Of a DNA stretch of 64,000 nucleotides, positions 1 through 64,000 are shown piece after piece. The notes below the pieces were generated by a model, which saw only the letters and a program-made list of their open reading frames with translations, was not told the DNA's origin and did not search any database. Origin of the DNA: Desulfuromonas sp. CSMB_57 (GTDB lineage: Bacteria; Desulfobacterota; Desulfuromonadia; Desulfuromonadales; Syntrophotaleaceae). Position numbers and translations under genes: made by a program. The DNA lies in assembly GCF_020194955.2 (NCBI RefSeq), contig NZ_JAFCIY020000006.1:1-64000 (forward strand), given 5' to 3'. Each line of letters starts with the position of its first letter. Positions within the stretch are counted from its first letter, which is position 1.

Positions 1-74
1 TCGATCAGGCCGCCTGCATCAAGTGCGGCGCCTGCTTGGACAAGTGCAAGTTCGACGCCATCATCAAACAGTAG
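1..74 (+). CDS. 3' end of hydrogenase electron-transfer subunit (NuoF/HydB-like), partial
   Basis: Only the last 23 codons are in the window, reading from base 3 to TAG at 72-74. They encode a CxxCGxCxxxC ferredoxin motif (CIKCGACLDKCKFDAI), which is how the C-terminal [4Fe-4S] domain of NuoF-like beta subunits of NADH-linked [FeFe]-hydrogenases ends. The stop lies 18 bases before hydA, so it is probably the same operon and the NAD(H)/flavin-binding partner of HydA. A different ferredoxin-tailed subunit cannot be excluded from so short a piece. Confidence 0.7.
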   Translation, partial: DQAACIKCGACLDKCKFDAIIKQ

Positions 75-92
75 TGAAAGGAGCCATAGCAC

Positions 93-1850
93 ATGTCTAT
101 GATGAAGATAACCATCGATGGTAAAACCACGGAAGTGCCGGCCGGCAGCACGGTTCTCGACGCCGCCAAGCAGCTGGACATCCACATTCCGACCCTCTGC
201 TTTCTGCAGATGGAGGATATGAAATTCAACAACATGGTCGCCTCCTGCCGCGTCTGCGTGGTGGAGATCGACGGCCGCCGCAACCTGGCACCGGCCTGTG
301 CCACGCCGGTCATGGACGGCATGGTGGTCAAGTCCAACACCATCCGCGTGCTGAATGCCCGCCGTACGGTGCTGGAACTGCTGCTGTCCGACCATCCGAA
401 GGACTGCCTGGTCTGCGCCAAGTCCGGCGAATGCGAACTGCAGGATCTGTCCGAGTATTTCGGTCTGCGGGAAATCGGCGTGGCCGGCGAAATGTCCACC
501 TACCGCAAGGACATCTCTCCGTCCATCATCCGCGATATGGACAAATGCATCCTCTGCCGCCGTTGCGAAACCATGTGCAACGAAGTTCAGACCTGCGGCG
601 TTCTGTCCGGCGTGAATCGCGGCTTCTCCGCCGTCGTGGCTCCGGCCTTCGAGATGAATCTGTATGATTCCGTGTGCACCAACTGTGGTCAGTGCACCCA
701 GGTTTGCCCGGTGGGCGCCCTGGTGGAAAACGACCACACCTGGAAGGTCATCGACGCCATCGCCGATCCGGACAAAGTGACCGTGGTTCAGACCGCCCCG
801 GCCGTGCGCGCCGCCCTGGGCGAAGCCTGCGGCATGGCCCCCGGCCAGAGCTTCACCGGCAAGATGGCGGCCGCTCTGCGTCGCCTCGGTTTCGACCATG
901 TGTTCGATACCGACTTCGCCGCCGACCTGACCATCATGGAAGAGGGCTCCGAGTTCCTGGATCGCCTGCAGCGCTTCCTGGATGGCGACAAATCGGTCAA
1001 ATTGCCCATCATGACCTCCTGCTGCCCGGGTTGGGTGAAGTTTTTCGAGCATCAGTTCCCGGACCTGCTCGATATCCCCTCCACCGCCAAGTCGCCGCAG
1101 CAGATGTTCGGCGCCATCGCCAAGAGCTACTATGCCGAACTGCTCGGCATTCCGCGCGAGAAGATGGTTGTGGTTTCGGTCATGCCTTGCCTGGCCAAAA
1201 AATACGAGTGCTCCCGTCCGGAATTTGCCGTCAACGGCAATCCCGACGTCGACATCGTCATTTCGACCCGCGAACTCGGTCATCTGATCAAAAGGATGAA
1301 CATCGATTTCGACAAACTGCCCGATGAGGACTTCGACAATCCTCTGGGCGCCTCCACCGGCGCCGCGCCGATTTTCGGCAACAGCGGCGGCGTTATGGAA
1401 GCGGCGCTGCGCACCGCCTACGAACTGGCCACCGGCGAAACCCTCGCCAAAGTCGAGTTTGAAGCCGTGCGTACCCTGCATGGCGTGAAAACCGCTTCCG
1501 TACAGGTCGGTCCCCACACCCTGAATCTGGGTGTGGCCAGCGGTCTGGGCAACGCCCGCGAACTGCTGGAACTGGTACGCAAGGGCGACAAGCAGTTCCA
1601 TATCATCGAGATCATGGCCTGCCCCGGCGGTTGCGTCGGTGGCGGTGGTCAGCCCTATCACCATGGGGATATGGAAATCATCGCCAAGCGCAACCAGGTT
1701 CTCTACGAAGAAGACGCCGGCAAGCCGCTGCGCAAATCCCATGAGAACCCCTACATCATCGAACTTTACGAAAAATATCTGGGCAAACCGCTCAGCGAAA
1801 AAGCGCATCACCTGCTGCACACTCACTACTTCAAGCGTCAGCAGCTCTAA
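93..1850 (+). CDS. hydA: [FeFe]-hydrogenase catalytic subunit HydA (NADH-linked type)
   Basis: 585 residues. It reversibly reduces protons to H2 at the H-cluster, probably as the catalytic subunit of a cytoplasmic multimeric NAD(H)/ferredoxin-linked enzyme. In order: N-terminal [2Fe-2S] domain (PTLC at 33-36, Cx2C near 52), a His-ligated cluster domain (HPKDCLVC near 103-110), two [4Fe-4S] motifs (CILCRRCETMC and CTNCGQCTQVC), then the H-cluster motifs TSCCPGW (about 308), MPCLAKKYE (about 365) and ACPGGCVGGGGQP (about 509), and the C-terminal small-subunit-like domain. All H-cluster cysteines are present. ATG at 93 has AAAGGAG at 77-83. It follows a NuoF-like gene by 18 bases and ends at a strong terminator. 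Confidence 0.95.
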   Translation: MSMMKITIDGKTTEVPAGSTVLDAAKQLDIHIPTLCFLQMEDMKFNNMVASCRVCVVEIDGRRNLAPACATPVMDGMVVKSNTIRVLNARRTVLELLLSDHPKDCLVCAKSGECELQDLSEYFGLREIGVAGEMSTYRKDISPSIIRDMDKCILCRRCETMCNEVQTCGVLSGVNRGFSAVVAPAFEMNLYDSVCTNCGQCTQVCPVGALVENDHTWKVIDAIADPDKVTVVQTAPAVRAALGEACGMAPGQSFTGKMAAALRRLGFDHVFDTDFAADLTIMEEGSEFLDRLQRFLDGDKSVKLPIMTSCCPGWVKFFEHQFPDLLDIPSTAKSPQQMFGAIAKSYYAELLGIPREKMVVVSVMPCLAKKYECSRPEFAVNGNPDVDIVISTRELGHLIKRMNIDFDKLPDEDFDNPLGASTGAAPIFGNSGGVMEAALRTAYELATGETLAKVEFEAVRTLHGVKTASVQVGPHTLNLGVASGLGNARELLELVRKGDKQFHIIEIMACPGGCVGGGGQPYHHGDMEIIAKRNQVLYEEDAGKPLRKSHENPYIIELYEKYLGKPLSEKAHHLLHTHYFKRQQL

Positions 1851-1878
1851 AAATTCGCTTTTTCATTCGATTCAATCA

Positions 1879-1909
1879 GGCCGGAGGGATTTTCCCTCCG
1901 GCCTTTTTT
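1879..1909 (+). terminator. Rho-independent terminator after hydA
   Basis: An 11-bp perfect stem (GGCCGGAGGGA / TCCCTCCGGCC) with a TTT loop is followed by six T residues. It lies 29 bases after the hydA stop, so the hydrogenase structural genes and the maturation genes form separate transcription units. Confidence 0.93.
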
Positions 1910-1927
1910 CTTGGTAAAATCGGAAAT

Positions 1928-1969
1928 TTGATCTGCATCAAAGAATCTAGATCTTAATTTGATTATGAT
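1928..1969 (+). promoter_or_regulatory. FNR-type box and -10 element upstream of hydE
   Basis: TTGAT-CTGC-ATCAA at 1928-1941 exactly matches the TTGAT-N4-ATCAA consensus of the CRP/FNR superfamily. A -10-like TATGAT lies at 1964-1969. If transcription starts about 7 bases after the -10, near 1976, the box is centred at -41.5, the classical class II activator position. There is no good -35 hexamer, as expected for an activator-dependent promoter. The regulated unit would be hydE-hydG-lyase-hydF. Confidence 0.75.
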
Positions 1970-2037
1970 GTCGCCATGGTGACGGACGAATAACGGCAAC
2001 ACCTTTTTCAACGTTCGACCTTTAAAAGGCAGGTTGT

Positions 2038-3105
2038 ATGGATCGGCAAGAAATGGTGCAGTGGTTACAATGCAACGATGAGGCAGACCTGGAAGTCCTG
2101 CGAAAGCGGGCGGATGCGGTTCGGTCTGCACAGGTAGGCGACGACGTGCATTTGCGCGGTTTGGTGGAATTGTCCAACATCTGTGCGCGGGACTGCCTGT
2201 ATTGCGGCATTCGCGCCGGCAATGCTTCCGTTGCGCGATATCGCATGAGCCGGGAGGAAGTGGTGGCCTGTGCCCGTCTGGCGGTCGACTTCGGTTTCGG
2301 CACCCTGGTGCTGCAGGCCGGGGAGGATCCCGGTCTGACGGGAGCGGTTGTCGCCGATCTCATCAAAGCCATCAAGCAGGAAACCGACCTGGCCATCACC
2401 TTGAGTCTCGGCGAACGCGATCTCGAGGACCTGACTGCCTGGCGGCAAGCCGGCGCCGATCGCTATCTGCTGCGCTTTGAGACCTCCAACCGTGAGTTGT
2501 TCCGGTATATCCATCCGCCCCGGGTCGGGCAACCGGAGCGGGACCGCATCGAACATCTCGGCTTGCTGCGCAGCCTGGGATATGAAGTCGGCAGCGGCGT
2601 CATGATCGGCATCCCCGGCCAAAGCTATGATGATCTGGCGCAAGATATCGAGCTATTCAAGGGGTTGGGCCTCGACATGATTGGGGTTGGTCCCTATATT
2701 CCTCACCAGGACACGCCCCTCGGCAAGTCGGGAGGAGTACCGCTGCTCGGCGTAGAACAGCAGGTCCCCAATACCCTGGTCATGGGCTTGAAGGTGGTGG
2801 CCTTGACCCGCATAACCTGCCCGCAGGTCAATATTCCCAGCACCACTGCCCTGGCTACCCTGGACCGTCAGACCGGTCGGGAGCAAGGCCTGAACTGGGG
2901 CGCCAACATCATTATGCCGAACCTGACGCCGGTTCAGTATCGGCGCATGTACGAGATTTATCCCAGCAAGGCAGCCAGCACCGAAACCGCCGAACAGAGT
3001 CGGGACACGGCACTGCGGCAGATTGTCGGCCTCGGGCGGGTTCCCGGGCGTGGTCGTGGCGACTCAAAGCATTTTCAAACATTAAACAGTTTTAAAAATA
3101 ACTAG
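2038..3105 (+). CDS. hydE: [FeFe]-hydrogenase maturase HydE, radical SAM
   Basis: 355 residues. A radical SAM enzyme that acts on the HydG-derived Fe(CO)2(CN)cysteine precursor during assembly of the binuclear H-cluster subsite. The radical SAM cluster motif CARDCLYC has C49, C53 and C56 (CX3CX2C). The BioB-like TIM-barrel features GTLVLQAGED and GIPGQSYDDL follow. ATG at 2038 comes after an AGGCAGG-like ribosome site. It is the first gene of the maturation operon behind the FNR-type box; hydG begins 10 bases after its stop. Length is normal for HydE. Confidence 0.93.
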   Translation: MDRQEMVQWLQCNDEADLEVLRKRADAVRSAQVGDDVHLRGLVELSNICARDCLYCGIRAGNASVARYRMSREEVVACARLAVDFGFGTLVLQAGEDPGLTGAVVADLIKAIKQETDLAITLSLGERDLEDLTAWRQAGADRYLLRFETSNRELFRYIHPPRVGQPERDRIEHLGLLRSLGYEVGSGVMIGIPGQSYDDLAQDIELFKGLGLDMIGVGPYIPHQDTPLGKSGGVPLLGVEQQVPNTLVMGLKVVALTRITCPQVNIPSTTALATLDRQTGREQGLNWGANIIMPNLTPVQYRRMYEIYPSKAASTETAEQSRDTALRQIVGLGRVPGRGRGDSKHFQTLNSFKNN

Positions 3106-3115
3106 GGGGTCAATC

Positions 3116-4540
3116 ATGTGCGCATTGCCGGCAATGACTTTGAGTAGGGAAGCGGTGGATTTCATCGATGAAAATTATCTCAACAGCCTGTTGGGGCAAA
3201 GCCGACCCTCCGCCGCAAGGGTTCGGGAAATCATCGCCAAGAGTCTAGCCAAGGAAGCTCTTTCGGTTGAAGAGACGGCCGTTCTGTTGCTGGCCGAGGA
3301 TCCGGAACTGCTCGAGGAAATCTTCGCCGCCGCCAGGCAGCTCAAAGAGACCGTATACGGAAATCGCATCGTGTTGTTTGCGCCCCTATACATCGGCAAC
3401 GACTGTATCAACGACTGTACCTACTGTGCCTTCAAGCGTTCCAATTTCCAGGCCGTGCGGCGCACTCTGACCCCCGACGAAATCAGGCAGCAAGTGACCG
3501 CCCTGGAAGACAAGGGGCACAAGCGGCTGATTTTGGTATTTGGCGAACATGCCAAATATGACGCCGATTTCATTGCCGATACGGTGCGCAACGTTTATTC
3601 CGTGCGCTCCGGACATGGGGAAATACGGCGTGTCAACATCAATGCCGCGCCCCTCGACCATGAAGGCTATCGCAAGGTCAAAGAAGCCGGCATCGGCACC
3701 TATCAGATCTTCATGGAGACCTATCACCATGAAACCTATTCCCGGGTCCATTCCCACAAGACCCGCAAGGGCGACTACCTCTATCGCCTGGACGGCCTGA
3801 GCCGGGCGTTTGAAGCCGGGTGCGACGATGTCGGTCTCGGCGTGCTGTTCGGGCTATACGACTGGCGATTCGAGGTGCTGGGCATGGTTCGACATGCCCT
3901 GTACCTGCAGGAGCGCTTCAACGTCGGGCCTCATACCCTGAGCTTTCCGCGTTTGCGGCCCGCCCACGGCGTGGATTTCGATGAACGTTACTTCGTCGAT
4001 GATGATCAATTCAAGCGGGTCATCGCCATTTTGCGCCTGGCGGTCCCCTATACCGGCCTGATTCTCACCGCACGAGAAAAACCTGAGTTGCGGCGGGAGC
4101 TTTTGTCCTTTGGCGTTTCGCAGATCGATGCCGGGAGTCGTATCGAACTGGGCGGCTACACCGAGGCCGGCGACGCCCAGGTCATGGAGCGGGAACAGTT
4201 TTCCCTGGGAGATATCCGCTCCCTGGACGAGGTCATGCGGGAACTGATGGCGGACGGCTATGTCCCCAGCTTCTGTACCTCCTGTTATCGCAGCGGCCGC
4301 ACCGGCGAACATTTCATGGAGTTCTCCATCCCCGGTTTCATCAAACGCTTCTGTACCCCCAACGCGCTGCTGACTTTGGAGGAATATCTGGCTGACTATG
4401 CCTCGCCGGAAACCCGCGCCGTGGGCGAAAGGCTGCTGGCCGACGAACTGGCCAAGATGGAAGAGGGCGAGATGAAGGAACGTACCTTGAAACAGCTGGC
4501 CGCCATCCGGGACAAGGGCACCCGGGATCTCTATTTCTAG
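3116..4540 (+). CDS. hydG: [FeFe]-hydrogenase maturase HydG, radical SAM tyrosine lyase
   Basis: 474 residues. HydG cleaves tyrosine to make CO and cyanide ligands on a dangler iron. The radical SAM motif CINDCTYC has C97, C101 and C104. The C-terminal second-cluster motif CX2CX22C (CTSC near 386-389, last Cys about 412) is intact and separates HydG from the related ThiH. AGGGGGT precedes ATG at 3116. Located between hydE and an aspartase-like gene, as expected for a hyd maturation operon. Confidence 0.94.
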   Translation: MCALPAMTLSREAVDFIDENYLNSLLGQSRPSAARVREIIAKSLAKEALSVEETAVLLLAEDPELLEEIFAAARQLKETVYGNRIVLFAPLYIGNDCINDCTYCAFKRSNFQAVRRTLTPDEIRQQVTALEDKGHKRLILVFGEHAKYDADFIADTVRNVYSVRSGHGEIRRVNINAAPLDHEGYRKVKEAGIGTYQIFMETYHHETYSRVHSHKTRKGDYLYRLDGLSRAFEAGCDDVGLGVLFGLYDWRFEVLGMVRHALYLQERFNVGPHTLSFPRLRPAHGVDFDERYFVDDDQFKRVIAILRLAVPYTGLILTAREKPELRRELLSFGVSQIDAGSRIELGGYTEAGDAQVMEREQFSLGDIRSLDEVMRELMADGYVPSFCTSCYRSGRTGEHFMEFSIPGFIKRFCTPNALLTLEEYLADYASPETRAVGERLLADELAKMEEGEMKERTLKQLAAIRDKGTRDLYF

Positions 4541-4554
4541 TAGCGGCGGTGACC

Positions 4555-5967
4555 ATGCCTGAATTCAGAACCGAATCGGATCTGCTCGGTCCCTGTCCGG
4601 TGCCGGCCGCCGTCCTCTACGGGGTACATACCGTCCGGGCCCTGGAAAACTTCCCGGTCAGCAGGCGTCCCGTCAACCGAGCCCTGATCCAGGGCTTCGG
4701 GGCGGTCAAGCTGGCGGCGGTCCGGACCAACCTGGAACTGGGCTTTTTGGCCGCTGCCGAGGGTGAAGCTCTGGTTGCTGCCTGTGAAGAACTGGCGGCG
4801 GGTCTGCTCAACGAACATATCGTGGTGGATGCCCTGCAGGGCGGCGCGGGAACCTCCACCAACATGAACGTCAATGAGGTTCTGGCCAATCGCGCCCTGC
4901 AGCGTCTCGGTCATCCCCTGGGGAGCTATGAAATCATTAGTCCCCTGGAGGACGTGAACCTCCATCAGTCAACCAACGACACCTATCCGACGGCTTTGAA
5001 GGTGGCGGCCATTACCCGTCTGCGGCAGCTTGAGCGGGAGATCGTGGCTTTGCTGGAAGCATTCCAGGAGCAGGAAAAGGCCACGGCCCATATCGTCAAG
5101 GTGGGACGGACCCAGTTGCAGGATGCGGCGCTGACCACCGTCGGCAGGGAGATGGCCGCTTATGCCGAGGCCTTCGGCCGGGATCGTTGGCGGATTTACA
5201 AATGTGAAGAGCGGTTGCGGGTCGTCAATCTCGGCGGCACCGCCATCGGCACCGGCCTGGGAGCTCCCCGGCAATACATTTTTCGTGTCGTCGAGCAGTT
5301 GCGGGCCATCACCGGCCTCGGCCTGGCCAGAGCGGAGAACCTGGTGGAAGCGACTCAGAACGCCGATGTATTTGTCGAGGTAAGCGGCATTCTCAAGGCG
5401 CTCGCGGTCAACCTGATGAAGGTCTCCGGGGATTTGCGTCTGCTTTCCTCCGGTCCGGACGCCGGCCTCGGAGAAATTCTGCTGCCGGCTCGGCAGGCCG
5501 GTTCCTCCATCATGCCGGGGAAAGTCAATCCGGTTATTCCGGAGGCGGTCATCCAGGCAGCCATGGTGGTGCAGGGCCACGACCAGGTCATCGCTCAGGC
5601 CTGTGCTCTGGGCAGCCTGGAGCTGAATCCCTTTCTCCCCGTGGTCGCCGATGCCCTGCTGGACAGCCTTGACCTGCTCGAAGGGGCCTGCAGCATTCTG
5701 CGTCGGCACTGTGTGGAATCGTTGCGCGTCGATGAAGCGCGCTGCCGGGCCCAGGTTGAAAACGCAACGGCCAGTGTAACCGCCCTGGTGGAGAAGATCG
5801 GATATCATCAGGCGACGGCTCTGGTGCAGCAGGCCCGCAGCAAAGGTTGCGGGCTGCGGGCCATGGCCCTGGAGAACAGCTTAATTTCTGCAGAAGAATT
5901 TGACGAACTGACCTCCCCGGAGAGCGTGACCCGACTCGGGTCCCCCGTACAAAGGAAACGGCAATGA
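4555..5967 (+). CDS. Aspartase/fumarase-superfamily lyase inside the hyd operon (aspartate ammonia-lyase-like)
   Basis: About 470 residues. Visible signatures: the family motif GSSIMPGKVNPVIPEA, the aspartase-like GGAGTSTNMNVNEVLANRAL, the substrate-site STND (QSTNDTYPT), and VGRTQLQDA plus NLGGTAIGTGL, which look more like AspA than FumC. Likely reaction: L-aspartate to fumarate and ammonia. It sits between hydG and hydF, and its last four bases overlap the hydF ATG, so it is translationally coupled to hydF. A role as ammonia donor for the amine of the H-cluster dithiolate bridge is inference. ATG 4555 is used; an in-frame GTG lies at 4549. Argininosuccinate lyase-like or fumarase activity is possible but less likely. 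Confidence 0.87.
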   Translation: MPEFRTESDLLGPCPVPAAVLYGVHTVRALENFPVSRRPVNRALIQGFGAVKLAAVRTNLELGFLAAAEGEALVAACEELAAGLLNEHIVVDALQGGAGTSTNMNVNEVLANRALQRLGHPLGSYEIISPLEDVNLHQSTNDTYPTALKVAAITRLRQLEREIVALLEAFQEQEKATAHIVKVGRTQLQDAALTTVGREMAAYAEAFGRDRWRIYKCEERLRVVNLGGTAIGTGLGAPRQYIFRVVEQLRAITGLGLARAENLVEATQNADVFVEVSGILKALAVNLMKVSGDLRLLSSGPDAGLGEILLPARQAGSSIMPGKVNPVIPEAVIQAAMVVQGHDQVIAQACALGSLELNPFLPVVADALLDSLDLLEGACSILRRHCVESLRVDEARCRAQVENATASVTALVEKIGYHQATALVQQARSKGCGLRAMALENSLISAEEFDELTSPESVTRLGSPVQRKRQ

Positions 5968-7217
5968 AAACAACCCCCAAAGGCATGCGGCTGCATATCG
6001 GCCTGTTCGGTCGGCGCAATGTCGGCAAATCCTCACTGCTCAATGCCTTGACCCGCCAGCAGGTCTCCATCGTCTCCCATGTAGCCGGGACCACGACCGA
6101 CGTGGTGGAAAAGCCCATGGAGATGCTGCCTATCGGTCCGGTGCTGTTTCTCGATACCGCCGGCATCGACGATGTGGGCGCCCTCGGGGAAATGCGGGTT
6201 CAAAAAACCCGGCAGGTTTTCGATCGGACCGATATCGCCCTGATCGTGGCAGAAGCCGGTCAATGGGGGGAATTCGAGGCGGCGCTGCTTAAGGAAATGC
6301 AGGAACGCGACCTGCCGGTAGTGGTGGTTTTCAATAAGATCGATGCACTTCAGCCGAACCCCGACCATTTGCAGCAGCTTTCCGCACAGCAGGTACCCTG
6401 GGTGCAAACCGCTGCGGAACAGGGTGCCGGGATCCTGGAACTGCGGGAAGCCCTGATTCGCACGGTGCCGGATGAATTCATCAATCCGCCCACCATACTC
6501 GGCGACTTGGTGCCGCCCGGCGAATTGGCCGTGCTGGTGGTCCCCATCGACCTGGAAGCCCCCAAGGGGCGGTTGATTCTGCCCCAGGTCCAGGCCATCC
6601 GCGACCTGCTGGATAACGATGCCTATTGCCTGGTGGTCAAGGAACGCGAGTTGCGCGATGCCCTGGAACGCCTGAAGGGCCCGCCGGCGGTGGTGGTGAC
6701 TGACTCCCAGGCGTTTCTCAAGGTTGCGGCGGACACGCCGGACGACGTCGCTCTGACCTCCTTTTCCATCCTGTTTGCCCGCTTCAAGGGCGACTTGGTG
6801 GAATATGTGCGCGGCACCCTGGCCATCGAAAATCTGGCGCCCGGAGATAAGATTCTGGTCGCCGAATCCTGCAGCCATCATCCCATCGGTGAAGACATCG
6901 GCAGGGTCAAGATTCCCCGCTGGCTGCAACAGTATGTGGGCGGAAAACTGGATTTCACCCATGTGCAGGGTCACGACTTTCCCGAGGACCTGAGGCCGTA
7001 TCGCATGGTCATCAGTTGCGGTTCCTGCATGTGGAACCGCCGCGAGGTACTGGCCCGGCAATTGCGCTGCCAGCAGGCCGGTGTCCCCTGCAGCAACTAT
7101 GGGCTGACCATCGCCTATTCTTTGGGGATTTTTGAACGCGCCCTGAAACCTTTTCCGTCCGCCTATGACGCCTATCGCGAAGCGATGGGGAATCCCCAAT
7201 CGGTTTTCGCCGGTTAG
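5964..7217 (+). CDS. hydF: [FeFe]-hydrogenase maturation GTPase HydF
   Basis: 417 residues. HydF is the GTPase scaffold on which the 2Fe subcluster is completed and passed to apo-HydA. The N-terminal Era/TrmE-like GTPase domain shows the P-loop GRRNVGKS at 16-23, DTAG (switch II) and NKID. The C-terminal cluster-binding part has a CxH near 303-305 and CGSC near 352-355. The residue before CxxC is Ser, where many HydF proteins carry His (HCxxC), so the fourth cluster ligand may differ. ATG overlaps the preceding stop (ATGA). The stop converges with the GGDEF-EAL gene nine bases away. Confidence 0.93.
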   Translation: MKTTPKGMRLHIGLFGRRNVGKSSLLNALTRQQVSIVSHVAGTTTDVVEKPMEMLPIGPVLFLDTAGIDDVGALGEMRVQKTRQVFDRTDIALIVAEAGQWGEFEAALLKEMQERDLPVVVVFNKIDALQPNPDHLQQLSAQQVPWVQTAAEQGAGILELREALIRTVPDEFINPPTILGDLVPPGELAVLVVPIDLEAPKGRLILPQVQAIRDLLDNDAYCLVVKERELRDALERLKGPPAVVVTDSQAFLKVAADTPDDVALTSFSILFARFKGDLVEYVRGTLAIENLAPGDKILVAESCSHHPIGEDIGRVKIPRWLQQYVGGKLDFTHVQGHDFPEDLRPYRMVISCGSCMWNRREVLARQLRCQQAGVPCSNYGLTIAYSLGIFERALKPFPSAYDAYREAMGNPQSVFAG

Positions 7218-7226
7218 CATACTGTT

Positions 7227-10200
7227 TCAGGCCGGATGTTCAGAGGGCAGGGGGGCCTCGCAGAATTGCCGCAGGTGCGGGAAGGGATACGCCATCTGCA
7301 GCAGTTCGGCGATGTCTTCCGCCGGCAGGGGATGGCTGACCAGGTAACCCTGGATTTCGTCACACCCCGCCTGCTGCAGAAAGCGGAGTTGGGCGTCGTT
7401 TTCCACCCCCTCGGCAATCACCTTGAGATTCAAGCCGTGAGCCAGTTCGATGATGTGTCGGGCGATATTGGCGTCATTGGTGCTGTGCGGCAGGTTTTTG
7501 ACGAAAGCCCGATCGATTTTGAGATGGTCGACGGGGAAGTCCTTGAGATAGCTGAGGGAGGAAAAGCCGGTGCCGAAATCGTCGATGGCAATAGTTACTC
7601 CGACTTCGTGCAGATGCTCAAGGGTCTCGATGGCCTCCTTGACATCGTGCATGATGACGGATTCCGTGATCTCCAGATTGAGGCAGGAGGCCGGCAGAGA
7701 GGATTCTTTCAGGACCTGAATGACCACCTGACAGAAGTCGTTTTTCTGGAATTGATGCCCGGAGACATTGATCCCCAGTCGCAAAGCCGACAGCCCATTG
7801 TCCTGCCAGGCCCTGAGCTGATAGCAACCGGCGCGCAGGACCCATTCCCCGATCGGCACGATCATGCCCGTTTCTTCGGCCAGGGGGATGAAGACCGACG
7901 GCGAAATCATTTCTCCGGAGGGCTGTTGCCAGCGCAGCAATCCCTCCAGTCCGGTAATGCGGCCGGTAGCCAGATCGATCTGGGGTTGATAGTGAACCCG
8001 TAACTCCTGACGTTCGAAGACCCGCCGCAGACTGCTTTCCATGGCGATACGCTCCAGGGCCCGAGCGTTCATGTCGGCACTGTAAAACTGGAAATTCTTC
8101 CGCCCCAGATCCTTGGCGCGATAAAGTGCGACATCGGCGTTTTTAATCAGGGCGTGGGCATCCTGGCCATCCTTGGGAAACATGGCAATGCCGATACTGC
8201 AGGTCAGGAAAAGTTCGTGGCCGTCGAGCAGGTAGGGCCGCTCCATGCTTTGGAGAATCTTGTTGGCCACCACCGCAGTTTCCTCAACATTGTGCACCTG
8301 GGTCAGCAGCAGGTTGAATTCGTCGCCGCCAAAACGGCTGACGGTATCCGTTTCCCTAAGGCTGCCGGCCAGTCGCTGGGCCGCTTCCCGCAGGAGCAGG
8401 TCGCCGATGGTATGGCCCAGGGAATCGTTGACGGATTTGAAACGGTCGAGGTCGATGAACAGCAGTGCCAGGATTTCCCGATTGCGCTCTGCACGGGCCA
8501 GAGCCTGGTTGACCCGATCGAGGAACAGCAGGCGATTGGGCAGTCCCGTAAGGGGATCATGAAACGCCATGTGCCGGATGGTCTGTTCCGCCTGCCGTCG
8601 CTCGGTGATGTCCAGCAGGGTCCCGATGAGGGCCGGTCGGCCCTCGTTGCTGCCGAGTCCCGTGAGCACCTCGACATAAATGATTTCGCCCGTTTTGCGG
8701 ATGCCGCGGTACTCAAACCGCTGGTGACTGTCACTCTTGTCGTTGAACTGTTTCAGATGGTTGGCGCCGACCATCAACCGGTCCTCCGGGTGAATCAGCT
8801 CCAGGAACCGGCCGTGATCGACGATTTCCTCGGCATCATAACCGAAAATTTCGGCAAACCGGGGATTCACGTAAGCATATCGGTTATCCCGAATGATATA
8901 GACACCAACCATGGTGTTTTCAATGAGCAGGCGATACTTGGCCTCGGCCGATTCGATGTTGGCAGCCAGTTCCCGAATGCGTCGACTGGCGGATTTTTCC
9001 TGTTCCAGTTTGCGGCTGGTTTTTTCCAATTGCCGTTCAGAGGTGAAGGATTCCCAGCGATGCTGGACCAAAAGCCGTTCGATGGTGGCATCGCTGTGTT
9101 GGCGCAGCCTGGCCAGTTCTTCATAGCTGTGGGCCAGGGCGCTGGACAGTTGCCCGAAATTTTGAATGAGGACACCCGTTTCGTAAACGGCTGCCCTTGG
9201 CCAGGTCGGTGTGGTGCCCGCCTGGATTTTTTCAGGCAGATTTTCCGTGGCCCGATTCAGTTGTTCAAGCGGCTGAACAATCTTGCGCTGGATGCGCCAG
9301 ACGATGGCCAGGGCCAGGGTGCCCGGCAGCAGCATGATGCCCATTCCCTGCAGCAGGAGACGTTGAAGATTTTTTCGATGCGCCAGCCAGGGTGCATCCA
9401 TGACCAACTGCAACCCTCCGGGCAGCTGATTTGGGCTCCGGTGCTCCGATTTCCACAGTCCGCTCCACCAACTGCCGAGACGCACCCGCCCGGGAATCCA
9501 AGGCACATAGCGGGAGGAATAGGAGCCCTGGGGCCGTTCCGACGGTAGCGGCACATAAAGTTCGTGGGAGTGGTTGCCGGCTGCCAGCAGGTTGTTATTC
9601 CAATCCAACAGCAGCAAGCCTGCCTGGGTCTTGGCGGCGTCCCCCAGCAGGTTTCTGAATACCACCGGACGGAGGATGGCCAGAACGAATCCCTGCCGTT
9701 GCTCCTCCGAAGAACGGGGCAGGGCCAGATAGGCAACCGTATTTTCCCGTGGATCCGAACCTTGCAGTATTCCGAACAGGGCCGCCCGCCGAGTTTTCAA
9801 TTGGTCCAGGCCAGGCGCTTCAAGGAAATTTTTGAGACGAAACGGCCGTTCCTGTCTGGCAAATCGGGCATGGACCTCTACCTGCCCATGGTCGCCAACC
9901 ACGAACACCTCTTGCAAGGCGGGGTGCGCGCGTCCTGCCAGCGCGGCCTGGCGCTGTGCTTCTCCACCGGTTTTGGCGGCAAGCGGACCCAGGGCTTGAA
10001 GCAGATCCCCATAGAGGCCGTGGATCTGCTCCTCGGCTTGCAGACAATGTTGGATCCAGGCGTTTTCCTTCGCCGGATGGAAAATGTCCTTGGGACCGTA
10101 AAGGTTGAGGGCGATTACGGCCAGGGCCGGCAGGATGAAGCAAACCGCCAGGATGTTCAATTCGGCTTCCAGGAAGGTCAGGGTGGGGTGGTCGTTCCAG

Positions 10201-10676
10201 CCCTTGCGAACCAGCAGCCAATGCAAGGCGCCGGCCAAGCCGGCATTGAGTAAACCGTTGCCGCTCTGAAGCAGAAAGTCTCCCAGGACGATGGGCATGG
10301 CGGTTTTGAAGAGAACGCCGTAAACCAACAGATGCAATGGTCCGGCAAAAAAGATCCAGAACAGAGCGTCAGCCGCCAGCAGACTGCGCAGGCCTCGTTG
10401 CAGAAACATGGCTACAACGATGGCCTCGGCAATCCAGTAGAGGTGATGCCAGGAAAAATGGCCCATGGCCAACAGTGGCAGCGAGGCAAGCAAGGCGGCA
10501 ATGGTTGCCGTGCGCAAACCGTATAACCTGGCCAACAGCAGGACGGCGGTACCGCCAAGCATCAGTTCCCCGGCAGGCCAGAGGAGCAGGGGAAAGACAT
10601 TGCCCACCAGGGCGATGAACATCAAAATGCCCAGCACGTCAAATCCATCTCCGGGGGCAGAAGGTCGTGATGCCAC
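7227..10676 (-). CDS. Membrane PAS-GGDEF-EAL protein (c-di-GMP turnover)
   Basis: About 1149 residues. Layout: several hydrophobic helices in residues 1-190; a likely periplasmic sensor region of about 270 residues; a membrane helix near 475; a HAMP-like and coiled stretch; a PAS domain from about 577; GGDEF with intact RFGGDEF near 780 and the inhibitory RxxD (RETD) five residues before it; and EAL from about 905. The EAL signature reads EGL, but the catalytic Glu, DDFGTGFSSL and KIDRAFV are kept, so both domains could be active. The start is a GTG 33 bases after the stop of the triheme lipoprotein gene, so the two are probably cotranscribed. The exact start is uncertain because the N-terminus begins almost at the first membrane helix. 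Confidence 0.9.
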   Translation of the reverse strand: MASRPSAPGDGFDVLGILMFIALVGNVFPLLLWPAGELMLGGTAVLLLARLYGLRTATIAALLASLPLLAMGHFSWHHLYWIAEAIVVAMFLQRGLRSLLAADALFWIFFAGPLHLLVYGVLFKTAMPIVLGDFLLQSGNGLLNAGLAGALHWLLVRKGWNDHPTLTFLEAELNILAVCFILPALAVIALNLYGPKDIFHPAKENAWIQHCLQAEEQIHGLYGDLLQALGPLAAKTGGEAQRQAALAGRAHPALQEVFVVGDHGQVEVHARFARQERPFRLKNFLEAPGLDQLKTRRAALFGILQGSDPRENTVAYLALPRSSEEQRQGFVLAILRPVVFRNLLGDAAKTQAGLLLLDWNNNLLAAGNHSHELYVPLPSERPQGSYSSRYVPWIPGRVRLGSWWSGLWKSEHRSPNQLPGGLQLVMDAPWLAHRKNLQRLLLQGMGIMLLPGTLALAIVWRIQRKIVQPLEQLNRATENLPEKIQAGTTPTWPRAAVYETGVLIQNFGQLSSALAHSYEELARLRQHSDATIERLLVQHRWESFTSERQLEKTSRKLEQEKSASRRIRELAANIESAEAKYRLLIENTMVGVYIIRDNRYAYVNPRFAEIFGYDAEEIVDHGRFLELIHPEDRLMVGANHLKQFNDKSDSHQRFEYRGIRKTGEIIYVEVLTGLGSNEGRPALIGTLLDITERRQAEQTIRHMAFHDPLTGLPNRLLFLDRVNQALARAERNREILALLFIDLDRFKSVNDSLGHTIGDLLLREAAQRLAGSLRETDTVSRFGGDEFNLLLTQVHNVEETAVVANKILQSMERPYLLDGHELFLTCSIGIAMFPKDGQDAHALIKNADVALYRAKDLGRKNFQFYSADMNARALERIAMESSLRRVFERQELRVHYQPQIDLATGRITGLEGLLRWQQPSGEMISPSVFIPLAEETGMIVPIGEWVLRAGCYQLRAWQDNGLSALRLGINVSGHQFQKNDFCQVVIQVLKESSLPASCLNLEITESVIMHDVKEAIETLEHLHEVGVTIAIDDFGTGFSSLSYLKDFPVDHLKIDRAFVKNLPHSTNDANIARHIIELAHGLNLKVIAEGVENDAQLRFLQQAGCDEIQGYLVSHPLPAEDIAELLQMAYPFPHLRQFCEAPLPSEHPA

Positions 10677-10709
10677 ACTGTAAAGGTGGCAGATGGCAAC
10701 GGATAACCA

Positions 10710-11039
10710 TCATTGGCGATGACAACCGGTACAGGAACGCGGTCCGGCTGCAACTCGATTATGGCAATCAAGGCAAAGCCCGTGGCCCGCATCTTTCCCG
10801 GCAGCGACCTTGCCGCCGGTACCACGATGGCACTCGCTGCAGGGCATCAAGCCGACATGCGCCTTGTGGGAAAAGGCAACGTTGCCGAAACGTTCCGTTT
10901 CAGCAGGCCTTTCGGCGGCGGACGGAGACGAGAGTGCCGGCTCCTCTGTTGAGCCCTTCTGCGGCGTGGCTTCACAGCCGATCAAGAAAAAAATGGTCAA
11001 AAACATACCTGCTGCACGAAAAAAATCCATGTCAAACAC
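10710..11039 (-). CDS. Triheme c-type cytochrome lipoprotein
   Basis: 109 residues. A signal sequence of aromatic and aliphatic residues ends in a lipobox-like LIGC (Cys22), followed by a Ser/Glu/Pro-rich spacer and then three CxxCH haem motifs: CSECH (67-71), CLDCH (89-93) and CTGCH (103-107). An upstream HKAH could supply axial histidines. It resembles small class III (c3/c7-like) cytochromes and should sit in the periplasm or outer envelope. GTG at 11039 has AAAGG seven bases upstream; ATG at 11030 is the alternative. It lies immediately upstream of the GGDEF-EAL gene on the same strand. Confidence 0.82.
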   Translation of the reverse strand: MFDMDFFRAAGMFLTIFFLIGCEATPQKGSTEEPALSSPSAAERPAETERFGNVAFSHKAHVGLMPCSECHRGTGGKVAAGKDAGHGLCLDCHNRVAAGPRSCTGCHRQ

Positions 11040-11162
11040 TCGGTTGCCTTTGCGCAATGCGCCTGGTTCGAGATGAGCTGGAATTTTTAGGACGCCGAAA
11101 TAATACCAAACTTAAGAAAAACTTCAAGATTTTGACTATGGGTGAGATGATCCGGATTGCGG

Positions 11163-11192
11163 TTGGCAGCTTGGTTCAAATAGGGCTATAAT
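11163..11192 (+). promoter_or_regulatory. Sigma70-type promoter for the secreted protein gene
   Basis: TTGGCA (11163-11168), an 18-base spacer and a perfect TATAAT (11187-11192). It faces the gene at 11283, leaving a leader of about 80 bases with runs of T and no clear structure. The rest of the gap from 11040 is AT-rich and holds nothing else I recognise. Confidence 0.65.
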
Positions 11193-11282
11193 CAAACTCC
11201 CTGTAGCGGTTCAGAAGGTCTTTTTTTCTTACCTTTTTAAAACGCACCGATCCTGGTACCGGTTGCGGCGAAGGGCAGAAGC

Positions 11283-11771
11283 ATGTTCCAAAATTTTTAT
11301 CTGTTTTCCAAACACCTCCTGCTGACCTGGGTGGTTTTGTACCTGTTCCTCTCCGGAAATCCGGCGAGCGCCGCCCAGTCCCAAGCAGACTTCAACATCA
11401 AAGGTGGCAGAGTTAAAAAGGATAATATTTTCAACATTTTTTTTGGACGGGTGCCGTTGATGCCCACGGAGACGGGCACGGTCATCATTGACGCCTTTTG
11501 GGATAAAAACGGCAACGGGCAACGGGATGAGGGCGAACCTTCCCTGGATAAGGGTGTGGTGTGCGTACTGGATGAGATCGAATATCCGGTTCCGGCTTTT
11601 ATCCCTGGCCTGGAAAACGGGATGAATTACCTGCTAGAATGCAGCGGAGTCCATCTTTCCGAATCTGTAAAGAAAAAAAATATTTTCATAAAACGTCGTG
11701 GGCAAATCATCAAGGTTGATCTGCCCTGTCGTCCTCCCCAGCCCTTCCAGGCCAGTTCCCATCCGGAATAA
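11283..11771 (+). CDS. Secreted protein with SdrD_B-like calcium-loop motif
   Basis: 162 residues, no assigned function. The N-terminal signal peptide has a hydrophobic core LLLTWVVLYLFL and likely cleavage after PASA (about residue 30). Residues 70-90 contain FWDKNGNGQRDEGEPSL, a D-x-N-x-N-G-x-x-D loop typical of SdrD_B / prealbumin-like domains of surface proteins, where it binds calcium. The rest is basic with no membrane anchor. The ATG follows a GAAGGGCAGAAGC stretch with a plausible Shine-Dalgarno. The stop codon lies in the loop of a 12-bp hairpin. A single SdrD_B-like module alone is small; it could be a periplasmic partner protein. Confidence 0.72.
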   Translation: MFQNFYLFSKHLLLTWVVLYLFLSGNPASAAQSQADFNIKGGRVKKDNIFNIFFGRVPLMPTETGTVIIDAFWDKNGNGQRDEGEPSLDKGVVCVLDEIEYPVPAFIPGLENGMNYLLECSGVHLSESVKKKNIFIKRRGQIIKVDLPCRPPQPFQASSHPE

Positions 11772-11783
11772 CCGGATGGGAAC
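11755..11783 (+). terminator. 12-bp hairpin whose loop carries the stop codon
   Basis: GTTCCCATCCGG (11755-11766) pairs perfectly with CCGGATGGGAAC (11772-11783). The loop AATAA contains the TAA stop of the preceding gene. No T tract follows directly, only scattered Ts about 20 bases on, so it may act as an mRNA-end stabiliser or a weak bidirectional terminator facing the convergent channel gene. Confidence 0.6.
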
Positions 11784-11837
11784 ACCACCTGCCGAATTTT
11801 GCGCCTTTTTCACAGTTAACGAGCCATCCCTATGCCA

Positions 11838-13028
11838 TCATGGTTTGTTGCCACCGCTTTTGCTGCGCAATCGTTCCAGCCAGTATTCCATATGCCGACC
11901 CGCCGCTTCCCGTCCGCCTAACCCGAAAGACAGCGCAAATGCGACGGCAATGCCACCCAAAGCAAGTCCGAAGGCCAAATCGATGATTTCATCCGCGATT
12001 CCCATGGCTTTCAGACCCATGGCCAGCACCAGCGCCAGCAAGGCAACCCGGACGATTTCCGCCAATATGGTACGATCCGGCGTGCGACTCAGGGTTCGGT
12101 AGGCCAGGTTCGCCAGGAAATTACCGATCATGAGCACCACCAGGCCCAACAAAATCTGTCCGGCAAAGGTCATGAGATTGCTAAGTACCGCAGCCAGCAA
12201 CAGAATGCCCAGTTTCTCCGCCGCCGAAACGCTGGCGCCCAACATGATGAAAAAGAAAGCGATATGGGCGCAGCAACGGGAGAACCGGGACTGGGTACCG
12301 AACAACGCGCCGGCGCCCATTTTTTCCGGCCAATCGTCGGCGCCCATGCTCTGCAGGATATCGGCAATCAAGTTGGTCACAAAGCGGCCGAGAATATAGG
12401 CGACGGCCAGGATCAGCAGCGCGGCCAGAATGTCGGGAACCGCCGCCAGCAAGGTCGCCAGCATTTCCGTTGCCGGCAGTGAAATGGCCTCGATTCTCAG
12501 GGCGCTCAAGGCCGAGATCAGGACCGGAACAAAAACCACGACAAAGACGATTTGGGACAGCAGACGGGCCAGGTTGATGCGCTCCGTCAAGCCTGCCTTG
12601 GATGCCATCTTATCCAGGCCCTTGGCCGCAATCAGTACTGAGTTGGCGAGAATTTTGGCCAGCACAAAACCCGCCACCCCGATCAGTGTCGCGGCCACAA
12701 GGTTGGGCAGTACCCCCAAAAAGCCGTCGAACAGGCTCATGACCGGGTCCAGAACACCTCTTACGCCCAAGGCCTCGAGGGTCAGCAGCAGCACAAACAA
12801 CAGAATGAGATAATACACCAATCCGGTCAGCAGCTTTTCCACCTGCAGCGGTTCGTGGGATTTGTCGGAAATTCGGTCGTCAAGTCCGATGCGGCCCAGA
12901 ATTCCGGCCACACATTTTTTGACAGCCACCGCCAACAGCCAGCCTACCACAAAAATCAGCAGGGCGCCCAGAACGCTGGGCAGATAGGCTCCCAGAGTGG
13001 TCAGAAACGAGTCTACGAATCCTTGCAT
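11838..13028 (-). CDS. Mechanosensitive-channel-like membrane protein (MscS-related TM_helix repeats)
   Basis: 396 residues, almost all hydrophobic helices separated by short amphipathic segments. It has repeated glycine/alanine-rich units such as VLGALLIFVVGWLLAVAVKK and ILAALLILAVAYILGRF that match the conserved TM_helix repeat found beside MscS-type channels. The C-terminus FGLALGGIAVAFALSFGLGG resembles the pore-lining end of this family. A cytoplasmic MscS beta domain is missing. The start is ATG 13028, with a perfect AAAGGAGGTGG upstream; the longer frame to 13088 lacks a ribosome site. Function as an osmotic or small-ion channel is inferred only. Confidence 0.78.
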   Translation of the reverse strand: MQGFVDSFLTTLGAYLPSVLGALLIFVVGWLLAVAVKKCVAGILGRIGLDDRISDKSHEPLQVEKLLTGLVYYLILLFVLLLTLEALGVRGVLDPVMSLFDGFLGVLPNLVAATLIGVAGFVLAKILANSVLIAAKGLDKMASKAGLTERINLARLLSQIVFVVVFVPVLISALSALRIEAISLPATEMLATLLAAVPDILAALLILAVAYILGRFVTNLIADILQSMGADDWPEKMGAGALFGTQSRFSRCCAHIAFFFIMLGASVSAAEKLGILLLAAVLSNLMTFAGQILLGLVVLMIGNFLANLAYRTLSRTPDRTILAEIVRVALLALVLAMGLKAMGIADEIIDLAFGLALGGIAVAFALSFGLGGREAAGRHMEYWLERLRSKSGGNKP

Positions 13029-13106
13029 GGCCACCTCCTTTGGTAAACGTTGTGGTATGGATTGTTTAACCTTATCAGGAAGCGACATGGCTGCAACATC
13101 CGATCA

Positions 13107-13135
13107 TGGACAAGCATAAGCCGGGATGATATATA
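13107..13135 (+). promoter_or_regulatory. Putative promoter for the MazG-like/RelE-like pair
   Basis: TGGACA (13107-13112), a 17-base spacer and TATATA (13130-13135). The start would fall near 13142, about 40 bases before the ATG at 13184. The element lies in the divergent gap with the channel gene. Confidence 0.5.
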
Positions 13136-13183
13136 TTCCGGGCCAAGTACGGCTTTTTCTCCCAACCCGAAGGCATGTAGAAC

Positions 13184-13453
13184 ATGACAGAAATTGAAGA
13201 GATGTACCGTGCCAGCCTGGCCAGATGGGGTGTCGAGGCACAGTACGACCAGGCGGTCGAAGAATGTGCGGAGTTGATCGCGGCGTTGAAACATTTCAAA
13301 CGCGATCGCATCGGCGAGGAACAGGTGGTGGCGGAACTGGCTGACGTAACGTTGATGATCGGCCAGTTGACCTGGATGCTCGGCGAAGAACGGGTGCAAA
13401 GAGCCATCGAGGAAAAACTCGTCAAACTGCGTCGGCTGTTGGAGAGCGAGTGA
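13184..13453 (+). CDS. MazG-like nucleotide pyrophosphohydrolase
   Basis: 89 residues, a minimal all-alpha NTP pyrophosphatase fold. The metal-binding pattern EExxE (E26, E27, E30 in AVEECAEL) followed by ExxD (E51, D54 in AELADV) is that of MazG / phage-type dNTP pyrophosphohydrolases, which hydrolyse (d)NTPs to monophosphates. The protein is at the short end for the family. It is followed after seven bases by the RelE-like gene, so the two are probably cotranscribed and possibly functionally linked. Confidence 0.75.
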   Translation: MTEIEEMYRASLARWGVEAQYDQAVEECAELIAALKHFKRDRIGEEQVVAELADVTLMIGQLTWMLGEERVQRAIEEKLVKLRRLLESE

Positions 13454-13460
13454 GTCGGAC

Positions 13461-13817
13461 GTGGATAATAACAATCTCTTTGAATATTTTCCGACCCCCG
13501 CTTTTTCGGCCAAGATGGACCGGATCCGCAAGACCGATCCCCATGGCTATTTGCGCATCCGCAAAACCATTCATCGTTTGCTGGAAAACCCTGCGACGGC
13601 GGATGGCTGGATGCATGGCATCCATCATGGTCGCTTGAAAAAGTACGTCGGACGCCGGGACTACCGACTGATCTATCACTGGTGCGAACAATGCCGCAAA
13701 ACCAGCCGCAAACTCGCCGACCGATGCGGTTTTTGCGAGGAAGTACACGAACGCAGCGTGATTTTTTTCGACATTTACCACAAAAATGAACAGCATGAAC
13801 TGAAGCATCAGCAGTAA
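13461..13817 (+). CDS. RelE/ParE-like protein with a four-cysteine insert
   Basis: 118 residues from GTG 13461. The core resembles RelE/ParE-fold toxins: a helical N-terminus, HGIHHGRLKKYVGRRDYRLIY (52-72), and a final strand SVIFFDIYHKNE. Between the last strands lies an insert with C75-x2-C78 and C89-x2-C92, likely a zinc knuckle. It could be an mRNA interferase-type toxin, a housekeeping relative, or a nuclease; no classical antitoxin gene is next to it, only the MazG-like gene upstream. The basic central region fits RNA or ribosome binding. Confidence 0.68.
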   Translation: MDNNNLFEYFPTPAFSAKMDRIRKTDPHGYLRIRKTIHRLLENPATADGWMHGIHHGRLKKYVGRRDYRLIYHWCEQCRKTSRKLADRCGFCEEVHERSVIFFDIYHKNEQHELKHQQ

Positions 13818-13957
13818 GCCGAGGGGCGCTACGCCATCCTTTCTGCCTCTCCCTCCCCTAAACATGCCATGCTGGTTGTATAACCCTTCGAAAACACGGT
13901 ATGATTGACTTCACCGTCGGTCATGCCGGCCGGCGGATCGTGTCGGGAGGTATGCCT

Positions 13958-14488
13958 ATGTTATTGTCCTTGCTGCGCAAACGTCGGAGCATCCGTCGCT
14001 TTCAGCCACGACCGGTGGAACGGGAAAAGATGGACCAGTTGCTCGAAGCGTTGCTGCGTTCGCCATCTTCACGCGGGCTAAACCCCTGGGAGTTTGTCGT
14101 GGTTACCGAGCCGGCATTGCTGGCCAAATTGTCACGTTGCAAAAAACATGGCGCCGATTTCATCAAGGGCGCCGCCTTCGCCATAGTGGTTTGCGCCAAG
14201 CCGGAAATTTGCGACGTCTGGATTGAGGATTGTTCCATTGCCGCGATTATTGCCCAGTTAACGGCCGAAGATCTTGGCCTCAGCAGTTGCTGGGTGCAGG
14301 TCCGATTGCGCTCGATGGCGAATGGACGCAGTTCCGAGGAATACGTGGCTGAATTGCTGCAGTTGCCGGCGGGCATGTCGGTGGCATCGGTAATCGCTTT
14401 CGGCTACGGTAATGAAAAGGCCGTACCCCATGCGGAAGAATCCCTGCCCAAGGAGAAGATTCACTTCAACGCCTTTGGCAGCCACTGA
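13958..14488 (+). CDS. Nitroreductase-family FMN oxidoreductase
   Basis: 176 residues. The N-terminus LLRKRRSIRRFQPRPV and RSPSSRGLNPWEFVVV are the FMN-phosphate and dimer signatures of the nitroreductase family; a later LTAEDLGLSSCWVQ matches the conserved second flavin-binding region. These proteins use NAD(P)H and FMN to reduce nitro-aromatics, quinones or other acceptors; the substrate here is unknown. ATG 13958 is chosen because GGGAGG lies seven bases upstream; the ATG at 13952 is too close and the longer frame has no ribosome site. It precedes rmuC by 18 bases. Confidence 0.85.
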   Translation: MLLSLLRKRRSIRRFQPRPVEREKMDQLLEALLRSPSSRGLNPWEFVVVTEPALLAKLSRCKKHGADFIKGAAFAIVVCAKPEICDVWIEDCSIAAIIAQLTAEDLGLSSCWVQVRLRSMANGRSSEEYVAELLQLPAGMSVASVIAFGYGNEKAVPHAEESLPKEKIHFNAFGSH

Positions 14489-14506
14489 TCGTAAAGTGAA
14501 TTGAAC

Positions 14507-15886
14507 ATGTATCTGTCGGATTTCATTTTAGGCCTGCTGGTCGGCCTGATAACGGGAATGGGTGTGGTCTGGCTGTGGCTCAGAAACAGCCAGACCGTGG
14601 CCGCCCGCCGACTGGGGGAAGGGGAGTCGTTGCTGCTGCGGGAACGACTTGCCGACAGCGAGCGACAGTCCCTGGAATGGCGACAACGCTGCGCCGATGA
14701 ACGTCTGCTGCTGCAGCAGGCCGAGGGACGCAGCGCCGTTCTTGGTGCCAGAGTAGCCGAACTGGAGACCTTGCTGGACGCGGAGAGGCGCCAGGCAGAA
14801 GAAAAGCTGGCCCTGGTGCATCAGGCCCGGGAACAGCTGCGTCTGGAATTTACCCATCTGGCTCAGAGCATCCTCGAGGACAAGGGACGCACTTTTTCCC
14901 AACAGAACAGTCTGCAACTCGAACAGTTGCTGAGCCCCCTGCGGGAGCAACTGAAGGAGTTCAGCCAGCGGGTCGAGCATTCCTATCAGCAGGAGGCTCG
15001 GGAGCGTTTTTCCCTGCGCCAGGAAGTGCTTCGACTGCAGGAATTGAACCAGCAGATCAGCACCGATGCCCTGAACCTGACCCAGGCCCTCAAGGGGCAG
15101 AGCAAGACCCAGGGAACCTGGGGCGAGATTATCCTTGAACGGGTATTGGAGGAGTCCGGGTTGAGCAAGGGCCGGGAGTACACAGCCCAGGGCAGTTTCC
15201 GCGATGGGGCGGGGCGTTTGTTGCGTCCCGATGTGGTGGTGCATCTGCCCGAGGGCAAGGATGTCATCATCGACTCAAAAGTCTCCCTGACCGCTTACGA
15301 GCGTTTCGTGAATGCGGCCAGCGATGCCGATCGGGAGGCGGCGGGTCGCCAGCATCTGGCTTCCCTGATGAACCACCTGAAAGGCCTGGAGGGGAAATGC
15401 TACGACAGCCTGCCCGGCGTGCGGAGCCTCGATTTCGTGCTCATGTTCGTCCCCGTCGAGGGCGCCTTTCTGCTGGCCCTGGAACTCAACCCGGAACTGT
15501 TCCAGCGGGCTTTCGAGAACAACATCATGATCGTTTCTCCGGCCAATTTGCTGGTGACGCTGCGGACCATTCAGAACATCTGGCGCTACGAGTACCAGAA
15601 CCGCAACGCCCAGGAAATCGCCCGTCAGGCCGGCGATTTGTATGACCAGTTCGTGCGTTTCATCGAGGACCTGGAAAAGATCGGCGAATTGCTGCAACGC
15701 ACCCAGCACTGCTATGAGAGCGCCCATAAGCGCCTGGCTACGGGGCGGGGGAACCTGGTGCGGCGGGTACAGTCTTTGCGGGAACTGGGCGTGCAGAGCC
15801 GGCGCAACCTGCCCGAGCCGCTGCTGGAAGGCGCCCATATGGACCGGCCCTTCGAGCAGCCTCTTGGCGAATTTGGCGATGTATAA
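14507..15886 (+). CDS. rmuC: DNA recombination protein RmuC
   Basis: About 459 residues. An N-terminal membrane helix (FILGLLVGLITGMGVVWLWL), then a long coiled coil rich in Gln/Glu/Arg to about residue 190, then the RmuC core with QGTWGEIILERVLEESGL, RPDVVVHLPEGKDVIIDSK and LDFVLMFVPVEGAFLLAL. The core is a PD-(D/E)xK-type nuclease-like domain; RmuC limits inversions between short repeats and is implicated in phage defence. Start ATG 14507 has AAAGTGAA upstream; the TTG six bases earlier is the alternative. It lies close behind the nitroreductase gene. Confidence 0.93.
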   Translation: MYLSDFILGLLVGLITGMGVVWLWLRNSQTVAARRLGEGESLLLRERLADSERQSLEWRQRCADERLLLQQAEGRSAVLGARVAELETLLDAERRQAEEKLALVHQAREQLRLEFTHLAQSILEDKGRTFSQQNSLQLEQLLSPLREQLKEFSQRVEHSYQQEARERFSLRQEVLRLQELNQQISTDALNLTQALKGQSKTQGTWGEIILERVLEESGLSKGREYTAQGSFRDGAGRLLRPDVVVHLPEGKDVIIDSKVSLTAYERFVNAASDADREAAGRQHLASLMNHLKGLEGKCYDSLPGVRSLDFVLMFVPVEGAFLLALELNPELFQRAFENNIMIVSPANLLVTLRTIQNIWRYEYQNRNAQEIARQAGDLYDQFVRFIEDLEKIGELLQRTQHCYESAHKRLATGRGNLVRRVQSLRELGVQSRRNLPEPLLEGAHMDRPFEQPLGEFGDV

Positions 15887-15967
15887 AAAAATAGAAAATT
15901 CGTATATCTATGAAAAAAATATAAAGTCAAATATCAATTTTTCAACCCCATTTGACGAGGCCAACCC

Positions 15968-16366
15968 GTGACGACATCGGCGGTCAACACTCACAGCAAG
16001 GTCATCGGTTATGTGCTTTGGCTGTTCGGTTTTATCGGTGCCCACCGTTTTTATTACGGCAAGCCCATCTCCGGAACGGTGTATTTTTTCACCTGTGGTC
16101 TGTTTCTCATCGGTTGGCTGATCGATCTGTTCCTGATCCCCGGCATGGATCGGCAGGCGGATCTGCGATTCATGCCTGGTCGTCTGGATTACAATGTTGC
16201 CTGGATACTTCTGGCCTTTCTTGGTGCCTTTGGCGCGCACCGCTTCTACATGGGCAAATGGCCGACGGGGTTGCTCTACCTGTTCACCGTTGGTCTGTTC
16301 GGCGTGGGGCTCCTGTATGACCTTTGGACCCTCAACCGCCAAATCTCCGCCATAAACCGTGCCTGA
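15968..16366 (+). CDS. Tandem TM2-domain membrane protein
   Basis: 132 residues with two copies of the TM2 module. Each has a helix ending in GAHRFYxGK (copy 1 GFIGAHRFYYGK, copy 2 GAFGAHRFYMGK) and a second helix ending in a DLF/DLW turn. Four membrane helices in total. Function of TM2 proteins is unknown. GTG at 15968 with GAGG about nine bases upstream. The 81 bases before it are strongly AT-rich. Confidence 0.85.
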   Translation: MTTSAVNTHSKVIGYVLWLFGFIGAHRFYYGKPISGTVYFFTCGLFLIGWLIDLFLIPGMDRQADLRFMPGRLDYNVAWILLAFLGAFGAHRFYMGKWPTGLLYLFTVGLFGVGLLYDLWTLNRQISAINRA

Positions 16367-16417
16367 GGGCACAATACTGTCCGGTGAGGTTTTTCCCTGC
16401 ATGCCGAGAAATCCGTC

Positions 16418-16813
16418 ATGGAATTGATGAAGAACGATCGCTGCTTTGTTTGTGGACCTGATAACAATGCTGGGCTAAGAGCCGTCTTTCAACGGGACAA
16501 CCAGCGGCATCTGGCGTTTGGACGCGTTTGTCTGGCTGAAGCCTTTCAGGGTTGGCGGGGCAGGGTGCATGGTGGAGTCTTGGCGGCGCTGCTGGATGAG
16601 GCCTGCATCTATGCGTCCCTAGGGCTCGGCGGGGATCCGGTGACGGCCGATCTGCAGGTCCGCTACCTGTTGCCGGTACCCTGCGACCGCGAGGTGACAC
16701 TGTTCGGCGAAGTGGTCGAATGGCGCAAAAAGCTGGTCAAGGCCCAGTCCCGGCTGGTCCTGGATGGGCAGATTCATGCCGAAGGCCAGGCCCGCATCCT
16801 TCTTCTGCGTTGA
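16418..16813 (+). CDS. PaaI-like hotdog-fold acyl-CoA thioesterase
   Basis: 131 residues. The signature HGGVLAALLDEA is the PaaI-type hotdog thioesterase active region. The N-terminal CFVCG followed by NNAGL is seen in small uncharacterised PaaI-like proteins, and KAQSRLVLDGQIHAEGQARIL forms the last strands. Probably hydrolyses an acyl-CoA; the substrate is unknown. It converges on a long-chain acyl-CoA synthetase, with a hairpin between the two. Confidence 0.83.
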   Translation: MELMKNDRCFVCGPDNNAGLRAVFQRDNQRHLAFGRVCLAEAFQGWRGRVHGGVLAALLDEACIYASLGLGGDPVTADLQVRYLLPVPCDREVTLFGEVVEWRKKLVKAQSRLVLDGQIHAEGQARILLLR

Positions 16814-16819
16814 CGGGTT

Positions 16820-16839
16820 CGGGCCGGCTCGCCGGCCCG
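16820..16839. terminator. GC-rich hairpin between convergent genes
   Basis: CGGGCCGG / CCGGCCCG, an 8-bp stem with a CTCG loop, sits between the thioesterase and acyl-CoA synthetase stops. No T run follows on either strand, so it is at best a weak bidirectional terminator. Confidence 0.45.
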
Positions 16840-16845
16840 TATATG

Positions 16846-18696
16846 CTATTCGTTGGCGGACACCTCGGCTTCCACGGCATACCGCTTGATTTTGCGGGTG
16901 GTGGTCTTGGGAAACTCGTCGTCACGGAGGGTGAAGCGCCGGACCCGCTTGTAATCCGCGAGGATTTTGCCGGCCTGCAGAACCTCCCTGCGAATCAAAT
17001 TCTCGACATCCGCCTCGCTGAAAGCCGGCAGGCTGTTCTCCCGGACGTGGTTGTCGATGGCTTCCTGGTTGGGAAAAATGATGGCGTGCACCTCCTCGGC
17101 GGTGGCCGTCACCTTGTGCCCATAGACCATCACCTCGGCGATGAAGGGGCTTTTAAGCAGTTCGTTTTCCACCTCTTCGGGGTAGACGTTTTTGCCGTTG
17201 GGGGTGACAATCAGATTTTTGACCCGACCGCAGATACTCAAAAAGCCGTCCCCATCCAGTTTGCCCAAATCCCCGGTGTGGTACCAGCCGTCGACGATGG
17301 CTTCGGCGGTAGCCCGCGGCCGTTTGTAATAGCCCTGCATGACGTTGGGGCCCTTGATGAGGATTTCCCCCACTCCTTCCTCATTGGGATGCTCGATGCG
17401 AATCTGTACGCCGGGTATGGCCTGGCCGACGGTGCCGAGGCGCATGCCACCCGGCCGTTCGGCACTGATGATGGGCGATGTTTCGGTGATGCCATAGCCT
17501 TGCAGGATGGTCAGTCCCAATTGCTGCATGCCTTTGGCGATGGCGGGGTCCAATGCCGCACCGCCGCTGACGAAGGTCAGGTTGCCGCCCAGGTTCTTGC
17601 GCACCTTGGATTTGACCAGCGGCCGGGTGAAGGGCAGGGCGAAGAGTGTCCGGGACAAGGCCTTTTCCTCGATGCCCTTAAGGATTTTCTGCAACAGGAT
17701 GCGGTAGATGGCCGGCACACCCATGACATGGGTCGGCTTCTCTTCAACCAGATTCTGGCCCACCTTCTTCAAGGATTCGGCGATGGAGATGGTACCGCCC
17801 AGACTGAGGGGCACCAGGATGCCGGCCACCTGCTCGAAAACATGGTTGATGGGCAAAAAGGACAGGGTATGCATGGTGCTGTCGACCTGCAGATGCTGTA
17901 CCGCCGCCTGGATGTTGGAAACGATGTTGGCGTGACTGAGCATGGCGCCCTTGGCCCGCCCGGTGGTTCCGGAAGTATAGAGAATGACCGCCGTATCCGA
18001 GGGCGACCGACGGGACGGCGGTTGCGGCCCGCGCCCGGCAAAGTCTTGCATGGCGACCAGGCCATGCTGCCGCAGATAGTTCCGCCGCCGGATTTCATCC
18101 TGGGAAAAGAAATCCAGAGGCTTGGCCGGCGGAGTGAAGGAGGCCGCCAGATGTTCCAGATCACGGCCGAGGCGACTCAGGGCACTGTCGTCCCGGTCGG
18201 CGATGCGGTACTTGGCGCGGATGGCTCGCCAGGCTTCCGTCAGTTCACTGATGGCCTGCAGCACTTCGCTCTCGTCCGACTGCCCGGTCTGACCGTCCAG
18301 CAGAACGATTTTTTCCAGCTCCGGCAAATCCGTCCCGATTTTGGCCACGGTTTCCAGAAACGCCGGGTCCGTGAAGAGCAGGCGGCTGCCCGAATTGCCC
18401 AGCACATGCCGCAATTCGCCGGCCTTCAGTTCCTTGTCCACCGGTACGGCGATGGCGCCGCTGTGCAGAATGGCGAGATAGGCGGAAATCCAGCGGGGCG
18501 AGGTGGCGCCGAGGATGGCTACCCGGTCGCCGGGTCGGACGCCCCAGCGACACAATCCTCCGCAAATCTCCTCCACGTTCTGCCAAAGTTGGCGGTAGGA
18601 AAGGCTTTGCCAACCGTCCCCAACCTTGTATCGCAGAGCGCCCTTGTCAGGAAATCTCCCGGCTGCCTGCCGGACTGTTTCGTCGATGGTTTGCAT
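16846..18696 (-). CDS. Long-chain acyl-CoA synthetase (AMP-binding)
   Basis: 616 residues. The ATP/AMP signature YTSGTTGRAKGAMLSH is intact, followed by GYGITETSPI, the hinge region YHTGDLGKLDGDGFL and the C-terminal catalytic Lys region ending in TTRKIKRYAVE. This fits the FadD15/FAA1-like long-chain fatty acid:CoA ligase group. It activates fatty acids with ATP and CoA at the membrane. ATG 18696 matches the family start. Transcribed divergently from lepA; its terminal codons face the thioesterase gene. Confidence 0.9.
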   Translation of the reverse strand: MQTIDETVRQAAGRFPDKGALRYKVGDGWQSLSYRQLWQNVEEICGGLCRWGVRPGDRVAILGATSPRWISAYLAILHSGAIAVPVDKELKAGELRHVLGNSGSRLLFTDPAFLETVAKIGTDLPELEKIVLLDGQTGQSDESEVLQAISELTEAWRAIRAKYRIADRDDSALSRLGRDLEHLAASFTPPAKPLDFFSQDEIRRRNYLRQHGLVAMQDFAGRGPQPPSRRSPSDTAVILYTSGTTGRAKGAMLSHANIVSNIQAAVQHLQVDSTMHTLSFLPINHVFEQVAGILVPLSLGGTISIAESLKKVGQNLVEEKPTHVMGVPAIYRILLQKILKGIEEKALSRTLFALPFTRPLVKSKVRKNLGGNLTFVSGGAALDPAIAKGMQQLGLTILQGYGITETSPIISAERPGGMRLGTVGQAIPGVQIRIEHPNEEGVGEILIKGPNVMQGYYKRPRATAEAIVDGWYHTGDLGKLDGDGFLSICGRVKNLIVTPNGKNVYPEEVENELLKSPFIAEVMVYGHKVTATAEEVHAIIFPNQEAIDNHVRENSLPAFSEADVENLIRREVLQAGKILADYKRVRRFTLRDDEFPKTTTRKIKRYAVEAEVSANE

Positions 18697-18798
18697 GTGT
18701 GGTGCCCCCCGGAAGACCTGCTGATGTTAGCGTTGAAATGTGGCATCCTAGCCAGACAACGGCATGGAAGCAACGAAAAAGTCCCGGCGCCTTTTCCC

Positions 18799-18827
18799 TT
18801 TACAAAACAGCCGGCCTTGGGTAGATT
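18799..18827 (+). promoter_or_regulatory. Putative promoter for lepA
   Basis: TTTACA (18799-18804), a 17-base spacer and TAGATT (18822-18827) in the divergent gap, about 50 bases before the lepA ATG. The match is moderate. Confidence 0.42.
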
Positions 18828-18877
18828 ACACAATTTGCATGGATGTCTAATATTTTCGGGACCGATACCATAACATT

Positions 18878-20680
18878 ATGAATTTAAACAATATTCGCAA
18901 CTTTTCAATTATCGCCCACATCGATCACGGCAAATCGACCCTGGCCGATCGCTTGCTGGAAATCACCGGCGCCCTGACGGAGCGGGAAAAAACCAACCAG
19001 TTCCTCGACAAACTCGACCTGGAACGGGAGCGAGGCATCACCATCAAGGCCCAGGCCGTGCGTCTGCAATATGCGGCCGACGATGGGGAGACCTATATCC
19101 TCAATCTCATCGACACGCCCGGACATGTTGATTTCAGCTACGAGGTCAGTCGGTCTCTGGCGGCCTGTGAAGGGGGCTTGCTGGTGGTCGATGCCTCCCA
19201 GGGAGTGGAAGCTCAGACCCTGGCCAACGTCTACCTGGCCATCGACCACAACCTGGAGGTTTTTCCGGTTCTCAACAAGATCGATCTGCCCGGCGCCGAA
19301 CCGGAGCGCATCCGCGAAGAGATTGAGGAAATCATCGGCCTGGATGCCTCGGATGCGGTGCTGGCCAGCGCCAAGGAAGGAATCGGCATTCACGACATCC
19401 TCGAAGCGGTGGTCAAAAAGGTCCCCGCGCCCCGGGGGGATGCCGCCGCGCCCCTGAAAGCGCTGATTTTCGACTCCTGGTATGATTCTTACCAGGGTGT
19501 GGTCATCCTGGTGCGGGTTTTTGACGGGGTGCTGAAAAAGGGCGAGAAAATTCGCCTCATGGCCAGCGGCAAAACCTATGAGGTGATCAAGGTCGGTGTC
19601 TTCGCCCCCCATCCGATGGAGATGTCGGAACTGGGACCCGGGGAGGTCGGATTCGTCATCGCCGGCATCAAAGTGGTGCAGGATGCCCGAGTCGGGGATA
19701 CCATCACCCACCTGCAGCGGCCCGCCGAAAAGCCGCTGCCGGGATTCAAGGAAGTCAAGCCCATGGTCTTTTCGGGCCTCTATCCCATCGACACCGGGGA
19801 TTACGACGCTCTGCGCGATGCCATGGAAAAACTGCAGCTCAACGACTCGTCCTTCACTTTCGAGCCGGAAAACTCCCTGGCCCTCGGGTTCGGTTTTCGC
19901 TGCGGCTTTTTGGGACTGCTGCACATGGAGATCATCCAGGAGCGGTTGGAGCGGGAGTTCAACGTCGATCTGATCACCACGGCGCCGACGGTGCGTTACC
20001 GTGTCTTCACCACCAAGGGAGAGGAACTGATCGTCGACAGCGCCAACAAACTGCCCGAAGTGCAGTACATCGATCGGATTCTGGAACCCTTCATTCTGGC
20101 GTCGATCCATGTGCCCAACGATTATGTCGGAGCGGTGCTGGCCCTGTGCGAGGAAAAGCGCGGCCTCCAGCGGGAAATCAAGTACCTGACCTCGAACCGT
20201 GTGATGGTGGTGTACGAGTTGCCGCTGAACGAAATCGTCCTCGATTTCTACGACCGGCTAAAAACCGTCAGTCGCGGTTACGCTTCGCTGGATTATGAAT
20301 TTCTCGATTATCGGCCCAGCGAACTGGTGCGACTCAATATCCTGGTCAACGGCGAAGTGGTCGATGCCCTGTCCCTGATTGTGCATCGCGACAAATCCCA
20401 GTATCGCGGCCGGGAACTGGTCGGCAAAATGAAGGAGTTCATCCCGCGGCAGCAATATGAAGTGGCGATCCAGGCAGCCATCGGCAGCAAGGTCGTGGCC
20501 CGGGTCAACGTCAAGGCCTTGCGCAAGGACGTGACCGCCAAATGCTATGGCGGTGACATTACCCGTAAGCGCAAGTTGCTGGAAAAGCAGAAGGAAGGCA
20601 AAAAGCGCATGAAGCAGGTCGGGAACGTCGAGTTGCCGCAGGAAGCCTTCCTGGCCATTCTCAAAGTGAAGGAACAGTGA
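18878..20680 (+). CDS. lepA: Elongation factor 4 (LepA), back-translocase GTPase
   Basis: 600 residues. The G1 motif [14 protein letters not shown] begins near residue 12, G3 is DTPGHVDF and G4 NKIDLPGA. The EF-G-like domains and the LepA-specific C-terminal domain ([20 protein letters not shown]) are complete. LepA binds ribosomes and affects initiation and stalled elongation. Overlaps the region of the lepB start; the lepA-lepB pair is a common bacterial arrangement. Confidence 0.97.
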
Positions 20681-20682
20681 GT

Positions 20683-21360
20683 ATGACACAGCAAACCGCA
20701 GGCTCCCATCCCGAATCCCAATCCAAGACGACGCGCGTGCGCAAACCCTGGTACCGGGAATGGAGCGAGGCCATCATGGTGGCCCTGATCCTGGCCCTGA
20801 TCATTCGCACCTTTTTCTTCCAGGCCTTCAAGATTCCATCCGGGTCCATGGAGGATACCCTGCTCATCGGCGATCATCTGCTGGTCAACAAGTTCATCTA
20901 CGGGGTCAAAGTACCTTTTACCGATACCCGCATGCTGCGCTGGCGGGAACCGCAGCGTGGGGAAATCATTGTTTTTGAATTTCCCGAAGATCGTCATTTG
21001 CCCTTTTACAAGAAGCGGGACTTCATCAAGCGCATCATCGGTCTGCCCGGAGACGTCGTGGAAATTCGGGACAAGCAGGTTCTGGTCAACGGCCAGCCCT
21101 ATGTCATTGCCCAGGAGGTTCACAAGGAGGAAGAGGTGCTGCCCGGCCCCTTCACGCCCCGCGACTTCATGGCGCCGGTCACGGTACCCGAGGATGAATA
21201 TTTCACCATGGGCGACAACCGCGATCGCTCCTATGACAGCCGCTTCTGGGGCTTTGTCAAGATGGATGAGATCAAGGGGCGGGCCCTGATCAAATACTGG
21301 TCGTGGGATCCGGAAACCCACCGCCCGCGGTGGGAGCGCATGGGCCGACCGATCCGCTGA
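20683..21360 (+). CDS. lepB: Signal peptidase I
   Basis: 225 residues. One N-terminal membrane helix (IMVALILALIIRTFFFQAF), then the catalytic Ser55 in IPSGSMEDTL, the catalytic Lys in DFIKRIIGLPGD near 116, and the box GDNRDRSYDSR. It cleaves signal peptides on the outer face of the inner membrane. ATG 20683 is preceded by AAGGAA inside the lepA end; a GTG at 20677 overlaps the lepA stop. Cotranscribed with lepA. Confidence 0.95.
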   Translation: MTQQTAGSHPESQSKTTRVRKPWYREWSEAIMVALILALIIRTFFFQAFKIPSGSMEDTLLIGDHLLVNKFIYGVKVPFTDTRMLRWREPQRGEIIVFEFPEDRHLPFYKKRDFIKRIIGLPGDVVEIRDKQVLVNGQPYVIAQEVHKEEEVLPGPFTPRDFMAPVTVPEDEYFTMGDNRDRSYDSRFWGFVKMDEIKGRALIKYWSWDPETHRPRWERMGRPIR

Positions 21361-21390
21361 CAGGACTCAAGGTGGCGCCCGTTTTTCCCT

Positions 21391-21419
21391 TTGACAAACC
21401 GAAGGCACCTGTGTATAAT
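21391..21419 (+). promoter_or_regulatory. Consensus sigma70 promoter of the pyr operon
   Basis: TTGACA (21391-21396), exactly 17 bases, TATAAT (21414-21419): a perfect consensus promoter. It drives the attenuated leader in front of pyrR. Such strength fits a gene set controlled after initiation. Confidence 0.88.
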
Positions 21420-21460
21420 TCTGAAAATTTGCTTGAAGCAGCCATGTGCCTTTTAAGTTA

Positions 21461-21560
21461 ATCCAGAGAGGTTAGCAAAGGTGGGGCCCGAATCCGTTCT
21501 GCACAGTACGGCAATAGATCATCCGGGTACTCTTTCCTGAGGGCGAGAGTACCCTTTTTT
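21461..21560 (+). promoter_or_regulatory. PyrR-dependent transcription attenuator
   Basis: The leader carries ATCCAGAGAGGTTAGCAAAG (21461-21480), which matches the conserved PyrR binding loop. It is followed by a terminator: stem GGGTACTCT (21525-21533) with AGAGTACCC (21546-21554), then six Ts (21555-21560). With UMP/UTP bound, PyrR should stabilise the binding hairpin and let the terminator form; otherwise an antiterminator reads through into pyrR-pyrB-pyrC-carA-carB. Confidence 0.88.
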
Positions 21561-21587
21561 GTGCCTAAAATCGAGGAGATGCAAACG

Positions 21588-22124
21588 ATGGCAACGCGGG
21601 AAACGATCATCCTGGACCAACCGGCCATTACCCGGGCCCTGACGCGGATTGCCCATGAGATCCTGGAAAGCAACCGGGGCACCGAAGGCGTTGTTCTCAT
21701 CGGCATTCGCACCGGAGGAGACCACCTGGCCCTGGCCCTGCAACAGCGCATCAAGGACATCGAAGGCGTGACTGTGCCCCTGGGAATCGTTGATATCACC
21801 ATGTATCGCGACGACCTGGCGTCCCGAGGCAGTCTGCCGGTGGGTAAAACCGAGATCCCCTTTGCTCTGGATGACAAGGCCCTGGTCCTGGTCGACGATG
21901 TGCTCTACACCGGGCGCACCATTCGCGCGGCCATGGATGCGGTCATGGACCTCGGGCGGCCTCGCACCATCCAGTTGGCGGTGCTCATCGACCGCGGTCA
22001 TCGCGAGTTGCCCATCCGGCCCGATTATGTCGGCCGCAACGTCCCGACGGCCCACAACGAGCAGATTGTGGTCGCCTTCGACCAGGCCAATCACCCTGTT
22101 GAGGTGCGTTTGATTAAGCCCTGA
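21588..22124 (+). CDS. pyrR: PyrR bifunctional pyr attenuation regulator / uracil phosphoribosyltransferase
   Basis: 178 residues. The PRPP-binding motif LVLVDDVLYTGRTIRAA and early RTGGDHLA are typical of PyrR. It senses uridine nucleotides, binds the pyr leader RNA and has uracil phosphoribosyltransferase activity. Start ATG 21588 is chosen because GAGGAG lies nine bases upstream; the frame extends to a GTG at 21561 that would lie right at the terminator T run. It is the first gene of the operon that it should regulate. Confidence 0.95.
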   Translation: MATRETIILDQPAITRALTRIAHEILESNRGTEGVVLIGIRTGGDHLALALQQRIKDIEGVTVPLGIVDITMYRDDLASRGSLPVGKTEIPFALDDKALVLVDDVLYTGRTIRAAMDAVMDLGRPRTIQLAVLIDRGHRELPIRPDYVGRNVPTAHNEQIVVAFDQANHPVEVRLIKP

Positions 22125-22138
22125 GGACAAGAACCGCG

Positions 22139-22173
22139 CTGGACCGGAGGTTGACGTTCCGTTTTCGGTCCAG
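22139..22173 (+). other. Intergenic hairpin pyrR-pyrB
   Basis: CTGGACCG (22139-22146) pairs with CGGTCCAG (22166-22173) around a 19-base loop. No T run. Possibly an mRNA processing or stability element inside the operon. Confidence 0.4.
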
Positions 22174-22221
22174 GCCGCCAACAGTTGAAGTCAAACAGCT
22201 ATTCTCATAGGGAGGGCCCGC

Positions 22222-23154
22222 ATGGTATTTCGACACAAACACATTCTCGGCATCGAGCAGTTCACCCGGGAAGAGATTCATTTCATTCTGGACACCGCCG
22301 AAAGTTTCAAGGAAATCAACAGTCGGCAAATTAAAAAGGTTCCGACCCTGCGCGGCAAGACCATCATCAACGTGTTTTTCGAAGCCAGCACCCGGACCCG
22401 AACCTCCTTTGAAGTTGCCGCCAAACGTCTGTCGGCGGACACCTACAATATCAGCGCCTCGACCTCGGCCCTGGTCAAGGGGGAGACCCTGGAAGATACA
22501 GCCAAAAACCTGGAGGCCATGAAGCCCGATATTATCGTCATGCGCCACAATGCTTCCGGGGCGCCCCATTATTTGGCCGACCGCTGCGACTTCTCGGTAC
22601 TGAACGCCGGCGACGGCGCCCATGAGCACCCCAGCCAGGCACTGCTCGATCTCATGACCATGCGGCAGCACAAGGGCCGCATCGAAGGGCTCAAGGTGGC
22701 CATCATCGGCGACATCACCCACAGTCGCGTGGCTCGCTCCAATCTGCTGGCCCTGCAGAAATGCGGCGCCGAAGTGCGCCTGTGCGGGCCCGGCACCTTG
22801 TTGCCGACCGGCGTGGAACAGTGGGGCGTGCCGGTTTTTCACCGCATTGAAGATGCTATCGACCAGGCCGACGTGGTCATGATGCTGCGTATCCAGCAGG
22901 AGCGGCAGGGCAAGACCCTGCTGCCTTCTCTGCGGGAATACGCCATGTACTATGGTCTCAACCGCAGCAAGCTGAGTCTGGCTCGGGAAGACGCCATTGT
23001 CATGCACCCCGGCCCCATGAACCGGGGGGTCGAAATCAGTTCCGAAGTGGCCGACGGACCGCAGAACGTCATTCTGGAGCAGGTCGAAAACGGGGTGGCG
23101 GTGCGCATGGCGCTGCTCTACCTGGTTTCCGGCGGGGAACAGCTCGAGGTCTGA
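22222..23154 (+). CDS. pyrB: Aspartate carbamoyltransferase catalytic subunit
   Basis: 310 residues. The carbamoyl-phosphate loop STRTRTSFE, the motif [10 protein letters not shown] and the aspartate-loop [11 protein letters not shown] are present. It makes N-carbamoyl-aspartate, the second step of pyrimidine synthesis. AGGGAGGG lies upstream of ATG. No pyrI regulatory subunit is adjacent; control is through PyrR. pyrC follows after 59 bases. Confidence 0.96.
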
Positions 23155-23213
23155 CAGGTTGCCGTCGCCCTTAGCGGGCCACTAAGAATGTGACACTTCC
23201 TAAAACGGGGTGA

Positions 23214-24488
23214 ATGATGAAAACTCTGATCAAAAACGGGCGGGTTCTCGACCCGGCCCACCAAATCGATGCCAACCTGGATGTGCTGGCGGTCGACGGC
23301 AAAATCGCTCAGATTGCCGCCGGCATCGAGCTGCCCGATGCTGAAACCATCGACGCCGGAGGATTGCTGGTGGTTCCGGGCCTTATCGATATCCATGTGC
23401 ACCTGCGGGACCCGGGTTACGAATACAAAGAAGATATCGTTTCCGGTACCCGTGCGGCGGCAGCGGGCGGGTTTGCCGCCGTGGCTTGCATGCCCAATAC
23501 CAACCCGATCAACGACAATAAGGCGGTAACCACCTACATCCGCCAGAAAGCAGCGGCGGAAGGACAGGTTCGGGTCTACCCCGTCGGTTCCATTACCAAA
23601 GGGCTCAAGGGCGAATCCCTGGCCGAGTTCGGCGATCTGCAGGCGGCCGGCTGCGTGGCGGTTTCCGACGACGGGCGTCCCGTAACCAGCGGTGAAATCA
23701 TGCGCCGCGCCCTGGAATACGCCCGCTCTTTCCAACTGCCCGTCATCAGCCATGCCGAGGATCTGTCCCTGGTGGGGGACGGAGTCATGAATGAAGGCTT
23801 TGTCGCGACCCAGTTGGGCCTGCGCGGCATTCCCTGGGTGGCTGAAGATGCCGCCGTCGCCCGCGACGTCCTGCTGGCCGAATTCACCGGAGCCCGATTG
23901 CATATCGCCCATGTCTCGACCCGCGGTGCAGTGGAAATCATTCGCGCCGCGCAGCGCCGGGGCGTGCCGGTCACGGCGGAAACGGCGCCCCATTATTTCA
24001 CCCTGACGGACGAAGCGGTACGCGGCTACGACACCCATGCCAAAATGAATCCGCCCCTGCGCGGCGCCGCGGATGTGCAGGCAATCCGCGATGGCTTGGC
24101 CGACGGCACCCTGAGCGTTATCGCCACGGACCACGCGCCTCATCATGTCGACGAGAAAAATGTCGAATTCAATCTTGCCCTGAATGGGATTGTCGGTTTG
24201 GAAACGGCCCTGCCCCTGACTCTGCGTCTGGTGGAAGAGGGCGTGCTGACCCTGACGGAGGCCATCGCCCGGTTGACCATCGGTCCGGCCAGGGCCCTCG
24301 GCTTGCCCGGCGGCACCCTGGAAGTGGGTCGGGCCGCGGATATCACCCTCGTCGATCCGACCTGCAAGTGGACCCTCGACCCGGCTCGACTTCTCTCCCG
24401 CAGCAAGAACACCCCCTTTGGGGGCTGGCAGCTGAAAGGGGCGGCGGCCTTGACCATGGTCGACGGCAGGGTGGTTTACCAGCGTTAG
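23214..24488 (+). CDS. pyrC: Dihydroorotase (type I, PyrC)
   Basis: 424 residues. Metal-binding [10 protein letters not shown] (HxH) near 60, later conserved histidines in ISHAEDLSL and [12 protein letters not shown], and ATDHAPHH with the catalytic Asp. It cyclises carbamoyl-aspartate to dihydroorotate. The size and [10 protein letters not shown] fit the zinc-dependent long form usually catalytically active on its own. Start at the first of two adjacent ATGs (23214/23217). Confidence 0.96.
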
Positions 24489-24542
24489 ACTTTCAGAACT
24501 GAAACAGGAAACACTCACTCCATAGCAAGGAGCACGACCTTG

Positions 24543-25673
24543 ATGAAAGCAATTTTAGCCCTGGCTGACGGTCGGGTCTTTTTCGGCGAGGCATTTGGCG
24601 CCATCGGCGAGGTGACCGGCGAGGTGGTTTTCAACACCAGCATGACCGGCTACCAGGAGATCCTGACGGACCCGTCCTATCGCGGCGAAATCGTCACCAT
24701 GACCTATCCTCTCATCGGCAATGTGGGCGTCAATCACGAGGACGTCGAATCAGGCCGGCCCCATCTGGCGGGTTTCGTGGTCAAGGAATATTGCCCGTAT
24801 CCCAGCAACTGGCGCTGCGAACGCACCCTTGATGAATATCTCAAGGAAAACAATATTGTCGGCATCCAGGGCCTGGATACCCGTGCCCTGGTGCGACACA
24901 TCCGCGACCATGGCGCCCAGACCGGGATCATTTCCTCGGTGGATTTGGATCCGGCCTCCCTGCTCGAAAAGGTGCGCCAGGCGCCGTCCATTGTCGGCCG
25001 TGACCTGGTGCGGGAAGTGACCTGCCCGGCGCCCTATCACTGGACGGAGGGGCCCTGGCAGCTCGGCGCCGGCTACCAGCCCGGCGAGCCGCCGCGCTAT
25101 CGCGTGGTAGCCTACGATTTCGGCATCAAACGCAACATTCTGCGCAACCTGGTGGCTGCCGGTTGCGATGTCACCGTGGTGCCGGCCACCACCCCGGCCG
25201 AGGAAGTGCTGGCCATGCAGCCTGACGGGGTATTTCTCAGCAACGGCCCCGGTGACCCGGAACCCGTCACCTACGCCCAGGAAAACATCCGTAAACTGCT
25301 GGGGAAAACACCCATCTTCGGCATCTGCCTGGGGCACCAGCTGCTGGCCCTGGCCTTGGGCGGTCGGACCTACAAGCTCAAATTCGGCCACCGCGGGGGA
25401 AATCAGCCGGTGCAGCGCCAGGAAGAGGGCGGCCAGGTGGAAATCACCGCCCAGAATCACGGCTTTGCCGTGGACGGCCAGTCCATCGAGGATGATGCCG
25501 TGCTGACTCACATCAACCTTAACGACAATACCATCGAGGGTCTGGTGCATAAACAGGTTCCGGCCTTTTCGGTGCAATACCATCCCGAGGCTTCACCCGG
25601 TCCCCATGACGCCCGCTACCTGTTCGAGCGTTTTACCAGGTTGATGGAACAGCAGCGTCGCCAAGGCTGCTGA
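24543..25673 (+). CDS. carA: Carbamoyl-phosphate synthase small subunit
   Basis: 376 residues. The N-terminal CPSase small domain ([17 protein letters not shown]) is followed by the class I glutamine amidotransferase domain with nucleophile Cys in [15 protein letters not shown] and His/Glu in [11 protein letters not shown]. It supplies ammonia from glutamine to CarB. ATG 24543 has AAGGAG ten bases upstream; a TTG at 24540 is also possible. carB starts about 120 bases downstream. Confidence 0.96.
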
Positions 25674-25792
25674 TTGCTCAGACCGCACCTCAAGGTCTGC
25701 GAAGCCTCTGGCCGCGCGACTTGGCAAAGAATCATTCACCTGGTCGCCGGCCGTTTCCGCCCCCGGGCGTTGGACAACTTGAAGGACTCACT

Positions 25793-28700
25793 ATGCCGAA
25801 AAGAACCGACATCCAGAAAATACTCATCATCGGCGCCGGACCGATCATTATCGGTCAGGCCTGCGAATTCGACTATTCCGGGACCCAGGCCTGCAAGGCT
25901 CTCAAAGAGGAAGGCTACACCGTCATCCTGCTCAACTCCAATCCCGCCACCATCATGACCGATCCGGAAATGGCCGATCGTACCTACGTGGAACCGGTCA
26001 CCCCGGAAGTCCTGGCCCGGATCATCGAAAAGGAGCGACCGGACGCCATCCTGCCGACCCTGGGCGGCCAGACCGCCCTCAATACCGCCGTGGCCGTGGC
26101 CAAAAACGGCGTATTGGAAAAATACGGCGTGGAATTAATTGGCGCCAAGTTGCCGGCCATCGAAATGGCCGAAGACCGCACCCTGTTCAAAGAGGCCATG
26201 GCGCGCATTGGCGTGGACGTGCCCCGTTCCGGCCTGGCCCACAACTTCGAGGAGGCCATGGCGATCATCGAAGAGGTGGGTTTTCCGGCCATCATCCGGC
26301 CCTCCTTCACCCTCGGCGGCACCGGCGGCGGCATCGCCTACAATCGCGAGGAATATGAAGCCCTGGCCGCAGCCGGCCTGGATGCCTCGCCGACGAGTGA
26401 AATCCTGATTGAAGAATCCATCATCGGGTGGAAGGAATACGAATTGGAGGTGATGCGGGACCATGCGGACAACGTGGTCATCATCTGCTCCATTGAGAAT
26501 ATCGACGCCATGGGGGTGCATACCGGCGACTCCATCACCGTGGCTCCGGCGCAGACCCTGACCGACAAGGAATACCAGATCCTGCGGGACGCCTCCCTGC
26601 GCATCATCCGCGAAATCGGCGTCGATACCGGCGGCTCCAACATCCAGTTCGCCGTCAACCCGGCCGACGGGCGACTGGCGGTCATCGAGATGAATCCGCG
26701 CGTGTCCCGTTCTTCCGCCCTGGCCTCCAAGGCCACGGGATTCCCCATCGCCAAGATCGCCGCCAAGCTGTCCGTCGGTTTCACTCTGGATGAGATTCCC
26801 AACGACATTACCCGGGAGACCTTCGCTTCCTTCGAGCCGACCATCGACTACGTGGTCACCAAAATTCCCCGGTTCACCTTCGAAAAATTTCCGCAGGCCG
26901 ACAGTACCCTGACCACCCAAATGAAGTCCGTCGGGGAGGTCATGTCCATCGGCCGCACTTTCAAGGAAAGCCTGCAGAAAGGTCTGCGCTCCCTGGAAAT
27001 CGGCTCCTACGGCCTGGAAAGCCGTCTCTTTCAGAAACCGGGCGAGTCCCGTGAACTGACCGAGGCCGACCACGAAGTGCTGCGCAACAAACTGCGGGTG
27101 CCCAACTGGGAACGCCTCTGGTACGTCGCCGACGCCTTTCGGGCCGGCCTCAGCATCGGTGCGGTGCGGGATTTGACCGGCATCGATCCCTGGTTCCTGT
27201 TTCAGATCCGGCAAATCGTTGAAATGGAAGCCCATCTCATCGCCGCGCCCAAGGGGCAGCGGGGTGAATTGCTGCGGGCGGCCAAGCAATATGGCTTTTC
27301 CGATCGCCGCCTGGCCGCGCTCTGGGGCGAAAGCGAGACCTCGGTGCGGCGCCTGCGCCATCAATTGGGCATCCGTCCGGTCTTCAAGCGGGTTGACACC
27401 TGCGCCGCCGAATTCGTCGCCCACACCCCCTATCTGTATTCGACTTACGAGCAGGAATGCGAAAGCCGCCCCAGCGATCGGCCCAAGATCATGATTCTGG
27501 GTGGCGGTCCGAACCGCATCGGGCAGGGTATCGAATTCGATTATTGCTGCGTGCACGGGGTTATGGCCCTGGTTGAGGACGGTTTCGAAACCATCATGGT
27601 CAACTGCAACCCGGAAACGGTTTCCACCGACTACGACACTTCGGATCGCCTCTATTTCGAGCCCCTGACCCTCGAGGACGTGCTGGAGATCGTGGCCCTG
27701 GAAAAACCCGCCGGAGTCATCGTCCAATTCGGCGGCCAGACGCCGCTGAAACTGGCCGTGGCCCTGGAACAGGCGGGTGTGCCCATCATCGGCACCAGTC
27801 CCGATGCCATTGACCGGGCCGAGGACCGGGAACGCTTTCAGGAAATGCTCTTCAAACTCAATCTGCGACAGCCCGACAACGGCCTGGCCCGTTCCTGCGA
27901 AGAGGCGGAAAAGGTGGCCGAGCGTATCGGCTATCCAGTAGTGGTGCGGCCGTCCTACGTCCTCGGTGGCCGGGCCATGGAAATCGTCTACCAACTCGCG
28001 GATCTGCGCAACTACATGGTCAACGCGGTACAGGCCTCGCCGGATCATCCGATCCTGGTGGACAAGTTCCTGGAACATGCCATCGAGGTGGATGTCGATG
28101 CCCTGGCCGACGGCCACGATGTGGTCATCGGCGGCATCATGCAACATATCGAGGAAGCAGGCATCCACTCCGGGGATTCGGCCTGCGCCCTGCCGCCCTT
28201 TTCCCTGAAACAGGAGGTGCTCGACGAGATTCGGCGCCAGACCCGGGCCCTGGCCTTGGAACTGAATGTGATCGGATTGATGAACATCCAGTTTGCCGTG
28301 AAGGAGGATATCGTCTATCTGCTCGAGGTCAATCCGCGGGCCAGTCGGACCGTGCCCTTCGTCTCCAAAGCCACCGGGCGGCCCCTGGCCAAGATTGCGG
28401 CGCGGGTCATGGCCGGTCGCAGTCTGGCCGATCTGGGCATCCGGGATGAGATCGTGCCGAAACATATCGCCGTCAAAGAAGCGGTTTTCCCCTTCGTCAA
28501 GTTCCCCGGCGTCGACACGCTCCTGGGCCCGGAAATGAAATCCACCGGTGAAGTCATGGGCATCGACCAGGATTTCGGCAGCGCCTTTGCCAAATCCCAG
28601 CTGGCCGCCGGCGTGCGTCTGCCCCAGGAGGGCAAGGTGTTCATCAGCGTCAAGGATGCCGACAAACCGGCCGTTGTCGCACCGGCCCGCAAATTGCTGG

Positions 28701-29020
28701 ACGCCGGCTTTTCCCTGGTCGCGACCGGCGGCACCGCCGCTTTTCTGGCCGAGCAGGGCCTGGACGTGACCATCATCAACAAGGTCAAGGAAGGCCGTCC
28801 GCACTGCGTCGACGCCATCAAAAGCCGCGAAATCAGCCTGGTTTTCAACACCACCTTCGGTGCCCGGTCGGTGGCGGACTCCTTCTCCATCCGGCGCACG
28901 GCCCTGATGTACAACGTCGCCTACTTCACCACCGTTGAAGGCATTATCGCGGCAGTCGACGCGGTTTTGGCTCTCAAGCGAGAAAAGCTTGACGTCGTAC
29001 CCCTTCAAGAGTATTATTAA
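25793..29020 (+). CDS. carB: Carbamoyl-phosphate synthase large subunit
   Basis: 1075 residues, close to the family norm. Two homologous ATP-grasp halves (each with [11 protein letters not shown] or [11 protein letters not shown]) and the C-terminal MGS-like allosteric domain ([13 protein letters not shown]). It makes carbamoyl phosphate from bicarbonate, ammonia and two ATP for both pyrimidine and arginine synthesis. ATG 25793 follows GAAGGA; the longer frame from 25721 has an unrelated Pro-rich N-terminus and is not used. Confidence 0.97.
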
Positions 29021-29021
29021 A

Positions 29022-29060
29022 GGCAATTGCCGCCGGTTTTCCGGCGGCCTTGCCATTTTT
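29022..29060 (+). terminator. Terminator after carB
   Basis: Nested stem GGCAA/TTGCC around GCCGCCGG-TTTT-CCGGCGGC, followed by five Ts. It begins two bases after the carB stop and closes the pyr operon. Confidence 0.92.
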
Positions 29061-29090
29061 ATCGCACGATAAAATCATGTTTTGAAAAAA

Positions 29091-29118
29091 CGGGCGGGTT
29101 TTCCCGCCCGCTGATTTT
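29091..29118. terminator. Second terminator-like hairpin before greA
   Basis: CGGGCGGG-TTTT-CCCGCCCG with six As before and a T run shortly after, so it could terminate either strand. It lies only 25 bases before the greA ATG, which makes a leader attenuator another option. Confidence 0.75.
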
Positions 29119-29142
29119 TCGAGAAAAGGGTGTATTAAGATC

Positions 29143-29619
29143 ATGTCCCGTTCCATCCCCATGACCGAAGAAGGTTATCGCAACCTGCAGGAAGAGTTGA
29201 AACGACTGGTACGCGTCGAACGTCCCCGCGTGGTGCAGGATATCGCTGAGGCCCGCAGTCACGGCGATCTGTCTGAAAACGCCGAATATGATGCGGCCAA
29301 AAATCGGCAGAGTTTTATCGAAGGGCGGATCCAGGAACTCAACGATAAAATTGCCCGGGCCCAGGTAATCAATCCGGCCACTCTCAACAGTGACAAGGTC
29401 GTTTTCGGCGCCAGCGTGACTTTGTATGACGTGGATGCCGAGGCCGAAGTGACCTACCAGATTGTCGGAGAGGATGAAGCGGACCTCAAGCACGGCAAGA
29501 TTTCGGTCACATCTCCGGTCGGACGCGCCCTCATCGGTCATCGCCTGGAGGATGAGGTTTGCATCAAAGTTCCGTCCGGGCTTCGGACCTACGAGATTAT
29601 CGCTATCGAATTCAAATAA
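29143..29619 (+). CDS. greA: Transcription elongation factor GreA
   Basis: 158 residues. The N-terminal coiled coil contains the signature DIAEARSHGDLSENAEYDAAK, with acidic tip residues; the C-terminal FKBP-like domain contains ISVTSPVGRALIGH. It rescues backtracked RNA polymerase by stimulating transcript cleavage. The ATG lies just after a terminator-like hairpin, so its own promoter is not obvious. Confidence 0.97.
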   Translation: MSRSIPMTEEGYRNLQEELKRLVRVERPRVVQDIAEARSHGDLSENAEYDAAKNRQSFIEGRIQELNDKIARAQVINPATLNSDKVVFGASVTLYDVDAEAEVTYQIVGEDEADLKHGKISVTSPVGRALIGHRLEDEVCIKVPSGLRTYEIIAIEFK

Positions 29620-29693
29620 GCGCGTTCAGCCCTGTACCGCTGGTGCAAGACGTCCGATTTCGGCAGTCCGTTACATTCTGAAAGGATGAACCC

Positions 29694-29897
29694 ATGAGTC
29701 AGAAAATCACCAAGGATATGAAATTTCAGGAGATTCTCCAGCACGGTCCGGCCGTCGTCAAGGTTTTTGCCAAGTACAAGATGGGCTGCCTGGGATGCGC
29801 TGCCGCCAAGTTTGAAACCTTGGAGCAGGGTGCCGGCGCCCACGGCGTCAACGTCGACGATCTGATTCGCGATCTCAACGAAGCTCTGGGGCAATAA
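29694..29897 (+). CDS. DUF1858 small protein
   Basis: 67 residues. The ITKDMKFQEILQ... start and MGCLGC motif (two Cys) match the DUF1858 family, often fused to or adjacent with iron-sulfur or hybrid-cluster repair proteins. Role is unknown; a redox-sensing or cluster-carrier part is a guess. AAAGGA lies seven bases upstream of ATG. recG follows after 13 bases. Confidence 0.82.
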   Translation: MSQKITKDMKFQEILQHGPAVVKVFAKYKMGCLGCAAAKFETLEQGAGAHGVNVDDLIRDLNEALGQ

Positions 29898-29910
29898 CGG
29901 GGCAGGGGAG

Positions 29911-32064
29911 ATGGCCCCGCTGCCCACCTATGCGCAGAGCCGCAAACTTCTCGCCACCCCCCTGACTGCCGTGAGGGGGGTGGGTCCCCGCCTGCAGGAA
30001 AAATTCCAACAACTCAATCTGCATACCGTCGAGCAGGTTCTGTTCACATTGCCGTTCCGTTACGAAGACCGCCGGCAGTTGCGGGCCATTGCCAGCCTGC
30101 ACAACGAAACCCGGGAAACCTTTTTCGGCGAAGTAGTCTCCGCCGGCGAGCAGTTGACCAGTCGTACCCGCAAAAAACTCTATGAGGTCGTTGTCAGCGA
30201 TGGCAGCGGTCGCATTGCCTTGAAATGGTTTCATTACCGCAAGGCTTGGCTGGAAAAACAGTATCCTGTCGGCCGCCGCGGCGTTTTTACCGGCGAGGTC
30301 AAACAGTTCGGAGCCCTGCGGGAAATCCATCATCCGGAAGCGGAATTCTTGGCTGCCGGTCAAAGTCTGGCACAATATATGGCGGCCGATCCTCTCAGTT
30401 TCGGCCGGATACTTCCGGTATATCCTCTCACCGAAGGGCTGACTCAAAAAACCGCTCGCAAGATCTGGAAACAGATTGTCGACCAGTTTGCCAACCTGGC
30501 CGTTTCGCCCTTGCCGGCAGACCTTACCCGAAGGCATCAACTGCTGCCTCTCGACCGCGCCTTGCAGGAAATTCACTTTCCCCCCAACGAAGCCGATCTT
30601 GACCTGCTCAATGACGGGCACAGCGCCGCCCGGAAAAGTCTGGTGTTTGATGAATTTTTCTACCTGGAACTGGGCATGGCGCTAAAACAGCGGGGCGTAC
30701 TGCTCGAGCAGGGCCATGCCTTTCAGGTGTCCCATCTCTATACCAGGCCCCTGGCGGCCATGTTGCCCTTCCGTTTGACTGCGGCCCAGCGACGCGTACT
30801 TGGAGAGATCAAGCAGGACATGATGGCGCCGCATCCCATGAATCGTCTCCTGCAGGGTGATGTCGGCAGCGGCAAAACCGTGGTGGCTCTGATGGCGGCC
30901 CTGGTCGCCATCGAAAACGACACCCAGGTGGCGGTGGTGGCACCGACGGAAATTCTGGCCGAGCAGCACTATCGGCAGTTCCAACCCTGGATGGATCGTC
31001 TGGGCCTGAAGGTGCTCTTTTTGACCGGATCGATCACCGCCGCCAGCCGGCGCAAAGTGTTGGCCGCTCTTGCTGACGGTACGGTGCACATGCTGGTCGG
31101 TACCCATGCGGTGTTGCAGGAGGATGTCGTCTTTGCCCGCCTCGGCCTTGGCATCATCGATGAGCAGCATCGGTTCGGAGTGCTGCAAAGGGCCGCTTTG
31201 CGCAAAAAGGGCCGCCATCCGGATCTCTTGGTCATGACGGCAACCCCGATTCCCCGTACCCTGGCCTTAACCGTATACGGCGATCTGGCCTTGTCGGTCA
31301 TCGACGAACTGCCACCAGGCCGGACGCCGGTGGCCACCCGTATTCTACCGGAAAAACAGCGTCAACAGGCCTATGTGAGGATTCGGGAGGAGGTTGCCGC
31401 CGGGCGCCAGGCCTACATTATCTATCCACTGGTGGAGGAAACGGAAAACAGCGACCTGCTGGCGGCGACGGAGGGCGCTGAACATCTGGCAACCCAAGTT
31501 TTTCCGGGTCATCGGGTAGGATTGCTGCACGGCAGGCTCAAGCCCGATGAAAAGGAACAGGTCATGCAGGCCTTCAAAAGCCGGGATCTGGACATCCTGG
31601 TGTCCACCACGGTCGTCGAGGTCGGCATCGATGTTCCCAACGCCACGGTCATGATGATCGAGCATGCCGAACGCTTCGGCCTGGCTCAATTGCATCAGCT
31701 CCGTGGCCGTGTCGGTCGGGGCAGCGCCGCCAGCATCTGCCTGCTGGTGCATGCCCAGCGCTGCAGCGAAGACGGACGCCGCCGCCTTGAGGTGATGGCG
31801 TCCACCAACGACGGATTTCGCATCGCTGAAGCCGACCTGGAGATTCGCGGACCCGGCGAGTTTCTCGGCACCAGGCAATCGGGCATGCCGGATTTGCGCG
31901 TCGCCGATCTGTTGCGGGACGGTGCCTGGTTGGAACGGGCGCGTCAGGAAGCATTTCTTATTGCCGACGATCCAGCATTTCTTGCTGACCAACGATACGC
32001 GGATTTGCGGCAGGCCCTGAAGGATCGGTGGGGGGAGCGTCTCGAACTGGCAACCATCGGCTGA
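29911..32064 (+). CDS. recG: ATP-dependent DNA helicase RecG
   Basis: 717 residues. N-terminal wedge/OB domain, Walker A GDVGSGKTV near 318, DEQH box (IIDEQHRFGV), motif TATPIPRTLAL, and C-terminal helicase motifs VEVGIDVPNATVMMIEHAERFGLAQ region with QLRGRVGRG. It remodels stalled forks and Holliday junctions. It follows a DUF1858 gene by 13 bases. Confidence 0.97.
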   Translation: MAPLPTYAQSRKLLATPLTAVRGVGPRLQEKFQQLNLHTVEQVLFTLPFRYEDRRQLRAIASLHNETRETFFGEVVSAGEQLTSRTRKKLYEVVVSDGSGRIALKWFHYRKAWLEKQYPVGRRGVFTGEVKQFGALREIHHPEAEFLAAGQSLAQYMAADPLSFGRILPVYPLTEGLTQKTARKIWKQIVDQFANLAVSPLPADLTRRHQLLPLDRALQEIHFPPNEADLDLLNDGHSAARKSLVFDEFFYLELGMALKQRGVLLEQGHAFQVSHLYTRPLAAMLPFRLTAAQRRVLGEIKQDMMAPHPMNRLLQGDVGSGKTVVALMAALVAIENDTQVAVVAPTEILAEQHYRQFQPWMDRLGLKVLFLTGSITAASRRKVLAALADGTVHMLVGTHAVLQEDVVFARLGLGIIDEQHRFGVLQRAALRKKGRHPDLLVMTATPIPRTLALTVYGDLALSVIDELPPGRTPVATRILPEKQRQQAYVRIREEVAAGRQAYIIYPLVEETENSDLLAATEGAEHLATQVFPGHRVGLLHGRLKPDEKEQVMQAFKSRDLDILVSTTVVEVGIDVPNATVMMIEHAERFGLAQLHQLRGRVGRGSAASICLLVHAQRCSEDGRRRLEVMASTNDGFRIAEADLEIRGPGEFLGTRQSGMPDLRVADLLRDGAWLERARQEAFLIADDPAFLADQRYADLRQALKDRWGERLELATIG

Positions 32065-32147
32065 CGGGTCGGTTCAGCCCATAATTTCTTTTGGTTTACA
32101 TAATATATATTATCCGACTCAACGGTTAATCCCGCTGGAGGTGCTCC

Positions 32148-32366
32148 ATGACGGCCCCCGGTCCCCGTGTCGCTCGACGCGTTGAACTCCATTTTTCCCA
32201 GCTTCAGTTTTACGTCGATTCCCTGACCAACATCGAACGGTCCAAGCTGGCCGCTCGCTACCTGCGTAAAGTCCCCGCTCCATACCGCTCGTATCTGCTC
32301 CGCAAGCTGACTATCGCGCAGCTGGCCTTCTGTCAGGTCTTCTCTCAGGAGACCTACGGATGGTGA
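32148..32366 (+). CDS. Unrecognised 72-residue basic protein
   Basis: I do not recognise this family. It is supported by a strong ribosome site (GGAGGTG seven bases before ATG) and an AT-rich promoter-like palindrome TAATATATATTA at 32101-32112. The sequence is basic and probably all-helical, with no signal peptide or cysteine pairs. The stop lies 15 bases from the convergent permease gene. Could be a small nucleic-acid or ribosome-associated protein; this is not shown. Confidence 0.55.
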   Translation: MTAPGPRVARRVELHFSQLQFYVDSLTNIERSKLAARYLRKVPAPYRSYLLRKLTIAQLAFCQVFSQETYGW

Positions 32367-32381
32367 CGCCCTTTATTCATC

Positions 32382-34277
32382 TCACAGCGGCCAGACCATC
32401 AGCAGCATGGGCACAGCCACGGCCACGACCACAATTTCCATGGGCAATCCCAGTCGCCAGTAATCACCAAAACGGAATCCCGCCGGACCGAGGATCAGGG
32501 TATTGTTCTGATGACCGATGGGAGTCAAAAAGGCGCAGGAGGCGCCGATGGCCACGGCCATGAGATAGGTGTCCGGATTGAGCTTGAACTGCGAGGCCAT
32601 ACTGATTGCAATCGGGCACATCACTGCGGCGGTGGCGGCATTGTTCATGAAGTCCGACAGGGTCATGGTAAGTACCAGGATGATTACGATAGCCAGAACC
32701 GGATTCCCCGAGGCTATTCCTTTCAGCAACATATGCGCCACCACATCTGCCGCTCCGGTTGTGGCCATGGCACCGGCCACGGGAATCAGGGCACCCAGCA
32801 ACACGATAACCGACCAGTCGATGGATTCATACATCTTGTGCGGCGGCAACACCCTCCAGACCACCAGCAGCAGGACTCCGAAGGCAAAGGAAACGGCGGC
32901 ACTCAGTAATCCCAGGGATGCTGCCATGACCGCCAACGCCATGATGCCCATGGCCAGCCCCGCCTGGCGCTTGTCGGGAATATGGACGGAACGGGCCGCC
33001 AAAGGCACACAGCTGAACTCCGAGGCAAACCCGCTCAGGGCCTCCGAGGAGCCCTGCATTAGCAATACGTCGCCAGGCTGGATTTGAGTGGACCGCAAGC
33101 GGCGGATGGTTCGCCGACCCCGCCGGGAGACGGCCAGCAGATTCAGGCCGTATCGGGTGCGTATTCTGAGGTCGCTGGCCGAACGCCCGACCAGACCCGA
33201 ATCCGGGAGCGCCACCAGTTCCTGCAATTCGGCACCTTCCGTTTCGGGGTCCTTGCGGCTTTCATGCACCGCTCCCGGCTTTTGCTGGTCGCCACCCGCC
33301 GCAATCCCATTTTCCTTTTCGGCAGTCTCCAGGGGCTCCCCCCCCTCTTTCTGCTCTCCCTCGCCTGCCTCCTCAGGAACCGCAGCGGGAACGGCTTCTT
33401 CCAGCTTTAGCCCCAGGCTCGACAAGGCTGACGACAGGGATTCCGGTTCCGCCTCGATGATGAGAATATCCCCCGGCAACAGCAATCGCCCAGGGTTGGG
33501 CGCAAAAATCCGGAAGTTGTTACGGACCATGCCGATGATCTGAGCATCGGTCTTCTCCAGGATCTGCTCGACCTCCCGCAAGGTTTTTCCGGCGGCCTTG
33601 CCCTCTTCCGTGACGCGCACCTCCGTCAGATACGCACCGGTGTCGAAACTGGTACCGGCCGATCCCTGGCGCTCCGGTACCAGCCAGCGGCCGGCCAGGA
33701 CCACCAGAAGAATGCCGGCTCCGGCAACGGACAGGCCTACGGGAGTGAAATCGAACATGGCAAAGGGCCCGGTTCCGGTCTCGGCGCGAAATCCTGCGAC
33801 AATCAGGTTGGGCGGAGTACCGATCAGGGTGGTCATGCCGCCGAGAATGGTGGCAAAGGCGAGCGGCATGAGCAACTTGCCCGGTGCCAGGTTGTTTTTT
33901 CCCGCCACCTGGATGGCCACCGGCATCAAAAGGGACATGGCTCCGACATTGTTCATGAAAGCCGAGAGAAAAGCGCCCAGAATGGACAGCGCTGCCGTTG
34001 CCAGGAAGGGTCCGGAATGGGCCGGAACGATGCGCTGGGCCAGGGCGTCAACGGCGCCGGTAATTTGCAAGCCGCGACTCATTACCAAAACACAGGCAAC
34101 AGTAATGACCGCCGGGTGGCCAAATCCGGAAAAAGCCTCGGCGGTCGGCACCAGCCCGAGCAATACGCAGGCCAGCAGGGAAGCGGTTGCGACCACATCG
34201 TGACGCCAGCGACCCCATAGGAACAGAACCACGGTTACAAAGAGCACGGCAAGGATCAGAACTTGTTCGTGGGTCAT
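32382..34277 (-). CDS. SLC13-family permease with two RCK_C (TrkA-C) domains
   Basis: 631 residues. Membrane helices flank a soluble region carrying two RCK_C-type regulatory domains (about 200-285 and 345-425), and the permease half contains the conserved ITVACVLVMS and GTPPNLIVAGF signatures of the SLC13/DASS anion transporters. The substrate is likely a di- or tricarboxylate or sulfate. Unusual is a low-complexity Glu/Lys/Gly-rich stretch of about 60 residues (about 290-350) between the RCK_C domains. ATG 34277 is chosen because MTHEQVLILAVLF is the family start. It follows the MFS gene by 16 bases on the same strand. Confidence 0.85.
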   Translation of the reverse strand: MTHEQVLILAVLFVTVVLFLWGRWRHDVVATASLLACVLLGLVPTAEAFSGFGHPAVITVACVLVMSRGLQITGAVDALAQRIVPAHSGPFLATAALSILGAFLSAFMNNVGAMSLLMPVAIQVAGKNNLAPGKLLMPLAFATILGGMTTLIGTPPNLIVAGFRAETGTGPFAMFDFTPVGLSVAGAGILLVVLAGRWLVPERQGSAGTSFDTGAYLTEVRVTEEGKAAGKTLREVEQILEKTDAQIIGMVRNNFRIFAPNPGRLLLPGDILIIEAEPESLSSALSSLGLKLEEAVPAAVPEEAGEGEQKEGGEPLETAEKENGIAAGGDQQKPGAVHESRKDPETEGAELQELVALPDSGLVGRSASDLRIRTRYGLNLLAVSRRGRRTIRRLRSTQIQPGDVLLMQGSSEALSGFASEFSCVPLAARSVHIPDKRQAGLAMGIMALAVMAASLGLLSAAVSFAFGVLLLVVWRVLPPHKMYESIDWSVIVLLGALIPVAGAMATTGAADVVAHMLLKGIASGNPVLAIVIILVLTMTLSDFMNNAATAAVMCPIAISMASQFKLNPDTYLMAVAIGASCAFLTPIGHQNNTLILGPAGFRFGDYWRLGLPMEIVVVAVAVPMLLMVWPL

Positions 34278-34293
34278 GGAATTTAGCTTTCCG

Positions 34294-35571
34294 CTATTTT
34301 GCGGTGTTAGCTTCCCTGATGCAGACACTGGCGCCAAGGGCTGCCAGAGAGGCGAGCCACAGGACGAAAAAGGCCTGCTGGTAGCCCGCCAGGGAAAAAG
34401 TCTGATCGGTATTGACGTGGCGTTGCAGGATGAAGCCGAGCAAGGGCTGAAAAACCGCCCCGCCGGCAAAGGGAAAAAGGTTGACCAAACCGATGCTGGT
34501 TCCTGCCATCTGGACGGGAAACAGTTCCTTGGTCATGGTAAAGCCGATGACCACGATGGCACTGGCAAAAATACCTAGGGCCAGACAGAGGCCATAGAGC
34601 CCCACCACGGGGAACTGGGACGGGTACCTGGCCAGGGCTGCCATCAGAGCTGTCAACAGCAGGCTGGACAGAACCATGGTTCTGGACTGGCTTTTCAGCA
34701 AACGCTTGGAAATCAGACTCAATAACGGCCCGCCCAGAATCATGCCGACGGCGAGCATGGAAAGGATGCGACTGGCTTCGTTTCGGGTCAGGTCATGAAT
34801 CTGCATGAAATAGGGACCACCCCATAATCCGCCGAAGGAGATGAAAATACCATAGGTGAAAAAGAACCACAGCGCCAGGGGCCAAAAGGCCGGCCGCGTC
34901 AGAACCCGTTTTACGCCATTCCCAAGCGGAATCATCTCCGCGGGCTGCAGGCGATGTTCGGCCGGAGAAGGCCAGCCAAGCTCTCCTGGGTGATCACGAA
35001 CCACCAACCAGACCAACAGGGCCAGTACGCCCGTGAGGGCGCCTACCGTCACAAAGGCGAAGCGCCAGCCCAGCCATCCGCTCAACAGGGCCATGGGCGC
35101 CGCTGCCGACAGGGAACCGAGTCCGCCCATGGCCATCAGGATGGCCGTCATCAAGGAGAATTCCCGGACACTGAACCATTCGGCCAGAATTTTCAGGGTG
35201 CAGACAAAGAGGGTGGAGACGCCGAGGCCTACCATCACGCGCCCGAGCATGGCTCCGGCCGCAGACGGCGTTAATCCCAGCAAGACGGAGCCGACACTCG
35301 CGATGGCCAAAAAAAGTGTGATGGTGCGTCGCGGCCCCCAGGAATCAGACAGCAAACCGGTCGGCAGCTGCATCAAGGCATAGGGGTAAAAATATCCCGA
35401 GCTCAAAAACCCGATCAAGGCGCCGCCGGCGTTCAAATCGTTCATCATGTCGACGGCCACCACCGCAGTGCAAAGGCGGTGAAAAAAAACCAGGATATAG
35501 CCGACGGCCAGACACCAGAATATGCGCCAGCGATACTGACGGGCCTGCTGCAGTAGATGCGTTTGCGCCAT
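34294..35571 (-). CDS. MFS transporter (organic anion or sugar-phosphate-type)
   Basis: 425 residues, 12 predicted membrane helices in two halves. Conserved features are the GLLSDSWGPRR loop between helices 2 and 3 (a typical MFS motif A position) and the GWRFAFV loop. Similar to the anion:cation symporter/OPA branch, substrate unknown. ATG 35571 has GGGAGGGAGT directly upstream; the longer frame from 35652 lacks a ribosome site. Probably cotranscribed with the SLC13 gene, as the two are adjacent and in the same direction. Confidence 0.83.
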   Translation of the reverse strand: MAQTHLLQQARQYRWRIFWCLAVGYILVFFHRLCTAVVAVDMMNDLNAGGALIGFLSSGYFYPYALMQLPTGLLSDSWGPRRTITLFLAIASVGSVLLGLTPSAAGAMLGRVMVGLGVSTLFVCTLKILAEWFSVREFSLMTAILMAMGGLGSLSAAAPMALLSGWLGWRFAFVTVGALTGVLALLVWLVVRDHPGELGWPSPAEHRLQPAEMIPLGNGVKRVLTRPAFWPLALWFFFTYGIFISFGGLWGGPYFMQIHDLTRNEASRILSMLAVGMILGGPLLSLISKRLLKSQSRTMVLSSLLLTALMAALARYPSQFPVVGLYGLCLALGIFASAIVVIGFTMTKELFPVQMAGTSIGLVNLFPFAGGAVFQPLLGFILQRHVNTDQTFSLAGYQQAFFVLWLASLAALGASVCIREANTAK

Positions 35572-35778
35572 ACTCCCTCCCCTCCCCGGCGACAATGCTC
35601 CACCGGCCAAAACATGAATAATTTTAGGACCAGAAAGGAATCTTGGCAACAACGGAATAGAGTATTACTTGTCGGGCCGGCCCGTTGTGTCTCGTCGTTA
35701 TTCCGGGCATATTCGGCTTGTCGAGGTTGACAGATGCCATTTCGAAACCTATGGTTGATGCCATGCAAAGGAGATCGC

Positions 35779-36507
35779 ATGGCAGGTCCGAATCGGTGCC
35801 GAATGATTGGAAGAATATTGGGCCGCATGATGCCAGGGCTTATAATCCCGGCTTCATTGGTTTTTCTGGGCCTGTTGTGGTGGCGTACGCCGCTGCGCGA
35901 TTTTCTGGACCCCAACCAGCTGGCTGAACTGACTCATGCGGTCAGTCGCCATCCCCTGTCGCCCCTGTTTATTCTCACGGCATACTTGATCGGGGGAGTC
36001 ATCCTGTTTCCCGTCAGCGTATTAATCATGGCCACCGCGGTACTTTTTTCCCCATGGGTGAGTTTTGGTTATGCCATGGCCGGCTGCATGGTCAGCGCCT
36101 GTTGTTCCTATGTCCTCGGTCGCCGATTCGGCTGGCCGTTGCTGCAAACCCTGACCGGCGACCGGTTTGGATCCCTGCGGAAACGCTTTGTCGATCGGGG
36201 ACTGCTGCCGATTTTTTCCCTTCGGTTGATGCCTGTCGCACCGTTTGCCCTGAAAAACCTTTTGGTCGGCACCCTGGGATTCAACTTTCGCGACTTTTTT
36301 CTCGGCACCGCCCTGAGCATCCTGCCGGGCGTCCTGGCCCTGACCTTGCTGGCCAGTCGCCTGCAATTGGCCCTTGCCACCGGTCGCTTTCAGTATCTTT
36401 TGCCGGGAATGATCCTGCTGGCGGTGCTGTGCCTCGTGTCTTTTTTGCTCCGCAGTCGGTTTAAGCACATGATCCACGGCTCCGATCCGGGAGCAAAGGA
36501 TCCATGA
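35779..36507 (+). CDS. TVP38/TMEM64 (VTT, DedA-like) membrane protein
   Basis: 242 residues. Contains the VTT domain: helices around LFILTAYLIGGVILFPVSVLIMATAVLF, then GRRFGWPLL, SLRLMPVAPFALKNLLVGTLGF and FFLGTALSILPG, matching the conserved PxxP-type reentrant loops. These proteins may act as lipid scramblases or transporters. ATG 35779 has AAAGGAG nine bases upstream; the upstream in-frame ATG at 35734 lacks a ribosome site. Divergent from the MFS gene. Confidence 0.85.
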   Translation: MAGPNRCRMIGRILGRMMPGLIIPASLVFLGLLWWRTPLRDFLDPNQLAELTHAVSRHPLSPLFILTAYLIGGVILFPVSVLIMATAVLFSPWVSFGYAMAGCMVSACCSYVLGRRFGWPLLQTLTGDRFGSLRKRFVDRGLLPIFSLRLMPVAPFALKNLLVGTLGFNFRDFFLGTALSILPGVLALTLLASRLQLALATGRFQYLLPGMILLAVLCLVSFLLRSRFKHMIHGSDPGAKDP

Positions 36508-36558
36508 CTCCGGAGCCGCCGAACCGGCCGGATTGCCCTCCGGACCTTGAACGCCTGT

Positions 36559-37704
36559 TCAGATCATGCGACGGGTCAGTTCGCGGCATACCTCTTCGAT
36601 ATTTTCTGGGGTAATGTCAGCTTCTTCGGCCAGTTTGCGTACCGCCGCCATCCGTTCAACATTCTTTAGATCCCCCAGACCGCGGAATTGTCCGCAGCGG
36701 CGGCCGAGCAGGTAGAAAGTTCGGGTCTGGGGATCGAGATCCAGATATCTCTGCAGCATTGCCTTGATTCGCGTCCCCTCCTGGGGCCAGGCACCGGCCA
36801 GATCCTCGAACAGGTTGAGGGCATGGTCACTTTCGATGCGGCTTTGAATATCCCCCAAGGCGTTGAAGAAAGTCAGCAGTTCACGCACCAGGGTAAGGCT
36901 GTCGCACCATTCGAACTGCCCGGCCAACCAAGCCTCGTCCAAGGGCGTTCCCGCCACGACGGCCAGGGTGCGAAGACGAACGAAGTCCGGGTTGATGGCG
37001 TTGATTGCCGCAGCGGACGCCAGGGCATGCGGGGTACTCAAGGCGGTACCACCGAGACCGGGCATCAGGTAGACGCATAACTCGATGCCGGCCGCTTTGA
37101 TTCGCTGCCCGGCCTGGATATGCATGGCCTGCGTGGCCCCTTTGGCCACCGCCTGCAACACCTCGTCACAGCCGGATTCGAGTCCCAGGTGCAGTCGGTC
37201 CAATCCCCCGCGGGCCAAATCCTGAAGCTCCTGGACAGAGTATCGCAGCACTGTCGCCGACCGGCTGTAACAGGTAAGGCGCGGCCGCCATGGAAAGCAC
37301 CGTTGCAGAGCATCGAGAATCGGCTTCAGACGGCGGGTACCGCCCAGCAAGGCATCGGCGTCCTGCAGGAAAATGCCGGTCATGCCCTGTTCGAACCATT
37401 TTATGGCAGCCAACATGGCTGGTCGCTCTGCTTCCGGAAGTTGATAGTAAAAAGTCCGCAGGCGCTTTTTGAAGCTTTCTCCGTCAGCTGATTCATGCAG
37501 TTCCCGGATTCGGCCCACATTATCGGCGACGGTTTCCATGTCCCGCACCACATCTGCAACCGGTCTCAGGGAGAATTTCTGTCCTTTGTAAAGGGGGCAA
37601 AAGGTACAGCGATTCCAGGCACAGTTACGGGAAACGCGCAACAGCAGGCTGCCCGCTTCACTCGGCGGGCGGATCGGTCCCTGTTCGAAAGCATACTCGG
37701 CCAT
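36559..37704 (-). CDS. Radical SAM protein with CX4CX2C cluster motif
   Basis: 381 residues. The N-terminal motif NCAWNRCTFCPLYKG has cysteines spaced CX4CX2C, one residue longer than the classical CX3CX2C. Downstream are LHLGLESGCDEVLQ and VYLMPGLGG, typical radical SAM barrel segments. No partner enzyme or substrate is evident. It belongs to uncharacterised COG1032-like radical SAM proteins of anaerobes. No operon neighbour; a VTT gene converges on it and tRNA-Pro lies upstream on the same strand. Confidence 0.82.
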   Translation of the reverse strand: MAEYAFEQGPIRPPSEAGSLLLRVSRNCAWNRCTFCPLYKGQKFSLRPVADVVRDMETVADNVGRIRELHESADGESFKKRLRTFYYQLPEAERPAMLAAIKWFEQGMTGIFLQDADALLGGTRRLKPILDALQRCFPWRPRLTCYSRSATVLRYSVQELQDLARGGLDRLHLGLESGCDEVLQAVAKGATQAMHIQAGQRIKAAGIELCVYLMPGLGGTALSTPHALASAAAINAINPDFVRLRTLAVVAGTPLDEAWLAGQFEWCDSLTLVRELLTFFNALGDIQSRIESDHALNLFEDLAGAWPQEGTRIKAMLQRYLDLDPQTRTFYLLGRRCGQFRGLGDLKNVERMAAVRKLAEEADITPENIEEVCRELTRRMI

Positions 37705-37837
37705 GGCATGGCCTCCATGCGAAGGGTGGCTCTTCAGATTTCGGCATCAGAGGATTGGGGGATGCCATCGGATTGTACCATATACGACCCAAGGATTGCC
37801 TGCGGGCAGGCAACTGGGATTGGTGTGAAAAATGCGA

Positions 37838-37869
37838 GAAAAAAAAAGAGCCACGATATCTCGTGGCTC
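37838..37869 (-). terminator. Terminator of tRNA-Pro
   Basis: On the minus strand GAGCCACGA-GATA-TCGTGGCTC is followed by a run of about nine Ts. It starts ten bases after the tRNA 3' end. Confidence 0.92.
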
Positions 37870-37878
37870 CTCTTTCGT

Positions 37879-37955
37879 TGGTCGGGGCGAAAGGATTTGA
37901 ACCTTCGACCCCCTGCACCCCATGCAGGTGCGCTACCAGGCTGCGCTACGCCCCG
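37879..37955 (-). tRNA. tRNA-Pro (GGG anticodon)
   Basis: 77 nucleotides. Acceptor stem CGGGGCG / CGCCCCG, D-arm GCGCAGCCTGGTAGCGC, anticodon stem CCTGC / GCAGG with loop ATGGGGT giving anticodon GGG, and T-arm GGTTCAAATCC. The 3' CCA is encoded. It has its own consensus-like promoter and terminator. Confidence 0.97.
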
Positions 37956-37973
37956 TCAATCAACGACGGCCGG

Positions 37974-38002
37974 ATTATGTGGTATCGACGTCTAATTGTC
38001 AA
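37974..38002 (-). promoter_or_regulatory. Promoter of tRNA-Pro
   Basis: On the minus strand TTGACA, a 17-base spacer and CATAAT. The start would be about 12 bases before the tRNA 5' end. Confidence 0.78.
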
Positions 38003-38073
38003 GGAAAAAGTCACCCCGCCACATCTTCCTCCGCCGCTGAAATTATAAGCATTTCAAATTGTTAGAAGTGACC

Positions 38074-38505
38074 TCACATTTGATAAAGACGTTCGCCGGG
38101 AAGCACATCCAGGCCGTTGGCCAGCAAGGTCGCAATGGCCTCATCGGCATTGTCAAAGCGGAAGATGATTACCGCGTTGGCGCCGCAGCGTTCGACAAAG
38201 GCGTACAGATATTCCACGTTGATGCCGGCGCGGTCCAGCAGAGCCAAAATGCGCGCCAACCCAAGGGGTTGGTCGGGAACCTCGACCGCCACGACATCCG
38301 TCTTGGTTACGGTAAAACCGCCTCGAGCCAGCGCTTCCCGCGCCAGATCGTTCTTATCCACGATGAGCCTCAGCACCCCGAAATCCGAAGTATCGGCCAG
38401 GGACAAAGCCCGGATGTTGACGCCGGCCTCGCCCAGCACGCGAGTCACCTCGGCAAGTCGGCCCGAAGTATTCTCAATGAAGATGGAAATCTGCTGAACT
38501 TTCAT
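38074..38505 (-). CDS. Double ACT-domain protein of the ior operon
   Basis: 143 residues made of two ACT-like modules (start VQQISIFIENTSGRLAEVTRVLGEAGVNIRAL; second from about residue 70, LGLARILALLDRAGINVEYLYA). ACT domains bind amino acids and regulate metabolic enzymes. It is the last gene after iorA-iorB-paaK, so it probably senses an aromatic amino acid; this is inference from position. Confidence 0.87.
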   Translation of the reverse strand: MKVQQISIFIENTSGRLAEVTRVLGEAGVNIRALSLADTSDFGVLRLIVDKNDLAREALARGGFTVTKTDVVAVEVPDQPLGLARILALLDRAGINVEYLYAFVERCGANAVIIFRFDNADEAIATLLANGLDVLPGERLYQM

Positions 38506-38534
38506 ACTCCCCTCCGGATGCGCGACGGGCGCCT

Positions 38535-39836
38535 TCAGCGCTTGCGCAGATCGTTGACCCGCTTGGCTTTGCCTTCGCTGCGGGCGATGGATTTCGGTTC
38601 AACCAGACGCACCCGACAGGTGATCCCGAGCAGATCCTTGATTTCCTTTTGGATACGCCGACTGAGATCCTGCAAAACCTTGATCTCGTCGGAGAAGGTC
38701 TGTTCATTGACCTCGACCTGGACTTCCAGGGTATCCAGATTGTCCTCGCGATCGACGATGAGCTGATAGTGGGGTTCCACCCCTTCAATGGTCATCAGCA
38801 CGCTTTCGATCTGGGAGGGGAACACGTTAACCCCCCGAATGATGAGCATATCGTCACTGCGGCCGCTCATGCGCGCCAGTCGGCGATGGGTGCGACCACA
38901 GATACAGGGCTCGGCAATGATGCGGGTAATGTCACGGGTCCGATAGCGGATCAGGGGGATGCCTTCCTTGGTGATGGTGGTGATCACCAACTCCCCGGTC
39001 TCACCGAGGGGCAGCACCGCACCGCTGTCCGGATCGATGATTTCGGGAATGAAGTGGTCCTCCCAGATATGCAGGCCGTGCTGGGCGTCGAGGCATTCGA
39101 TGGCCACGCCGGGACCGAGAATTTCCGATAGCCCATAGATATCGATGGCCTTGATGTTGAGTTTTTCCTCGATTTCCCGGCGCATGGATTCGCTCCAGGG
39201 CTCCGCGCCCATGATGCCGACGCGCAGGGGAAATTCGCGGATATTGATGCCGTCCTCCGCCGCCGCTTCGGCCAGGTACAGGCTGTAGGAGGGGGTGCAG
39301 GTCAGCACGGTGGAGCCGAAGTCCTGCATGATCATGATCTGCTTTTTGGTGTTGCCGCCGGACATGGGAATGACCGCGGCACCGAGCTTCTCAGCGCCGT
39401 AGTGGGCCCCCAGGCCGCCGGTAAACAGGCCATAACCGTAGGCATTGTGTATGACATCGCCCCGATGGACCCCGGCGGCCATAAAGGAGCGGGCCATCAG
39501 TTCGGCCCAGATGTCGATGTCCCGCCGGGTGTAACCGACCACGGTCGGCTTGCCGGTGGTTCCGGAAGACGCGTGGATGCGAACGATTTGTTCCAAAGGC
39601 ACAGCAAACAGGCCATAGGGATAATTGTCCCGCATGTCCTGCTTGAGGGTGAAGGGCAAGCGCTGCAGATCGGCGAGGGAACGAATGGTGCCGATATCGA
39701 TGTTCGCCTGGCTGAAACTGTCCCGGTAGAAGGGTACCGTGGCAGCGACCCGTTGCAGGGTGTTCTGCAGGCGCTTGAGTTGCAGAGACTCTAGAGCTTC
39801 ACGGGGCAGCGTCTCGAAGTCATCGTTCCAGATCAT
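38535..39836 (-). CDS. paaK: Phenylacetate-CoA ligase-type aryl-CoA ligase
   Basis: 433 residues. The N-terminus [17 protein letters not shown] and the adenylation motif [14 protein letters not shown] are those of PaaK, with [19 protein letters not shown] and a C-terminal TGELVITTI...RYRTRD. It converts arylacetates (phenylacetate, indoleacetate or hydroxy derivatives) to CoA thioesters with ATP. Its ATG overlaps the iorB stop by four bases. In the operon it should act with IorAB, recycling arylacetyl groups formed from or toward aromatic amino acids. Confidence 0.93.
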
Positions 39837-40453
39837 GCAGTGGCTCCCTCCTGAACCGCCTGCCCTGTTGCGCTGGCCGTCCGGCGTCCCAACTCAAAAG
39901 CCTTGAGGTTGACGGCCAGGAAGCGTTCCGGAACCATTTTGTGCAAGATTTCCAGCCAAAGACCCGGCTCGATATCGATGGAGCCGGACAAGGCCCCCAG
40001 GAGCACCACGTTGACCGTTCGGGGGTCACCCGCTTCCAATGCCAGATCCAAACCGGGAACGAGGGTGCTGCCGGGAAAATGGCGGGCGATACGTTCCGGA
40101 ATGTCGTTCGGATAGACCGCTTTGCCAAGATTGACCGGGGCCGGAAAAATTTTCAGGTCGTTGGCCAGAACCTTGGCTCCCTTGCGAAGCAAGGGCAGAT
40201 AGCGGTAGGTCTCCAGCAACTCGAAGCCCAGCAGTACGTCCCCTTCTCCTTCCGGGATGATGGACGAGTAGACCTTGGCGCCGAAACGAATATGGGAGAC
40301 CACGCTGCCGCCACGCTGGGACATGCCGTGAATCTCGTTCTTTTTCACGTCGAATCCTGCCAGCATCAGCGCTTCGGACAGAATTTCACTGGCCAGCAGG
40401 ATACCTTGGCCGCCCACCCCGGAGATGAGAATATTGGTCGTATTATTTTTCAT
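39833..40453 (-). CDS. iorB: Indolepyruvate:ferredoxin oxidoreductase beta subunit
   Basis: 206 residues. The gamma/beta POR-type domain with [19 protein letters not shown] and [16 protein letters not shown] is typical. The ATG at 40453 overlaps the iorA end by 11 bases, and its own stop overlaps paaK. With IorA it oxidatively decarboxylates arylpyruvates to aryl-acyl-CoA with reduction of ferredoxin. The longer frame to 40621 lies inside iorA and is not used. Confidence 0.93.
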
Positions 40454-42209
40454 GGCACTCTCCCATGGCATCGAAGCGGCAAACCTGCGGACAGAGGCCG
40501 CACCCGACGCACAGCAGTTGATTGATGTGCGCCTTGCCTTTATCGCCCTCTTCCGGGCGCCATTCGATGGCCGGGCAACCCAGTTGCAGGCACGCTCGAC
40601 AACCGGTACAGCGGGCGGCATCGACGGTCAGGGCCGGGAGGCGCTTGACGGGGTCGCGTTTGACCAGCATGCAGGGCCGACGGAAAATGACCACGGAGAC
40701 GGTCGACCGGGCCATTTCCTCCTTCAGGATCCGGCGGGTCAGATCCAGGTCATAAGGATCGACCAGCTGCACATGCTCCACTCCTACGCTGCGACACAAC
40801 TGTTCCAGATCCACGCGAAAGGCTTCTTCGCCGCCCAGAGTGTATCCTGAACCGGGATGTTCCTGGCGGCCGGTCATGGCGGTAATGCGGTTGTCGAGGA
40901 TCACCAGGGTGGAGGTGGATTGGTTATAGACCATGTCCATCAGGCCGTTGATGCCGGTATGCAGAAAGGTAGAATCCCCGATCACCGCCACCACCCGGCG
41001 GGCCTGTTCCTCATCGAGAACCTTGCTCAGACCGGTAGCGTTGCCGACGCTGGCCCCCATGCAGATACAGGTGTCCATGGCCGACAGCGGTTCCATGAAA
41101 CCGAGGGTGTAGCAACCGATATCCCCGGTGACGAAGGCCTTCAACCGGTTGAGGGCATGAAACACGCCCCGGTGGGGGCAGCCCGGACACATGCTGGGCG
41201 GGCGTTGCGGCAGGGAATCTTCGATCTCGACGTACACCGGCGGGGTTTCACCAGACAAAGCCTGGCGCACCCGACCGACGGTCAGTTCTCCGCAGATGGG
41301 CAACAGGTCCTTGCCGCGTACCTCGATGCCCATGGCCCGGATCTGCTCCTCGATAAAGGGATCCAGTTCCTCGATAACATAGAGGGTCTCGAAGCGGGCG
41401 GCAAATTCACGAATCAGCCGCTTGGGCAGGGGATAAACCATGCCGAGTTTGAGGATCGTCGCTTCCGGCAGGACCTCGCGGGCATACTGATAGGAGACCC
41501 CGCTGGTGATGACCCCTACCGCCCCGCTGCCCTCTTCCACCACATTGAAAGGCTGTTCACAGGCCCATTCTTCCATCTTGCGCAGCCGTTCCTCCACCAG
41601 TACGTGGCGTTTCCGGGCATTGCTGGGCAGCATGACAAACTTTGGGGGATTCTTTTCCAGGGACGGTGCGGGCAAACCGGTCACCGGATCGGACAGGGTG
41701 ACGATGGATTTGGAATGGGAAATGCGCGTGGTGGTGCGCAAAAAAACCGGGGTGTCGAACTGCTCGCTGACCTCAAGGGCCAAACGGGTGAAAGTCAGGG
41801 CCTCCTGGCTGTCGGCCGGTTCGAACATGGGCATTTTGGCGAATTTGGCGTAATTGCGATTATCCTGCTCATTTTGCGAGGAGTGCAGTTCCGGATCGTC
41901 CGCCGTGACCAGCACCAGACCGCCGCGAACACCGGTGTAAGAGAGGGTGAACAGGGGATCGGCGGCCACGTTGACGCCGACGTGTTTCATGGCCACCAAT
42001 GACCGCGCGCCGCCAAAACAGGCACCCATGCCGACTTCCAAAGCCACCTTTTCGTTGGGGGCCCAAGAGGCGTCAATGCTGGGATAACGCGTCATGTTTT
42101 CAAGGATTTCGGTACTGGGGGTCCCCGGGTAGGCAGAAGCGACCTTCACTCCTGCTTCGTAGGCCCCGCGGGCGATGGCCTCATTGCCGGACAGGATAGC
42201 TCGTTCCAT
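40443..42209 (-). CDS. iorA: Indolepyruvate:ferredoxin oxidoreductase alpha subunit
   Basis: 588 residues. Pyrimidine and TPP domains (SAYPGTPSTEILENM early, MCPGCPHRGVFHALNRL and GDSTFLHTGINGLMDMVYN later) are followed by a C-terminal two-cluster ferredoxin module (CTGCRACLQLGCP and CVGCGLCPQVCRF). Uses thiamine diphosphate and CoA. First gene of the iorA-iorB-paaK-ACT unit, behind a promoter with a palindromic site. Confidence 0.95.
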   Translation of the reverse strand: MERAILSGNEAIARGAYEAGVKVASAYPGTPSTEILENMTRYPSIDASWAPNEKVALEVGMGACFGGARSLVAMKHVGVNVAADPLFTLSYTGVRGGLVLVTADDPELHSSQNEQDNRNYAKFAKMPMFEPADSQEALTFTRLALEVSEQFDTPVFLRTTTRISHSKSIVTLSDPVTGLPAPSLEKNPPKFVMLPSNARKRHVLVEERLRKMEEWACEQPFNVVEEGSGAVGVITSGVSYQYAREVLPEATILKLGMVYPLPKRLIREFAARFETLYVIEELDPFIEEQIRAMGIEVRGKDLLPICGELTVGRVRQALSGETPPVYVEIEDSLPQRPPSMCPGCPHRGVFHALNRLKAFVTGDIGCYTLGFMEPLSAMDTCICMGASVGNATGLSKVLDEEQARRVVAVIGDSTFLHTGINGLMDMVYNQSTSTLVILDNRITAMTGRQEHPGSGYTLGGEEAFRVDLEQLCRSVGVEHVQLVDPYDLDLTRRILKEEMARSTVSVVIFRRPCMLVKRDPVKRLPALTVDAARCTGCRACLQLGCPAIEWRPEEGDKGKAHINQLLCVGCGLCPQVCRFDAMGECHEK

Positions 42210-42262
42210 AACACTCCTTTTTGTGCGCCCCGGAGCCCGTTATGGATTTATGGGGCAGCTCA

Positions 42263-42309
42263 GGTCATTTGACCCTGGACTATAAATGATTCGGCCAAGG
42301 CTTGTCAAA
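42263..42309 (-). promoter_or_regulatory. iorA promoter with overlapping palindrome
   Basis: On the minus strand TTGACA (complement of 42304-42309), an 18-base spacer, and TATAGT (complement of 42279-42284). The predicted start near 42272 falls inside GGTCA-AA-TGACC (42263-42274), an inverted repeat with 5-bp arms. This looks like an operator at +1. Confidence 0.65.
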
Positions 42310-42376
42310 CCATGACCGTGGGGAAACAGCCGCTGCCATGGAAAATGGAAGTGGCACTGTCGAGGGCGAATTCCGG

Positions 42377-44065
42377 TCAGCGCGCCCCGATCAAAGCCTT
42401 GGTGACATTGAAGGTATGGCTGGCGATTTTGGCGAAATTATGCAACATGTCGATAAAGATCAACCCCTGCTGGACGGAGCATTCACCGGTGTTGAGGCGG
42501 CTGATATGGTTGTCGCGAAGGTTGGTTTCCATCTTGTCAATGGTGCCCACCAAAAAGCCCGCCTTTTGCGCTATGGATAGATCGCGGCGCTCCAGAGCGT
42601 CCACCACGAAGGCCAGAAACTCCCGGGTTTTTTGCGCCAGTTCAATGATTTCCTGTTCGGCGACGGCGCTGAATGGGCATTTCAACCCCTTCGCGCGCAG
42701 ACCCAGCTTCCAGAGGTTTTCACAGTGGTCGCCGACCCTTTCCAGGTCATTGACCATATGCATCATGGACGCCACATCGCGGGACATTTCCTGAGTAATG
42801 GACTGTTGCGACAGGGCAACGAGGAAATCTGTGATCTCCTTCTGCAACAAATCGACGCAATTTTCCTTCTTTTCCAGTCCGGCCAGGCGTTTTTCATCCC
42901 GGTCGTTATAAAACAACAGGGTTTCCTCCAGCATGTCGAGGGTGATCTGGGCCATGCGACGGGTTTCTGCCCGGGCCTGGCCGAGGGCGATGGGCGGCGT
43001 ATTGAGTACCCGGTTGTCGATGAACTTCAGGTGGAATTCCATCTCCGAGTCCTTGCCTCGAATCAACAGGGTGGAGAGTTTCGCCAGACCACCCACCATG
43101 GGCAGGAAAATCAGGGTATTGATGATGTTGAACAGGGTGTGGGTGTTGGCGATATGGCGGGCGATATAGGGTTTGTCGCCAATGGCCGCGCCTAATTGGG
43201 CGGCCTGTTCGGCAGTGGTCACCACCAGGTCCGGATTACCCGGCGTCATACTGTCGACAAAATTGAGAAACACGGGAAACAGGAGCAGCATGTAAGCCAC
43301 GCCGATGAAATTGAACAGAAAATGGGCCAGAGCGGTTCTACGGGCCGCCAGATTGGTGCCGATGGCCGCCATGTTGGCGGTGATGGTGGTACCGATGTTT
43401 TCCCCAAGAATCAAGGCGACGCTGACATCGAAACTCAGCAAACCGGTGCTGGCCAGAGCCAGGGTGATGCCGATGGTGGCGCTGCTGCTTTGCACCACGA
43501 TGGTGACCAGGGCACCAATCAATACCGCCAAGGCTCGGTTGTGACCGATCATCAAAAAGAACTGGTCTAGATGATCGCTGCCCCGCAGGGGATCGAAGGC
43601 CTCGCGCATGGTCGCCAGGCCGAAAAACAGGATACCGAACCCGAGAATGACCTCCCCGATATAGACCCACTTTTTGCTGCGTGAGAAAAGCTTGAGGGCC
43701 GTGCCGACGCCGATGGCCGGCAGTGCATACTGAGTGATTTTAAAGGCGAGCAGTTGGGCGGTGACGGTGGTGCCGATATTGGCGCCGAGGACAACGCCGA
43801 TGGACTGCACCAGGGACATGAGGCCGGCATTGACAAAGCCGACCACCATGACCGTGGTGGCGCTGGAGGACTGGATAATGGCGGTCACGGCCACACCCAC
43901 GAGGGTGCCGACCAGGCGGTTGTTGGTCAGAGCACCGAGAATCTGGCGCATGCGGTCCCCGGCCACTTTCTGCAGACCTTCCGACATGATTTTCATGCCG
44001 AACAGAAACAGGCCGAGACCGCCGATCAGGCCGAAGACCATGGCCTGGCTGATGAAATCGGGCAT
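42377..44065 (-). CDS. Na/Pi-cotransporter family protein with PhoU-like tail
   Basis: 562 residues. Two inverted repeats each carry the QSSSAT motif (AIIQSSSATTVMV and VVQSSSATIGIT), the hallmark of NptA/SLC34-type sodium-phosphate symporters. Residues after about 340 form a helical PhoU-like domain (EMSRDVASMMHMVNDLERVGDHCENLW). Likely phosphate uptake or export linked to sodium, with PhoU-like regulation in cis. It has its own promoter. Confidence 0.9.
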   Translation of the reverse strand: MPDFISQAMVFGLIGGLGLFLFGMKIMSEGLQKVAGDRMRQILGALTNNRLVGTLVGVAVTAIIQSSSATTVMVVGFVNAGLMSLVQSIGVVLGANIGTTVTAQLLAFKITQYALPAIGVGTALKLFSRSKKWVYIGEVILGFGILFFGLATMREAFDPLRGSDHLDQFFLMIGHNRALAVLIGALVTIVVQSSSATIGITLALASTGLLSFDVSVALILGENIGTTITANMAAIGTNLAARRTALAHFLFNFIGVAYMLLLFPVFLNFVDSMTPGNPDLVVTTAEQAAQLGAAIGDKPYIARHIANTHTLFNIINTLIFLPMVGGLAKLSTLLIRGKDSEMEFHLKFIDNRVLNTPPIALGQARAETRRMAQITLDMLEETLLFYNDRDEKRLAGLEKKENCVDLLQKEITDFLVALSQQSITQEMSRDVASMMHMVNDLERVGDHCENLWKLGLRAKGLKCPFSAVAEQEIIELAQKTREFLAFVVDALERRDLSIAQKAGFLVGTIDKMETNLRDNHISRLNTGECSVQQGLIFIDMLHNFAKIASHTFNVTKALIGAR

Positions 44066-44148
44066 CCGGGTGCTCCTTTGACGGAAACCTGTGACGAAAA
44101 AGTACGCGAGCGGCGCCCTGAAAAATCCGCCGCCTCAAAACGGTGCGC

Positions 44149-44177
44149 ACTATACCGGACTGGGCCGTATTTTTCAA
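44149..44177 (-). promoter_or_regulatory. Promoter of the Na/Pi gene
   Basis: On the minus strand TTGAAA, a 17-base spacer and TATAGT; the start would lie about 75 bases before the ATG. No Pho-box repeat is evident. Confidence 0.62.
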
Positions 44178-44238
44178 GGCCTGCCTGGGTCCGGCGGCGG
44201 CTTCATTTTTCTGCAGTCAAAAAAGGCTGCCCGAGAGG

Positions 44239-44853
44239 CTAAAGTTGGTGGATCCAGGAGGTGTCGCCGGCGCCCTGGCGCAGAACTTGGACTTCATCGT
44301 TGACCAGGCTGATCACCGTCGATGCCTCGCCCCTGACAATGCCGCCGTCGACGACAATATCGATCATGCGGCCGAGATGTTCTTCGATTTCCTGGGGATC
44401 GTAGCAGGGTTCCTCGCCGGTGATATTGGCGCTGGTGGTCACCAATGGATGCCCCAGTTCGTGCACGATGGCCAGGGCAATGGGGTTTTGCGGAATACGG
44501 ATGCCGACGGTTTTTTGTTGCGTGGTCAAAAGATCGGGAACTGTCCGGGTCGCTTCCAGCACGAAGGTATAGGGCCCCGGCAGGTAGCGCTTCATGATTT
44601 TGAAGGCCATATTGCTGACTTGGGCATAGGTGGAAATGTCCGAGAGATCGGAACAGATGAAGGAAAAGGGTTTCTTGGCATTGCGCTGTTTAATCTGATA
44701 GATGCGTTTCACGCCTTTGCGGTTGAAGATATCGCACCCCAGGCCGTAGATGGTATCCGTCGGATAAGCGATCACGCCGCCCTGTTTCAGGCATTCCACC
44801 ACCCGGTTGACAAGACGTTTCTGGGGATTTTCAGGATTGATGGCGAGGATCAT
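44239..44853 (-). CDS. Threonylcarbamoyl-AMP synthase family (Sua5/YciO/YrdC)
   Basis: 204 residues. The fold signature VIAYPTDTIYGLGCD, KRNAKKPF-type lysine region (QRNAKKPFSFIC), LPGPYTFVLEA and TTSANITGEEP are present. It makes threonylcarbamoyl-AMP from Thr, bicarbonate and ATP for the t6A37 tRNA modification, or is the YciO paralogue, which sequence alone does not settle here. Short form without the Sua5 C-terminal domain. Confidence 0.85.
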   Translation of the reverse strand: MILAINPENPQKRLVNRVVECLKQGGVIAYPTDTIYGLGCDIFNRKGVKRIYQIKQRNAKKPFSFICSDLSDISTYAQVSNMAFKIMKRYLPGPYTFVLEATRTVPDLLTTQQKTVGIRIPQNPIALAIVHELGHPLVTTSANITGEEPCYDPQEIEEHLGRMIDIVVDGGIVRGEASTVISLVNDEVQVLRQGAGDTSWIHQL

Positions 44854-44906
44854 GGTGAATTGTCCTTTCCTGGTTCATGCCCCATGGTTGACCTTTCCCA
44901 CGGGGT

Positions 44907-45353
44907 TCACTGCCGGCCGGTATGACCGAAGCCGCCGGTATTCCGGACGGTGGCATCCAATTGTTCGACATACTCCAACTCCGCCTGCATGACCGGAGCT
45001 ATGACCAGTTGGGCCAGGCGTTCTCCCGGTTGGATGGTCACGGTATCCTGCCCGTGATTGATGACAATGAGCGCAATCTCTCCCCGATAGTCGCTATCGA
45101 TGGTACCGGGCGTGTTGACCAGGGTCACCCCCTGGCGCAGGGCCAGACCGGAGCGGGGCCGGACCTGGCCTTCGTAGCCGGCGGGAATCGCCATGGCCAA
45201 ACCCGTCGGAACCAACCGACGCTGCCCGGGAAGGAGTTCGATGGCACTTTCCAGGCAAGCACAGAGATCCATTCCGGCGGCGGCGGAACTCATGTAGGCG
45301 GGCCGTTTGGCCGCCGGATGCAAACATTTGACTTGAACCTTGAGGTTCTGCAT
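44907..45353 (-). CDS. dut: dUTP diphosphatase
   Basis: 148 residues, trimeric all-beta form. All five motifs are visible: [42 protein letters not shown] and the C-terminal NTGGFGHTG. It hydrolyses dUTP to dUMP and pyrophosphate. Follows the M16 peptidase gene on the same strand. Confidence 0.96.
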
Positions 45354-45378
45354 GGGTTGGCAATCCTGTGACAGTTTA

Positions 45379-46641
45379 TCAATCTTCTACAGTCAGATCC
45401 ACCAGCGGATATCCTTCCTTGGGCACCTTGCCGACCATGACCACGTGCAGATATTCATCCTGAAACATATCGCGGGCCAGAGCCTGCACATCCTCAAGGC
45501 GTACCCGACGAAAGGAGTCGAGGACTTCCCGGGGCGACTGGACATATCCCAGAAACATGTGGTTGCGGGCCAGTCGCGTCATGCGATGTTCGGTATTTTC
45601 CAAGGACAGCAAAAATTGGCCGCTGAGTTTATCGATGGCGAAGTTCAACTCCTCGCGGCTGATACCAAAAGTACGCAGTTGCCGCAACTCATGAAGAATC
45701 AACGTCATGGCCACATTCAGGTCGGAGGGCGAAATACCGGCATAAATGACCTGAGCGCCGCAATCGCTGTGTGAATTGAGATAACTGTAAATGGCATAAG
45801 CCAGACCGTGCTGTTCGCGCAGTATCTGAAAAAGGCGCGAACTCATGCTTCCGCCCAATACCGCATTGAGAACATGAGCCGTAAATCGTTCCGGACTTGA
45901 TTGCGATGGAGCCGGGGTTCCCAGGCACAGATGGACCTGTTCGAGTTCCTTGAAAAGACTGACAACCTGCCGGTAGGAGGGCTTGGGAACCGTTCGTTCA
46001 GGCTTTTTTCCTGCCGGAAGAGCGGAAAAAAAACCGCACAACCGGTCAACCACCTGAGCGTGGTGTACCTGCCCGGCAACGCAGATGAGCAGGTTCGTGG
46101 CGTGCAGGCGATCCGCGACGAAACTGAGTAACTGTTCGCGGGTCAGAGCGGATACGGTTTGAGCCGTCCCGATAACGGGTTGCCCCAAGCCATGCCCCTG
46201 CCAATAGGCACGATTGAATTGATCATGCACCAGTTCATCGGAGTTATCGGCAAGACCGTGTATCTCCTGCAGTATGACACGCCTTTCTTTTTCAATGTCA
46301 TCCAGATCGAAAAGCGCGTTGAGCAGCACGTCGGACAGCAAATCGATGGCCTGAGGCAACTTCCGACTTTCAACTTTGGCCAAATAACAACTGTATTCCT
46401 GGCTGGTAAACGCATTAAGCGCCCCGCCCATTGCGTCGATCTTCTTGGCAATGGTCAGGGCGCCATGTCTCAACGTGCCCTTGAAGAGCATGTGCTCGAT
46501 AAAGTGGGAGATACCGTTTTCAGTCGGAGTTTCATGCCGGGACCCATTCTCGACCCAAAAACCGACGGTCGCGGAATAGGTCCCGGGGATGGACTCGGTC
46601 AGAATGCGGACACCGTTATCGAGAACGGTTTTTTCAATCAT
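45379..46641 (-). CDS. M16-family zinc metallopeptidase (pitrilysin-type, processing-peptidase-like)
   Basis: 420 residues. The inverted zinc motif HXXEH reads H46-F-I-E49-H50, with a third ligand Glu in the following helix region (about 120-130). The C-terminal half is the non-catalytic M16 domain. Resembles mitochondrial processing-peptidase-like proteases commonly placed after pnp. Substrate unknown; stands between pnp and dut. Confidence 0.91.
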
Positions 46642-46670
46642 GTCTCACGAGCAAGAAATGTCATTGAAAA

Positions 46671-48770
46671 TTATTCGTCTTCGGAAAATACCTGGTCCAG
46701 GGCTTCCTTGCGGGACAGTTTGATTTTGCCTTGCCGATCGATGTCCAGGCATTTGACGATGACCTCGTCGCCTTCCTTGAGGACATCAGTGACGTTTTTA
46801 ACCCGCTCCTTGGCCAATTCGGAAATATGCACCAGGCCGTCGGTGCCAGGGAAAATTTCCACGAAGGCTCCGAATTCCATGACTTTTTTGACCGTACCCT
46901 TGTAAAGTTTGCCGATTTCGGCTTCCTGGGTCAGGGCCCGAATCATGCGGATGGCCTGTTTGCAGGCCGCTTCGTCGTTGGAAGCGATGTTGATCCGACC
47001 GTCATCCTCGATGTCGATGGCGCATCCGGTTGCCTCGATAACGCCGCGGACGTTCTTGCCGCCGGGGCCGATGACCGTGCGTACCTGATCCGGCTTGACA
47101 TGGATGGTGGTGATGCGCGGCGCGAAGGGAGACAGTTCGGGACGCGGCTGTTCAAGGGCTTCCGCCATCTTGTCCAGAATATGCAACCGGCCTTCCCGGG
47201 CCTGATCCAGAGCGGTTCGCATGATATCCTTGCTGACGCCGCTGATCTTGATGTCCATCTGCAGGGCGGTGATGCCATCCCGGGTCCCGGTCACCTTGAA
47301 GTCCATATCACCGAGGTGGTCCTCATCGCCGAGAATGTCGGACAACACCACCACATCGTCCCCTTCCTTGATCAGACCCATGGCAATACCGGCCACGGCC
47401 TTGGAGATGGGAACGCCGGCATCCATCAGCGCCAGGGTGGAGCCGCAGACACTGGCCATGGACGAAGAGCCGTTGGATTCCAGAATGTCGGATACGATGC
47501 GGATGGTGTAGGGAAAATCATCATGGTTGGGCAGCACCTTGGTCACCGAACGTTCAGCCAGCATGCCGTGACCGATTTCGCGACGGCCGGGGAACAGTCG
47601 CATGCTGGTTTCACCGACACAAAACGGTGGAAAGTTATAGTGCAACATGAACTTTTTAAATTCCATGGATTGCACATTGTCCATCCGTTGCTCATCCTTG
47701 GAGGTACCCAGGGCCACCGCCACCAGGGCCTGGGTCTCGCCACGCGTAAACAGGGCGCTGCCGTGAGCACGGGGCAACAGACCGACCTCGGAAGTGATGG
47801 GGCGGACGGTTTTGCGGTCACGGCCGTCGATACGAACCTGGTCCTTGATGACCATCTGCCGCACCAGGCGTTTCTGCAGACCGCTGAGTATCTCGCCGAC
47901 TTCACCCTGACGGCCTTCGAACTCTTCCGTCAGCGCTTCCTTGACTTCGGCCTTGACCTGAGCAACGGCAGCGTACCGATCCTGTTTGGAACGAATCCGC
48001 ACCGCATCCTGCAGACCGGCTTCAGCCAAGGTCGTTACGCGCTGCGCCAGTGCCTCGTCGACTTGTTTCTCCGGGCAGTCGCGTTTCACCGGAGCGACCA
48101 GGGCACGCAGTTTCTCCTGCAGTTCGATCAAGGGTTGCATGGCCTGGTGCCCAAAGAACAGGGCCTCCAGCATGTCTGCTTCACTGACAAAATCCGCCTC
48201 GCCCTCGACCATGATGATGGCATCCCGGGAACCGGCCACGATCATATCGAGATCGCTTTCGGCCCGCTGGGCGTGGGTGGGGTTGGCGATCAGTTCGCCA
48301 TCGATACGACCGACGCGTACCGCCGCAATCGGTCCACAAAAGGGAATATCGGAGACTTCCAGGGCGGCGGAGCAGCCGACCACGGCTAACGTGTCCGGAT
48401 CATTGATGCCGTCGACGGAAATCACCGTCGGCATGAGTTGGGTATCATAGAGGAAGGTTTTCGGAAACAGGGGCCGCAGGGGGCGGTCGATGAGACGGCA
48501 AATCAGAGTCTCCCGTTCCGTGGCGCCCCGCTCCCGGCGAAAGAAGGAGCCGGGAATTTTGCCGCCGGCATAGAATTTCTCCTGGTAGTTGACCACCAGA
48601 GGAAAAAAGTCCTGCCCTTCGCGCATCTGCTTGGCGGCCACCGCCGTGCACAGCAACTTGGTGTCGCCATAGGTAATGACCACAGCACCATCGGCCTGGC
48701 GGGCCATTTTGCCTGTCTCGATGGTCAGCGCCTGACCGTTGAATTCGATTTCTACTTTGTGGTAAGCCAA
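46671..48770 (-). CDS. pnp: Polynucleotide phosphorylase
   Basis: 699 residues. Two RNase PH-like cores ([14 protein letters not shown] region and [12 protein letters not shown] region), a KH domain ([15 protein letters not shown]) and a C-terminal S1 domain ([17 protein letters not shown]). It degrades RNA phosphorolytically and can add tails. Separated from rpsO by a structured 260-base gap. Confidence 0.97.
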
Positions 48771-48981
48771 GACAATCTCCTTTGTTCATGTTCGACCCCA
48801 CCGGCCCTGCCGGTGGGAACGTGCCTTAGTTGGCACTTTTTTGCTGCAACAAGATGTTCCCATGACCTGGCGCACCAAGTCGTCTGTTGCAAACAGCTAA
48901 AGGAGGATGGCCTGAGACAATAGCCGGCCATGCCCATTCGGGGCCGGCTGCTCTCTCCGGACAACCTCCATTAGCACCTCG
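48771..48981 (-). other. pnp leader region with several hairpins
   Basis: No gene is seen here. On either strand the region can form CCCACCGGC-CCT-GCCGGTGGG near 48796-48816, a stem between GCAACA (48846-48851) and TGTTGC (48885-48890), and AGCCGGCC / GGCCGGCT (48922-48949). pnp leaders are often processed by RNase III and autoregulated by PNPase, so these hairpins are candidates for that; not tested. Confidence 0.45.
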
Positions 48982-49026
48982 ATAAAACAAAGGCAGCAGC
49001 TTCCCGGGAACAAGAAGCGTGCTGCC
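48982..49026 (-). terminator. Terminator of rpsO
   Basis: On the minus strand GGCAGCA...TGCTGCC with an inner GCTTC/GAAGC forms a 12-bp stem with one bulge, followed by TTTGTTTTATC. The T run is interrupted, so termination may be partial and allow read-through into pnp. Confidence 0.7.
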
Positions 49027-49031
49027 CGATA

Positions 49032-49298
49032 CTACCTGCGGATACCCAAGCTTTTTATGATTGCACGGTACCGTTCAACGTCTTTGTTTTTCAGATAATC
49101 GAGAAGCCGCCTTCTCTGACCGACAATCTTCAGCAGACCGCGCCGGGAATGGTGATCCTTCTTATGGGTCCGGAAATGTTCGGTCAGATAGGTGATGCGC
49201 TCAGACAACAGCGCAATCTGGACTTCCGGCGAACCGGTATCCCCTTCATGACGTTCAAACTGCTTGATGATTTCCTGTTTTTTTTCCGTGGCCAGCAC
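49032..49298 (-). CDS. rpsO: 30S ribosomal protein S15
   Basis: 88 residues, all helical, with the conserved [25 protein letters not shown] and [21 protein letters not shown] blocks. It binds 16S rRNA and is an early assembly protein. GTG start with AAAGGAGGTGG upstream. Followed by a terminator and then pnp, the usual neighbour. Confidence 0.97.
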
Positions 49299-49426
49299 TT
49301 ATGCCACCTCCTTTCCTGATGATTTAATGCTCTGTATCAGGCTGTAAATGGGAAACCTGAGGAGCCCGCGATGGGCTACCGAAAACAAGAGCGAACTTTG
49401 CCAAATCGGAAAACACCACCTGTCCC

Positions 49427-49450
49427 GACAAAGATGGCGCCATCTTTGTC
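49427..49450. repeat. 24-bp perfect palindrome between truB and rpsO
   Basis: GACAAAGATGGC (49427-49438) is followed at once by its exact reverse complement GCCATCTTTGTC (49439-49450). It lies about 130 bases before the rpsO start, in a 229-base gap with no gene. It could be an operator, an RNase III or S15 recognition hairpin, or a terminator after truB, but no T run follows on the minus strand. Confidence 0.75.
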
Positions 49451-49527
49451 TTTGCACGAAAGTAGCGGATTTCCCTTTGAAAGCGCACCTTTTATTACCA
49501 TAGATCCCCGACTGAGTAAAGCGCATT

Positions 49528-50448
49528 TCAGCCTGGCAGCAGATCCGGAAAGACTTTCAGAAGTTCAAAATCGCCCCGTTGCTCACGTACCCGTTCGGGT
49601 GCCCAGCGGGCAATCGCCAAAAGCTGTTCCGCAGCGGTCAGCAGCACGATGGCCCCCGTCTCGCATTGGGGCGCCAAGACCAAATCGGACAGGGCGGGCG
49701 GAATGCCATGAGCCAGGCGCCGCCAGGCCTGTTGGCGGACCGCCAGGTTCGGATAATCCCGCAACGCATCCCGCAGCGGCAATAAGTGCCGACAACGTTC
49801 ATCGGAAGACAGTTGCTGAATGGCCTCCAGGGTCAAGGCTTCTTCGACCCTGAAGGAACCACTGCCCAGACGCCGAAGGGCGGTCATGTGGGCTCCGCAA
49901 CCCAGGTGCCGACCCAAATCGTGGCACAGGGTCCGCACGTAGGTCCCCTTGGAGCAGCGAACCGTCAAGGACAAAAATGGCGGTTCATAAACCTCTGGTC
50001 GCAACTCATGAATCTGGATCGGTCGGGGCTCGCGATCCACTTCGACCCCTTGACGGGCCAATTTGTATAGGGGGACGCCGTTCCTTTTCAGGGCGGAGTG
50101 CATGGGAGGAATCTGTAGGATGGGTCCCACCAGATTGGCGCAGGCGCTTTCAATGGCAGCGCGGGTCACCCCTTCGAAGCCGTGCCTTGACAACACGGCG
50201 CCTTCGGAATCCTGACTGTCGGTGACCTCGCCGAACTTCAGGGTTGCCCGGTAGACCTTGTCCCCTTCCATGAGAAACTCGACCAGGCGGGTTGCCTCTC
50301 CCACCGCCACCAGAAGCAGGCCGGTGGCCAACGGATCCAGAGTCCCGGCATGTCCCACGCGACGAGTTCCGAATAACCGGCGCACTTGGCGCACCACATC
50401 ATGGGAGGTGGCTCCCTGATGCTTGTCGACGAGCAGCAAGCCGTTCAT
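49528..50448 (-). CDS. truB: tRNA pseudouridine-55 synthase TruB
   Basis: 306 residues. Catalytic Asp lies in GHAGTLDPLATGLL, preceded by DKHQGATSHDVV and followed by the PUA-like C-terminal part. It makes pseudouridine 55 in the T-arm. ATG overlaps the nrnA stop by four bases. The C-terminus is Leu-rich and slightly long for TruB. Confidence 0.96.
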   Translation of the reverse strand: MNGLLLVDKHQGATSHDVVRQVRRLFGTRRVGHAGTLDPLATGLLLVAVGEATRLVEFLMEGDKVYRATLKFGEVTDSQDSEGAVLSRHGFEGVTRAAIESACANLVGPILQIPPMHSALKRNGVPLYKLARQGVEVDREPRPIQIHELRPEVYEPPFLSLTVRCSKGTYVRTLCHDLGRHLGCGAHMTALRRLGSGSFRVEEALTLEAIQQLSSDERCRHLLPLRDALRDYPNLAVRQQAWRRLAHGIPPALSDLVLAPQCETGAIVLLTAAEQLLAIARWAPERVREQRGDFELLKVFPDLLPG

Positions 50449-51404
50449 GAATTCAGAGGCAGCAGGTCGTTCAGGCGCGTCAGAACCGTTGTGCGGACTT
50501 CTTCGAAGGCCCCGTCGACCACCGCGCCGGCGGCATTATGATGCCCTCCCCCGCCGAATTCCCGCGCCAACTCCCCTACATTGACCTTTCCCTTGGAGCG
50601 GAAACCCACCTTGAACTGTTGGGCCTCGGTCTGCCGGAAAAACAAGGCGACTTCCACCCCCCGAATGGAACGGGGATAATTGACGAATCCGTCCGTATCC
50701 TCCGGTCCGGTTCCCGTTGCGGAAAACATGTCGAGGGTAACGCTGACGGAACCGAAACGGCCGCAAGACGAAACCGTCAGGGTATTCAAAACCCGGCTCA
50801 ACAAGCGTAATTGGCGGGCGGGGCGGTTTTCATAAAGCTGGCCCGCAACCATCCAGGGTGAAATACCCATCCCCACCAGGGTCGAGGCGATTTCAAAGGC
50901 CTCGGGATTGGCGTTGGAGTAGCGAAAGGAACCCGTATCGGACAAAATAGCCGTATAGACGCACATGGCGACGGCCGGCGAAACGCTGAAGCCCCCGTCA
51001 CGAATAAGGCGGTAAATCAGGGCTCCGGTGGCACAGGCTTCCTCAACCACCCAATTGATGGCTCCGAAGGGCTCGGAATGGGGATGATGATCGATGTTGA
51101 TCAATTGCCGGCAGCAATCCTTCAGGAACCCCCCGGCTCGGCGAAGTTCGCCGGAATCGAGGACAAAACCGGCATCGAAACAGGCGCCTTCAGGCAATTC
51201 CCGCACCACTCCGTCGGCGCCGGGCAGAAAGGCCAATTCTTCGGGGACACCGTCCAGGTTGAAGCTGACCACCTCCTTGCCCTGCTCGCGCAAAAACAGG
51301 CTCAGCGCCAAAATGGACGCGATGGCATCACCGTCGGGACTCTGATGGGACGCGACCAGAAAGCGCTGCCCTTCCCTAATTGTCGTCAGGATCGCGCTCG
51401 TCAT
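50445..51404 (-). CDS. nrnA: DHH-family oligoribonuclease / pAp phosphatase NrnA-like
   Basis: 319 residues. DHH phosphoesterase motifs: [10 protein letters not shown] (motif I), [12 protein letters not shown] (motif II), [13 protein letters not shown] (DHH) and [13 protein letters not shown]1 domain with [10 protein letters not shown]. It degrades short RNA and 3'-phosphoadenosine 5'-phosphate. The start lies within rbfA (29-base overlap), so it is translationally coupled. Confidence 0.93.
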
Positions 51405-51753
51405 GGCTGTCGCTTTCGTGAATGTCCCGGATCAGGGATTCGATGCGGTTACCGTATTCCAGGGAGGCGTCAAACTGGAACAGCAAATCGGGCACATAAC
51501 GCATCCGCAGACGCTTGGCGAGTTCACGGCGCAAAAAAGGCACGGCACTCTGCAAGCCTTTTTGCGAATCCTTGCGCTGTTTGTCATCCCCGAAAACGGT
51601 GAAGTAAACCCGTGCCAGATGAAGATCCGGGGTCACTTCGACCCCGGTTACGGTGACGAAACCGACCCGGGGATCCTTGAGCCCTTTGATCAAGAGCTCT
51701 GAGATCTCCTTGTGAATCGATTCTCCTACTTTTTGTGAACGAGAGCTTTGCAA
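51376..51753 (-). CDS. rbfA: Ribosome-binding factor A
   Basis: 125 residues, small KH-like fold; [16 protein letters not shown] and [20 protein letters not shown] are the family signatures. It assists 30S maturation and 16S 5' processing. The start is TTG at 51753, as no ATG is in frame at the right place; GAAAG lies upstream. Acidic C-terminal tail. Confidence 0.92.
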
Positions 51754-51763
51754 ATGTATACTT

Positions 51764-52051
51764 TCAATAATGAAGAAGTTCCATATCTTGCCGGCAGACT
51801 TGGGCCAGGCCGCTGCCCTCCATATCCGCGACGACGTTCTGTAACACGGTATGGGCCTGCCCTTCGTCCCCGGTCACAATGGCGATGCCGAACTCGGCGC
51901 GCTGCCACAGATCGTGGAGTCCGGTTTCAGCCGCCGAGACCGGCCAGCGGTTGCGACAGCGACCGAGAAGGCTGCGTGTCACCGAGCGCTTCTCTTTGAG
52001 ATTCCGGCTTTGAGGTATGAACACCTCGATTCTTAAAACCCCGACAACCAT
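51764..52051 (-). CDS. DUF503 (YlxP-like) protein
   Basis: 95 residues. Matches the DUF503 family: [23 protein letters not shown], with a small ferredoxin-like fold. YlxP is a conserved gene between infB and rbfA in many bacteria and may assist ribosome assembly. Middle part ([23 protein letters not shown]) follows the family. Confidence 0.88.
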
Positions 52052-52063
52052 CGCTGCCCGCTG

Positions 52064-54835
52064 CTACAGAGCCGTTTTTTCCTCAACCACTTCAAATACT
52101 TCAATCACATCGCCAACCTTGATGTCATTGTAGTTTTCCAGGCTGATGCCGCACTCGTAACCCGACGCCACTTCACGGGCGTCATCCTTGAAGCGCTTGA
52201 GGGAAGCCAACTTGCCCGTCCAGATGACGATATTGTCCCGAATCAGGCGTACCTGGGCATTTCGCAGGACTTTGCCCTGAGTAACGTAACAACCGGCAAT
52301 GGTCCCGACCCGGGAGACATTGAAGGTCTCGCGAACCTCCACGTTACCGAGGTGCCGCTCCCGCAGGGTGGGCGCCAGAAGCCCTTCCATGGCGTTCCGA
52401 ATGTCCGCAACGGCGTCATAAATGACCGTGTACAACCGGATATCGACGCCGTCGGTTTCCGCCTGCAGGGCCGCCTTGGTTTCCGGCCTTACATTGAAGC
52501 CCAGAATAATGCCGTCGGAGGCGGCGGCCAGGGAAACATCACCTTCCGTAATGCCGCCGACGCCGGCATGGATGACCACCAATCGGCAGGCATCGGTGGA
52601 CAGTTTAAGCAGCGAATCGCGCACCGCCTCGACGGAGCCCTGCACGTCGGCCTTGATGATGACCTTGAGTTCCTTGACCTCGCCGCCCTGCAAGCGCGCA
52701 TAAAGCTGTTCCAAAGAAAACTTGCTGGTGGTCGCCAGTTCCTGCTCGCGCAATTTGCGTTCGCGGTGGCTGGCCACTTCCTTGGCTGCCTTTTCGGTTT
52801 CGACGGCGTAGAAGCTTTCCCCGGCGGTCGGGGTGCCGGACAACCCCGTCACCTCCACCGGACAGGACGGCCCGGCGTCCTCGAGGCGCTGCCCCTTGTC
52901 GTTGGTCATGGTCCGTACCCGGCCAAAGAAGGTACCGGAAACGATGGGATCGCCGATCCGCAGGGTACCTTCCTGCACCAGCACCGTAGCAACCGGCCCG
53001 CGACCACGGTCCAGGCGAGCCTCGACGATGACTCCCTTCGCCCGCTTGGCCGGGCTGGCCTTCAGATCCAGGACTTCGGCCTGCAGCAGAACCATTTCCA
53101 GCAATTCGTTGAGATTGATTTTTTCCTTGGCCGACACTTCAACAAAAATCGTTTCACCACCCCAGGATTCCGGAACCATGCCGAACTCGGTCAACTCCTG
53201 CATGACCCGCTCCGGTTTGGCGTCCGGCTTGTCGATCTTGTTGATGGCCACGATGATCGGCACACTGGCAGCCTGGGCATGACTGATGGCTTCCTTGGTC
53301 TGAGGCATGACGCCGTCGTCGGCGGCCACCACCAGGATAACGATATCCGTAACCTGGGCGCCGCGAGCGCGCATGGCAGTGAAGGCCTCGTGGCCCGGCG
53401 TGTCGAGGAAGGTGATTTTCCGGCCGCCGATTTCCACATCATAGGCCCCGATATGCTGAGTGATGCCGCCCGCCTCACCGGCCGTGACATTGGTTGTACG
53501 AATGGCATCCAGCAGGCTGGTCTTGCCATGGTCGACGTGACCCATGATTGTCACCACCGGCGGACGGGTCTGGAGATGTTCCTCGACCTCATCGACGGTG
53601 ACATCGGAGGTGTCTTCCAGGATCAGCTCTTCATCAAAGGCGATGTTTTCCACCTCGTAATTGAATTCCGAAGCCAGAATTGCGGCGGTTTCAAAGTCGA
53701 GAGGGTGGTTAATGGTCACCATGGTGCCCTGGCGCATGAGTTCCTTGATCAGATCCTTGCCCTTGATACCCATACGTTTGGCCAACTCGGCAACGGTGAT
53801 GACGTCGCTGATGCGAATCACGCGCTTGATGGCTTTGGAAACAGTGACTTCGGTCTTCTTGTTGACCTTCGGCGCCTTCTTGCCACGACGGCCACCGCGC
53901 CAGTCCTCATGCTCCGGCTCGTAAACTTCGCGGCGCGTACGACGGGCCTTGCCTTCGTCTCGTACCGAGCGGTCTTTGTCGAAAGTGGCCGCCTTGCCCT
54001 TCTTGGCCTTTTTGACGCCCCGTCCTTCCTTGCCTTCCAATGGTATTTCCGGCATGGCGGGAGGCATGGCTCCAGGCGCCGCGGGAGCCGGGCGCGCCGG
54101 ACGCGGCTGCCGCTCGCGGGCCGGACGTTCAGTGCCACGACCGGCGGGCGCTCGACGTTCCTCCTTGGCCGGCGGCGGGGCAAGCGTTGAAAGCTCGACG
54201 CGCCCGAGGATTTTCGCCCGGTTGGCGGTGGCCTTCTGAGCCACGGGGGGGGTCTCCCGGCCGCCGGCAACTTTGGCCTCCGGCTCAACGGAGCCGACAG
54301 CGGGTGCCGCCGGCTTTTCCAGGACGGGTTTTTCAGCTTTAACCGGCTCCGCCGGCGTTGCAACAGGCATTTCCGGCAGTTCCGGCTCGACCTGAGGTTC
54401 GGTTTTTTCCTCGGCGGACTCGAGGGCGACCGGTTCGACAACGGGCTCGACAGGCGGCCGGGCCTCATCGGAGACCGCAATCACCGGTGCCGGCTGTTCC
54501 TCTTTCGGAACTTCAGGCGCTGCAGGCTTGGTCGCAAGAGCGGGTTCCGGTTCCGCCACCGGTTGCTCTTCTTCGGCCACGGGGGCAACGGCCTGATCGG
54601 CAGCCTGGGGTACTTCCTTGCGACGACGACGGATGACGCCCGGAGTAATGCGTTGTTCTTCGACCTTTTCCACCGGGTCGACGGATTCAGCTTCGATCTT
54701 CGCCATTTCGTCCTCGTTCAAAACGCTCATGTGACTCTTGGCATCGATTCCGGCCAGGTGCAGCTTGTCCAGCAGCGCCTTGTTGTCCAGGCCCATCTTT
54801 TGCGCAAGTTCGTATACCCTCATCTTTTTTACCAT
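52064..54835 (-). CDS. infB: Translation initiation factor IF-2
   Basis: 923 residues. N-terminal IF2_N helical modules ([21 protein letters not shown]), a long Pro/Ala/Glu-rich linker (about 60-320), a second IF2_N module ([24 protein letters not shown]), then the G domain with [12 protein letters not shown] near 431, DTPGHEAF and NKIDKPDA, and beta-barrel/C2 domains. It delivers fMet-tRNA. Its ATG shares one base with the stop of the YlxR-type gene. The linker is of unusual length but this is common in IF-2. Confidence 0.97.
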
Positions 54836-55464
54836 CAGGACTCCCCCGAAATACTTTTGAACCGTTCCAACTCTTCAATTATCGCTGTTGCCAGCGGTCC
54901 GGCCCCGATTGCCACCGCTCCACGCTCGGCCTTGCCCAAAACCTGACCGAGGACCGCCTTATTGAAGGCGATATAGCAGGGTATCTCGTTTCGAGCCGCG
55001 AACTGCTGCAATTTTTCACGTGTTCCGGGCGACAGGTCCAATGCCAGCACCATCAGTGCCGGCAACCGCTCCCGGGCCGCTTCGGCCTTGATTTGGCGTA
55101 ACCCGGAACTGGATTGACCGGACTTACGGGCCATGCCAATCAGGCTCAGCACCCGCTCCTCAATCTGACGAGCGAGCATTTTCCACAAAGCCTCCGCTTC
55201 CGGCCGCAGGGCGTCGGCACGCAGACCGCGAATAAATCGGCCCTGCTTGATGGCTGCCTGCAGGCAGGCCAGATGGATGCAGGTATAAATTCCACGCCCC
55301 GGCAATTTATGCCGATAGTCCACCAGAACCTGTTGCTCAGGGCTCAGAACATACCGTACCAAAAGGTCTTGGTCAAGGACCTTCCTGCACCCTGCACAAG
55401 TACGTTGCGGGCTACGACGAGACGGCAATTCAGCGTTATTCTTCAGGTTCCGTCTCCGATTCAT
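54835..55464 (-). CDS. YlxR (DUF448) - L7Ae-like fusion RNA-binding protein
   Basis: About 209 residues. N-terminal DUF448/YlxR zinc-finger-like domain ([10 protein letters not shown]... with [13 protein letters not shown]) followed by a C-terminal L7Ae/YlxQ-like domain ([22 protein letters not shown] ...). In Bacillus the two are separate genes ylxR and ylxQ; here they form one protein. It probably binds RNA in ribosome maturation. ATG 55464 is used; the frame starts upstream at a TTG. Confidence 0.88.
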
Positions 55465-56647
55465 CGACGGACTCAACGTGGCCTGCAACCTCTTCGAGCA
55501 GGTCGACGGAGGGCTCTGCGTCGCCTTCCGCGGCGGTCATGCCGACTCCCTGTGCATCGGCTTCTTCGGCAGCCGAAGCGGTTTTCTCCGCTTCCAAGCT
55601 TTCATTTTCGAGTTCCGCCGCTCTGGATTCGCTTTTGATATCGATGTTCCAACCGGTCAGGCGTGCTGCGAGACGAACGTTCTGGCCTTTTTTCCCGATA
55701 GCCAGGGACAGCTGATCATCCGGAACAATGACCTCGAGCGCCTGCTCGTCATTGTCGACATAGATACGCGTTACCGTGGCCGGCGCCAATGCCGCACAGA
55801 CGAAGCGGCCGACATCCGGCGTCCAGGGGACAATGTCGATCTTTTCACCACGCAATTCCGACACGACATTCTGCACCCGCGAACCGCGCATGCCGACGCA
55901 GGCCCCAACCGGGTCAACATCGGAATCGTAGGAAGCCACGGCAATCTTGGTCCGGCTGCCGGCCTCTCGCGCCACGGCCTTGATTTCGACGATCCCTTCG
56001 GCGATTTCCGGAACTTCAAACTGAAACAGGGCCGCCACCAGATTCGGATGCGTACGGGAAAGAATAACCTGGGGCCCCTTGGTCGACATCTTGACCTCGG
56101 AAATCAGCACCCGTGCCCGATCGCCCTGACGATAGTTTTCCCGCGGCACTTGTTCGCGGTGGGGCAGCAGGCCTTCCGTAAGGCCGAGATCGATGACCAA
56201 ATCGCCACGCTCATAGCGACGCACGATGCCATTGACCAACTCGCCCACGCGGCCCTTGAACTCATTGAAGATTTTTTCCCGCTCGGCTTCGCGCACCTTC
56301 TGGATGATGACCTGCTTGGCGGTCTGGGCGGCAATGCGACTGAAATTGCCGGCTTCCATTTTCATGCCGAGGGAATCTCCCACTTCGACATCGGGATCGA
56401 TCTCCTGCGCCTCCTCGAGATCGATCTCCTTGTAGGAATCGACGACCTCCTCGACCACAGTGACAAATTCGAACAGTTCCACCTCGCCCAAATCGTCATT
56501 GTAATGAGCTTCCAGTTCGCGGGTATTGCGATATTTTTTATTGGCAGCGGACAGTACCGCGGATTCCAGCGCCTCGACCAGAACTGCCCGGTCGATGCCC
56601 TTCTCCTTGACCACCTGATCAATAATGTGATTGAGATTTCCCAGCAT
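55436..56647 (-). CDS. nusA: Transcription termination/antitermination factor NusA
   Basis: 403 residues. NTD with IDRAVLVEALESAVLSAANK, S1 domain (GRVGELVNGIVRRYERGDLVID), KH1 (DPVGACVGMRGSRVQNVVSELRGEKIDIVPW) and KH2 (LAIGKKGQNVRLAARLTGWNIDIKSE), then an acidic tail. ATG follows GAGGAG. It modulates pausing, termination and antitermination. The 3' end overlaps the ylxR-type gene by 29 bases. Confidence 0.97.
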   Translation of the reverse strand: MLGNLNHIIDQVVKEKGIDRAVLVEALESAVLSAANKKYRNTRELEAHYNDDLGEVELFEFVTVVEEVVDSYKEIDLEEAQEIDPDVEVGDSLGMKMEAGNFSRIAAQTAKQVIIQKVREAEREKIFNEFKGRVGELVNGIVRRYERGDLVIDLGLTEGLLPHREQVPRENYRQGDRARVLISEVKMSTKGPQVILSRTHPNLVAALFQFEVPEIAEGIVEIKAVAREAGSRTKIAVASYDSDVDPVGACVGMRGSRVQNVVSELRGEKIDIVPWTPDVGRFVCAALAPATVTRIYVDNDEQALEVIVPDDQLSLAIGKKGQNVRLAARLTGWNIDIKSESRAAELENESLEAEKTASAAEEADAQGVGMTAAEGDAEPSVDLLEEVAGHVESVDESETEPEE

Positions 56648-56738
56648 CTGTCAACGTCTCCTCAGTAAAATTTGCCGCTTCCGCTTGTCCCGCTGGCCAG
56701 AAAAAAGCGGAAATTTCTAGCGAATTTTTCAAAACAAT

Positions 56739-57227
56739 CTAGAAATCGATTTCTAGATTGGCTTTTTCAATATCATCCAGAGGGATTTCCACCTGAATCC
56801 CTTTTTTGTCGGTTAACTGCAAGGCGACTTTGTTGTCGCGCAATCCCTGCAGGAGACCGACGAAGGTTTTACGTCCCCGCCCGCTTTCATCCGGATCCAG
56901 GAGCACGGTCGTCTTGATCTTGACCTTGCGACCGGCGAAACGATCATAATCCTGCGGCTTGGTCAGGGGTCGATCCAACCCCGGAGAGGACACTTCCAGC
57001 CGGTACGGGGCATCGATGGGATCTTCGACCTCCAGAACCACACCCAGGGCGCGACTGACATCCACGCAGTCATCCAGGCTGATGCCGGTAGGCTGATCAA
57101 TGAACAGACGCAGCAACCAATCGTGCCCTTCCCGCTTGAATTCGAGTTCAACCAGTTCCATGCCCCGTTCTTCGAGAATGGGGATGATGAGAGCGTGGAT
57201 TCTGTCCTTGACGGTTCCCTGGGTCAT
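56739..57227 (-). CDS. rimP: Ribosome maturation factor RimP
   Basis: 162 residues. YhbC-like fold: RIHALIIPILEERGMELVELEFKREG, LLRLFIDQPTGISLDDC, and YRLEVSSPGLDRPLTK. It is required for 30S maturation. ATG 57227. First gene of the long nusA-infB operon; the terminator of rlmD lies just upstream. Confidence 0.95.
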   Translation of the reverse strand: MTQGTVKDRIHALIIPILEERGMELVELEFKREGHDWLLRLFIDQPTGISLDDCVDVSRALGVVLEVEDPIDAPYRLEVSSPGLDRPLTKPQDYDRFAGRKVKIKTTVLLDPDESGRGRKTFVGLLQGLRDNKVALQLTDKKGIQVEIPLDDIEKANLEIDF

Positions 57228-57278
57228 GCAGCAATTCCCCTGCCGGTGTTTCTTGAACTGAACTTAGCCCGAAGAAAT

Positions 57279-57304
57279 AAAAAAAGTGAGCTGGAAGCTC
57301 ACTT
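57279..57304 (-). terminator. Terminator of rlmD
   Basis: On the minus strand AAGTGAGCT-TCC-AGCTCACTT is followed by a run of Ts (A run 57279-57285 on the plus strand). It separates the rlmD operon from rimP. Confidence 0.88.
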
Positions 57305-57385
57305 CTCTTTCGTGAACAAGTGTATCGCTACCTTCTTAACACGCAAGGGTTAAAAAAGCAAGAAAAACAATTAAACCGGCATCTG

Positions 57386-58684
57386 TTACCGTAACTGGAG
57401 CAGGGTGATGCTTTCGATATGGTGAGTCTGGGGAAACAAATCGTAGGGCCGCGACCAGAGCAGCTCATAGCCGCCGTGAATCAGGGGGGTCAGATCCCGG
57501 GCCAGGGTGGCCGGGTCACAGGATATGTACAGAATTCGCCGCGGCGCAAGGCGGAGCAGTTCCTTGATGACTTCGCGGGCCCCCGTTCGAGGCGGATCCA
57601 GCAAAACCAGATCGAAGTTTCCTCCGGCGGCCAGTTCCGTTGCCGCCCCGGCAGCCGGTCGGGCGTGGAATTCAATATGCGTCATGCCGACCCTGCCGGC
57701 GTTCCGGCGTGCCCAGTCGATGGCCGGGGCGTAATCCTCCACACCGATGACCCTCCCGGCGATTCTGGCCAGGGGCAGAGTGAAATTCCCCATGCCGCAA
57801 AAAAGATCCAGCACCCGGCCTGGCGGATCTTCGGCCAAGGCCGTCACGACCTCTTCTACCATGGCGCGATTCTGCTCCAGGTTGATCTGGGCGAAGCCTC
57901 CCGGACCGTAGCCAAGCAGCATCGGCGGTTCCCCCACGGCAATGGACAATTCCTCTTCCCCCCAAATCCTGGCAAGACTCGATTTGCGCCCGGACTGAAG
58001 AAAAAGAGCGATTCCGGCCCCTCGTGCCAAAGGCGCCAGAAAGTGGTTCAAGCGGTCCCGGTCGGCGCCCAGATAATGCAACACCGCCCGCACCCGGCCA
58101 AGGTCATCGACGGCCATATCCACCTGTGGAATCTGGCGCGCCCAGGGCCTTCCCGCGAGCCATCCGGCGATGACGGACTTGGCGGCATTCAGGGCGGGAT
58201 GCAAGACCGGACATTGCTCCATGGCCACCACGAAATGGCTGCCAGGGCGGTAAAAGCCCATTGCCAGCTCCTGTGCCGTCAGATGGCACTTGATTTGCGC
58301 CCGGCTGCGATATCCCCAAGGCTCCGCAGCAGCGGACAAAGGGCGAATACGACTGCGACAAACGGGCAGCTGACGAGTCAGCAGGTCAGCGAAAATCTGT
58401 TCTTTCCAATGACATTGTGCCGAGTACTCGAGGTGCTGCCACTGACAGCCGCCACAATTGCCGAAAACCGGACACGGAGCCTCCCGGCGGTGTGGTCCGG
58501 GACTATGGATATTCAGCAGCCGACCTTCGGCGTAGTGCTTTTTGCTGCGCAGGAGGCGACAGGCAATACGGTCACCGGGCGCGGTAAAGGGGACGAAAAT
58601 CACTTTGCCTTGATGGCGTCCGAGGCCCTGTCCACCAAAAGCCAGGGCCTCGATGGTTAATTCCTCAATGATCGGTTCCGTCAT
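57386..58684 (-). CDS. 23S rRNA m5U1939 methyltransferase RlmD-like (TrmA family)
   Basis: 432 residues. TRAM domain at the N-terminus, then an Fe-S cluster site CPVFGNCGGCQWQH with a further Cys downstream, the SAM-binding LDLFCGMGNFTLPLA, catalytic Cys in YISCDPATLARD and DPPRTG. RumA/RlmD-type 23S methylation is the best guess; a TrmA or RlmC role is possible. ATG 58684 is chosen because MTEPIIEELTIEALAFGGQG is the family start. It overlaps trmJ by 20 bases. Confidence 0.88.
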   Translation of the reverse strand: MTEPIIEELTIEALAFGGQGLGRHQGKVIFVPFTAPGDRIACRLLRSKKHYAEGRLLNIHSPGPHRREAPCPVFGNCGGCQWQHLEYSAQCHWKEQIFADLLTRQLPVCRSRIRPLSAAAEPWGYRSRAQIKCHLTAQELAMGFYRPGSHFVVAMEQCPVLHPALNAAKSVIAGWLAGRPWARQIPQVDMAVDDLGRVRAVLHYLGADRDRLNHFLAPLARGAGIALFLQSGRKSSLARIWGEEELSIAVGEPPMLLGYGPGGFAQINLEQNRAMVEEVVTALAEDPPGRVLDLFCGMGNFTLPLARIAGRVIGVEDYAPAIDWARRNAGRVGMTHIEFHARPAAGAATELAAGGNFDLVLLDPPRTGAREVIKELLRLAPRRILYISCDPATLARDLTPLIHGGYELLWSRPYDLFPQTHHIESITLLQLR

Positions 58685-59423
58685 TCCCCTGCCCTTTTCG
58701 CCGCTCACCCTCCACCCAGTCGATGCGACTCCACAGTCCGCGGAGGATGCGTACTTCGCGATCAGTGAGGCCGGCGCGGCTGAAAATACGCCGATAACTG
58801 CGCAAAATATGATCCGGATTCTGCGGATCCAGATAACCGATATCCAACAAAGTACTACGCATGTGGCCGAACATGGCTTCCTGGCTGGCGATGCTTGCGA
58901 CCTTGCGCTGGCCCGCGGTTTTGCCGCGAGCGGCCCCAAAGGCCCGGGCGGTTTCATAGAGGCAGACCGCAACCGCCTGTGCCAGATTCATGGAAGGGCA
59001 TTCGTCCATGGTGGGAATGGTGATGAACCGCTGGCACATTTCCAGTTCGGCTGTGGTCAACCCTTTGTCTTCGCGGCCGAAAACCCAGGCGACGCGACCG
59101 TGAAACGTGGCTTCGAGAAGAGTCGCGGCGGCATCATCCGGGTGCAGAAAATCCTCCCGATATTTACCGAATCGACGGGTGGTGCCGGCCGCCAGATGAC
59201 AGTCGGCCAGCGCCTCGCCCAGGCTCGCATACAATCGGGCCCCTTCCAGCAGTGGCGTGGCCTTGACCGCCATGCGCCGGGCATCATCGACCAGGTGATC
59301 CGTCGCGGGGTTGACGAGTCGCAGATCGCTCAGGCCGAAATTCATCATGACACGACAGACCGAGCCGATATTCAGCGGACCCTGGGGTTCCACCAGGACC
59401 ACGGCCATGTTCTCAAGGTTCAT
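58665..59423 (-). CDS. tRNA (Cm32/Um32) methyltransferase TrmJ-like, SPOUT family
   Basis: 252 residues. SPOUT/TrmH knot signatures: VVLVEPQGPLNIGSVCRVMMNFG, GREDKGLTTAELEMCQRFITIPT and SMNLAQAVAVCLYE. TrmJ 2'-O-methylates position 32 of tRNAs; the exact target here is inferred. ATG 59423; an upstream frame to 59594 overlaps rsmE and is not used. Confidence 0.88.
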   Translation of the reverse strand: MNLENMAVVLVEPQGPLNIGSVCRVMMNFGLSDLRLVNPATDHLVDDARRMAVKATPLLEGARLYASLGEALADCHLAAGTTRRFGKYREDFLHPDDAAATLLEATFHGRVAWVFGREDKGLTTAELEMCQRFITIPTMDECPSMNLAQAVAVCLYETARAFGAARGKTAGQRKVASIASQEAMFGHMRSTLLDIGYLDPQNPDHILRSYRRIFSRAGLTDREVRILRGLWSRIDWVEGERRKGQGNDGTDH

Positions 59424-59457
59424 GGGCAGTATTCTTTCAATGCTAAAGCCGCGAAAA

Positions 59458-60213
59458 TCAGCCCAGCCGCCCCAGAAGATGCTGAACCAAAATAGCACCC
59501 GCCAAAGCCGCCGTTTCAGTGCGCAAAATCCTTGCCCCCAGGGATACCTGGCGAATGCCCGCCCGACCGGCCTGGTCAACCTCCTCGCCGGCAAACCCCC
59601 CTTCCGGGCCGACCAGCAAGGCGACGGAAGCGGGGCGTTTCGTAGTCAAAGCCTGGCCCAGGGTCAGATCCGTTGCCCCCTCGAAGAGCATGAAGGCCTG
59701 GTCGGCCCCGGCCGCTTCCTGCAAGGCCTCCTCCCAACCAGTGACAGGTGCCAATTCAGGGATGGTGGGTCGTCGACATTGCTTGGCGGCCGCCAGGAGA
59801 ATATGAGGCCAGCGATGGGACTTTTTCTGGGGACGATCCCGGTCGGCCAGGGTTGCGGAGCGTTGCGTGACCATGGGCACAATGCGATGAACACCGATCT
59901 CCGTCAACTTTTCCAGAATCAGCTCAAACCGTTCCTTGCCGGGCAAGGCCTGAAACACCGTGAACTGCATCTCGCCATCCTTAAAATCCGGAAGGGCCTG
60001 AAAGGGTTTAACCCGGTTGTCACCCAGAAAGCGGGCCCGGAAACAGCTCCCGTCCGGTGCCGATACCGTCAGGATGGCACCGGGGCGAAGCTGCCAAAAC
60101 GCCAAGGCCCCGGCGGCTTGCGGCGCCAGGGCCAGTTCCTCTTCGAGAGTCGGGTAATGGGACAAACAAACCAGGCTGTCCGCACCGGCTTTATTGACGC
60201 ATGGCCACCGCAA
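59458..60213 (-). CDS. rsmE: 16S rRNA (uridine1498-N3) methyltransferase RsmE
   Basis: 251 residues. PUA-like N-terminus and SPOUT knot with KLTEIGVHRIVPMVTQRS, KQCRRPTIPEL, LVGPEGGFAGEEVDQA and LGARILRTETAALAG. No ATG fits; TTG 60213 has GGGAGG six bases upstream and gives normal length. It overlaps holC by 23 bases. Confidence 0.9.
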   Translation of the reverse strand: MRWPCVNKAGADSLVCLSHYPTLEEELALAPQAAGALAFWQLRPGAILTVSAPDGSCFRARFLGDNRVKPFQALPDFKDGEMQFTVFQALPGKERFELILEKLTEIGVHRIVPMVTQRSATLADRDRPQKKSHRWPHILLAAAKQCRRPTIPELAPVTGWEEALQEAAGADQAFMLFEGATDLTLGQALTTKRPASVALLVGPEGGFAGEEVDQAGRAGIRQVSLGARILRTETAALAGAILVQHLLGRLG

Positions 60214-60610
60214 AGCCTGCCTCCCGGAACCGGATATAGCGTTGGCGAGCCTGAGTGGCAAGCTCATCATCATAGATTTCGGCAAAATCGATAACCAGGG
60301 AGAACTGCCCGACAAAATGAGGCGAACAGGGACGCCCCATGATCAGTACATCGGCACCGTTGGGATTTCGCTCATCGTGGAGAATGAGGACCGGCTCATC
60401 CAGGCAGTCCACGGCCCCATTGTCGTAAGCGTGCGGGACAAAGGCCGATTTCTTCCAGACCCACATAAACCGATCCAGAGTGATTCCCTGGTTTTCGTCA
60501 CCGACCGTGACCACAATTTTATGGCCGGCCTCGAAAAATTCCTCTGCCAACCGGCACAGATGCAGAGCTTTTTCAGGTCGCCGAATTTTGATGAATTCAA
60601 CCCGGGTCAT
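60191..60610 (-). CDS. holC: DNA polymerase III subunit chi (HolC)
   Basis: 139 residues. TRVEFIKIRRPEKALHLCRLAEEFFEAG and RFMWVWKKSAFVPHAY match HolC. Chi links clamp loader and SSB. ATG 60610; the longer frame to 60676 lies inside korC. Position between an oxidoreductase and rsmE is unusual. No holD seen. Confidence 0.85.
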   Translation of the reverse strand: MTRVEFIKIRRPEKALHLCRLAEEFFEAGHKIVVTVGDENQGITLDRFMWVWKKSAFVPHAYDNGAVDCLDEPVLILHDERNPNGADVLIMGRPCSPHFVGQFSLVIDFAEIYDDELATQARQRYIRFREAGFAVAMRQ

Positions 60611-60614
60611 GCCA

Positions 60615-61175
60615 TCAGCATGCGGCGGCCACCGAATCCCGGACAAAGGCCGCGCCGCGATCCAGTGCTTCGACATTCGCAGGAATAAAGCGTTTGTTGC
60701 GTTCGGGCAGAATCAGTTCCAGGCCGGCCTTCAGGCTGGCGAGGCGGACCGCACCGGTTTTCTCGGCATAGGCGCCCAGCATCAGCATGTTGACCAGGCG
60801 CGGATTGCCGATTTCATAGGCCATCTCGTTGGCGGGCATGGCGATCAGGCAAAGATCGTCCCGTTGCGACGGCAGATGATCGACCAGTGATGAATTGTAC
60901 AGACAGATGCCGCCCGGCTTGATCTGCGAAAAATACTTGTCCATGGCAATCTGATTGAGCAACAGCGCCACCCGCGGTCGCCCGATAACCGGTGAGCCGA
61001 TTTCACTGTCGGCCACAATCACGGTACACATGGCCGATCCACCCCGTTTTTCGGGTCCGTAGGCCGGAAAATAGGAAGCATTGTGCCCTTCCAGAATGGC
61101 TCCGCATGCCAGCAAGTTGCCGATTACCAGGATTCCCTGGCCGCCATAGCCGGCCATAAAAACATTATCGCTCAT
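60615..61175 (-). CDS. korC: 2-oxoacid:ferredoxin oxidoreductase gamma subunit
   Basis: 186 residues. POR gamma domain with MAGYGGQGILVIGNLLA and GPEKRGGSAMCTVIVAD. Last of four subunit genes in the order ferredoxin-alpha-beta-gamma, the 2-oxoglutarate:ferredoxin oxidoreductase (Kor) or branched-chain (Vor) layout. Exact substrate cannot be fixed from sequence. Confidence 0.82.
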   Translation of the reverse strand: MSDNVFMAGYGGQGILVIGNLLACGAILEGHNASYFPAYGPEKRGGSAMCTVIVADSEIGSPVIGRPRVALLLNQIAMDKYFSQIKPGGICLYNSSLVDHLPSQRDDLCLIAMPANEMAYEIGNPRLVNMLMLGAYAEKTGAVRLASLKAGLELILPERNKRFIPANVEALDRGAAFVRDSVAAAC

Positions 61176-61219
61176 GGGTCCAATCCGTTTCCGTTGCCCG
61201 TGCCGACGGCCCCATGGGG

Positions 61220-61978
61220 TCAGGCCGACACGGTGATGTCTTTGTAAACCCCCAGGGGGAAATAGCCCATCATCTCACCGCTGACGCGGGCGTTGGCTTC
61301 CAGGGCCGACATGCCCCAGTTGGTCGGGCAGGCACCAAGCACTTCGACGAAGGCAAAACCCTGTTTCTCAATCTGCATCCCAAAAGCCTTGCGGATGGTT
61401 TTGCCCGCTTCAAGGACCCGTTGCGGGGTATCGACGGCCACCCGGGCGGAAAACCCGGTGCCGCCCAGCATGGCGATCAATTCAGCCATGCGAATCGGAT
61501 AGCCCTCAACCTTCACATCCCGCCCGTAGGGCGAAGTGGTGGTGACCTGACCCGGCAGGGTGGTCGGAGCCATCTGGCCTCCGGTCATGCCATAGGTGGT
61601 ATTGTTGAGGAAAATCACCGTCATGAGTTCCCCGCGGTTGGCAGCGTGAATAATCTCCGCCGTACCGATGGCGGCCAGATCGCCGTCCCCCTGATAGGTG
61701 AACACAACGCTGTCGGGATGGACCCGTTTGACGCCCGTACCCACTGCCGGCGCCCGCCCATGGGGCGCTTCGACCACATCGATGTCAAAGTATTCATAAA
61801 GCAGGACGCTGCATCCTACCGAACCGATGCCGATGGTGCGATCCTGCACACCGAAATGATCGATGGCTTCCGCCACCAGTCGGTGCACAATACCATGATG
61901 GCATCCGGCGCAGTAATGGGTCGCCGTCGTCTTGAGAACCTTCGGCCGCTCGAATACCGGTTGCACGCTTACAGCCAT
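61220..61978 (-). CDS. korB: 2-oxoacid:ferredoxin oxidoreductase beta subunit (TPP-binding)
   Basis: 252 residues. CAGCHHGIVHRLVAEAI and the TPP-binding FTYQGDGDLAAIGTAEIIHAANRGE with NNTTYGMTGGQ. Contains no own Fe-S motif in the short form beyond the CxxC; clusters come from the partner. ATG 61978, two bases after the alpha stop. With korACD it oxidises a 2-oxoacid to acyl-CoA, reducing ferredoxin. Confidence 0.85.
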   Translation of the reverse strand: MAVSVQPVFERPKVLKTTATHYCAGCHHGIVHRLVAEAIDHFGVQDRTIGIGSVGCSVLLYEYFDIDVVEAPHGRAPAVGTGVKRVHPDSVVFTYQGDGDLAAIGTAEIIHAANRGELMTVIFLNNTTYGMTGGQMAPTTLPGQVTTTSPYGRDVKVEGYPIRMAELIAMLGGTGFSARVAVDTPQRVLEAGKTIRKAFGMQIEKQGFAFVEVLGACPTNWGMSALEANARVSGEMMGYFPLGVYKDITVSA

Positions 61979-61980
61979 GA

Positions 61981-63048
61981 TTAATCCTTGTAATGTTTGC
62001 GAATCTGTTCAAGAAGCTCTTCCGGCGTCGGCAGCGAACCGGTACCCCCCGGCCGACCGTAAAAACGCACGTCGGCCTGTCGATCCACGGACAGCCGCAC
62101 ATCCTCGACCATCTGCCCGTTGTTCAATTCGATGCAAAGCACCTTGGGAGTCCGGGCAGTCGCCTGGAGGTACACCTCGGAGGGAAACGGGAAGACCGTA
62201 ACGGGCCGAATCATTCCGACCTTCATGCCTTCTCCGCGGGCCATGTCGATGGCCGTCCGCGCGATGCGCGCCGCACAACCGAAAGCGGTGACCAGCAACT
62301 CCGCACCGTCCAGATTATCCGTGGCACACCGGGTCTCGCGTTGTTTGATCAGGTCGTATTTGGCATGCAGATGCCAGTTGTGCGCTTCCAGTTCGCCATC
62401 CTTGAGCATCAGGGATTTAACGACATTGGCGTGGTTGCGCCGGCCCTTGCCGCAGACCACCCAGTCTTTCTCCGGAAGATCAGCCGGACGGTGATAGGAG
62501 TGGGGAATCAATGCTTCCTTCATCTGGCCGAGCATGGCATCCCCCAGGATCATGACCGGCGTCCGGTAGCGATCGGCCAGATCGAAGGCCAGCATGCCCA
62601 GATCATACAATTCCTGGACCGACCAGGGTGCCAGCACGATAAGGCGGTAACCGCCGTGTCCGGCCCCCTTTACAGCCTGAAAATAGTCGGCCTGGGAGGC
62701 ATCGATACCGCCGAGACCAGGCCCGGGGCGTTGCATGTTGACGATCACCGCCGGGACTTCGGAACCGGCCATGAAGGACATGCCTTCAGCTTTCAGGGAA
62801 ATACCCGGACCCGAGGACGAGGTCATGACCCGCCCTCCGGCGGCGCCGGCGCCCAGCACCATGTTGATGGCCGCAACTTCGCTTTCCGCCTGAAGAAAAA
62901 ATCCTCCGACCTTGGGCATCTCCCTGGACATGTATTCCGGGATATCATTCTGGGGGGTAATGGGATAGCCGAAATAATAACGGCAACCGGCCTCGATGGC
63001 CCCCATGGCAACCGCTTCATTGCCCTTGACAAACAACCGATTATTCAA
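61981..63048 (-). CDS. korA: 2-oxoacid:ferredoxin oxidoreductase alpha subunit
   Basis: 355 residues. FVKGNEAVAMGAIEAGCRYYFGYPITPQND and SSSGPGISLKAEGMSFM, DLADRYRTPVMILGDAMLGQM. The start is TTG 63048, with GGAGGA five bases upstream; the ATG at 63081 lacks a ribosome site and gives a non-family N-terminus. Pyrimidine-binding part of the TPP enzyme. Confidence 0.86.
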   Translation of the reverse strand: MNNRLFVKGNEAVAMGAIEAGCRYYFGYPITPQNDIPEYMSREMPKVGGFFLQAESEVAAINMVLGAGAAGGRVMTSSSGPGISLKAEGMSFMAGSEVPAVIVNMQRPGPGLGGIDASQADYFQAVKGAGHGGYRLIVLAPWSVQELYDLGMLAFDLADRYRTPVMILGDAMLGQMKEALIPHSYHRPADLPEKDWVVCGKGRRNHANVVKSLMLKDGELEAHNWHLHAKYDLIKQRETRCATDNLDGAELLVTAFGCAARIARTAIDMARGEGMKVGMIRPVTVFPFPSEVYLQATARTPKVLCIELNNGQMVEDVRLSVDRQADVRFYGRPGGTGSLPTPEELLEQIRKHYKD

Positions 63049-63129
63049 TGCTTCCTCCGGACCGACAAATATGAACAGCAACCCGGCAAACCAAAGACAG
63101 AACGCCGAGACTGTTCTGCCGGGTTGGGT

Positions 63130-63354
63130 TTACTGAGCCTTTTTCTGACGATAAACGCGGATGGCCACATCCGGGCAGACCCTGGCGCACAGGGCACAGG
63201 AGACGCACTTGTCCTGATCCTCGTCGCTGATTTCGACCAATGGATAACCCTGTTTGTTGAGCTTTTTCCCAACGGAAAGCAGTTTCTTCGGACAGGCTTC
63301 CGCACACAGACCACAGCCCTTGCAAAACTCTTCGTCGATGACAATTTTCTTCAC
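63130..63354 (-). CDS. korD: 2 x [4Fe-4S] ferredoxin subunit of the oxoacid oxidoreductase
   Basis: 74 residues from GTG 63354 (AAGGA upstream). Two CxxCxxCxxxC motifs: CKGCGLCAEACP and CVSCALCARVCP. It passes electrons from the TPP subunits to soluble ferredoxin. First gene of the operon; 81 bases before korA. Confidence 0.88.
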   Translation of the reverse strand: MKKIVIDEEFCKGCGLCAEACPKKLLSVGKKLNKQGYPLVEISDEDQDKCVSCALCARVCPDVAIRVYRQKKAQ

Positions 63355-63699
63355 AATTACACATCCTTGCAGATTGTTCTCGAGTCGATTCAAGTCGCAT
63401 ATTTCTGGCGCATATCTTTGGCAAAATACCAAATCGAAAGGTAATATTCAACCTGAAACTCGGCTGTAGAGTCGCACCGAAGGAACCCGAAGGACTGTCT
63501 TGGCAGGGGTGAAGGACTGCGCTGGAAACCAAAAAGTAACGGTTCAGGCAAATCTGTCGGGCTGTTTGGGAAGCATAAACAAGGGTTTAGCCATATTGGC
63601 CGAATCCCTTGGGCCGCCTGAGGTATCGAGCCAGGCCTCATAAACCTTTATACGAATTTTTTTTCGTCACACAGCAAAGACAATCAAAGAAGCGGCAGA
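63355..63699. other. Noncoding stretch upstream of korD, possibly structured
   Basis: About 345 bases without a convincing gene. Visible structure: AAGGG...GCCA-TAT-TGGC...CCCTT at 63581-63610, TGTTT/AAACA just before it, GAACC (63483-63487) able to pair with GGTTC (63541-63545), ACTC/GAGT around 63459-63472, and a plus-strand T run at 63657-63664. Short frames exist on both strands but none has a good ribosome site or known family. The korD promoter must lie here but I could not place it. Confidence 0.4.
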
Positions 63700-64000
63700 T
63701 CATCCCTCGCCAAGGCGCCGCAACCGCATCAGGACCTCCTGGTTCCCGGGATGCAGCAGCAAGGCGTCATGGTAAAGTTCCCGGGCCCGGAAAGTCAGTC
63801 CGGATCGCTCGTAAAGGCCGCCGGCCAGGAGGATCAGATCCAGGCTGCCGGGGACTCTTTCCAAGCCGGTTCGAGCCGCGGACAAGGCCTCATCAATCCG
63901 CCCCTGCTCGACCAGGAAATAGGTCAGACGCAAAAACGCGTCCGCTTCAGGATGAGGGGTCTGCCGGGCAACATCCACTGCCTGCCGAAAACCCCATTCG
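63700..64000 (-). CDS. TPR-repeat protein, C-terminal part (cut by window end)
   Basis: 100 residues in the window ending in two to three TPR-like units (DAFLRLTYFLVEQGRIDEALSAARTGLERVPGS; LILLAGGLYERSGLTFRARELYHDALLLHPGNQE). The frame stays open to the edge (reads EWGFRQAVDVARQ), so the start lies beyond 64000. Function is likely protein-protein contact; nothing more can be said. Confidence 0.7.
   Translation of the reverse strand, partial: EWGFRQAVDVARQTPHPEADAFLRLTYFLVEQGRIDEALSAARTGLERVPGSLDLILLAGGLYERSGLTFRARELYHDALLLHPGNQEVLMRLRRLGEG

Follow-up and report, generated by a model that had tools for sequence, protein, structure and literature searches.

An association between aspartate ammonia-lyase (AspA) genes and the maturation genes of [FeFe]-hydrogenases has already been described. 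According to the main text of Pagnier 2024, aspA is associated with hyd operons and lies close to hydF, 701 of 887 hydF genes have at least one of aspA, ilvA and sdaA within 20 ORFs, and in vitro the bridge nitrogen is labelled, as seen by ENDOR, when 15N-aspartate is supplied together with E. coli AspA (PMC11736057). The texts on two further organisms describe an aspA gene between hydG and hydF in Pelobacter carbinolicus, reported in 2012 (PMC3543383), and an aspartase gene among hydG, hydE and hydF in Sulfurospirillum cavolei (PMC4794192). As the labelling of Pagnier 2024 and the P. carbinolicus gene order are both in print, the occurrence of aspA in hyd operons and the idea that it supplies ammonia are known and are not new here. 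The published last maturation step, as set out in the main text of four papers, involves aminomethyl-lipoyl-H-protein, which is produced by T-protein (PMC11736057, PMC12752695, PMC13360658, PMC13339137).

The window, i.e. the whole stretch of 64,000 nucleotides of Desulfuromonas sp. CSMB_57 DNA that was analysed, carries the following features near its start:

93 to 1850, + strand: hydA, [FeFe] hydrogenase catalytic subunit, group A6 (NF040763, 890 bits, cut-off 765)
1878 to 1904, + strand: terminator-like hairpin in the hydA/hydE gap, 12-pair stem followed by TTTTTT (consensus scan)
2038 to 3105, + strand: hydE, radical SAM maturase (TIGR03956, 318 bits, cut-off 255)
3116 to 4540, + strand: hydG, radical SAM maturase (TIGR03955, 492 bits, cut-off 312)
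4555 to 5967, + strand: aspA, putative hyd-linked aspartate ammonia-lyase, 470 aa (NF008909, 605.3 bits, cut-off 510)
5964 to 5967, + strand: ATGA overlap of the aspA stop and the hydF start (sequence)
5964 to 7217, + strand: hydF, GTPase scaffold maturase (TIGR03918, 549 bits, cut-off 326)

The five genes all lie on one strand, and each of the hyd genes scores above its own NCBIfam cut-off. The aspartase-like gene that the initial annotation had placed between hydG and hydF is an intact ORF in the orientation of both neighbours; it may start at GTG 4549 or at ATG 4555, from which the 470 residues are counted, and it ends at 5967. Only 10 bases separate hydE from hydG and 14 separate hydG from aspA, and the aspA stop codon (TGA, 5965-5967) and the hydF start codon (ATG, 5964-5966) share the letters ATGA. 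The coupling to hydF that had also been proposed thus stands as far as the overlap is concerned, and from this overlap we infer translational coupling of the two genes. A scan for hairpins followed by a T run between positions 1700 and 7400 returned eight sites as against 6.2 expected by shuffling, an excess that is weak in itself; the hairpin at 1878-1904 has the longest stem of the eight, all other stems comprising 5 or 6 pairs. Because this hairpin and its T run are located between hydA and hydE, the genes hydE-hydG-aspA-hydF may constitute a transcription unit separate from hydA. Position 1 of the window is the first base of the contig, and what by eye appear to be the last codons of an upstream gene precede hydA. 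Further downstream, comparison of ten long ORFs (14501-54835) with Pfam at E 1e-15 gave seven ordinary chromosomal genes (rmuC, lepA, carB, recG, a Na/Pi cotransporter gene, pnp and infB) and three ORFs without a match.

Like the systems described in the main text of Pagnier 2024, the window has an aspartase gene beside hydF, a proposed source of the bridge ammonia (PMC11736057). The position of this gene between hydG and hydF is shared with the hndD2 cluster of P. carbinolicus, which differs, as its description in the text indicates, in having three hydE copies, one of them 3' of hndD2 (PMC3543383). The cluster of S. cavolei differs by its order, given in the text as hydG-aspA-hydE-hydF (PMC4794192).

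The aspartase signatures which the initial annotation had read in the lyase were confirmed, as the protein contains the motifs GGAGTSTNMN, QSTND and GSSIMPGKVNP and passes the NCBIfam subfamily model NF008909 'aspartate ammonia-lyase' (605.3 bits, cut-off 510). It scored 467.7 bits with the stricter equivalog model TIGR00839 aspA, below the cut-off of 681.2, and 400.6 bits with the fumarase model TIGR00979 (cut-off 664.75); two fumarase models were missed by more than 260 bits each. Since NF008909 is passed and TIGR00839 is missed, we file the protein as putatively aspartase-type at the subfamily level and not as a TIGR00839 equivalog. NF008909 by itself does not exclude a fumarase, because a second close homolog in the genome, C47:37179-38564, passes it too, although this homolog carries the fumarase-like motifs TGSGTSTNMN and QSSND and has TIGR00979 as its top-scoring model, albeit below the cut-off of that model. 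Fumarase and argininosuccinate-type readings of the window lyase were rejected in view of scores and motifs.

The residues T100, S139, T140, N141, T186, S317, K323 and N325 of the window protein are identical in E. coli AspA; the first seven are invariant across 99 aligned sequences of the hyd-linked clade described below and N325 is present in 98 of the 99. We take these eight positions to be catalytic or substrate-binding, their roles being transferred from Bacillus sp. YM55-1 AspB and E. coli FumC. A related lyase acting on another substrate, such as malate or another succinyl compound, could account for the missed TIGR00839 cut-off and for the position equivalent to FumC H188, where 52 of the 99 clade sequences have E and 47 have Q. 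The same Q occurs in E. coli AspA, the fumarase models are far out of reach, and the window protein reads GGAGT and QSTND as does E. coli AspA, in place of TGSGT and QSSND of E. coli FumC, so we regard a different substrate as very unlikely. The AlphaFold model of the window AspA (pLDDT 91.7, pTM 0.90) has the predicted aspartase/fumarase fold and matched PDB entry 8rj0 with a Z of 46.9 and an rmsd of 2.1 over 461 residues. Aspartases occupy the first seven places among the PDB entries, but they lie only about 1-3 Z from many fumarases (up to 45.9), and E. coli AspA (1jsw, Z 43.2) ranks 49th against the model, so that the fold cannot tell an aspartase from a fumarase. The window protein thus resembles the housekeeping enzymes of E. 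coli (b4139) and Bacillus sp. YM55-1 in its modelled fold and that of E. coli also in its catalytic residues; the comparison with the Bacillus enzyme was confined to structure and pairwise alignment.

Phylogenetic analysis placed all 70 hyd-linked sequences on one side of a branch with an SH-aLRT support of 97 in an AspA tree of 101 sequences, 31 of them others, which was obtained by a quick search without bootstrap after thinning from 132 rows and omission of the short row L099; the rows L097, L132 and L190, which contain a stop inside the matched stretch, were trimmed at that stop. Outside the hyd clade are canonical aspartases, including E. coli AspA, and fumarases are further away. The sister of the clade is an aspartase-like protein (L060, G182:C44) whose genome has no HydF above the cut-off; the gene downstream of it resembles, by eye, an acyl-CoA synthetase-type protein. 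Nine alignment positions qualified as clade-specific, seven of which, almost exclusive to the clade, we name as its signature: Q171, E174, W212, E219 and R220 are present in 99 of 99 clade sequences, K216 in 97% and R222 in 96%. The remaining two are R259 (90%) and position 363, which is L in the clade and V in the window protein. In E. coli AspA, which differs from the window protein by lying outside the clade, this signature is absent.

The named loci, i.e. the best 80 of 588, had been picked by patterns drawn from the clade itself and thus cannot prove that there is no linked aspartase outside it. The protein searches of the phylum sample and of Clostridia are free of this bias (Clostridia matches were listed to E 1e-60), and there the signature was found in 20 of 20 and in four of four new hyd-linked sequences, respectively, but in none of the 10 and 16 loci of these searches that are not hyd-linked and in none of 23 further homologs. 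Judged by their sequences, the hyd-linked aspartases thus appear to represent one dedicated clade apart from the sampled housekeeping aspartases and fumarases, of which we found no prior account in the main text of Pagnier 2024 or among the open-licence papers searched.

In the structural model, Q171 and E174 are predicted near the end of helix H140-176, the residues W212 to R220 at the end of helix H196-220, and R222 just after it. Such a location of clade-private residues at the ends of two long helices is what a contact patch might look like, and would suit an aspartase that acts on HydF directly, either through ammonium as a GTPase-stimulating monovalent cation or within a protein complex that hands over ammonia. 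As these residues could equally be structural, we consider direct action on HydF unlikely, if less so than the other alternatives to ammonia supply that are weighed here.

The genomic setting of the clade was examined in the named loci. Among these best 80 of 588, 70 have hydE, hydF or hydG in the stretch, and hydF itself is present in 64; eight of the other 10 are in genomes with HydF elsewhere. In L123 hydA is directly upstream of aspA without hydE, hydF or hydG in the stretch, and in the genome of L098, an FCPU426 metagenome genome, no HydF was found. In 55 of the 64 hydF-bearing loci, hydF begins no more than about 150 bp downstream of aspA; 52 of these loci were identified by script, and in the other three (L072, L079 and L080) aspA and hydF touch or overlap. 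The 80 loci come from 14 named phyla, and seven of the loci have no phylum name. Two irregular loci were noted: in L118:6762-10677 of Paenibacillus wynnii a hydF match is found on either side of aspA, and in L072:6584-7991 the hydG match is in two pieces, possibly owing to a frameshift or an assembly error.

AspA and HydF tree distances correlated with an r of 0.86 over 62 loci. In the 29 loci with all four proteins the agreement of AspA was highest with HydF (0.90), followed by HydE (0.70) and HydG (0.56), while HydE-HydF and HydG-HydF reached 0.69 and 0.52, respectively. When mapped on a HydF tree of 92 out of 119 rows, with Clostridia represented by 30 of 68 HydF loci and the partial G245 and the split G093 absent, the presence of AspA changed 15 times as against 26 times with shuffled labels, and for this reason an old HydF partner that was lost many times would fit the pattern; gains by transfer may also have occurred. 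Were aspA a passenger without any functional link to maturation, the many HydF genomes lacking it and the number of these changes would be readily understood, yet the gene accompanies HydF over 13 named phyla (FCPU426 excluded, among the best 80 of 588) and its tree agrees with that of HydF, which makes a mere passenger extremely improbable.

A further alternative is a catabolic aspartase that is co-regulated with H2 disposal, whereby aspartate enters fermentation, electrons leave as H2 and the ammonia merely serves as a nitrogen source; such a role was proposed for the P. carbinolicus gene, according to the text of that report (PMC3543383). It predicts that ordinary aspartases are recruited and that linkage is to hydrogenase genes generally; instead, one clade tied to hydF was found, the agreement of its tree decreases from HydF to HydE and HydG, and hydF follows closely downstream in most hydF-bearing loci. 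We therefore judge a catabolic function to be improbable, and favour a dedicated maturation aspartase.

The identity of HydG to that of the window falls into two bands, being 64-71% in L065, L067, L069, L072, L075, L076, L079 and L080 and 43-53% in the other hyd loci, and no such division is seen for AspA and HydF; HydG was apparently exchanged separately from the AspA-HydF pair. The nearest named relatives of the window hyd set (93-7217) are largely Planctomycetota among the best 80 of 588 loci, and L065 shares 58, 71, 68 and 72% identity with the window in hydE, hydG, aspA and hydF, respectively. As the closest relatives are from Planctomycetota and none of the three sampled genomes of the same order reaches the HydF cut-off, horizontal transfer of the window hyd set is likely.

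The initial annotation had asked how often the gene sits in hyd operons, and the answer differed between the groups surveyed. Of the 247 genomes in the phylum sample, 28 have HydF over the cut-off (not counting G093, in which the gene is split), and 20 have an AspA at least 49% identical to that of the window, all 20 of them within the 28 with HydF (hypergeometric 2e-23, kinship among genomes ignored). In all 20 the aspA gene lies within about 7 kb of hydF, so a linked AspA is found in 20 of the 28 HydF genomes and is missing from eight; the placement of aspA beside hydF is not due to chance. The next homologs after the clade have 45% identity, and the nearest one listed is ∼129 kb from hydF, in G109. 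In Clostridia, HydF was present in 68 of 99 genomes, only five of which have a linked aspartase and 63 none (to E 1e-60), one of the five being G272, the survey centre, which had been chosen for having it. The class of the Bacteroidota genome that carries L078 yielded two HydF genomes out of 60, the centre included; the second, G321, was retained in the protein search and the HydF tree. The idea that housekeeping aspartases were repeatedly recruited to a place beside hydF was considered as well and rejected, since there was no instance among the matches listed for the 247 phylum and 68 Clostridia genomes; the nearest unlinked homolog listed for the Clostridia HydF genomes is ∼37 kb from hydF, in G378. 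A linked aspartase is thus not a general requirement of maturation, as 63 of 68 Clostridia HydF genomes do without one at this threshold, and the simple version of the proposal, a general need for such a gene, does not hold. Where it is missing, in these Clostridia as in the eight HydF genomes of the phylum sample, other sources can provide the ammonia.

The published route uses ammonia through H- and T-protein, and on this point, too, the simple version does not agree with the window genome. In this genome, rated 100% complete, we found no H-protein (PF01597 at E 0.001; 13 of 14 controls match, 10 of them over the cut-off), no T-protein (zero TIGR00528 candidates; 10 of 14 controls match) and no match to the SdaA alpha model PF03313, which recognizes only 9 of 14 controls. 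The lack of SdaA, GcvH and GcvT matches sets it apart from the picture drawn in the main text of Pagnier 2024 (PMC11736057).

The similarity searches for H- and T-protein, which operate with a first filter, were applied to 80 genomes, some of them drafts or metagenomes in which genes may be missing by chance: 75 in which HydF was seen (10 of them from the set of 68 Clostridia HydF genomes), the three of the same order in which HydF did not reach the cut-off, G255, and G254, in which hydA, hydG and hydE were seen but the contig stops at aspA with no hydF seen and which was hence excluded from the 75. The threshold for counting H-protein as present was E < 1e-15 and that for T-protein was E ≤ 0.001, and in five genomes the presence of T-protein rests solely on matches below the cut-off. 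Both proteins were found in 41 of the 75 HydF genomes, H-protein only in 12, T-protein only in one and neither in 21, among them the window genome; both were found in the three same-order genomes. Thirteen of the 21 have no H-protein match whatsoever and eight have weak partial ones; leaving the window genome aside, this amounts to 12 of 74 HydF genomes with neither protein and eight with weak partial H-protein matches only and no T-protein. The eight weak PF01597 matches (E 4e-8 to 6e-4, each covering at most 68 of 122 positions), which in six genomes (G245, G257, G259, G430, G385 and G403) exceed the Pfam low cut-off of 22.2 bits, are taken as putative biotinyl- or lipoyl-type domains of other proteins. 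Named isolates are represented in both groups: Clostridium oryzae, C. caldaquaticum and Moorella thermoacetica DSM 21394 have no match to H- or T-protein, and Desulfoscipio geothermicus has weak partial H-protein matches and no T-protein. No discussion of this gap in maturation was found in the text passages of the open-licence literature searched.

The idea that AspA generally stands in for the glycine cleavage system was discarded, because the presence of the clade does not track the absence of H- and T-protein: both are missing in 17 of 62 genomes with the AspA clade (G254 left out) and in four of 13 without it. According to the main text of one study, formaldehyde can take the place of serine and SHMT in a defined maturation mixture, which still includes the glycine cleavage T-protein (PMC13339137). 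It is conceivable, although we put it at somewhat less than an even chance, that bacteria like Desulfuromonas sp. CSMB_57 mature their [FeFe]-hydrogenase without H- and T-protein, the ammonia from a HydF-dedicated aspartase being used via another one-carbon donor, for which free formaldehyde, methylene-tetrahydrofolate or an unrecognised carrier would be candidates.

Taken on its sequence, the window AspA has an aspartase-type active site, is a member of one clade and is adjacent to and co-inherited with hydF. As published for the general case, the gene most likely encodes a maturation-dedicated aspartase, and we consider it probable that the enzyme belongs to an aspartate ammonia-lyase lineage specialised in [FeFe]-hydrogenase maturation and that its ammonia provides the amine nitrogen of the bridge. 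The window AspA would convert L-aspartate to fumarate and ammonia, and this ammonia, going presumably to HydF in vivo, would become the amine nitrogen of the dithiomethylamine bridge, which would be completed on HydF. The proposal of the initial annotation that the enzyme supplies the bridge nitrogen locally is hence upheld in part, in that the protein is aspartase-type by sequence and aspartate nitrogen reaches the bridge in vitro when E. coli AspA is used.

For the source of the bridge nitrogen an in vitro answer is now in print, and the window operon agrees with it. To this are added a dedicated aspartase clade, the short signature of which identifies maturation aspartases; the tight fit of AspA to HydF, yet its frequent absence, and its presence where the next published step has no visible enzyme; and a number of HydF-bearing genomes, some of them of named isolates, in which neither H- nor T-protein was detected and which lend themselves to a test of the accepted last step. 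If maturation without H- and T-protein does take place in such bacteria, aminomethyl-lipoyl-H-protein would represent just one of several routes rather than a fourth component required universally.
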